A stretch of 26,229 nucleotides of DNA from a virus, in IMG/VR virus record IMGVR_UViG_3300010300_000092, positions 1-26,229 of that record. One strand, written 5' to 3'. The notes under the pieces were generated by a model. That model saw only the letters and a list, made by a program, of their open reading frames with translations. It had not been told where the DNA came from and did not search any database. Both the position numbers and the translations under genes were made by a program. Each line of letters starts with the position of its first letter. Within the stretch, counting starts at the first letter, position 1. Below, in pieces: positions 1-26,229 of the stretch.

Positions 1-201
1 ACGTGGATTGCCTTTGGTGGCGACGAAAGAGGAGGGGAAGGCCTTGACCTCCACCTCCTGATTGTCATGGGTCAGACCTACGATCTCAACCCTTGCAGGG
101 CGATTGCCATCATGGGCAACTGTTAATCTCACGTTCGAACCGTTGCTGTACATAAGCGTTGTCGCCAATGCAAGCAGCGTGCCAGATGCGAGAGTGGCCA
201 T
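1..201 (-). CDS. Partial exported protein, possibly fimbrial-chaperone-like (3' end outside window)
   Basis: The reading frame is open from an ATG at 199-201 to the window edge, giving 67 visible residues. The ATG shares one base with the stop of the gene before it (TGATG), so translation is probably coupled. Residues 1-18 are hydrophobic and could be a signal peptide or membrane anchor. The next stretch (motifs NVRLTVAHDGNRPARVEI and VKAFPSSFV) resembles the N-terminal Ig-like domain of periplasmic pilus chaperones, where a strand is followed by N-x-x-x-R-P-A-x-V-x-V/I. That resemblance is judged by eye and is weak. The neighbouring exported gene, which has pilin-like features, is the main support. 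It could equally be an unknown membrane or structural protein. Confidence 0.6.
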   Translation of the reverse strand, partial: MATLASGTLLALATTLMYSNGSNVRLTVAHDGNRPARVEIVGLTHDNQEVEVKAFPSSFVATKGNPR

Positions 202-767
202 CAATTGTCTCCAGATACGCAGCGAAGGGTGGTCTGGATGCGATAGCCACCAGCTTGGAACACGCCACCGTCGTCGGTGATGTTTGCCACAATAGTTACA
301 CCGTCGTCAGAATAGACACCATTTACAATCTGTCCTGCATCTTCGCCAAGACGAGCGTCCAAATCAAGTCCCTCGGATGAGGTCACGGCAAATCCAGAGT
401 CGCTGCCAGCAAGGTTTTCGCCCGTAGAAGTTACGGTGTCAAGACTCCAGACAGTTGGACCGTTTTGGCTGATTGAGAGGGTGTTATCGGTACCAGAGGC
501 TTGACCAGGACTGATAAATGCGGTTTCAATCAAGACGTCGGAGCCGTCGATATTGCAGAAATGACCGGACTCGTAAGTGGCCACGATGTTCGCATCACGG
601 TTCTGCTCGTAATCATCACCGTCTTCGTCGTTGTCACAGAAAGGGTTACCGACGTGGCGGTCATTACCGCACACAGAGGGTTTAAAACCGCCGAAGTTGG
701 GACCTGCCAGCGCGGGAGACAAGCTAACCAGACCAAAGGTGGCAGCAATCGCGAGAGACTTGAGCAT
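201..767 (-). CDS. Secreted beta-rich protein, possibly pilin/spore-coat-U-like
   Basis: 188 residues. The N-terminus is a clear signal peptide: a Lys, a hydrophobic core, then LSPALA before a predicted cleavage at about residue 21. The mature part is acidic and rich in Gly, Ser, Thr and Asp. It has Cys in GHFCNIDG near the middle and in TTLRC at the extreme C-terminus. The end pattern G-G-Y-x-I-x-T-T-L-x-C, with a Cys pair bracketing a beta-rich domain, resembles secreted pilin or spore-coat-U subunits. The exact family is not recognised. The last codons overlap the start of the next exported gene by one base. A TACACT -10 element and the preceding terminator lie directly upstream, so this pair is probably its own transcription unit. 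Confidence 0.8.
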   Translation of the reverse strand: MLKSLAIAATFGLVSLSPALAGPNFGGFKPSVCGNDRHVGNPFCDNDEDGDDYEQNRDANIVATYESGHFCNIDGSDVLIETAFISPGQASGTDNTLSISQNGPTVWSLDTVTSTGENLAGSDSGFAVTSSEGLDLDARLGEDAGQIVNGVYSDDGVTIVANITDDGGVFQAGGYRIQTTLRCVSGDN

Positions 768-794
768 TTGTGCATGTCATGCAAGGACTCCCAA

Positions 795-800
795 AGTGTA
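795..800 (-). promoter_or_regulatory. -10 element TACACT before the exported-protein pair
   Basis: On the minus strand TACACT lies three bases after the nine-base T-run of the preceding terminator and 27 bases before the ATG at 767. It matches the TATACT/CATACT family seen before other leftward genes. No -35 is visible. Confidence 0.5.
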
Positions 801-803
801 ACC

Positions 804-829
804 AAAAAAAAAGGGGCTAAGCCCCCTTT
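804..829 (-). terminator. Rho-independent terminator after the YRG-motif gene
   Basis: On the minus strand a GGGGC/GCCCC hairpin is followed by nine T. It begins a few bases after the stop codon of the gene ending at 833. Confidence 0.9.
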
Positions 830-832
830 GCT

Positions 833-1009
833 TTACAAACTGTAATGAAGACCTCTGTAGACCAAGTCGTTAGACCTGCTAGGCCTTGGCGCTGCGTGGT
901 GAGCATCGACATACTCGACGCCACGATATGCCTTCGCCATCAACCTTTGAGCCTGAGAAAGGCGGGAGCGCTTGACTTGACGCTCTTTGATCATTTGAAG
1001 GGTGTTCAT
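833..1009 (-). CDS. Small basic protein with two YRG-V/L-x-Y motifs (DUF4278-like)
   Basis: 58 residues from the ATG at 1009, chosen because GGAG lies seven bases upstream. The N-terminal half is basic and helical (IKERQVKRSRLSQAQRLM). The C-terminal half carries YRGVEY and, at the end, YRGLHY. This motif is typical of small cyanobacterial DUF4278-type proteins of unknown function and supports a cyanobacterial host. A longer frame opens farther upstream but would run through the perfect palindrome at 1062-1079 and lacks a better ribosome site. It is followed directly by a strong terminator. Confidence 0.8.
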   Translation of the reverse strand: MNTLQMIKERQVKRSRLSQAQRLMAKAYRGVEYVDAHHAAPRPSRSNDLVYRGLHYSL

Positions 1010-1061
1010 AACGGAACTCCACAGTGTCCACGTCCCCGTTGCCTGGCGCGGATCGAACTGC

Positions 1062-1079
1062 ATACCACTGAAGTGGTAT
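1062..1079. promoter_or_regulatory. Perfect 18-bp palindrome, possible operator
   Basis: ATACCACTGAAGTGGTAT reads the same on both strands: two 8-bp arms around a central GA. It lies 53 bases upstream of the start at 1009 in the gap after the gene ending at 1108. It could be a repressor site for the downstream gene or an RNA hairpin. No T-run follows, so it is not a terminator. Confidence 0.45.
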
Positions 1080-1107
1080 CAACGGTTACCTTAAGTTTAC
1101 CGTAAGG

Positions 1108-1314
1108 TCACTTGTGCTCATTACTATTGAGCCCACATTCCTCATTAAGCCTGGAAACCGCTTCGTCGATCTCCCTGATGGCGGCCTTATAGGTCTTGAC
1201 GTAGTCCTGATAGCGACTCCTGCGCTCCAACAGGTCACGGCGCTTGCGCTCGTTGTAGCTTTTCTCGCTGATGACGACAACCCGAGGAGTCATGAGGTCA
1301 AAAAGATCAAGCAT
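1108..1314 (-). CDS. Small charged helical protein, unknown function
   Basis: 68 residues, not recognised. After a short hydrophobic start (LFDLMTPRVVVI) the protein is strongly charged and helical (SYNERKRRDLLERRSRYQ), so a coiled coil or nucleic-acid contact is possible. It lies just after the plastocyanin terminator. Its upstream 33 bases are AT-rich with a short inverted repeat (ACTTAA/TTAAGT); no member of the TATACT family is obvious there. Confidence 0.75.
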   Translation of the reverse strand: MLDLFDLMTPRVVVISEKSYNERKRRDLLERRSRYQDYVKTYKAAIREIDEAVSRLNEECGLNSNEHK

Positions 1315-1346
1315 AATTCATTACTTAACTATTTTTAAGTTACCAC

Positions 1347-1379
1347 AAAAAATCCCCAAACCCCTTGCGGGGACTGGGG
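1347..1379 (-). terminator. Rho-independent terminator of plastocyanin
   Basis: On the minus strand two nested CCCC/GGGG stems, separated by AGT and TTT bulges around a GCAA loop, are followed by six T. It begins 26 bases after the plastocyanin stop. Confidence 0.9.
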
Positions 1380-1404
1380 TGTTGACCGAATCTTTAGGTA
1401 CGGT

Positions 1405-1749
1405 TTACTGTACGTGGACCACTCCAGTCATGCCAGCTCCTTTATGAGGACCACACCAGAAATTAAAATCACCCGCCTCGGGGAACACTACGTCGAACTC
1501 CTCCCCTGGCATCATGGCCAAGGGTTCATGGCTAAGGTCTGCACGATCCTCAACGATGACATTGTGGGGTGGCAGCATGTTGTTGACGAAGTGGACAGAG
1601 TCACCAGCATTAACGGTGATCTCAGAGGGTTCAAAGACGAGGTTGCCGTCGAAGCCCATCTGAACGTCAAGAGCGAAGGAGGGAAGAGCTAATAGGGCGT
1701 AAATGCAGCCAATGATGGAAAAGACAAGGAAATTGCGAAGGTGGTTCAT
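1405..1749 (-). CDS. petE: Plastocyanin (photosynthetic electron carrier)
   Basis: 114 residues. Plastocyanin carries electrons from cytochrome b6f to photosystem I in the thylakoid lumen. A signal peptide (core LVFSIIGCIYALLALPSFA) is probably cut near residue 26. The type I copper ligands are all present: His62 in LPPHNVIVED, Cys99 and His102 in FWCGPHKG, and Met107 in GAGM. The Cys-x2-His-x4-Met spacing is the family standard, and the mature length of about 88 residues is slightly shorter than host proteins. It sits alone between a CATACT promoter and its own terminator, so it is probably expressed as a single unit. Plastocyanin is a known auxiliary metabolic gene in cyanophages. The role here, sustaining light-driven energy supply during infection, is inferred. 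Confidence 0.96.
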   Translation of the reverse strand: MNHLRNFLVFSIIGCIYALLALPSFALDVQMGFDGNLVFEPSEITVNAGDSVHFVNNMLPPHNVIVEDRADLSHEPLAMMPGEEFDVVFPEAGDFNFWCGPHKGAGMTGVVHVQ

Positions 1750-1777
1750 TCTTTAGAAGTTAAAGAGTGGATGTAGA

Positions 1778-1783
1778 AGTATG
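1778..1783 (-). promoter_or_regulatory. -10 element CATACT before plastocyanin
   Basis: On the minus strand AGGCATACT lies 28 bases before the plastocyanin ATG, in the 41-bp gap after the preceding stop. It matches the CATACT elements before the endonuclease VII-like and sigma genes. Confidence 0.6.
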
Positions 1784-1790
1784 CCTACCT

Positions 1791-2270
1791 CTAAGAGGTT
1801 TTACCAAACAGCAATTCAGTTGAGCAGGAAAGGATCAAAGAGCTAGAGTTCTCGGAGTCAAGAGACTTGTAGCTGTCGCCTTTTCCAAGACAGCAGGCAC
1901 CGTCGTCACGAAAGAACACACGCACGCCTTCAGGAATAGAGCCAGTGGAACCCAGCGCGTCCAAAAGGCCATTGAGACGCTCTCTGGTAGTTCTAGAAGG
2001 GCGGCCCTTCTTATCGTAGAAGCCGCCTGCGCTGATCATGACACCAGTGACGGCGCGATCGTTACCCGGACCAAAGAAGACTCGCAGGATTTCTTTGTCA
2101 AAGAGGTTGACAATTAGCTCGTGGCTTGGCGTATTGCTGTGGTTACGCTTCTTAAGCTCAACAGCTGTATTGCCAGCAACTGCGTCAACAAATGTTTCTG
2201 GTCCATGAATTAAAGCTTGACGCATCTTGTCTACCGCAAATTGCGTAAGCTTGCGATTGGAACGTGTCAT
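1791..2270 (-). CDS. Hypothetical protein, 159 aa
   Basis: Not recognised. It is soluble, with no signal peptide or membrane segment. The N-terminal third is basic (MTRSNRKL); the middle (HELIVNLFDKEILRVFFGPG) looks like alternating strands and turns of a compact alpha/beta domain. A Cys-Cys pair occurs in DDGACCLGKG and a Ser-rich stretch near the end. It starts four bases after the stop of the 81-residue gene, so the two are probably co-transcribed, and is the last gene before the plastocyanin promoter. Confidence 0.8.
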   Translation of the reverse strand: MTRSNRKLTQFAVDKMRQALIHGPETFVDAVAGNTAVELKKRNHSNTPSHELIVNLFDKEILRVFFGPGNDRAVTGVMISAGGFYDKKGRPSRTTRERLNGLLDALGSTGSIPEGVRVFFRDDGACCLGKGDSYKSLDSENSSSLILSCSTELLFGKTS

Positions 2271-2274
2271 TAGT

Positions 2275-2520
2275 TCAAGCCTCCTGGTCGTACTGTTTGA
2301 GAATTTCTACGAGGTATGAATTTTGAACATCAGCATAAGCGTACTCATCCAGATAATCTTCAGACAACAATTCTACATTAGCCTGATTGAGCAGAATTTC
2401 AAGTATCTGCCGCTTAATCCATTCTTGACTATGTCTATTGGGACGAAAACGGTTTACGTGCTCAGCTATTATCTGGCAAGCTTCTTTAATCTCCTTCGAT
2501 GTCAAGCTTTGATCGCTCAT
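2275..2520 (-). CDS. Hypothetical small acidic helical protein, 81 aa
   Basis: Not recognised. The sequence is almost entirely predicted helix, for example SKEIKEACQIIAEHVNRF and an acidic, Tyr-rich C-terminal half. The ATG has a good ribosome site (AGAGAGG) five bases upstream. That site lies inside the end of the 47-residue gene, which overlaps it by 35 bases. Confidence 0.8.
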   Translation of the reverse strand: MSDQSLTSKEIKEACQIIAEHVNRFRPNRHSQEWIKRQILEILLNQANVELLSEDYLDEYAYADVQNSYLVEILKQYDQEA

Positions 2521-2629
2521 GGTGTTCCTCTCTGATCTTGGTTAGCAATTGTTCATAGCCAGGAGGTTTAAGGTCCGGCCTTCGCTCAAAGATAGCGGCC
2601 CAGTTGATTCCCCGCCTCGGTTTTGTCAT
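2486..2629 (-). CDS. Small hypothetical protein, 47 aa
   Basis: A short reading frame fills the gap between the 107- and 81-residue genes. It starts MTKPRRGINWAAIFERRPDL and continues KPPGYEQLLTKI. Its ATG overlaps the upstream stop as ATGA, and its stop lies 35 bases inside the next gene. The N/D-W-x-x-I-F-E-R-x-P-x-L-x-x-P-G-Y pattern looks like a short conserved phage protein, but no name is known. The coupling at its start argues that it is translated. Confidence 0.65.
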   Translation of the reverse strand: MTKPRRGINWAAIFERRPDLKPPGYEQLLTKIREEHHERSKLDIEGD

Positions 2630-2949
2630 AAGTTTTCACGAATAGGTGAGCACCACCAGCCCTTCTCCTCGGAATTGAGTCGCTGATGGTAAAGAGTAAT
2701 CACTTGTTCCCACTGAACGCCTTGTGCGTCCACAGCCTTGACTGCATAACTAGGGAATCTGCTGGTAGAGATATCAGCGACGAAGCGACGACCGATGCGG
2801 CGCCAAGACGGCTGCTTACCCTTCCAGCTCAAGGAACAGGAAGGCCATGGAAGTTCCTCCCTATCAAATAGGCGACAGACAGGTCCTTGGACTTCATAAG
2901 CAAAACTGCCGCCTGGAGACCTGAAACGCTTTCCGTATGTGTAGATCAT
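2626..2949 (-). CDS. Hypothetical protein, 107 aa
   Basis: Not recognised. It is basic and Trp-rich (WPSCSLSWKGKQPSWRRIGRR), soluble and without a signal peptide. The ATG shares one base with the upstream stop (TGATG) and its own stop overlaps the next start as ATGA, so it is one link in a translationally coupled chain that begins at 3173. Confidence 0.78.
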   Translation of the reverse strand: MIYTYGKRFRSPGGSFAYEVQGPVCRLFDREELPWPSCSLSWKGKQPSWRRIGRRFVADISTSRFPSYAVKAVDAQGVQWEQVITLYHQRLNSEEKGWWCSPIRENL

Positions 2950-3173
2950 CAGTTGGTGGTCGTATAGTCGGAAGCATTCACCACGTGAATACCGTCAACC
3001 AAGATATATGCGTCCACCAGGGCATCGTCAAACTCTTCGACGGAGATCATTACTTCATCGATACTTTCGAAAGCCATCTCCATGATTGGACGACTATCAA
3101 AGGTAAAGTCTTTTGCACGCTCTTCTTTGAAGATAAAGCGAGCAATCGTGGGGAGGCCGAGATCTGGTCGCAT
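2949..3173 (-). CDS. Hypothetical acidic protein, 74 aa
   Basis: Not recognised. It is acidic in its second half (IDEVMISVEEFDDALVDAY). It has GGAG eight bases before the ATG and a TATACT promoter 25 bases upstream, directly after the portal terminator. It is therefore the first gene of the small leftward operon running from 3173 to 1791. Confidence 0.8.
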   Translation of the reverse strand: MRPDLGLPTIARFIFKEERAKDFTFDSRPIMEMAFESIDEVMISVEEFDDALVDAYILVDGIHVVNASDYTTTN

Positions 3174-3198
3174 GTGGTACTCCGGTTGGGACCCTCAA

Positions 3199-3204
3199 AG
3201 TATA
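3199..3204 (-). promoter_or_regulatory. -10 element TATACT after the portal terminator
   Basis: On the minus strand CTGTATACT begins six bases after the T-run of the portal terminator and ends 25 bases before the ATG at 3173. No -35 is visible; the terminator stem and T-run occupy that position. Confidence 0.65.
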
Positions 3205-3210
3205 CAGCAT

Positions 3211-3237
3211 AAAAAAGGAGGTGCCAAGCAACCTCCT
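3211..3237 (-). terminator. Rho-independent terminator of the portal gene
   Basis: On the minus strand a perfect AGGAGGT/ACCTCCT stem with an eight-base loop runs into a T-run. It starts 27 bases after the portal stop. Confidence 0.93.
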
Positions 3238-3264
3238 ATAGACTCCATGTCAGATCGTTGACGC

Positions 3265-4845
3265 TTACTTGGCCTGCTCGGCGGCCTTCTTGACATTAGC
3301 CTGCTCCTGTTCCTGTTGAGACTGGCCTTCAGCTCTTTCCTGCTGGCTCGATGCACTATCTTGGAGCTCTCGTGCTCGCTCGATGTCCTGGTCGAGTCTC
3401 ATTCGAGCCTCCAGTTCACCCAGGTCGTGCTCCTCCTCTTTGTCTTCCTCGATTCTATTCATCTCCTCTTGAACCATTAGGTCGGGGTCAAGGACACCAC
3501 CACGCTGGAGCTCATCGAGCACGGTCTTCTTGGAGAGAAGGTCATTGTTAAACAAGTTAACAAGCTGTGCCATCTCAGAAGCCCCTAGCGGCTTATTGAT
3601 CAGAGAGTCGTTAATGGCAATACCTGACTCGATTGTGATGTCAGACTGTTCACCCGCGTACCATGCCCACAGACGCATGAGCATCCCAAACATGCTGGCC
3701 TTGTTTCGGATTAGAGCAGAAACACTGGAAGCAACCTGAGAGGCCCGAAGAGATGCCTCGGTCGCAGTCTTGACGTTTGCTCCATAAAGAAAGTTCAAAG
3801 AGCTGCGGTCCATGAGCTCTTCAACGTGCTTGATTTCATCCTGATGACGCTCAAGACTCTTCCCAGAAGGCTCTGCAAAAGAGAAGTCACCACCTTCTGC
3901 AGGAAGGTCTACGGCTGTATTGGGACCAAGTACCAGCGGTGCGGGCTGACCATTGGGCCCAATAGGTGCACCCTTGCGCACTGGGACAGGCATGGCGCAC
4001 TTATGGAGCAATTCGCTAAGATCGGATCGCATCTGAAAATGCTGAATGCTCAGGTCTGCTAGACCGTCCATGGGCAGGTCGCCCTGGGCAAAACGGCTGG
4101 TAGTTGCCCCGTACCAAACAATGGGCACGATGGGTAGAGATGTGTTGACTTCGCCAAACTTTACATTGGTCCAGCGACTTACGTCTGACTTGACCACCCT
4201 GTACATCTCCACCATTCCGGGAGTTAGCACGTAATAGACCGGCTCAACCCTGTTGCCATAGCGCCCTTCAGTATCGGGCATGCTGCGAAGCTGGCGAACA
4301 GTTACCCGAGAAACACTCTCGATGCCGCGATCATAGCTGACCTCCCAGTTAATAACATCAGCCCTCTTGATTGAGATGAAGTACGGATGACGCCCGTCAC
4401 GCTGCTGATCGAAAAAGTTGTCGCTGCCTGAATCAGGCATCATGTCAACCATGACGTATGCTCCGCCATCGCGAAGAGCCATCTCATCGACTTGAGTCAA
4501 GAACGATTGAATACTAGATCCCTGAAGATCTACATTGTTCTTGCTTAACTCAAGGCTCGAGGGCGCGTCGATCAACTGGAAGCGCCCAAGCAGGCCAGCA
4601 TAAGAGCGAATACTGTCTCGATAGATCGGAGTGTATGTAGAGCGAGCCAGGCGGGCGTTGTAGGCCTCCATGGGCTCGGCCGGTTCACGGTGAAGATATT
4701 TACTTTTGGCCGCACCCAATCCCTCGGAATTGAGGAGGGTCCAGCAGTCGTAGGCTTGCTCCAGTTGAGGCAGGAGCCTAACCAGCTCCGGGCGGTGATA
4801 CGAGACCAGATTTGGGTCGTTCACTGGATGATTGATTCCGTGCAT
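3265..4845 (-). CDS. Phage portal protein (DUF4055-like)
   Basis: 526 residues, a normal size for a portal subunit. Portals form the twelve-fold ring at one capsid vertex through which DNA is packaged and the tail attaches. The N-terminal third (NARLARSTYTPIYRDSIRSY followed by AGLLGR) matches the DUF4055 pattern, in which the chain enters the portal core after a helix ending near a G-L-x-G-R motif. The middle shows LRDGGAYVMVDMM and TEASLRASQVASSVSALI, typical of the long portal stem helix. The last 70 residues are charged and Gln-rich (SQQERAEGQSQQEQEQ), probably a disordered tail. The ATG at 4845 is the first after an in-frame stop; its ribosome site is weak. No capsid or scaffold gene lies next to it here. 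Confidence 0.85.
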   Translation of the reverse strand: MHGINHPVNDPNLVSYHRPELVRLLPQLEQAYDCWTLLNSEGLGAAKSKYLHREPAEPMEAYNARLARSTYTPIYRDSIRSYAGLLGRFQLIDAPSSLELSKNNVDLQGSSIQSFLTQVDEMALRDGGAYVMVDMMPDSGSDNFFDQQRDGRHPYFISIKRADVINWEVSYDRGIESVSRVTVRQLRSMPDTEGRYGNRVEPVYYVLTPGMVEMYRVVKSDVSRWTNVKFGEVNTSLPIVPIVWYGATTSRFAQGDLPMDGLADLSIQHFQMRSDLSELLHKCAMPVPVRKGAPIGPNGQPAPLVLGPNTAVDLPAEGGDFSFAEPSGKSLERHQDEIKHVEELMDRSSLNFLYGANVKTATEASLRASQVASSVSALIRNKASMFGMLMRLWAWYAGEQSDITIESGIAINDSLINKPLGASEMAQLVNLFNNDLLSKKTVLDELQRGGVLDPDLMVQEEMNRIEEDKEEEHDLGELEARMRLDQDIERARELQDSASSQQERAEGQSQQEQEQANVKKAAEQAK

Positions 4846-4933
4846 GGCAATCGCTGCGATGGTGGGCGTCGCGCCCTGAATAATTGTGAGCTGGCTGCAT
4901 CTCGCACACCGTCATCTAATAGGTTGCCAGGCA

Positions 4934-4959
4934 AGAGAGAAAGGGGGTCCTTACCCCCT
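4934..4959 (-). terminator. Rho-independent terminator of the nucleotide operon
   Basis: On the minus strand a perfect AGGGGGT/ACCCCCT stem with a four-base loop is followed by the pyrimidine tail TTCTCTCTT. It starts eight bases after the dCTP deaminase stop. The remaining gap up to the portal ATG holds a short GGGCG/CGCCC hairpin but no clear promoter. Confidence 0.8.
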
Positions 4960-4966
4960 GAGCTTC

Positions 4967-5467
4967 TCATCCTTTCGATTCCTGGGGTCCTCTATCGCCG
5001 TGATAGCGTCCAGTCAGGTTGTATGGCCTATGAGGGATCTGGTCCAGTTTAGAGAATCGAAGTTGTCCTATCCTCATGCCTGCCCGTAAAGGTAGCTCTT
5101 TGAAACGGCGCAGGTTGGAAAGCTCTAGTGTGACTTCACCGTGAAACCCCGGATCGATATATCCGCTGAGAGCGTGCTCATAGCCTTCTCGTCCACGGGA
5201 CGATTTAAGCTGAAAGACGCATTCGAGATTGACAGGTATCCGTACAAACTCGGCCGTGACTGCGAGAACAAAGCCTCCGGGTGGCATATAGAAGGTTTTG
5301 TCTTCAATGTTAAAGCAGACAAAATCGCCGTTGTCGGCCTCGACTTTGATCTCTGGACCTAGAGTGACATCTATGCTTGCCGGGTTGATCATTTCTGGAT
5401 CAAAGGGCTCCACAAGACCTTGCTTTCTGCAAAGCTCACGAATTTGATAGTCAATGATTGTGCTCAC
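4967..5467 (-). CDS. dcd: dCTP deaminase
   Basis: 166 residues. Members of the dUTPase/Dcd superfamily convert dCTP to dUTP, and some archaeal-type members go straight to dUMP. The core motifs are present: NPASIDVTLGP near residue 30, QLKSSRGREGY, then SGYIDPGFHGEVTLELSN with the catalytic Glu, and LRAGMRIGQLRF. It is shorter than bacterial Dcd (about 190 residues), losing loops rather than active-site segments. Start is GTG, overlapping the upstream stop as GTGA. It follows NrdJ in one operon, so its dCTP substrate is the direct product of the triphosphate-type reductase, and its product feeds ThyX. No separate dUTPase is seen, so a bifunctional enzyme is possible. Confidence 0.93.
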   Translation of the reverse strand: MSTIIDYQIRELCRKQGLVEPFDPEMINPASIDVTLGPEIKVEADNGDFVCFNIEDKTFYMPPGGFVLAVTAEFVRIPVNLECVFQLKSSRGREGYEHALSGYIDPGFHGEVTLELSNLRRFKELPLRAGMRIGQLRFSKLDQIPHRPYNLTGRYHGDRGPQESKG

Positions 5468-5649
5468 TTTAGAAAATCAGGCGATTTGGCTGGGGTATAA
5501 CGGCCGTGATAGGCCTTGTTTAGTCTAAGGTATCTGTTGAACAAAGCTTGAGTTTGTTCATGAAACTTAGCCCGGTACTGACTACCATCTCTGTAGGCCT
5601 CCCGGAAGCTCGTAAGAGCCTCCAGGACTTCTTCCTTACTTGGTCTCAT
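5464..5649 (-). CDS. Small helical protein between nrdJ and dcd, unknown
   Basis: 61 residues, not recognised. Charged and helical (SKEEVLEALTSFREAYRDGS). It overlaps the nrdJ stop as ATGA and the dcd start as GTGA, so all three are translated from one message. The tight coupling suggests a role linked to nucleotide metabolism, but nothing in the sequence says what. Confidence 0.78.
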   Translation of the reverse strand: MRPSKEEVLEALTSFREAYRDGSQYRAKFHEQTQALFNRYLRLNKAYHGRYTPAKSPDFLK

Positions 5650-7964
5650 TTGCCCTCTCTCTCGTCGGCTTCAGCCTTGGCCATACAGGCGGCGTTAGTG
5701 CAACCCGCTACTGACTCGATTGACCACTCAGAGGAGTCGTACTTGTTGAGTGTGACCAGGAAATCTTCTTGAGTACCTGAGATCTCCTGGATTGTCCTGA
5801 GGTCGTCGTATCTTTCCTTGGAGATCGGCTCGAAGGGAAGACGTGGGAAAGTACCGCCACTAACATCAAAGCGAGCAAGAAGCGCAGCAGAGATGTAGCC
5901 TTCGTCGTTTTCGATTGACTCATGAATCAGTTTAGAGAGAACAGGAACCTCGTCCTCACGCAGCTCGATAGTTGCGGAAGTATTGTGGTCGGTGTAGTAG
6001 TTTTGAACTTGCATATAAAGGCCGTACTGTGCCTCTACAGGTAGCTTTGCCAGATCGAAGGTGTCGCAACCAGGCAGATTGGCCCAGCTCACCTCCGTTG
6101 GAATCTCTACCAATACTTCCTGAACCCTAGGATCAGATATGTCGTCCAGCAGATTGCCATCGTTATCACGAGCGGATTGCGCTGGGATAACAGAATAACC
6201 GTGCTCAATAAGAGCAGGAACAAGCGGGTCGTTAACGCCAAGGGTAATGCGACGAATGAAACGTTGAGCTTTGGGGGGATGCCATCCAGAGGAGGCACCA
6301 GTCAACAAGGACTTAGTACCGGCGGGCTGAACGGTTGTAATACGGTTGGGCAAGCGAATACCTTTCTCGGTACAGTAATCTTCTACACCGCGATGAGCTG
6401 CTGCACGCCAGCGACTGAGGTATTGCTTCTCCATGCCTTCGTACATGTCCTTAGCACGCCGGCCATTACGGCCTTCCATCATCCATTTCAGCCAATCGTA
6501 GCCACCAGCATGGACCAGGAAATCAAAAAGACCAGTGAAAGAGACACCAACGATCGGATCAATCTCGCGTGAGTACTGGTACCTTTCGTGGACGAACTCG
6601 TGCTGAAGTAGCGCTGCGACCTGTAAGCCCGCTGCATAGAAGGCGGCATCCTGTGCTTCATAGTCCGATGGATCAATAGTATTGAGGTGAACTTCGGCAA
6701 GGTTGCAGTGGAAGTCGCGACCAATAATCTCACCACAGGGGTTGAGGCCATAACGGTCCATGCGGTGCTGGAGTTCGCGCTCATCAAGCTTTTCATTATG
6801 CTTGAGCTCATAGGCCATTCCCAGATACCGCTTAGCAGCGTCGCGACCTTTGGTCGTATAGAGGTCCAGGAATGCCTTCTTGGTGGCATGCTCAGGCAGC
6901 AGGTCGGCATTCGCCCGCGCAACGGCTTCAGGAACGTACTGGATAGCTCCTTCACCAGAGTTAAACTGCAGCGCCACAGCGGTCTCTACGGCGTCAAAAG
7001 AAGGCTTGGTATGGTAGCAGCGGGTGTGATTCGCCATCCGCAGAGCCTCTTTCTTTGGGTCTACTCGCCAATTGCCTTCTTCGTCCTGAGAATAGAGTCC
7101 AAGCTTCGCTGTTGCGGCGACTTCGTCGTGCTCGGAGAACTGGCGCATGCCAGCAGAGCGGCGAATGTTCCCAGCAACAATAGCGGTAGCAGCTTCGTCG
7201 ATCAAAAGGCACGCTTCAACAGATGTAAGCTGACGGCCCACGGCATCATTCAAAATGGAAGCCACTTTTCTGAAAGCATCATCAAGCTTCACAGGATTAG
7301 CGGTGCCGCCAAAGCCCTTCAGGCGCTCTCCAGAGGGGCGAATGTTACTCAAGTCCAAATGCACGCGGATGTGCCCTTCATTATGAGGAAGGCCATTGTG
7401 CGCCAGGTTCAGAAGGAACTGGTATGCGTCGCGCCAACCGGCACGGGAATCACCCACACGCACTTCTACGACACCTGAAGGTAGGATGATCTCGTAGCTG
7501 GTGTATTCCTGGCGAAGTTGCTTGGCCTTAGTTCCAATGGCGCTAATGCCGATAATATCGATAACGTTTTTTACAATGGGCAGATTCGCAATGACGTCCT
7601 GCTCTAGAACAGCACCAGTCCCGGATCCCTGCATGGCCAGGTCGACAAGCAGGCCGAAAGCATTCAGGTCGCCGATGTGAGTCGACGTACAATTGTAGTA
7701 ACCACTGAAGTTCTCGGGGCGCTTAGACCAGTCGGTCCCGGCAACCCAGAAAGCTCGACCAGAAGGGAATGCTCTTTGCTTCAGAGCTTGCTCGCGGACA
7801 AGGGCATACTGCTCTCCGGTATACCCACCAATGGAGGCAAGGTCATTGATAGTACGGAGCATGGCCTCCTCAAAATTCTCCCTGGTTCCGTCGGCTTTGC
7901 GGCGCGAATAAGTCCGATAGAAAACGGTCTCAGCTGAAGGAGCTTGTGGGCGAAATTCTTTCAT
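5646..7964 (-). CDS. nrdJ: Class II (adenosylcobalamin-dependent) ribonucleoside-triphosphate reductase
   Basis: 772 residues from the ATG at 7964, similar to the monomeric Lactobacillus leichmannii enzyme (about 740). It reduces NTPs to dNTPs using B12 radical chemistry. Visible residues are Cys92 in YYNCTSTHIG, the active-site NPCGEI with thiyl Cys410 and Glu412, its partner Cys420, a P-A-G-T-K-S loop (QPAGTKSLLTG), and a C-terminal shuttle pair Cys755-x4-Cys760. This start is chosen because extending farther upstream runs through a terminator and a TATTCT promoter; the region just before it has GGAGG. The host must supply cobalamin. It is the first gene of an operon with a small helical protein and dCTP deaminase. 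Confidence 0.96.
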   Translation of the reverse strand: MKEFRPQAPSAETVFYRTYSRRKADGTRENFEEAMLRTINDLASIGGYTGEQYALVREQALKQRAFPSGRAFWVAGTDWSKRPENFSGYYNCTSTHIGDLNAFGLLVDLAMQGSGTGAVLEQDVIANLPIVKNVIDIIGISAIGTKAKQLRQEYTSYEIILPSGVVEVRVGDSRAGWRDAYQFLLNLAHNGLPHNEGHIRVHLDLSNIRPSGERLKGFGGTANPVKLDDAFRKVASILNDAVGRQLTSVEACLLIDEAATAIVAGNIRRSAGMRQFSEHDEVAATAKLGLYSQDEEGNWRVDPKKEALRMANHTRCYHTKPSFDAVETAVALQFNSGEGAIQYVPEAVARANADLLPEHATKKAFLDLYTTKGRDAAKRYLGMAYELKHNEKLDERELQHRMDRYGLNPCGEIIGRDFHCNLAEVHLNTIDPSDYEAQDAAFYAAGLQVAALLQHEFVHERYQYSREIDPIVGVSFTGLFDFLVHAGGYDWLKWMMEGRNGRRAKDMYEGMEKQYLSRWRAAAHRGVEDYCTEKGIRLPNRITTVQPAGTKSLLTGASSGWHPPKAQRFIRRITLGVNDPLVPALIEHGYSVIPAQSARDNDGNLLDDISDPRVQEVLVEIPTEVSWANLPGCDTFDLAKLPVEAQYGLYMQVQNYYTDHNTSATIELREDEVPVLSKLIHESIENDEGYISAALLARFDVSGGTFPRLPFEPISKERYDDLRTIQEISGTQEDFLVTLNKYDSSEWSIESVAGCTNAACMAKAEADEREGK

Positions 7965-7985
7965 AGGGCTTGAGCGCGTGGAGGT

Positions 7986-7991
7986 AGAATA
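7986..7991 (-). promoter_or_regulatory. -10 element TATTCT before nrdJ
   Basis: On the minus strand AGGTATTCT lies 21 bases before the nrdJ ATG at 7964 and 18 bases after the T-run of the preceding terminator. It is a weaker match to the TATACT family. Confidence 0.5.
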
Positions 7992-8009
7992 CCTAACGAT
8001 AGTAGCAAT

Positions 8010-8029
8010 AAAAAAGGGCCTTGAGGCCC
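8010..8029 (-). terminator. Rho-independent terminator upstream of nrdJ
   Basis: On the minus strand GGGCC-TCAA-GGCCC is followed by six T. It ends the cluster of small genes running from the lysis region to 8053. Confidence 0.93.
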
Positions 8030-8052
8030 GATGTAACAAGAATGTAGCGGAT

Positions 8053-8202
8053 TTACCCTGCGAGATTGACTGCGTAAATCAAACAGCCTGGATAGTCTCT
8101 TCTGATCCTTTCGACCGCATTCTCTAACGTTTCTGCCATCACTGCCATGTGACTAGAGGCTTCACCACTCATTCGACGAAAACGGAAGATATATGTATTC
8201 AT
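8053..8202 (-). CDS. Small hypothetical protein, 49 aa
   Basis: A short reading frame from an ATG at 8202 to a TAA, starting MNTYIFRFRRMSGEASSHMA and continuing with a helical stretch (ETLENAVERIRRDYPG). It begins two bases after the stop of the 63-residue gene and ends 24 bases before the terminator, so it fits the operon exactly. Not recognised. A single compact domain with a strand-helix-strand layout is plausible, as is also seen in its 63-residue neighbour. Confidence 0.65.
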   Translation of the reverse strand: MNTYIFRFRRMSGEASSHMAVMAETLENAVERIRRDYPGCLIYAVNLAG

Positions 8203-8204
8203 TA

Positions 8205-8396
8205 CTAAAAACCCGTAGAGATGGTGGCGCCAGAGACGCGAGTAAATGAGTGAAACTCAGGAGTTTGATCAAACTTACGACAAGCCTCGTAAGGGCTGGC
8301 TGCAGCGATCTCAAAGCGTTTCATCCAGTTGCCTGAACCGTATCGAGCGATAATAACATAAACTTGCTGGGGCTGACGGCGAAAAAAGCCGAGCAT
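8205..8396 (-). CDS. Small hypothetical protein, 63 aa
   Basis: Not recognised. It starts MLGFFRRQPQQVYVIIARYG and continues with AAASPYEACRKFDQT, a strand followed by a helix. The ATG overlaps the upstream stop as TGATG. The layout (aromatic strand, then an A-x-S/T-x-x-E-A helix) is shared loosely with the next 49-residue protein, so the two may be distant paralogues. Confidence 0.7.
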   Translation of the reverse strand: MLGFFRRQPQQVYVIIARYGSGNWMKRFEIAAASPYEACRKFDQTPEFHSFTRVSGATISTGF

Positions 8397-8593
8397 CAGT
8401 TCATCTCCAGGTGGGTGTACTGCTCATAGGGAGCAAAGGTTGTATCATCAACCTCTGTGTAGAGCTTAGCATCAATTGGTAGGGTGTCGCAAGGTTTCTT
8501 GCATTTGCAGTCGTCACATTTGCCGCAAGGCTTTTTGTCTGTCATGGTGTTGTAGCGATGGTTTAGGCGAGTGAGGTAAAAGGAAGGAATCAT
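8396..8593 (-). CDS. Small Cys-rich protein, probable metal binder
   Basis: 65 residues from an ATG at 8593 that overlaps the upstream stop as ATGA; an alternative ATG at 8545 gives 49 residues. The notable feature is KKPCGKCDDCKCKKPC, a run of five Cys spaced C-x2-C-x2-C-x-C-x3-C and flanked by Lys. This looks like a metallothionein-like or zinc-binding knot. The rest is acidic (KLYTEVDDTTFAPYEQYTH). No family is recognised; the Cys cluster is what is seen and metal binding is inferred. Confidence 0.7.
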   Translation of the reverse strand: MIPSFYLTRLNHRYNTMTDKKPCGKCDDCKCKKPCDTLPIDAKLYTEVDDTTFAPYEQYTHLEMN

Positions 8594-8751
8594 CGTTTGC
8601 CTTGCCCTAAATAACGCTTCTGAGAGCGCTTTTTGAAGCTCCCGCTTTTGCGGTGGCCGTTGCCGATAGAGGTCTTCTTTTTGAGATCTCCGAGGCGGTG
8701 GCCAGTGCGGGCGTAAGAGGCGCCGTTACGAAAAGCAGCTGCGAATACCAT
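8590..8751 (-). CDS. Small very basic protein, possible nucleic-acid binder
   Basis: 53 residues from the ATG at 8751, ending in a TGA that overlaps the next ATG. The first part is MVFAAAFRNGASYARTGHRL and the rest is packed with Lys and Arg (KSGSFKKRSQKRYLGQGKR). There are no acidic residues apart from one Asp. It resembles small basic DNA- or RNA-binding phage proteins in composition only; no family is recognised. The coupling to its neighbour supports expression. Confidence 0.65.
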   Translation of the reverse strand: MVFAAAFRNGASYARTGHRLGDLKKKTSIGNGHRKSGSFKKRSQKRYLGQGKR

Positions 8752-8785
8752 AGATGTCTTGAGAGGGTGTACTTTTTTCAGTTTA

Positions 8786-9031
8786 TCAGTCGCTGGACTC
8801 TCTGTCCCAGATATTTACAAAAGTAAATGGACCAGGGTGAGGGAAGCCAGATTCCTTTGACATCTTGATGATGGATCGGTACATACGCCAAGCCATCCAC
8901 TTCAATCGATAGTTAAGAAAATGTATCTGAATCTTTAAGCTACAGGCAGTCAAGACCGCAATGGACTCTTCCGGCCAGAGGATAAAAGCAGCCACAACCA
9001 AGGTAGCCAAAAGATAGGTTCCGTTTAGCAT
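8786..9031 (-). CDS. Small membrane protein, possible holin
   Basis: 81 residues. The N-terminal half is hydrophobic (YLLATLVVAAFILWPEESIA and then VLTACSLKIQIHFLNY) and could form one or two membrane segments. The second half is amphipathic and ends with PHPGPFTFVNIWDRESSD. It lies two genes downstream of the lysozyme in the same operon, the usual place for a holin. The family is not recognised, so holin is an inference from size, membrane segments and position. Confidence 0.75.
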   Translation of the reverse strand: MLNGTYLLATLVVAAFILWPEESIAVLTACSLKIQIHFLNYRLKWMAWRMYRSIIKMSKESGFPHPGPFTFVNIWDRESSD

Positions 9032-9036
9032 TTAAG

Positions 9037-9198
9037 TTAGTTCCAGTTAGGATCAGGGAAAACACGAATTAGCGTAGCGCCTAATGGTATGAGTTCAGCA
9101 GCACCAAGAACAGCGCGACGAACGTCTTGGGCTTTAAGTTCAAACTTGCCTTTGCTGCCGTTGGCCTCTCGATAGATTGCCGTATAGTCTTTGATCAT
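9037..9198 (-). CDS. Small hypothetical protein, 53 aa
   Basis: A short frame from an ATG at 9198 with a strong ribosome site (AGGAG, five bases upstream), starting MIKDYTAIYREANGSKGKFE and ending PLGATLIRVFPDPNWN. It fits the gap between lysozyme and the membrane protein. Not recognised. The layout (strand, a K-G-K-F-E turn, a helix DVRRAVLGAAELI, a final strand) suggests a compact alpha/beta fold. Confidence 0.68.
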   Translation of the reverse strand: MIKDYTAIYREANGSKGKFELKAQDVRRAVLGAAELIPLGATLIRVFPDPNWN

Positions 9199-9221
9199 AA
9201 GATCTCCTAGTGACTCACTGA

Positions 9222-9878
9222 TTATGGCAGCTTCGCGTTGTCATCCCAGGCATCCTTAATAGTGCGCAACATTTTGGTCGCTTTGACCCGGCTGATCTTC
9301 GCGAGGTTACCGCCATTGCTATAGTAACTGCGACCGTTTCGGTACTCAACAGACGCCCACTCCCTCGCCAGGTCATCGAGAGCCCCGTTTAAATCATCGT
9401 GAAGACTCTGCAGGTACTTCAGGATGTACGGACGCTTGTAAGCGATCAGAGCTGCCATCAAGCAATCCTGTGTCGCTTTGTCGAACCTGTCGCCCAGGCT
9501 GACCTGAGATGCGTTCACAGCAAAAATAAGCGTAGAAGGTATGAACTGGTAACGTCCGACGGCGTGTATCTCGCCCCTTTGTTTGGCTATAACCTCTGAC
9601 ACGAGATATCTAGCAAGGGGCCGGCCTGTTAACCTCGTCATGCCGCCAGGAGTGTCTCCAGCGTGTCCACGATTGACGGAATCATAGTCGCCCTCGGCGC
9701 TGGCCAGCAAGTCCGCTAGCGGCATAAGCTGTTCAACAAAAGAAGGGCTAGGCTCAGGCTCCTCCTTCTGGGCGACTGGCTTGGAAGGGAAACTTAACGC
9801 TTCGTTCTCAATAAAAAAACCCGCACCGTTCAACAAGAAAGCTAACAAGGTGCAGGGAATAAAATGTGTGATCTTCAA
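9222..9878 (-). CDS. Endolysin, lysozyme-like muramidase with N-terminal membrane/signal segment
   Basis: 218 residues if translation starts at TTG 9878, two bases after the glutaredoxin stop; an ATG at 9980 would overlap glutaredoxin by about 100 bases and is less likely. The N-terminus has a hydrophobic segment (HFIPCTLLAFLLNGAGFFI), so the enzyme may be exported by the host or act as a signal-anchor endolysin. A Pro/Glu linker (KEEPEPSPS) follows. The catalytic domain shows ASAEGDYDSVNRG with the likely catalytic Glu, then HAVGRYQFIPSTL, F-D-x-A-T-Q-D and a C-terminal Arg/Tyr-rich part. The A-V-G-R-Y-Q and Q-D landmarks resemble lambda-type (GH104) and related phage lysozymes. It would cut peptidoglycan at the end of infection. 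Confidence 0.85.
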   Translation of the reverse strand: MKITHFIPCTLLAFLLNGAGFFIENEALSFPSKPVAQKEEPEPSPSFVEQLMPLADLLASAEGDYDSVNRGHAGDTPGGMTRLTGRPLARYLVSEVIAKQRGEIHAVGRYQFIPSTLIFAVNASQVSLGDRFDKATQDCLMAALIAYKRPYILKYLQSLHDDLNGALDDLAREWASVEYRNGRSYYSNGGNLAKISRVKATKMLRTIKDAWDDNAKLP

Positions 9879-9879
9879 A

Positions 9880-10074
9880 CTAAAGAGTGCGTACGTACCT
9901 GGCAAGCTCAGTGAAGCCACCAATTTCCTTGCCATCGATGCGAACATAGGGGCTTGTTGGCCAGTTGTCAACAGGTCCATCTAGGCATTCGTACTCAATC
10001 TTCTTAAACTCGAGGAGTTTCTTGGCCTTTGAACAATAGGGACAGTTGGGAATCGTCCAGATTTTAGCTTTCAT
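9880..10074 (-). CDS. Glutaredoxin
   Basis: 64 residues, shorter than typical glutaredoxins (about 80). It has the active site CPYC in WTIPNCPYCSKAKKLL, the cis-Pro segment TSPYVRIDG and the glutathione-binding IGGFTEL. It can reduce disulfides in enzymes such as ribonucleotide reductase, and the nrdJ C-terminal Cys pair in this window is a natural partner. Its ATG overlaps the end of the decayed HNH/AP2 fragment. Confidence 0.92.
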   Translation of the reverse strand: MKAKIWTIPNCPYCSKAKKLLEFKKIEYECLDGPVDNWPTSPYVRIDGKEIGGFTELARYVRTL

Positions 10075-10276
10075 TGATGAACTCCAGATAGCATTGATGA
10101 GCTTGTTTGGGGTCGTCGAAGACGCCCAGGTGAATCAGTTTACCATCTATTCCAACCTGAGCCCTGTAGTAGTGACTCGATCGAAACACTCCTGGCGGTA
10201 ACTGGCTAGGCTTCTTTCGCTATTTACCCTTGGTAATGTTGTCTCTCGGGCTCAGCAGTTGCAAGTTGCTCAAACT
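10064..10276 (-). pseudogene. Decayed HNH/AP2 homing-endonuclease fragment with in-frame amber stop
   Basis: Directly after the metallophosphoesterase stop, and in the same frame, the minus strand encodes LSNLQLLSPRDNITKGK, an in-frame TAG, then RKKPSQLPPGVFR, YRAQVGIDGKLIHLGVFDDP and a final helix. The first part matches the end of phage HNH homing endonucleases (N-L-x-L-L-S-P-R-x-N-I-x-K-G). The second matches the AP2 DNA-binding domain that follows (G-V, Y-R-A-x-I/V, G-K, H-L-G-x-F-D). The HNH catalytic part is missing and no ATG is present, so this is probably a remnant. A GTG inside could start an AP2-only peptide of about 46 residues. Its stop overlaps the glutaredoxin start. It accounts for the 202-bp gap between flanking genes. 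Confidence 0.78.
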
Positions 10277-11512
10277 TTAGATCACCACCTTAATGATCGT
10301 CTGAGGGTCTCGCATAGCCTCGTGAGCCTTGTCGGCGGAGCGAGCGTTATAACTAGCAAGCTTGTCGACGATGTCATACCCATCCACCCCTTCGACGTTT
10401 TGAAGGTCAGCTTTGAAACCGTCCAACCCTCGGGGGGTGACAATTGCAATGTTTTGACTAGCTTTTGAAACGAACCCGAGGGCTTCTTCGGAATAAGCAT
10501 TGGAACCTACCAGCGAGGAGTTACGAGAAATGTAATCGGAGATCATACAGCTGTGGATGTGGCCGCACAGAATGTGAGTAATGTTCACACCCTTGGCCGC
10601 ATACTTGCCGATCATCGCCTGGACCTTTTTCTGGTCGGTGGCCGAAATCTGATGGCCGTGAATGCCCAGGAACGTCTCGTTGTGGATCTTGAAGACCACG
10701 TCGTTGGCCTGGAAGTCGTGGAATCGCAGGCCCTTGTCCTCGACGGCCTCAAAGATAGCCTGGAGCATGGCGTAGATAGTGTAGTCGTAGCTGTCGGTAG
10801 CTACCACGTCCACCCAGCCCAGGTTCTCCTTGGCTCGGGACTCATTGCCAGCCACGCCAAAGCAATCGACAAAGAAGTCTGCTCTCAGGTCCATCAGGAA
10901 CTGCTTGCATAAATGAGTCGCCAGCAAGGTGGCGCGTGCACGATTGGTACTCATAGCCAACAGTTCGTCCAAACGACGATCGCTGTTCATGAGATCGCCA
11001 CCGAAAAACACGACCACTTTGTCGGCACTGTAGGCCTTGCCTAATAGCTTAACTTTTTGAGCCAACAATTCCAAGCGTTTGGCGGCTACCTTAAAGTCGA
11101 ATCGATTAGTGGGCAGGTTAACTAGTTCGTTGAAGTGATTGTCCGACAGATGAACCACAAGAGTTGCAGAGTCGGCGAGAAGAGGGCCAGTCCGACGATT
11201 GCAACCTTTGAGAGAGTCTCCAATACTCTTGAGCTCTGAGACGAGGGCTTCGTTGTAAGCTGCGACCGCGTTTTCGACACGAGCATGTTCTCGAAATGAT
11301 TTGCGCTCAATACGCTGAATGTCTTGCAGCTTTTGATTGCCTTTTGCAAGGCGAACCGTTTCGGTTAAAAGCTCAAGGTCGGGCTCAATCGCCTTGACCT
11401 CGGCTTTGATATAGTCCCGAAGAGTGTTGGGTTTGGCTAGGTGGGGGTGAGAAGTATACAAGGCGTTGGCGGCCCCGAGATACGATCCGTGCTGCTCGTA
11501 GAGAGCAAGCAC
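10277..11512 (-). CDS. Calcineurin-like metallophosphoesterase with N-terminal helix-turn-helix
   Basis: 411 residues from GTG at 11512, chosen because AGGG lies five bases upstream and it starts 16 bases after the primase stop; a GTG at 11575 would overlap primase. The N-terminus (LYEQHGSYLGAANALYTSHP then LRDYI) resembles a DNA-binding helix-turn-helix. The phosphoesterase motifs follow in order: LSDNHF (D-x-H), FFGGDLMN (G-D), GVAGNES, GIHGHQ and ILCGHIHS (G-H-x-H). The usual G-N-H motif reads G-N-E, which is unusual. Likely a metal-dependent nuclease or phosphatase acting on DNA during replication or repair; the substrate cannot be told from sequence. It shares the operon with primase. 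Confidence 0.85.
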   Translation of the reverse strand: MLALYEQHGSYLGAANALYTSHPHLAKPNTLRDYIKAEVKAIEPDLELLTETVRLAKGNQKLQDIQRIERKSFREHARVENAVAAYNEALVSELKSIGDSLKGCNRRTGPLLADSATLVVHLSDNHFNELVNLPTNRFDFKVAAKRLELLAQKVKLLGKAYSADKVVVFFGGDLMNSDRRLDELLAMSTNRARATLLATHLCKQFLMDLRADFFVDCFGVAGNESRAKENLGWVDVVATDSYDYTIYAMLQAIFEAVEDKGLRFHDFQANDVVFKIHNETFLGIHGHQISATDQKKVQAMIGKYAAKGVNITHILCGHIHSCMISDYISRNSSLVGSNAYSEEALGFVSKASQNIAIVTPRGLDGFKADLQNVEGVDGYDIVDKLASYNARSADKAHEAMRDPQTIIKVVI

Positions 11513-11528
11513 TTCATCCCTGAGATAA

Positions 11529-13127
11529 CTAATTGGAGTGAGATTCGTCAAAAGTCTCAGAAGGCACTTCAGCACCCATTATATCGTAAATATGGCTCAG
11601 AACACCCGGAGTATCATCAATGGTTACATTTGGACGAACCAGGGTCCGAAGCTGCTGCAGAAAGTGCGGTTCAGCAACGGCTACAACGGCCATGACGCTG
11701 TGAGGAGTAAGATCGACCATACAGTAGGACTCAAGCTCGTGCAGGCGCTCTGCAAGCCATCTCAGGGCGGGACTGGTTACTCCTGATAATAGAGGACGCA
11801 GTTCATCGCGCCTTCCAGGGACATGGACGTAAATCCTCATCATTCGCCGCTCTACTGCTGTGCGGATCTGCTGTGGTGAACGTGGCTCCCATTCCCGATC
11901 AATCAGCTCATCGTGGCGATCACCCCAGCTCTCTGCGATCGACTTTGCTTCTTTGTCGCTACTGGACAAGACGCGAGCGGCCCGGTCAATGTAATGGGCA
12001 CGCAAGGCTTTTGATTTAAGACCACCGATCAAGGAACGGAGCTTCTCTTCTACCGCAGTGATCATCGCTGTGTCTTCTTTATCAAGATCGGCAGCCCATG
12101 TGTCGATGGTCCAGTCCAGCCAGTTAGGTGCCTCGGCTATGTAGTGATATAAATCCTGTCCATCGCGAATGATCTCATCAGGATCTTTCCCTTCGGGCAA
12201 GGTTACCACATTAACAGAGATGCTCCCCTTCATTGCCATGGGCCCAGCAACAGAGATGAATTGCTCAGCCGCCTTCACTCCACCGGTATCGCCATCGAAG
12301 CAAAGTATAAAATTCTTGACGCTACGACTTAGGCGCTGTAATACAAGTGGATCGGGGGCGCCGGTTCCCTGAGCCGCAACCACGTTACGAATACCAGTCT
12401 GCCACATGCTGATAACATCAAGGTGGCCCTCAACGAAAATCAACGAGCCGGCCTCACGGGCTGCCTTAAGAGCGCGAGGTTCGTTGAACACCAGAAGCTT
12501 CTTCTGGAAAAGGTCATCCTCGGCGCTGTTCTTGTACTTTGCAGGCTGCTCTTCCTTGCCCCTGGTAGCCCGGCCAGTCCAGCCAACTAACTGATTTCTA
12601 TGGTTGTAAATAGGAATGGTAATCCGTGAAGAGAAGAAGCCTCCAGAGGCGAATCCTAATCCAAACTCGTTGGCCGCCTCCGCTGTCAGGCCACGGTCCT
12701 TGAGGATCTGGCGGATGCGACTTGCCTTGGGGTCCCGCAGATTTGCCTGGTAACGATACTGCTCGGACTCGTTCTTGGACAGCGCATGTGCAAGAGCGGC
12801 CCTGCGTCGCGCAGCAACCTCTGGATCTTCATTGTCTGTCTCGATTACGATGCCGGCGATATCTGCTGCGAACTCGACAGCTTCGCGCCAACTGTAGCCC
12901 TTCGATTCCTGGATGAAGTCAATAGCATCGGCACTCTTGCGGCAGACGTGACAAAAACAAAAACCCTTCTGATCTGAAATAGTCAGAGATGGGTTGGCGT
13001 CTTCGTGCCATAGGCACTTGGTGAGGAATTCGTGGCCGACTCGCTTCAATGGGGCGCCGCAGGCCTCGATGACCGCAGAGAGGGAAGCTGACTTGATGGC
13101 CTGTAGCGTGCGTTGATTGATTGCCAT
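11529..13127 (-). CDS. dnaG: DnaG-type DNA primase
   Basis: 532 residues. It makes RNA primers at the replication fork and normally works with the DnaB-type helicase, also present in this window. The N-terminal CHC2 zinc ribbon is clear: Cys38-x2-His41 and Cys59-x2-Cys62. The TOPRIM catalytic core has FVEGHLDVISMW with Glu233, then AAQGTG, and LCFDGDTGGVKAA with the metal-binding D-G-D at 278-280. The C-terminal region is helical and probably a helicase-binding domain. Start is ATG at 13127, only six bases after a TATACT element, so the message may be leaderless. Confidence 0.93.
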   Translation of the reverse strand: MAINQRTLQAIKSASLSAVIEACGAPLKRVGHEFLTKCLWHEDANPSLTISDQKGFCFCHVCRKSADAIDFIQESKGYSWREAVEFAADIAGIVIETDNEDPEVAARRRAALAHALSKNESEQYRYQANLRDPKASRIRQILKDRGLTAEAANEFGLGFASGGFFSSRITIPIYNHRNQLVGWTGRATRGKEEQPAKYKNSAEDDLFQKKLLVFNEPRALKAAREAGSLIFVEGHLDVISMWQTGIRNVVAAQGTGAPDPLVLQRLSRSVKNFILCFDGDTGGVKAAEQFISVAGPMAMKGSISVNVVTLPEGKDPDEIIRDGQDLYHYIAEAPNWLDWTIDTWAADLDKEDTAMITAVEEKLRSLIGGLKSKALRAHYIDRAARVLSSSDKEAKSIAESWGDRHDELIDREWEPRSPQQIRTAVERRMMRIYVHVPGRRDELRPLLSGVTSPALRWLAERLHELESYCMVDLTPHSVMAVVAVAEPHFLQQLRTLVRPNVTIDDTPGVLSHIYDIMGAEVPSETFDESHSN

Positions 13128-13133
13128 GCCGTC

Positions 13134-13139
13134 AGTATA
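13134..13139 (-). promoter_or_regulatory. -10 element TATACT directly before primase
   Basis: On the minus strand CGATATACTGACGGCATG: only six bases separate the -10 from the primase ATG. Transcription starting at the normal distance would begin at or next to the start codon. No Shine-Dalgarno sequence is present. Confidence 0.55.
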
Positions 13140-13150
13140 TCGTAGACAGA

Positions 13151-13882
13151 CTAGAACAGCGAGCCCTGTAACCGTCCTTCACCTACTTCCTCCCACCCCT
13201 CCGCCAAGTTTATTTCATCTTCCGCCCAATTGGTGGCGTGACAGCCGGCGGCATTCAAAAGCTTGTCCACAGCAAAGCGAGGGATCCTCTTGCCGGTTCC
13301 CGAAAGGTAGACCTCTATCTGCTGCAAGACCTCTGTGTGATCATCGAGGTTGTTCATGGCATCGTTTGCCATTCTTATATACATCTCACCGAAGTTGATC
13401 TCATTAGGCTCGAGAGGCTCCGTGGGCTGAGCCTGGTCCTTGAGCTCCAACGGTGGACCAGAACAGACTTTCCGAACCTCCAGCCACTCTTCCTTTGTAA
13501 TGCCAAGATTAGCAGCTACCTCCAGGTCAGTAGATCCACTGTAAAGCAGTCTGCGACCTTTAACCCAGCGCTCGCGCATCTTGTGACTAAGACGAACCGC
13601 ATAGGTTTTGTCCCTGACCCAGTGCAAAAGCTCTCCGCGAATAGTCGGAACTGCAAGAGAGCTAAACTTCATCGACTTGCCAGTAGTCGGGTGCGGCCTG
13701 TTAGGATCATACCTATAGGCAGCTTTACACAATCCTTCAAAAGCAACCGACTCAAGAGTTTGGTAGTCGATACCAGTGCTGCGTTGTAGACGCCATGCCT
13801 CTCGCCGTGCAAGATTCAAATTACTTGATGCGAGCTCTTGCTGTTCGCTGTTTAATTTGAACTTAGCTGGTTTCCTGGCCAT
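13151..13882 (-). CDS. Sigma-70-like factor 1 (regions 2 and 3)
   Basis: 243 residues. Residues 40-90 look like sigma region 2: DYQTLESVAFEGLCKAAYRY-D, then KFSSLAVPTIRGELLHWVRD, the segment that opens and reads the -10 element. Region 3-like sequence follows (HKMRERWVKG and a helix-turn-helix, DLEVAANLGITKEEWLEV). The last 80 residues do not show a normal region 4, the -35 reader. It lies between the large terminase and primase, 24 bases after the terminase stop. Its likely role is to direct host RNA polymerase to phage genes, perhaps the TATACT-type promoters here. Confidence 0.82.
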   Translation of the reverse strand: MARKPAKFKLNSEQQELASSNLNLARREAWRLQRSTGIDYQTLESVAFEGLCKAAYRYDPNRPHPTTGKSMKFSSLAVPTIRGELLHWVRDKTYAVRLSHKMRERWVKGRRLLYSGSTDLEVAANLGITKEEWLEVRKVCSGPPLELKDQAQPTEPLEPNEINFGEMYIRMANDAMNNLDDHTEVLQQIEVYLSGTGKRIPRFAVDKLLNAAGCHATNWAEDEINLAEGWEEVGEGRLQGSLF

Positions 13883-13906
13883 GCATTGGCACCGACTTAC
13901 CCCATT

Positions 13907-15427
13907 TTACCAGGCGTTAAATTTTTGAACCCCTGGCAGAGCTCTATCTCCACGGCCCCATGTTACAGAAGTCATCTGTGGAGCAGATCTCTGGCCACAG
14001 TAATTCAAGGCCATGGTAATAGCATCAACCATGTCATCATTCTTTGAGGCGGGGAACAACGCAAACTCACTGGTAAACGCATCAAGCCATGGAGCACTAG
14101 CAGGCAGATAGACGTTACCAGCCTCCACCATCGGAACAATGCCTGCCGCACGCGACTCTTTACTCTTTTCCGGTCGCACTCCAATCAGTCCGGGCACTTT
14201 TTTGGCCATCATCTGATGCACGGCATAACCAGAAGCCGCAAGTTCGATCAGGCAGCCGTTCAACTGGTGACGCTTGTACATCCTGGCAATCATTGCCATC
14301 GTACCTACAACATCAAGCCTTTCTCTGACCAGATCAAGCACGTAGTACTGGGAACCTGCCTGGCCTACAACTGCGCCAACCACATAGTCACTCTTATTGG
14401 TGGCGGTAAACGTGGCGTCAACAGAAAGCAGGACACGCTGAAAGTCCGGGAGCAAGGTGTCCCAATCATAGAACTGCCACCATGAAGGGTCAAACATATT
14501 GCCACCTTCTGGGGCTGGCCGCTGCTGATAAAGGGAGGCGAAGTCTCGAGAACCAATAGCTTCTCTAATACGCTCCAGGTCCTCCGTGTCATAGCGCTGA
14601 GGGCAAAGCGCCTCGCCAAGTTCTTCTCGCCAGTCGTGGACTACAGGGCAATGAGAAGGTAGCGTAGGTCGATCGCCCTCATCCTCGTACAGCGCTGGCA
14701 GATCAACAATCGTCCAGTTTTCTCTACCTTTGTCGGAAACGTTCATCTCGTTCTCCAGTAGTTGTCCAATCATATCGTTCTCCGACCAACGGGTCTGGAT
14801 GACTACGATGGCTCCAACTTGAGGCTCAAGACGTGTATACAATGTAGATGTATACCAATCATTGAGCTTTTCCATTATTCGAGTACTTTCAGCATCCTCT
14901 CTATTCTTGACAGGGTCATCGATGATGAGAAGATGGCCAGAACGGCCAGTGACTGCACCGCCAACACCTGCCGCCCAAAGGCCTCCACCCGAGGAAGTTC
15001 CCCAGGCATTGACCGCTTTTGAAGATTCATTCAGTAATCCACCAGCTTCACGATAAAATTCGCGGGCCTTGCGGGAGAAACCTTCGGCAAGCTCGGCGGA
15101 GTAAGAGCTAATACCCACAAAGCGCTCAGGGTGAGCAAGTAGGTAAGCAGCTGGAAGCAGTTGAGAAGTAAGTAAGCTTTTTCCGTGTCTCGGCGGGACC
15201 TGAAGTACAAGTCTAGTGACTTCTCCTGTGATGACTTTTTGCAGTTGCTCAATAACTGTTGCATGAAATTTGTAAAATTTATACTGAGGCATCACTTTCC
15301 GAATTAATTTCCAGAAAACGACATCCCTGCCAGGACCTTTGTCGGCTTTTTTGTCTTTTACAGCGCGAACCAGGTCCTGCCCCTGAGAAGCTAGTTCAAG
15401 ATAGTCTCTTCCTAGTTTACCTGCCAT
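13907..15427 (-). CDS. terL: Terminase large subunit
   Basis: 506 residues. This is the motor ATPase and nuclease that packages DNA into the capsid. Walker A is VPPRHGKS at 77-84 and Walker B is LLIIDDP with Asp170-Asp171; the coupling motif (VVIQTRWSENDMIG) follows. The C-terminal RNase H-like nuclease domain shows LLSVDATFTATNKSDYVVG and, near the end, NDDMVDAI, supplying acidic metal ligands. Its ATG shares one base with the small-terminase stop (TGATG). Confidence 0.95.
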   Translation of the reverse strand: MAGKLGRDYLELASQGQDLVRAVKDKKADKGPGRDVVFWKLIRKVMPQYKFYKFHATVIEQLQKVITGEVTRLVLQVPPRHGKSLLTSQLLPAAYLLAHPERFVGISSYSAELAEGFSRKAREFYREAGGLLNESSKAVNAWGTSSGGGLWAAGVGGAVTGRSGHLLIIDDPVKNREDAESTRIMEKLNDWYTSTLYTRLEPQVGAIVVIQTRWSENDMIGQLLENEMNVSDKGRENWTIVDLPALYEDEGDRPTLPSHCPVVHDWREELGEALCPQRYDTEDLERIREAIGSRDFASLYQQRPAPEGGNMFDPSWWQFYDWDTLLPDFQRVLLSVDATFTATNKSDYVVGAVVGQAGSQYYVLDLVRERLDVVGTMAMIARMYKRHQLNGCLIELAASGYAVHQMMAKKVPGLIGVRPEKSKESRAAGIVPMVEAGNVYLPASAPWLDAFTSEFALFPASKNDDMVDAITMALNYCGQRSAPQMTSVTWGRGDRALPGVQKFNAW

Positions 15428-16059
15428 CAGTCTTCGTCTAGGGGTATTTCGTAAACGTCGGGATCTTCCATCACCTCGACTTGGACCTCCTCGAGCTCTT
15501 GCTCAACAACGGTCATAAGCTCGTTAACGCCAAGAGAGGTTGCCCAAGCCTGTCGACCCGCATCAGAGATGTTGGCAGCAGCTCGCATCAACCCAGACAA
15601 AAGCCCCATCGGAATCTTCTCACCAGTAGCCGCCGCTTCTGCAATTCGCTGCTGGATGATACCCATCAGATCGCCAGACACATCCATCATTAGCCTAGCC
15701 TGGTCCTCGTTCGCCTGGCGAAACTCCTCGATCGCATAACGATGTTTCTTTCGCTCTATCTTGCTGGCCTCCTTAAAGGTTATCGCCATCTCCTTCTTGT
15801 CATAGGCAGCACAACGCCTATCCCAGTTGTATTTCTTTGCCCAGCCCTTAAGTGTCTCCGGGCTCTTCTGCATGAATTCGGCAGTTGCATCGAAGCTCCT
15901 GCTACCCCTCATATTTAAATGAAACTGAAACGCCCTGTACTGCTCTTCGTTTTCATGCCGACCAGCCTCGTTAACCTTGTAGCCTCTGGTGAAATTCCAG
16001 ATCGGCCCTGGGTTGTACGGAGGCTTTGCCTCAGGCCAAGAAGACGGGTCATTATTCAT
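15427..16059 (-). CDS. terS: Terminase small subunit (probable)
   Basis: 210 residues ending one base into terL. The N-terminal region contains a helix-turn-helix (SRSFDATAEFMQKSPETLKG then WAKKYNW), the usual DNA-recognition part of small terminases. A long helical segment (EEFRQANEDQARLMMDVSGD) would form the oligomer core, and the acidic C-terminus (EVMEDPDVYEIPLDED) could contact TerL. The family is assigned from layout and position next to terL; no signature is unique. Confidence 0.8.
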   Translation of the reverse strand: MNNDPSSWPEAKPPYNPGPIWNFTRGYKVNEAGRHENEEQYRAFQFHLNMRGSRSFDATAEFMQKSPETLKGWAKKYNWDRRCAAYDKKEMAITFKEASKIERKKHRYAIEEFRQANEDQARLMMDVSGDLMGIIQQRIAEAAATGEKIPMGLLSGLMRAAANISDAGRQAWATSLGVNELMTVVEQELEEVQVEVMEDPDVYEIPLDED

Positions 16060-16481
16060 GATGAATGTTCCTCAAGATAGCGATCCCACGGGGCAGGGTT
16101 CCGAAGATACTTCTCAACGAAGCCAAGCGTATTGTTGCAGCTTCGGCAAAGCAATGCTCGGACATCTCCCGTTTCGTGGCAATGGTCCACAGCCAGTTTG
16201 GTCCCGGCCTTATCGACCTCGCCGCAGATCTTGCAGACACCTCCTTGAGCTTGGAGCATGAACTCATACTGCTCCACGGTAATTCCATAGCGATGCTTTA
16301 GTCGGCCACGTCGAGATGCTTCTCTGTGCGCCTCCGAGCCGTGGTACTTCTCGCGACGCCAGGCGTTGTTGCAGGGCTTGCACCAAGACCCCCAATAGCC
16401 ATTGGTTCGCTTGTTGAAGGATGCAATCCCTTTGACTTGCCCGCATTTGCTGCAGGTCTTACTGTTTGGATCGCTAGTCAT
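16056..16481 (-). CDS. Recombination endonuclease VII-like HNH nuclease
   Basis: 141 residues. An N-terminal zinc-ribbon-like segment (CSKCGQ, then CKPCNN) is followed by the endonuclease VII signature: YGITVEQYEFMLQAQGGVCK, ICGEVD, VDHCHETGDVRALLC and CNNTLG. The His-x-His pair in DHCHETG is the nuclease centre, and paired C-x2-C motifs bind structural zinc. T4 endonuclease VII cuts branched DNA before packaging. Here the gene lies immediately upstream of terS with an ATGA overlap, so a packaging-linked role is likely. It starts a new transcription unit after a terminator, under a CATACT promoter. Confidence 0.92.
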   Translation of the reverse strand: MTSDPNSKTCSKCGQVKGIASFNKRTNGYWGSWCKPCNNAWRREKYHGSEAHREASRRGRLKHRYGITVEQYEFMLQAQGGVCKICGEVDKAGTKLAVDHCHETGDVRALLCRSCNNTLGFVEKYLRNPAPWDRYLEEHSS

Positions 16482-16501
16482 AGCAGTGCATCTCGCGAAC
16501 T

Positions 16502-16507
16502 AGTATG
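16502..16507 (-). promoter_or_regulatory. Extended -10 element TGGCATACT before the terminase operon
   Basis: On the minus strand TTGGCATACTAG lies 20 bases before the endonuclease VII-like ATG and nine bases after the T-run of the thyX terminator. It has the TGn extension. Confidence 0.65.
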
Positions 16508-16516
16508 CCAAGGCAA

Positions 16517-16540
16517 TAAAAAAGGCCCCAAAGGGCTTTT
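16517..16540 (-). terminator. Rho-independent terminator after thyX
   Basis: On the minus strand an AAA-GCCC/GGGC-TTT stem with a one-base bulge runs into six T. It starts six bases after the thyX stop. Confidence 0.85.
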
Positions 16541-16546
16541 CTCGCT

Positions 16547-17194
16547 TCATGCGAAAGCTGCCTCATAAACATTGGGGAGCTGCTCCGCAAAGATTTCTTT
16601 AATGGACTCGGCAATCATACGATGCTCCAGCTGAGTCTCGATGCCAGCACGGATCTGAATGTAGTGGATCCAGCTACGAATTGATCCCGACATATAGAGC
16701 CTTGTAGGCGTCCCAAGCGGCAGGATGGACCTGGCACACTCTTTGGCCACTCCCTTGGCAAGCAGGTGCTCGTAGAGGTCGATGGCGCTGTTGTAATGAG
16801 TCAGGATCTGCTTCTCGGTCAGAGCGACAAACTCGGGGTCAAGATTGTCGTGGCTTGCCTGCTTGTTCTTCAGATCCTGAGAGCGCAGGTGAGGCACACC
16901 AAATGCTCCAAGCTGGTCGACGGAACTGTAGCGCTGGCTGAACTCTTGGAAGCTGAACGAGCGGTGGCGCAACACCTGGGCGGCAATGGCGCGGGTGGTA
17001 TTGACCTCCACCTGCATGCTGGCGGTTTCAAAGATACTCCAATGCTTGTGTTTGATGCAGTAACGGAGCAGTCTTGAAGCGGTCTCGTGGTTGCCCTGGT
17101 TATTAGGATTGGAAACTCTGGCGCAGTAGGCCATCTGCTTCTCTGCATCGGGAGTGATGTTGACGAAGCTGGCGGTGTGGACTTCACGTTGCAT
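16547..17194 (-). CDS. thyX: Flavin-dependent thymidylate synthase ThyX
   Basis: 215 residues, normal for the family. It converts dUMP to dTMP using methylene-tetrahydrofolate, NADPH and FAD. The ThyX signature R-H-R-x7-S is present as RHRSFSFQEFS at 76-86. Other landmarks are YCARVSNP near residue 25 and SIRSWIHYIQIRAGIETQLE with H-R-M-I-A, the nucleotide-binding end. Its ATG shares one base with the stop of the RecE-like gene. It supplies the last step after NrdJ and dCTP deaminase. Confidence 0.97.
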   Translation of the reverse strand: MQREVHTASFVNITPDAEKQMAYCARVSNPNNQGNHETASRLLRYCIKHKHWSIFETASMQVEVNTTRAIAAQVLRHRSFSFQEFSQRYSSVDQLGAFGVPHLRSQDLKNKQASHDNLDPEFVALTEKQILTHYNSAIDLYEHLLAKGVAKECARSILPLGTPTRLYMSGSIRSWIHYIQIRAGIETQLEHRMIAESIKEIFAEQLPNVYEAAFA

Positions 17195-18135
17195 CAGAAG
17201 ATGTCCTCATCTAGGGGCTCCTCCATCGTACCATACGACTTATACCAACTGGGGTACTCCAGCTGGCGGATCACTGGCTCTTTTATAGGCCATTCGCCGG
17301 ACTCGCTGCACTTGGCGTACAGGTCAAGAGCCTTCTCTACCTTGTAAAAACCCTCATGCATTATGCCTGGAGACACTTCGAAGAGGTCTACGGCAAAGGG
17401 CGCCTTGCGCTCCACAGCAACAAAGATGAATCGAAACGGCTTTCCGTAGGCCGCCATGGCTGCACGGGTGTAATACGCAGCCTGAAAGTCGTAGCCCAAA
17501 TTGACAACCTTCTTCGTAAAGGTCTCGGGGTCGACGCTGTCAGTAGTCTTCAGGTCTAACACCAGACCCTCTTCAATCATAAGACGGTCCAGACGGGCCT
17601 TACAGCTGACTCCACGGTCTTCCCAGTAGACGGAGACCTCGTTGTGCTTGATGTAGTCAGTCTGAGAGGGATCGAACCACGCAAGCTTGGCCAATTCAGC
17701 TGCCATGCCCTGCACGCTGCCCCAGGGGTCGTCCTTGCCGCCGGTATTCAAAACTTTCTTACGACCCACGCTGGCTTTCCACTCTTTGCCGGCTTTGGTT
17801 GCCAAGTTAAGGCCATCGGGTTTCATGATATAGTTGCTATCGAACTTATCCCTACCGTCCAAGGATAAGCAGTGCAAAGCGGTTCCCATTTCCATGGCTG
17901 GAGTAGGGATAACCTTATTCTTAAGGGCCGCCTGGTAATGAGCCGGGCTGTCAAGGATCTTCTTAAGAGATGACTGGTTGACGCCTTCTGCGCGTCGGTA
18001 GTCAAACTCAGGCTGGTTGTAGGCTATTTCCACGTCGACCAAGTATTTGCTTTTCAGTATACCCGGTTTGATACGGTAGTCAAACTCAGGCTGGTTGTAG
18101 GCTACTTCCACGTCAATCAAGTATTTGCCTCCCAT
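17194..18135 (-). CDS. RecE-like PD-(D/E)XK exonuclease with duplicated N-terminus
   Basis: 313 residues from ATG 18135. The core matches the exodeoxyribonuclease VIII/PDDEXK_12 type: MEMGTALHCLSLDG, then GVSCKARLDRL, GLVLDLKTTDS (D-x-K active site) and YDFQAAYYTRA with the conserved Gln. Such enzymes resect DNA ends for a single-strand annealing partner, probably the Sak-type protein at 21836-22516. The first 55 residues contain two near-identical copies of KYL-I/V-DVE-V/I-AYNQPEFDYR, 26 residues apart, from a 78-bp tandem duplication that also copies a -10-like sequence. The true start is therefore uncertain: ATG at 18135 or a later TTG/GTG after either -10. Ends one base into thyX. Confidence 0.85.
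   Translation of the reverse strand: MGGKYLIDVEVAYNQPEFDYRIKPGILKSKYLVDVEIAYNQPEFDYRRAEGVNQSSLKKILDSPAHYQAALKNKVIPTPAMEMGTALHCLSLDGRDKFDSNYIMKPDGLNLATKAGKEWKASVGRKKVLNTGGKDDPWGSVQGMAAELAKLAWFDPSQTDYIKHNEVSVYWEDRGVSCKARLDRLMIEEGLVLDLKTTDSVDPETFTKKVVNLGYDFQAAYYTRAAMAAYGKPFRFIFVAVERKAPFAVDLFEVSPGIMHEGFYKVEKALDLYAKCSESGEWPIKEPVIRQLEYPSWYKSYGTMEEPLDEDIF
17997..18129. repeat. Tandem 78-bp duplication at the start of the RecE-like gene
   Basis: Copies at 17997-18051 and 18075-18129 are offset by 78 bp and differ at about four of 55 positions, mostly silent or conservative changes. Each copy is preceded, in the minus-strand direction, by a -10-like TATAAT (18134-18139) or TATACT (18056-18061). The offset keeps the reading frame. 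Confidence 0.9.
18056..18061 (-). promoter_or_regulatory. Possible internal -10 TATACT in the RecE-like gene
   Basis: On the minus strand GGGTATACTGAAAAG lies inside the coding region at the boundary of the 78-bp duplication. The upstream copy has TATAAT overlapping the ATG at 18135. Either could drive a shorter protein. Low certainty because it is inside a gene. Confidence 0.35.
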
Positions 18136-18491
18136 TATACCGCATAAATCTTAATGACCCATTTCGAGTCAGCCTTCTTCGCCTTGGTCCACTTGACCTC
18201 CAGCTGAGGGATGATTGAAACTCGATCGTCAACCCAGAGCACCTTATTGACGCTATCGAACAGGGCTCCGATGATGTTGTCGCCGTCAGCACGGCCTTCA
18301 CCATAGGCCTCGATCTCGACGCGGATAGGTCCTTCCAGGGGCGGCCAGGGCCACTGCTCCTGCACCTGTCGTAGCATTTCCTTCTGCTTCTTGCGATAGT
18401 CGGCGGGCATGAAAGTACCCCTGCTCGTTACTCTGGGACGGGCCTTCGAGAACAAAGGGAGGTTAATCGTCAGCGTGGCAATCAGTTCCAA
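18135..18491 (-). CDS. rusA: RusA-type Holliday junction resolvase
   Basis: 118 residues from TTG 18491, chosen because GGGAG lies nine bases upstream; a longer frame exists (TTG 18518) and the start remains uncertain because the gene overlaps a small membrane protein. RusA landmarks are present: a short N-terminal strand, SKARPRVTSRGTFMP, then RADGDNIIGALFDSVNKVLW and VDDRVSII, holding the acidic residues that bind metal. RusA resolves four-way DNA junctions. The stop overlaps the ATG of the RecE-like gene. With the endonuclease VII-like protein this gives the phage two junction-cutting enzymes. Confidence 0.9.
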   Translation of the reverse strand: MELIATLTINLPLFSKARPRVTSRGTFMPADYRKKQKEMLRQVQEQWPWPPLEGPIRVEIEAYGEGRADGDNIIGALFDSVNKVLWVDDRVSIIPQLEVKWTKAKKADSKWVIKIYAV

Positions 18492-18606
18492 GAACGAGGG
18501 CTCCCGCAATAATTGCAATAGCCAAGTTTACCAACAGGAATACAACTGTGCTCGGGTCAGGTACTGGAAAGGTCACCTCCCACTGGAAAGTGACCTGTCC
18601 TGGCAT
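18463..18606 (-). CDS. Small single-pass membrane protein
   Basis: 47 residues from an ATG at 18606, ending in TAA. It starts MPGQVTFQWEVTFPVPDPS, followed by a hydrophobic helix (VVFLLVNLAIAIIAGALVLG) and a short DCHADD tail. It begins one base after the stop of the preceding gene and its end overlaps the rusA start, so it fills the gap exactly. Not recognised. Size and layout would fit a small phage membrane or lysis-accessory protein, but position among recombination genes does not point to lysis. Confidence 0.68.
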   Translation of the reverse strand: MPGQVTFQWEVTFPVPDPSTVVFLLVNLAIAIIAGALVLGTDCHADD

Positions 18607-18607
18607 C

Positions 18608-18844
18608 TCAACTGTAGACTTCACTGTTCTCTAGATAGAAACCCAAGACACCTTCTGGATCAGTGTTTCCATGAGAGACGTAATCATGGGCGGCTCCGTA
18701 CAGTCCACGAGGGTTGTGACTAGGAGACCCGTCGGCGTTAATCGCCCCGCCAAACGCCTTCAGTAAAGACAGAAGTGCAGCTGAGCGACTTTCTTGACGT
18801 TGATCGCTATACAACCAGGCCATTTGATCGGAATCGTCAATCAT
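18608..18844 (-). CDS. Hypothetical small protein, 78 aa
   Basis: Starts at ATG 18844, which overlaps the upstream stop as TAATG; a longer frame from a GTG is less likely. Motifs include DDSDQMAWLYSDQRQESRSA, KAFGGAINADGSP and LYGAAHDYVSHGNTDPEGVL. Not recognised; soluble and without a signal peptide. Coupled to the DUF3310 gene. Confidence 0.75.
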   Translation of the reverse strand: MIDDSDQMAWLYSDQRQESRSAALLSLLKAFGGAINADGSPSHNPRGLYGAAHDYVSHGNTDPEGVLGFYLENSEVYS

Positions 18845-19392
18845 TAGAGGCACCCTCCGTTAGAACCAAGCTCACAGGTAGAGCCGTCTTTCTTGATACC
18901 AAGAATGAAGCCACGCTTCTCGACGGTAGCAATTATCTCATCTTCATCAAACATGGCCAGGTCCTTCCTGTCCATAATCGACTTGATCTCGTCGCTAGTC
19001 AGCTCCACAGGACCCAGGGATGGATCCCACATGTAATCCTCGTCAGAGTCCCAGTGAGCCAGGGGTTGGTCATCGACGTCTTTTACGCCATACTCAGCCA
19101 GTAAATCCTCGCCGCTAGCAGCGCAGACAGTGTAGTCCTCAAGCACATCCTCGTAGGTAACGCCGTAAGAAGTCTGCTCGCCCTCCAGTGAGGCGATCTC
19201 GCGGTTGATGTACCAGATTGCTTTCTTGAGGTCTTCGGCCGTCCTGGAGGGATCCTTGCGGCCAGCTCGGGATACGTACTTGACGGCGTTGCCCAGTCTG
19301 TAGCTAAGCCCCCAGTCCTCAATAACCTCGATGGTCTCGAACTTGCGGCCCTCGGTGTAATGCGAGGGGTGGTTAATGTTGTCGTGGGTCAT
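18844..19392 (-). CDS. DUF3310 protein (phage nucleotide-kinase-like annotation)
   Basis: 182 residues. The first 70 match DUF3310: INHPSHYTEGRKFETIEVIE, GNAVKYVSRAGRKD, then EDLKKAIWYINRE. This small helical domain is common in phages and is sometimes annotated as a nucleotide kinase, but no P-loop is visible and the activity is unproven. The remaining 110 residues are acidic and unrecognised. The ATG overlaps the upstream stop as ATGA. Confidence 0.9.
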   Translation of the reverse strand: MTHDNINHPSHYTEGRKFETIEVIEDWGLSYRLGNAVKYVSRAGRKDPSRTAEDLKKAIWYINREIASLEGEQTSYGVTYEDVLEDYTVCAASGEDLLAEYGVKDVDDQPLAHWDSDEDYMWDPSLGPVELTSDEIKSIMDRKDLAMFDEDEIIATVEKRGFILGIKKDGSTCELGSNGGCL

Positions 19393-19643
19393 TTACTGGA
19401 TTCCTCCTTCAAGTTGCGGTTGTCTCTGCAGACAACGATTTTCTGTTCCCGTTTGAGGCGGACTGTCACTCCATCCTTTGTCCATTGTACCACTATTCCT
19501 GCTTTCCACCCGCCTCCACAAAAAACCTTAACGGGCGTACCCTTTCGTATTGAACGCATTGGCAGAGGCTCCTGCTGCATCCACTCGGCGGCTTTGACTG
19601 CAGATGGCTTAAACTTGAACTCGCCGTTTTTAAGCTGTCTCAA
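19389..19643 (-). CDS. Small basic protein with SH3/KOW-like strand pattern, unknown
   Basis: 84 residues from a TTG with GGAGG eight bases upstream. A central segment (RKGTPVKVFCGGGWKAGIVV followed by QWTKDGVTVRL) reads like a small beta-barrel of the SH3 or KOW kind: a start, a G-x-W-K-x-G turn and alternating strands. This is inference from pattern; no family is recognised. Ends as ATGA into the DUF3310 gene. Confidence 0.75.
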   Translation of the reverse strand: MRQLKNGEFKFKPSAVKAAEWMQQEPLPMRSIRKGTPVKVFCGGGWKAGIVVQWTKDGVTVRLKREQKIVVCRDNRNLKEESSK

Positions 19644-19845
19644 TGGTCTGGCCTCCTTTTAAATCACGCATAGAAAAGATCATAGCACGGTCAGTATGCT
19701 CTTTCCAAAGTTTTTTGGCTTGATTCCAGTTCAATCCTTTGACTTTTTTCATTTGAGGCCACAAAAGGACATAGAACTGACCTTCATAGTGATTTCCCTC
19801 AACATCAGTAGGTTCCTCTGTCTTCTTCCTCTTTTTTCTCGTCAT
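19630..19845 (-). CDS. Small Lys-rich protein, 71 aa
   Basis: Starts with MTRKKRKKTEEPTD and contains a Trp-rich helix (KGLNWNQAKKLWKEHTD). GGAGG lies nine bases before the ATG. Not recognised. It overlaps both neighbours slightly, by 14 bases downstream and 41 bases upstream. Confidence 0.72.
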   Translation of the reverse strand: MTRKKRKKTEEPTDVEGNHYEGQFYVLLWPQMKKVKGLNWNQAKKLWKEHTDRAMIFSMRDLKGGQTIETA

Positions 19846-19963
19846 AGTGAAGCTCCTCCAGAATTGTGTTAATGTGGTCGTTGTACTCTTTGTCGCTCAT
19901 TGACTCTAAAAGTTTTTTGTGAGTTTTTGTGTAAGCGTCAAGATTGTCGTAGTTGATTTTCAC
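19805..19963 (-). CDS. Small acidic helical protein, 52 aa
   Basis: A short frame from a GTG that overlaps the upstream stop as GTGA, starting (V)KINYDNLDAYTKTHKKLLE and ending in an acidic run (YDEKKEEEDRGTY). The ribosome site of the next gene lies within it. Not recognised. The coupled start and tight packing support it as real. Confidence 0.62.
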   Translation of the reverse strand: MKINYDNLDAYTKTHKKLLESMSDKEYNDHINTILEELHYDEKKEEEDRGTY

Positions 19964-20397
19964 CAATTAAGCTCCATTAAAAGATGCTGAGGCATGCTGC
20001 CGCCAGTGCCGGCAATAGCTTTAATGATTTCTGGAAGATTACGATTGTTCTTCCCAAGCTGTAAGGACCACAGGTCGTCTTTAGTGTCATAGCGAAGAAG
20101 GCCTTGAGCAGTCATGTCGCCAATAACTTCGTCAACCAGATATTCGAGACGGGTTCGGCCGTCATCGTCCTCCAGAAAGTCGCTCCAGCCGCTGTAAAGC
20201 TCTGAGTGAGCACATACAGCCGTGATGGCGCCAACCACCTCACAGGCCCTTACAGCGCGTCTGAACAGCAGTATGGACCAGACGAAAGGCTTGACGTCTG
20301 CGGTAGTCAAGGCGGGAGTGTCATCGTACAGAAGACCAAGGGTCCCTGGAGCTACCTCTGCTTCTTCGATACTGAAACCAAAAGCGGTCATAATCAT
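19960..20397 (-). CDS. Hypothetical protein, 145 aa
   Basis: Not recognised. Mostly helical with an acidic surface; contains VKPFVWSILLFRRAVRACEV and a C-terminal segment (RYDTKDDLWSLQLGKNNRN). No signal peptide. Position among SSB, sigma and recombination genes suggests an early or DNA-related role, but nothing shows it directly. It heads an operon downstream of a terminator and a TAGACT element. Confidence 0.78.
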   Translation of the reverse strand: MIMTAFGFSIEEAEVAPGTLGLLYDDTPALTTADVKPFVWSILLFRRAVRACEVVGAITAVCAHSELYSGWSDFLEDDDGRTRLEYLVDEVIGDMTAQGLLRYDTKDDLWSLQLGKNNRNLPEIIKAIAGTGGSMPQHLLMELNW

Positions 20398-20412
20398 CTT
20401 GCGAGTGTGCCT

Positions 20413-20418
20413 AGTCTA
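20413..20418 (-). promoter_or_regulatory. -10 element TAGACT before the 145-aa gene
   Basis: On the minus strand TAGACT lies 15 bases before the ATG at 20397 and directly after the T-rich tail of the SSB terminator. It is a weaker member of the TATACT group. Confidence 0.45.
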
Positions 20419-20423
20419 TTGCA

Positions 20424-20458
20424 TAAAAGAAGAACCCCCCTGGATTTTGCCAGGAGAG
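20424..20458 (-). terminator. Rho-independent terminator after ssb
   Basis: On the minus strand a CCTGG-CAAAAT-CCAGG stem is followed by GGGG and a T-rich tail (TTCTTCTTTT). It lies about 70 bases after the ssb stop. The 128-bp gap has no other convincing gene. Confidence 0.8.
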
Positions 20459-20525
20459 TTACATCTTTATTTATATGGAGCGTCGCGGGACGACACTTGA
20501 GAGGTAGCCCAAGCTAGTGTGCCGA

Positions 20526-20882
20526 TTAGAAAGGATCGCTACTACCGCCAGAGCCACTGTCTTCACGGTACTCAAGGAAGGTTACCTGAGCGTTTTTGAT
20601 ATCTAGGTAGATCTTCCCTTGATACTCACGTTGAACAAGCTGGCCGGAAACCCCGACCTTATCCCCACGCTGAAGACGGTCAACTGCGATCTGACCTGCC
20701 TTGCCCATGATCTCGCACTTGTAAAACTGGCCAAACTTTTCTTCGCCCTTCTTGGTGTAGACATACTGCTTGTCTAGCACGCTGAAACTGACGACGGAGT
20801 TACCAGAATCAAACTGACGCACAGTGCAGGGATTTTCTCCTTCTTTGCAGGTAACTGTGCCAACTACGGTGACGGTTGCCAT
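20526..20882 (-). CDS. ssb: Single-stranded DNA-binding protein
   Basis: 118 residues. An OB-fold is visible as alternating strands: VTVVGTVT, then NSVVSFSVLDKQY, FYKCEIMGKAGQIAVDRL, GDKVGVSGQLVQREYQGKIY and LDIKNAQVTFLEY. The C-terminus is a Gly/Ser linker ending in DPF, close to the usual acidic D-I/P-F tip that recruits partner proteins. It protects ssDNA at the fork and works with annealing proteins. GAGG precedes the ATG and a TATACT element lies 39 bases upstream. Confidence 0.9.
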   Translation of the reverse strand: MATVTVVGTVTCKEGENPCTVRQFDSGNSVVSFSVLDKQYVYTKKGEEKFGQFYKCEIMGKAGQIAVDRLQRGDKVGVSGQLVQREYQGKIYLDIKNAQVTFLEYREDSGSGGSSDPF

Positions 20883-20921
20883 TTGCTTCGTTCCTCTTAA
20901 GGTCTGGTTTGAGGTCTCTTA

Positions 20922-20927
20922 AGTATA
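20922..20927 (-). promoter_or_regulatory. Extended -10 element TGATATACT before ssb
   Basis: On the minus strand CCTGATATACTTAAG, with the TGn extension, abuts the stop codon of the sigma gene and ends 39 bases before the ssb ATG. Confidence 0.6.
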
Positions 20928-21722
20928 TCAGGCGTAAGTCCGTAGCTTTTTGATGATCGCCTTAATCTCCTTGCCAGCAGTAGGAACAGGATACCCCACA
21001 GAGTAGGCAGCCGTCGAAACTCGACCTAGCCGAGCATAAGCAATCATCAGATCCTGCTGCATAGGAGGGACCATGGCTTTCGCCATTATCTCTTTGATCT
21101 GCAACAAAGCCTCGCGAGAAGAGCGCGACTGGTCTTCGCTAGCAGGGCTTGGAATTAAACTCAACAAAGAGCCTACACCGTCTTCATTGTTGACCTTTAC
21201 GTCAAGAGAGCCAACGTTATAGGCAGTTGCGGCGGAACGAAGGTAGTCGACATCCTTAGGGGCATGCCTGCGCCCCGATCCTTTGCCATGTTTCTTGTAA
21301 TAGAACATCTCCCGGATGCAGCCCTCAGGGATATAGATCTTCTGCTCACTGGAGATTAGGTAGCGCCCAAGACGCTGTCTAATCCAGGTCACTGCAATCG
21401 TGGAAAACTTGTTTCCGCGAGCAAGGTCAAATTTTTCGGCCGCCACACGCAATCCTATGTATCCGACCTGAAGTAAGTCCAGGAACAGCTCGTCATTAGG
21501 ATTCACCCTAAAGCGATGAGTAATCTTGCTGGTATAGGCTTTGACTGCACTCACCACCAGAAGCAGGTTACCCGTACAGATGGAGTTCAAGGTCTCAAGA
21601 GCGCCCTCTTCGTCTTCAGCAGCTCGTTGGCTGCGAAGCTTGGCAAAAAGCTCCAACGTCTGTTCCTGGGTCAGCTTACGTTTGCCGGCGGCATTGAACC
21701 ATGCGGTGGTTGAATCGGTCAT
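20928..21722 (-). CDS. Sigma-70-like factor 2
   Basis: 264 residues from the ATG at 21722, preceded by GAGG at six bases; an ATG four codons upstream is possible. Region 2 is clear: LDLLQVGYIGLRVAAEKFDL, then GNKFSTIAVTWIRQRLGRYL (the -10 melting and reading segment). Region 3 probably begins at QKIYIPEGC. The C-terminal helices (MQQDLMIAYARLGRVSTAAY) sit where region 4 would be but match it poorly. The N-terminal residues 10-50 resemble sigma region 1.2. It has its own CATACT promoter after a terminator, so it may respond to the same motif it reads. Confidence 0.86.
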   Translation of the reverse strand: MTDSTTAWFNAAGKRKLTQEQTLELFAKLRSQRAAEDEEGALETLNSICTGNLLLVVSAVKAYTSKITHRFRVNPNDELFLDLLQVGYIGLRVAAEKFDLARGNKFSTIAVTWIRQRLGRYLISSEQKIYIPEGCIREMFYYKKHGKGSGRRHAPKDVDYLRSAATAYNVGSLDVKVNNEDGVGSLLSLIPSPASEDQSRSSREALLQIKEIMAKAMVPPMQQDLMIAYARLGRVSTAAYSVGYPVPTAGKEIKAIIKKLRTYA

Positions 21723-21747
21723 CGCGTGCCTCATGAGGTATGCACAC

Positions 21748-21753
21748 AGTATG
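21748..21753 (-). promoter_or_regulatory. Extended -10 element TGGCATACT before sigma factor 2
   Basis: On the minus strand TATGGCATACTGTG starts only a few bases after the terminator T-run and ends 25 bases before the ATG at 21722. It has the TGn extension. Confidence 0.65.
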
Positions 21754-21755
21754 CC

Positions 21756-21780
21756 ATAGAAAAGGGCCTTGTGGGCCCTT
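21756..21780 (-). terminator. Rho-independent terminator after the annealing-protein gene
   Basis: On the minus strand AAGGGCC-CACAA-GGCCCTT runs into TTTTCTAT. It lies 56 bases after the stop at 21836. Confidence 0.88.
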
Positions 21781-21835
21781 GATCTATAACACTATTTCAG
21801 TACCTTTGAAAAAATGTATAAATCCCTCCAATGGG

Positions 21836-22516
21836 TCACCACTCACCGTACTTTGCGTTGAGCTCTTCGGCTGATTTGCTATTGAGTGTTGCGCGGCCTT
21901 TATTAAAGTCTCCGCCCAGCTTTTCTTTGACGATTTCGACGAGTGCGTCGATAGCAAAGGTTTCGACTCCTTTTTCAAGTGCTGCTTCGCGAAACGTGGC
22001 CTCCGTCTCCTCAGACGCCTTGGCAGCCTCCGCAGTAGGGGCCTTGCTGACCCCAGCGGTTGGCCGCTCGGACTTTGGGGCAGACTCAGGGGCAGACTCA
22101 GGGGCAGGGTAGCCGGACTCCATGGGCATCTTTGCCCACAGCTCGTAAGCTAGGCCGAAAATGAAGGCGGCAGCCATACAAGTACCGCGTCGCTGGGTGT
22201 CGGTAATGTCGCGAGAATCAATCTTGTCGTAGGGGATCGCGTTGTTACGGTGATCCATCACAGCTTGAGGAATCGCCGGTGTCTCAGAGCCGTCGGTGTG
22301 GACGAACTGGATCATCAAGTAAGCGCCAACAGGAGCCTTGTGCAGCAAAGTGCCGTCGTTGGCGGTGATGCAGTTGGCAGTCCAACCAGGGGCATGCTGA
22401 CGCAACAGGTGCAGGGTGCGGGCCCAGTTGATGTATATAGCGTTAAACTTGCTAGAGCCAATTGTCTCAACCAGATCCTTGGTCGCTACACCTGCGAGGT
22501 TAGGGATTTCTGCCAT
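21836..22516 (-). CDS. Sak/DUF1071-like single-strand annealing protein
   Basis: 226 residues. The N-terminal 125 residues match the DUF1071 (Rad52-superfamily Sak) pattern: KFNAIYINWARTLHLLRQHA, then AVMDHRNNAIPYD, and a final helix RGTCMAAAFIFGLAYELW. In known members the same order is Y-L-S-W-A, V-M-D-x-x-N-K-A and M-R-C-L-V-K-x-x-A-x-F-G-L. A Pro/Ser/Ala linker with 12-bp DNA repeats follows (PAPESAPESAPKSE), then a helical C-terminal domain ending KYGEW. Such proteins anneal ssDNA during recombination-dependent replication. The RecE-like exonuclease and SSB in this arm are likely partners. Confidence 0.82.
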   Translation of the reverse strand: MAEIPNLAGVATKDLVETIGSSKFNAIYINWARTLHLLRQHAPGWTANCITANDGTLLHKAPVGAYLMIQFVHTDGSETPAIPQAVMDHRNNAIPYDKIDSRDITDTQRRGTCMAAAFIFGLAYELWAKMPMESGYPAPESAPESAPKSERPTAGVSKAPTAEAAKASEETEATFREAALEKGVETFAIDALVEIVKEKLGGDFNKGRATLNSKSAEELNAKYGEW

Positions 22517-22546
22517 TTCAAGTCCTCGTGGGGAAGGTACTGGCTC

Positions 22547-22552
22547 AGTATA
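22547..22552 (-). promoter_or_regulatory. Extended -10 element TGATATACT before the annealing-protein gene
   Basis: On the minus strand GCATGATATACTGAG, with the TGn extension, ends 30 bases before the ATG at 22516. Confidence 0.62.
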
Positions 22553-22562
22553 TCATGCAAGC

Positions 22563-22883
22563 CTAGCCACCAGCAAGCCTTTTCTTTGTCTGCCGACGAG
22601 CCTCGCGAACCTTGCGATCCATAGCCTTCTTCCTGCGCTGCTTGTCCTTCTGCCAGATCCGATACTTGAGATACTCTTCTGGGTTCTCCCGAATGTAGAG
22701 AGTCCTGAAGCACAGGAGGTACCACCTAGGCCAAAGATTGAGGCCACCGAGGATAGACCAGAAATACTCCTCGCGGGTCTTGTCCCACATCAGAGCCTTG
22801 CCGATAGCCTTCCCCCCTTCATCGAAAGCTGCTTGGAGTTTTGGACACTTTGTCCATCCCCGAGGGCGGTTGTTGATCCCCAT
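22563..22883 (-). CDS. Small basic protein, first leftward gene from the origin region
   Basis: 106 residues from ATG 22883 (GAGG upstream; a GTG six codons earlier is less likely). Trp-rich and basic; the C-terminus is a run of Lys and Arg in a helix (WQKDKQRRKKAMDRKVREAR). Not recognised. DNA or RNA binding is possible from composition. It is the first gene transcribed leftward from the iteron region under a TATACT promoter, a position typical of early regulators. Confidence 0.78.
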   Translation of the reverse strand: MGINNRPRGWTKCPKLQAAFDEGGKAIGKALMWDKTREEYFWSILGGLNLWPRWYLLCFRTLYIRENPEEYLKYRIWQKDKQRRKKAMDRKVREARRQTKKRLAGG

Positions 22884-22907
22884 CGTTAGCCTCGCGCACA
22901 CGCAGAT

Positions 22908-22913
22908 AGTATA
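22908..22913 (-). promoter_or_regulatory. -10 element TATACT at the head of the leftward arm
   Basis: On the minus strand AAATATACTATCTG ends 24 bases before the ATG at 22883. It is embedded in an AT-only tract (22908-22933). Confidence 0.62.
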
Positions 22914-22946
22914 TTTTATATTTTAATATATAAGTGTTTTTCAGGA

Positions 22947-23045
22947 AGCAGGGCTGAGAACCCCACAAAAGCAGGGCTGAGAGTCCAGGGTTGAGAGTCC
23001 AGGGTCCACAGTCCAGGGTTGAGAGTCCAGGGTTGACAGCCCTGG
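22947..23045. repeat. 14-bp iteron cluster
   Basis: AGTCCAGGGTTGAG repeats head to tail at 22982-22995, 22996-23009 (TCCAC in place of TTGAG at the end), 23010-23023 and 23024-23037 (final C). Related units AGCAGGGCTGAG lie at 22947-22958 and 22970-22981. An imperfect palindrome, CCAGGGTTGACAGCCCTGG, with one mismatch, ends the block at 23027-23045. Confidence 0.95.
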
Positions 23046-23051
23046 TATATT
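23046..23051 (+). promoter_or_regulatory. Extended -10 TGGTATATT for the rightward operon
   Basis: TGG-TATATT directly follows the 19-bp palindrome and lies 22 bases before the initiator ATG at 23074. A protein bound to the last iterons would block it, which suggests autoregulation. Confidence 0.5.
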
Positions 23052-23073
23052 TTGATTACCCCGCAAACGAACC

Positions 23074-24033
23074 ATGCTTATCAAGACGGGTGTTAACCCA
23101 AAATCCGGCTTCACAAGGATTCCAAATGCTATCCTTGACGACCAAAAATTGACGGCCCATGAGCTGCTTCTCTGGATTCGACTTTTGTCGTTGGCAAGTG
23201 GCGGCGAGTTCGTGGCCCAGAACGCTACCCACGCGGCTGAGCTCTGCGGTATTGGGGTCGACGTGTTTCGCGATCGACGCAGAAATTTGACCAAAAAGGG
23301 ATACCTGGTTTCAACCGGCAAGCAGATCATCCTGACGATGCCAGATCAACCGGCAAAGCCGGAGCAACCTACAAAGCAGGAGCAACCTGCGGCTCCAGAG
23401 ATCACCCAGAAGGAAGAGCTTAACATAGCTGAAGAGATCTCGCTTCAACCCAAGCGAAAGCCAAGTGGAATCAGCCAAGCCGAAGCCTCTGCTGCAATTG
23501 TGGAGGCCTGGAACAGTCACAGACCTGACGGTTACATGGAATGCCCTAGCAAGCTGCATCCTTCTACTTTTATCGCAATTGAGACACAGGCCAAGCGCCT
23601 CGGGATTGAAAGATCCAAGTACGGCGATTTCGTGAAACGCATCCTGAAGGGCTGCGCTCAGGACGACTGGTGGAAAGAGCGCACTGCAATCAAGGCTAGC
23701 AATATCTTTGGCTTTGGCGCTCAGCTTGAAGACAAGAAGTTCCAGAATGTTGAAAAACTTTACAAAATAGGCTCCAAGGTTGCCGACAAGTTCTCCTGGA
23801 GCAATGATGACAGCATATTTGCATGGTACTCTGATGCGTGCCCTGACAGGACTTTCAACAGGATCATTCACCTCGACGTTCCTGACGCTCCGACCTCCTG
23901 GCAGCACGACGTAGAGCATCGAGATGGAGAAACCATCTTCATTTACCACAGCCTTGAAGACGATGGCTTTGTCGTGAATTGGACTTTAGGTAAGAAAGTC
24001 CAAGCCCTGAAAACCCCACCAAATCGCCGCTAA
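23074..24033 (+). CDS. Replication initiator / helicase-loader-like protein
   Basis: 319 residues. The N-terminal 85 residues look like a winged helix: FTRIPNAILDDQKLTAHELL, LWIRLLSLASGGEF, then AAELCGIGVDVFRDRRRNLT and KKGYLVSTG, similar to phage and plasmid initiators. A Pro/Lys/Gln linker (PEQPTKQEQPAAPE) follows. The C-terminal part (AAIVEAWNSHRP, KASNIFGF) resembles loader or DnaD-like replication proteins in layout. It lies three bases before the DnaB gene and next to the iterons, so binding those iterons is the natural inference. No ribosome site is evident; the start is the first ATG after the -10. No named family can be assigned with certainty. Confidence 0.78.
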   Translation: MLIKTGVNPKSGFTRIPNAILDDQKLTAHELLLWIRLLSLASGGEFVAQNATHAAELCGIGVDVFRDRRRNLTKKGYLVSTGKQIILTMPDQPAKPEQPTKQEQPAAPEITQKEELNIAEEISLQPKRKPSGISQAEASAAIVEAWNSHRPDGYMECPSKLHPSTFIAIETQAKRLGIERSKYGDFVKRILKGCAQDDWWKERTAIKASNIFGFGAQLEDKKFQNVEKLYKIGSKVADKFSWSNDDSIFAWYSDACPDRTFNRIIHLDVPDAPTSWQHDVEHRDGETIFIYHSLEDDGFVVNWTLGKKVQALKTPPNRR

Positions 24034-24036
24034 TCT

Positions 24037-25716
24037 ATGTCGTTCCCAACCTACATCCAGAAAGCCGTTGATCTTGGCCTACTAAAGGCAGAAGAGGGTA
24101 AGATCACAGGTTGCAAAAAGGACGAAGTAGAAACCGTTCTTGGCATGGCTCGCCTCATCGAAAAGATCCAACCGACTACCGGATCTGAAGTCGACGACAC
24201 TACCGACCAAGAAGCAATTGTTCTTATCCGTGTTCTGTCCTCGCCGTCAGGCAAAGCTAATGAGCTATGGGCCGATCTTCGTATCGCTTTTGGTGTTGGT
24301 CATGGTCAGGCTATTCCCGACGAACTGTGGTCTACTAGAGTCTTTCGCGCTATCGGTCGAGAAGTAGACCGCACCTTTATTGGAGAAAGGAACGCCAGCC
24401 TGATTAGCCGAGAATCCCTTATTGCGGGCTATGCAGGTTTGGATCCAGGCAGTCGTTTCGTTGGCCTCGCCGAGTTTAATAAGACCATCTCTGACCTGTC
24501 AGACGCCCGGTCTATGCAGGCCTACGGGGACCCCAACTCTGAATGGAACGTCGCTCTTGACTTACTCCGTCAAGCCAGAGTACGCGCTGTGTACCAGGAG
24601 ACCCAGCATGTAGTAGCTCAAAGCGAAAAATCTAAATCCAAGCTCGAGAAATCCATTGAGTTCCAACAGCAACAGCTCATGACCTGTCTGGGCATGTTGC
24701 GTGGCTCTATCGGCAATCAAGGGAACGCAGTCGATGCTGTCGAAGACCTGCTAACTCCTCGTCCTGGTCATGTGAGTATTATTGATCAGATCATGAACGC
24801 TCGAGAGCAGCAAGCTCCAGTCTCTACTGGAATACAAGCGTTTGACCTGGACATGGAAGGTGGTGTACGGCCTTCTGGGCAAGAGCAAGGCGGCAGACTA
24901 TTTACCCTTGGGGCTCATACAGGAGTAGGTAAAACGGTTCTTGCTGTGCATGCTGCTGTCAATCTGGCCATAAGTGGCCTGACTGTAGGCTTTATCTCCG
25001 CAGAACTTGATCGCGCCAGCATCTATGCTCGCGTCTGGGCCGCCGCAACTCGCCACCTAGAGAACAACAAGTGGGTTTCGGTTGGCGCCATTGAATCACC
25101 TAGCCATACACGTGAAAGAGATGCTGCATGCATCGCCGAGGCTGCAGCGCTTATCCAAAACGGTGGCGGCAAGCTTTTGATAGAAGATCCCTGGGGTGCA
25201 GACGTAGACGCCGTTATAAACAGCATGCGCTCTATGAAGGCTAAGAACCCAGAACTGCGTGCCGTTATCCTTGACCACTTCCATTGCCTTGGTCGTCACC
25301 AAAAAGCTTCAAGCAATGACGCCTCTATGCTAGAAGAGCGGGCATATAAGTTGACGACCGCCTCCAAAGAGCTTGGTATCGACATCTTGACTCTAGCTCA
25401 ACTCAATCGCAGCGGCATGGGCACAGATATAACAAACAACAACCCTGATGAGTCATGGATTCGCGGTACCGCCGCCTTGTCCCATGTCAGTCACGCCGTA
25501 TGGATTGTCCGCCGAGAAAAGCTCACCGAGGAGGAAATGGCCCAGCCTAACGTCAAGCGCCAGCTCGAGGTTTGGCACGTCAAGACTCGTGGCCGCCAAG
25601 CCTTCTGGCGTAACGGCATGCAAGGCGTCAAGGGCTTCGTGAATAAGTCAATGCTGCAGATGGATTATGCCTACAGCTCCGTAAGAGCCGACGACACCAT
25701 GTCACAGGTAAACTGA
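24037..25716 (+). CDS. dnaB: DnaB-type replicative DNA helicase
   Basis: 559 residues. Residues 1-250 are helical and would form the N-terminal collar or loader-contact domain. The RecA-like motor follows: Walker A LGAHTGVGKTVLA near 292-300, FISAELDRASIYARVWAAA, Walker B AVILDHFHCLG near 409, LTLAQLNRSG (H3) and WIRGTAALSHVSHAVWIVRR with the arginine-finger region. It unwinds DNA at the fork and normally forms a ring with primase, found here at 11529-13127. It follows the initiator-like gene by three bases, in one operon. Confidence 0.95.
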   Translation: MSFPTYIQKAVDLGLLKAEEGKITGCKKDEVETVLGMARLIEKIQPTTGSEVDDTTDQEAIVLIRVLSSPSGKANELWADLRIAFGVGHGQAIPDELWSTRVFRAIGREVDRTFIGERNASLISRESLIAGYAGLDPGSRFVGLAEFNKTISDLSDARSMQAYGDPNSEWNVALDLLRQARVRAVYQETQHVVAQSEKSKSKLEKSIEFQQQQLMTCLGMLRGSIGNQGNAVDAVEDLLTPRPGHVSIIDQIMNAREQQAPVSTGIQAFDLDMEGGVRPSGQEQGGRLFTLGAHTGVGKTVLAVHAAVNLAISGLTVGFISAELDRASIYARVWAAATRHLENNKWVSVGAIESPSHTRERDAACIAEAAALIQNGGGKLLIEDPWGADVDAVINSMRSMKAKNPELRAVILDHFHCLGRHQKASSNDASMLEERAYKLTTASKELGIDILTLAQLNRSGMGTDITNNNPDESWIRGTAALSHVSHAVWIVRREKLTEEEMAQPNVKRQLEVWHVKTRGRQAFWRNGMQGVKGFVNKSMLQMDYAYSSVRADDTMSQVN

Positions 25717-25728
25717 GAGAGAGGAATC

Positions 25729-26178
25729 GTGACTATGAAAAAAGTTCTTTTTGATACGGTCGTCCGAACCACCGAAGCACTGATAAGACTCTCTGACTGG
25801 TTTTATGCTGCAGTAATCTGGATTCCCTCGAACTTAGGCGAGTTAAGCCGTGTAACTATAGCGCGATTAGGCCTGTTCCTTATGAACGCAATAGACGAAG
25901 AAACAGTAAAGAAATCAAATAGCTTGCTCCCTAGCGAGCAGAAGGCAGAACTCCAGAAACAACAGATCGAGTTACATCTCTTAAGCGCGGCCTCCATGGT
26001 CCGTGATCATTACCTGGAGACAGGAGAATGGACCGACGGACACAGCGAAGCGATTGAAGCCCTTGGCAATCAGCTGCTAAATGAGTGCGACTGGGAAGAG
26101 GATGATATCCATGATTACCTGCGCTCCGTTGTAGAAGCAGGAACCGACCTTCACTATGGCATTGAAGGCTCCCCCTGA
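25729..26178 (+). CDS. Hypothetical protein, 149 aa, downstream of dnaB
   Basis: Starts at GTG 25729 or ATG 25735; GAGAGAGG lies just upstream and suits either. The N-terminal region has moderately hydrophobic helices (LIRLSDWFYAAVIWIPSNLG), possibly membrane-associated or amphipathic. The C-terminal half is acidic (NECDWEEDDIHDYLRSVVEA). Not recognised. Co-directional with dnaB and separated by 12 bases, so it is probably expressed with the replication genes. Confidence 0.8.
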   Translation: MTMKKVLFDTVVRTTEALIRLSDWFYAAVIWIPSNLGELSRVTIARLGLFLMNAIDEETVKKSNSLLPSEQKAELQKQQIELHLLSAASMVRDHYLETGEWTDGHSEAIEALGNQLLNECDWEEDDIHDYLRSVVEAGTDLHYGIEGSP

Positions 26179-26229
26179 TATAATGGAAGGGAGCCGTGGT
26201 GAGGCTCGTGGGGTGAAAGGAGGGCCGAA
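26167..26229 (+). promoter_or_regulatory. TATAAT in a hairpin loop plus ribosome site for the next gene
   Basis: A 7-bp stem (GGCTCCC at 26167-26173 with GGGAGCC at 26189-26195) encloses TATAAT at 26179-26184. GGAGG at 26219-26223 lies six bases before the window end, so the next gene probably starts just outside. No T-run follows the stem, so it is not a standard terminator. Confidence 0.45.

Follow-up and report, generated by a model that had tools for sequence, protein, structure and literature searches.

A repeat array at the initiator promoter of a cyanophage-type contig is a probable operator, and a distal array in relatives is a candidate main origin

Introduction

Does a short gap packed with repeats, lying between two divergent gene blocks and directly upstream of an initiator gene, serve as a replication origin, as the operator of the initiator operon, or as both? 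The question is raised by a 26,229-bp stretch of viral DNA (the window), which is a whole IMG/VR record and a relative of Synechococcus phages S-CBS2 and S-CRES1–3, with about 67–68% DNA identity over 20–43% of positions 22400–26229. In the literature that we searched, we found no papers on the replication origin of this cyanophage group. A first-pass annotation of the window had proposed an iteron-type origin in the gap and a single protein acting both as replication initiator and as repressor of the gene that encodes it.

The gap, about 172 bp long, separates a leftward gene block, which begins with a gene of about 106 aa followed by genes for a Sak-type annealing protein, a sigma factor and SSB, from a rightward operon encoding the initiator, DnaB and a third protein. 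The features are as follows, by window position.

22563–22883, minus strand: first leftward gene, an ORF of about 106 aa with conserved synteny
22910–22933, no strand: AT-only tract of 24 bp, a candidate unwinding element and/or leftward promoter, with a similar tract beside both arrays in relatives
22949–22963, plus strand: outer site 1, CAGGGCTGAGAACCC, an imperfect dyad
22972–22982, plus strand: outer site 2, CAGGGCTGAGA, 23 bp from site 1
22982–23037, plus strand: four head-to-tail 14-bp repeats, AGTCCAGGGT(TGAG/CCAC/TGAG/TGAC)
23027–23045, no strand: 19-bp palindrome, CCAGGGTTGACAGCCCTGG, with one mismatched pair, the best candidate dimer site, adjoining the promoter
23043–23051, plus strand: extended -10, TGGTATATT, of the initiator operon, assigned from its sequence and enriched in relatives
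23074–24033, plus strand: initiator, with an N-terminal winged helix (aa 28–87), a linker and a helical C-terminal domain
23155–23334, plus strand: DNA of the winged-helix domain, covarying with the repeat sequence
24037–25716, plus strand: DnaB-type replicative helicase
25729–26178, plus strand: third operon gene, whose syntenic counterpart is annotated as RNase III in S-CRES1 and S-CRES3

The earlier calls of a winged-helix initiator at 23074–24033 and a DnaB-type helicase at 24037–25716 are confirmed, and the product of the third operon gene had no Pfam match. Elsewhere in the contig we noted two sigma-70-like proteins, at 20928–21734 and 13151–13882 (both on the minus strand), with Sigma70_r2 matches, the second just under the family cut-off, and a Glutamine-II riboswitch aptamer at 1027–1087 on the minus strand, which scored 53 bits, where the gathering score is 33.

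Structure of the intergenic repeats

The four AGTCCAGGGT copies start at 22982, 22996, 23010 and 23024, a spacing of exactly 14 bp, and thus lie head to tail as first described; to call all four copies of AGTCCAGGGTTGAG was slightly generous, because copies 1 and 3 have that sequence and copies 2 (AGTCCAGGGTCCAC) and 4 (AGTCCAGGGTTGAC) differ from it. In 5000 dinucleotide shuffles of the gap sequence no 10-mer reached four copies, the maximum being 2, and CAGGGYTGA occurs in the window five times on the plus strand, all within the gap, and once on the minus strand (4244). The two outer GCAGGGCTGAG sites are the shorter relatives of the repeat reported in the first-pass annotation (AAGCAGGGCTGAGA at 22946 and 22969), and its AT-only tract of about 25 bp (24 bp at 22910–22933), its 19-bp imperfect palindrome with one mismatched pair (23027–23045) and the contact of that palindrome with the extended -10 (23043–23051) are all present. 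The -10 hexamer begins one base past the end of the palindrome, and the palindrome and the 14-bp repeats have CAGGGTTGA in common.

In the window the dyad symmetry of the tandem copies is weak, and some of their palindrome score follows automatically from CCAGG (CCWGG), which is nearly self-complementary; only the 19-bp palindrome is a good one. The direct repeats are best read as what may be a degenerate chain of overlapping palindromic sites, in which the site at the promoter end is a well-formed palindrome. Separately, in near-identical contigs (L003–L005), the repeat copy corresponding to window 23010–23023 has TCCAC in place of TTGAG, a difference that suggests ongoing copy conversion inside the array.

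Arrays at the same place in related phages

We collected loci by initiator and DnaB scans, the widest of which yielded 72 distinct loci, and added annotated phages; 59 gaps were kept after initiator starts had been chosen by hand and near-duplicates removed. Using a palindrome model with 6-bp arms, at most two mismatches and non-overlapping sites, we found at least three palindromes of one kind in 37/59 gaps, compared with 0/354 control windows from the same loci. Many relatives have inverted repeats of 13–19 bp, and the sites are usually spaced by about 22 bp, with 14 bp in one relative (L036), as in the window. A search for related loci with the S-CRES1 initiator as query returned no relatives.

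The repeats are thus kept across related phages, in that most relatives with the initiator–dnaB pair carry an array, and their sequence is lineage-specific: at least 15 iteron types, for example GTTGCAnnnTGCAAC, TGGACAnnnTGTCCA, GCGACAn5TGTCGC, ATCTCAn4TGAGAT and TGATCAn5TGATCA, occur on one conserved gene frame. The palindromic nature of the units in relatives, the dependence of their sequence on lineage and the second array described below had all been missed by the first-pass annotation.

The relation to the promoter is also shared. The extended -10 pattern TGnTAnnnT is found at most about 70 bp from the start codon in 26/59 gaps, compared with 3.8% of controls, and among the 15 loci that have both features the -10 hexamer falls 0–10 bp past the last palindrome in 12. 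A dimer bound there would cover the -35 region, which is our reason for proposing autorepression, and the array in the gap is a probable operator of the initiator operon. The idea of a single protein with both roles, initiation and repression of its own gene, fits the promoter overlap; the gap as the origin is not supported in this clade.

The protein that reads the repeats

To relate the motifs to proteins, we used partial Mantel tests on 32 loci with clear motifs. Motif distance tracks the N-terminal domain of the initiator given its C-terminal domain (partial r 0.35, p 0.0005) and also given DnaB (r 0.35, p 0.001). A weaker correlation persists with the C-terminal domain (r 0.24), as is expected because of linkage, and with DnaB. 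The first leftward gene (22563–22883) was considered as the reader of the repeats and is disfavoured, since its correlation with the motif given DnaB was not significant (r 0.09, p 0.11) and it is retained across motif swaps.

Two natural comparisons illustrate the same relation. L060 and S-CBS2 have DnaB proteins that are 82% identical, initiator C-terminal domains that are about 73% identical and the left gene in common, whereas their initiator N-terminal domains are only about 18% identical and their iterons are unrelated. L057 and L058 have DnaB proteins that are 99% identical, yet one has an iteron of the GTCTCAaaaTGAGAC type and the other of the CTTCCAaaaTGGAAG type, and their N-terminal changes include, among others, three residues around the recognition helix. 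We conclude that the array very probably consists of sites for the neighbouring initiator, which would be read by its winged helix.

The AlphaFold2 model of the initiator has a confident winged helix-turn-helix at aa 28–87 (pLDDT 90), a loose linker and a helical C-terminal domain. Its best named relations include a DnaD-like loader family (phrog_186, E 1.9e-8) and also initiator PHROGs, and the BFVD matches include RepA-like viral initiators (E 7e-5 to 3e-4, with low TM-scores). Foldseek of the whole initiator against the PDB gave no match below E 0.001; the non-significant matches included 4pql_B (prob 0.95, E 0.63, TM 0.48 by target length) and primosomal DnaB 5wtn_B (E 0.18).

A second array and replication skew

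Ten relatives (S-CRES1, S-CRES3, G003, G005, G006, G008, G013, G017, G024 and G027) carry a second array of the phage's own repeat together with an AT tract, 22–32 kb away on the left-arm side (in G024 if the genome is circular). The S-CRES1 array has seven gap-motif sites at about 31517–31662, with an AT tract, in a long non-coding stretch, and is overlapped by two tiny annotated ORFs. The S-CRES3 array has four gap-motif sites at 29696–29781, again with an AT tract in a long non-coding stretch, and its flanking genes are convergent. Outside the two arrays, the gap motif is almost absent in both phages. The distal arrays of G003, G006, G008, G013, G017, G024 and G027 were found by shared repeated 8-mers, and cross-motif controls gave p values of 0–0.012 for the nine distal arrays found by 8-mers; in G005 the skew maximum led to the array, which lies about 0.2 kb from that maximum. 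An AT tract adjoins the distal array in 10/10 relatives.

No distal array was detected in S-CBS2. On the left-arm side, the window reaches 23 kb and its 35-kb twin (G001) reaches 25 kb, and both contigs end short of the expected distal site. Two pattern scans of viral contigs for a distal array of the window motif returned nothing but the gap already known and repeats, simple or coding, that are unrelated. As a side observation, several distal arrays have further short elements no more than about 0.6 kb from them, namely AGTAC-GTACT palindromes and GTGATmGTGAA with its complement, which are rare in other parts of the genomes concerned; they occur at L096 30166–30348 (S-CRES3), L113 17119–17223 (G017 37119–37223), L147 7222–7283 (G027) and L104 12339–12378 (G005).

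To compare the two arrays as origins, we turned to strand composition. Plain cumulative GC skew was dropped, being confounded by minus-strand gene blocks, and was replaced by skew at 4-fold sites split by leading and lagging strand. Replication skew is separable from strand-coded skew because nearly all S-CRES genes run one way, the exceptions being the initiator operon and a small number of short blocks. Across the distal array, coding-strand skew goes up for plus-strand genes and down for minus-strand genes in S-CRES1, S-CRES3, G017 and G024. In S-CRES3, G017, G024 and G013, the distal array is in the top 0.6–1.4% of scanned positions and the best position genome-wide is within about 0.5–1.1 kb of it (in G013 at a contig end). 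S-CRES1 and G003 have a weak signal at the distal array, and G008 and G027 have none. The gap in phages with a distal array ranks at 12–94% of positions and is never the best one.

No skew switch was found at the gap in the window, its twin, S-CRES1, S-CRES3, S-CBS2, G017 or G024. In the window the gap gave an LR of 0.6 with the wrong sign, at low power (104 lagging sites), and in the twin an LR of 0.0. The best skew-switch position of S-CBS2 (GU936714.1, L092) is at about 1.0 kb, away from the gap, and no matching array was found there. Among genomes without a distal array, the skew maximum is near the gap in G019 (0.9 kb away) and G021 (1.5 kb away), and in G022 the gap has an LR of 35 and the maximum lies 5.3 kb from it; the gap is not at or near the maximum in G018, G020, G023, G025 or G030. 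The skew is suggestive and falls short of proof: it favours the distal array over the gap as origin in about half of the relatives that have one, in a scan of positions whose neighbours are correlated, with mechanical ORFs as genes and with gene content that varies along the genome. An origin in the gap, as proposed in the first-pass annotation, is not supported for this clade. The absence of a skew switch there, which that annotation named as a reason for rejecting its proposal, applies to the window, at low power, and to its close relatives, and ten relatives have a matching array 22–32 kb away; loss of the repeats from relatives, another such reason, does not apply.

Discussion

With moderate confidence, we read the gap as initiator-binding sites fused to the initiator promoter, that is, as an autoregulatory operator and perhaps an accessory origin, with the main origin being a distal array that lies off the contig. 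From what we observe directly, namely the array with its conservation and turnover, the covariation of the winged helix and the relatives' second array with its skew switch in about half of them, we infer protein binding, repression and which array fires. The N-terminal winged helix, probably dimeric, would bind the palindrome as well as the tandem half-sites, and an occupied site abutting the extended -10 would turn the initiator–dnaB operon off. The main origin in this clade would be the second array of the same sites with its AT tract, about 26–28 kb away and past the contig end, as judged from relatives. The gap array would then have the part of an operator and of a titrating site, with firing as an accessory origin a further possibility; where distant relatives have one array only, that array probably serves as both operator and origin.

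The gap could instead be the principal origin, at which the initiator, once bound to the repeats, opens the AT tract and loads DnaB, besides repressing its own gene. Iterons and an AT tract beside initiator and helicase genes are what such an origin would contain, oriLambda being likewise made of initiator-binding repeats beside an AT-rich region (PMC5043065), and G019, G021 and G022, which have no distal array, have a skew switch at or near the gap. We nevertheless consider this unlikely, because the seven genomes named above have no switch there and because the close relatives are better accounted for by the second array, which has the same motif and lies in a non-coding stretch.

It is distinctly improbable, in our judgement, that the repeats are operators of some other regulator, either a lysogeny-type repressor or the small leftward protein, which would control both arms and have no role in replication. 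Dyad sites touching an extended -10 in a divergent promoter region would suit such a regulator, but it is the initiator's winged helix that covaries with the motif, and not the left gene, which stays in place when the motif is swapped; in addition, an array of the motif lies in a long non-coding region between convergent genes in S-CRES3, and the motif occurs nearly nowhere else in S-CRES1 and S-CRES3. Neutral tandem duplication, in which slippage expanded repeats that have no function, could account for the copy content that differs among near-identical contigs (TTGAG versus TCCAC in L003–L005). We regard it as highly improbable, given that dozens of diverged genomes have an array in this position, that the array sequence changes with a protein domain and that a matching second array lies far away.

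By analogy, the system that we favour, with operator and distal origin, may work like lambda O or like the RepA_N replicons of satellites. In oriLambda, 19-bp inverted repeats are bound by O dimers next to a 40-bp AT-rich region inside gene O (PMC5043065), and our loci resemble lambda in an AT-rich tract adjacent to the array and an initiator gene adjoining a helicase-recruiting replication gene, and perhaps also in the imperfect inverted repeats of about 19 bp (PMC5043065, PMC7466680). They differ in that the array is upstream of the initiator start codon and overlaps the initiator promoter, that ten relatives have a second array 22–32 kb away and that the phage encodes its own DnaB. Because the location inside the initiator gene does not apply here, we do not file the system under the lambda type, and at the sequence level the initiator's O-like matches, phrog_345 and phrog_678, are only weak and do not amount to membership.

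In the RepA_N replicons of PLE satellites of Vibrio cholerae, the DNA-binding domain covaries with the iterons while the C-terminal domain is conserved, and module swapping is probably driven by an origin-directed nuclease (PMC8263062, PMC7145576). The phages resemble these replicons in having an N-terminal DNA-binding domain, semi-palindromic iterons and a putative origin in non-coding DNA (PMC7145576, PMC8263062), and our covariation tests found the same division between a changing N-terminal and a conserved C-terminal domain. The phages differ in having at least 15 iteron types and an extra promoter-overlapping array, and we do not class them as RepA_N because neither the window initiator nor, at E up to 0.01, 53 homologues matched the Pfam RepA_N profile. 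The F plasmid offers a third comparison: RepE binds an operator dyad, the origin iterons and a second array (PMC13028717), and the phages resemble the F plasmid, with its oriS, operator and incC, in an initiator gene downstream of iterons, a dyad that would serve autoregulation and a second array (PMC13028717). As far as sequence goes, the window has a dyad of the F type, with iteron-like half-sites at the initiator promoter. Unlike in F, the second array is tens of kilobases away in the phage genome and coincides with a skew switch in several cases, and these initiators had no Pfam Rep-family match.

We give about even chances to the broader proposal of a two-site replicon in a large cyanophage-type family, consisting of an operator array and a distal origin array, in which a change of specificity involves the winged helix and both arrays at once. 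If this is true, the family has at least 15 iteron codes on one gene frame, as expected under diversifying selection on origin specificity, for which origin-cutting nucleases or satellites are possible selecting agents. The analysis provides testable origin coordinates in the isolated phages S-CRES1 and S-CRES3, and the paired winged-helix and iteron sequences are a data set for how a winged helix selects DNA, which includes the L057/L058 pair, where few changes accompany a new site. The analysis also provides a wide-ranging natural case of the swapping of origin modules already described in PLE satellites.
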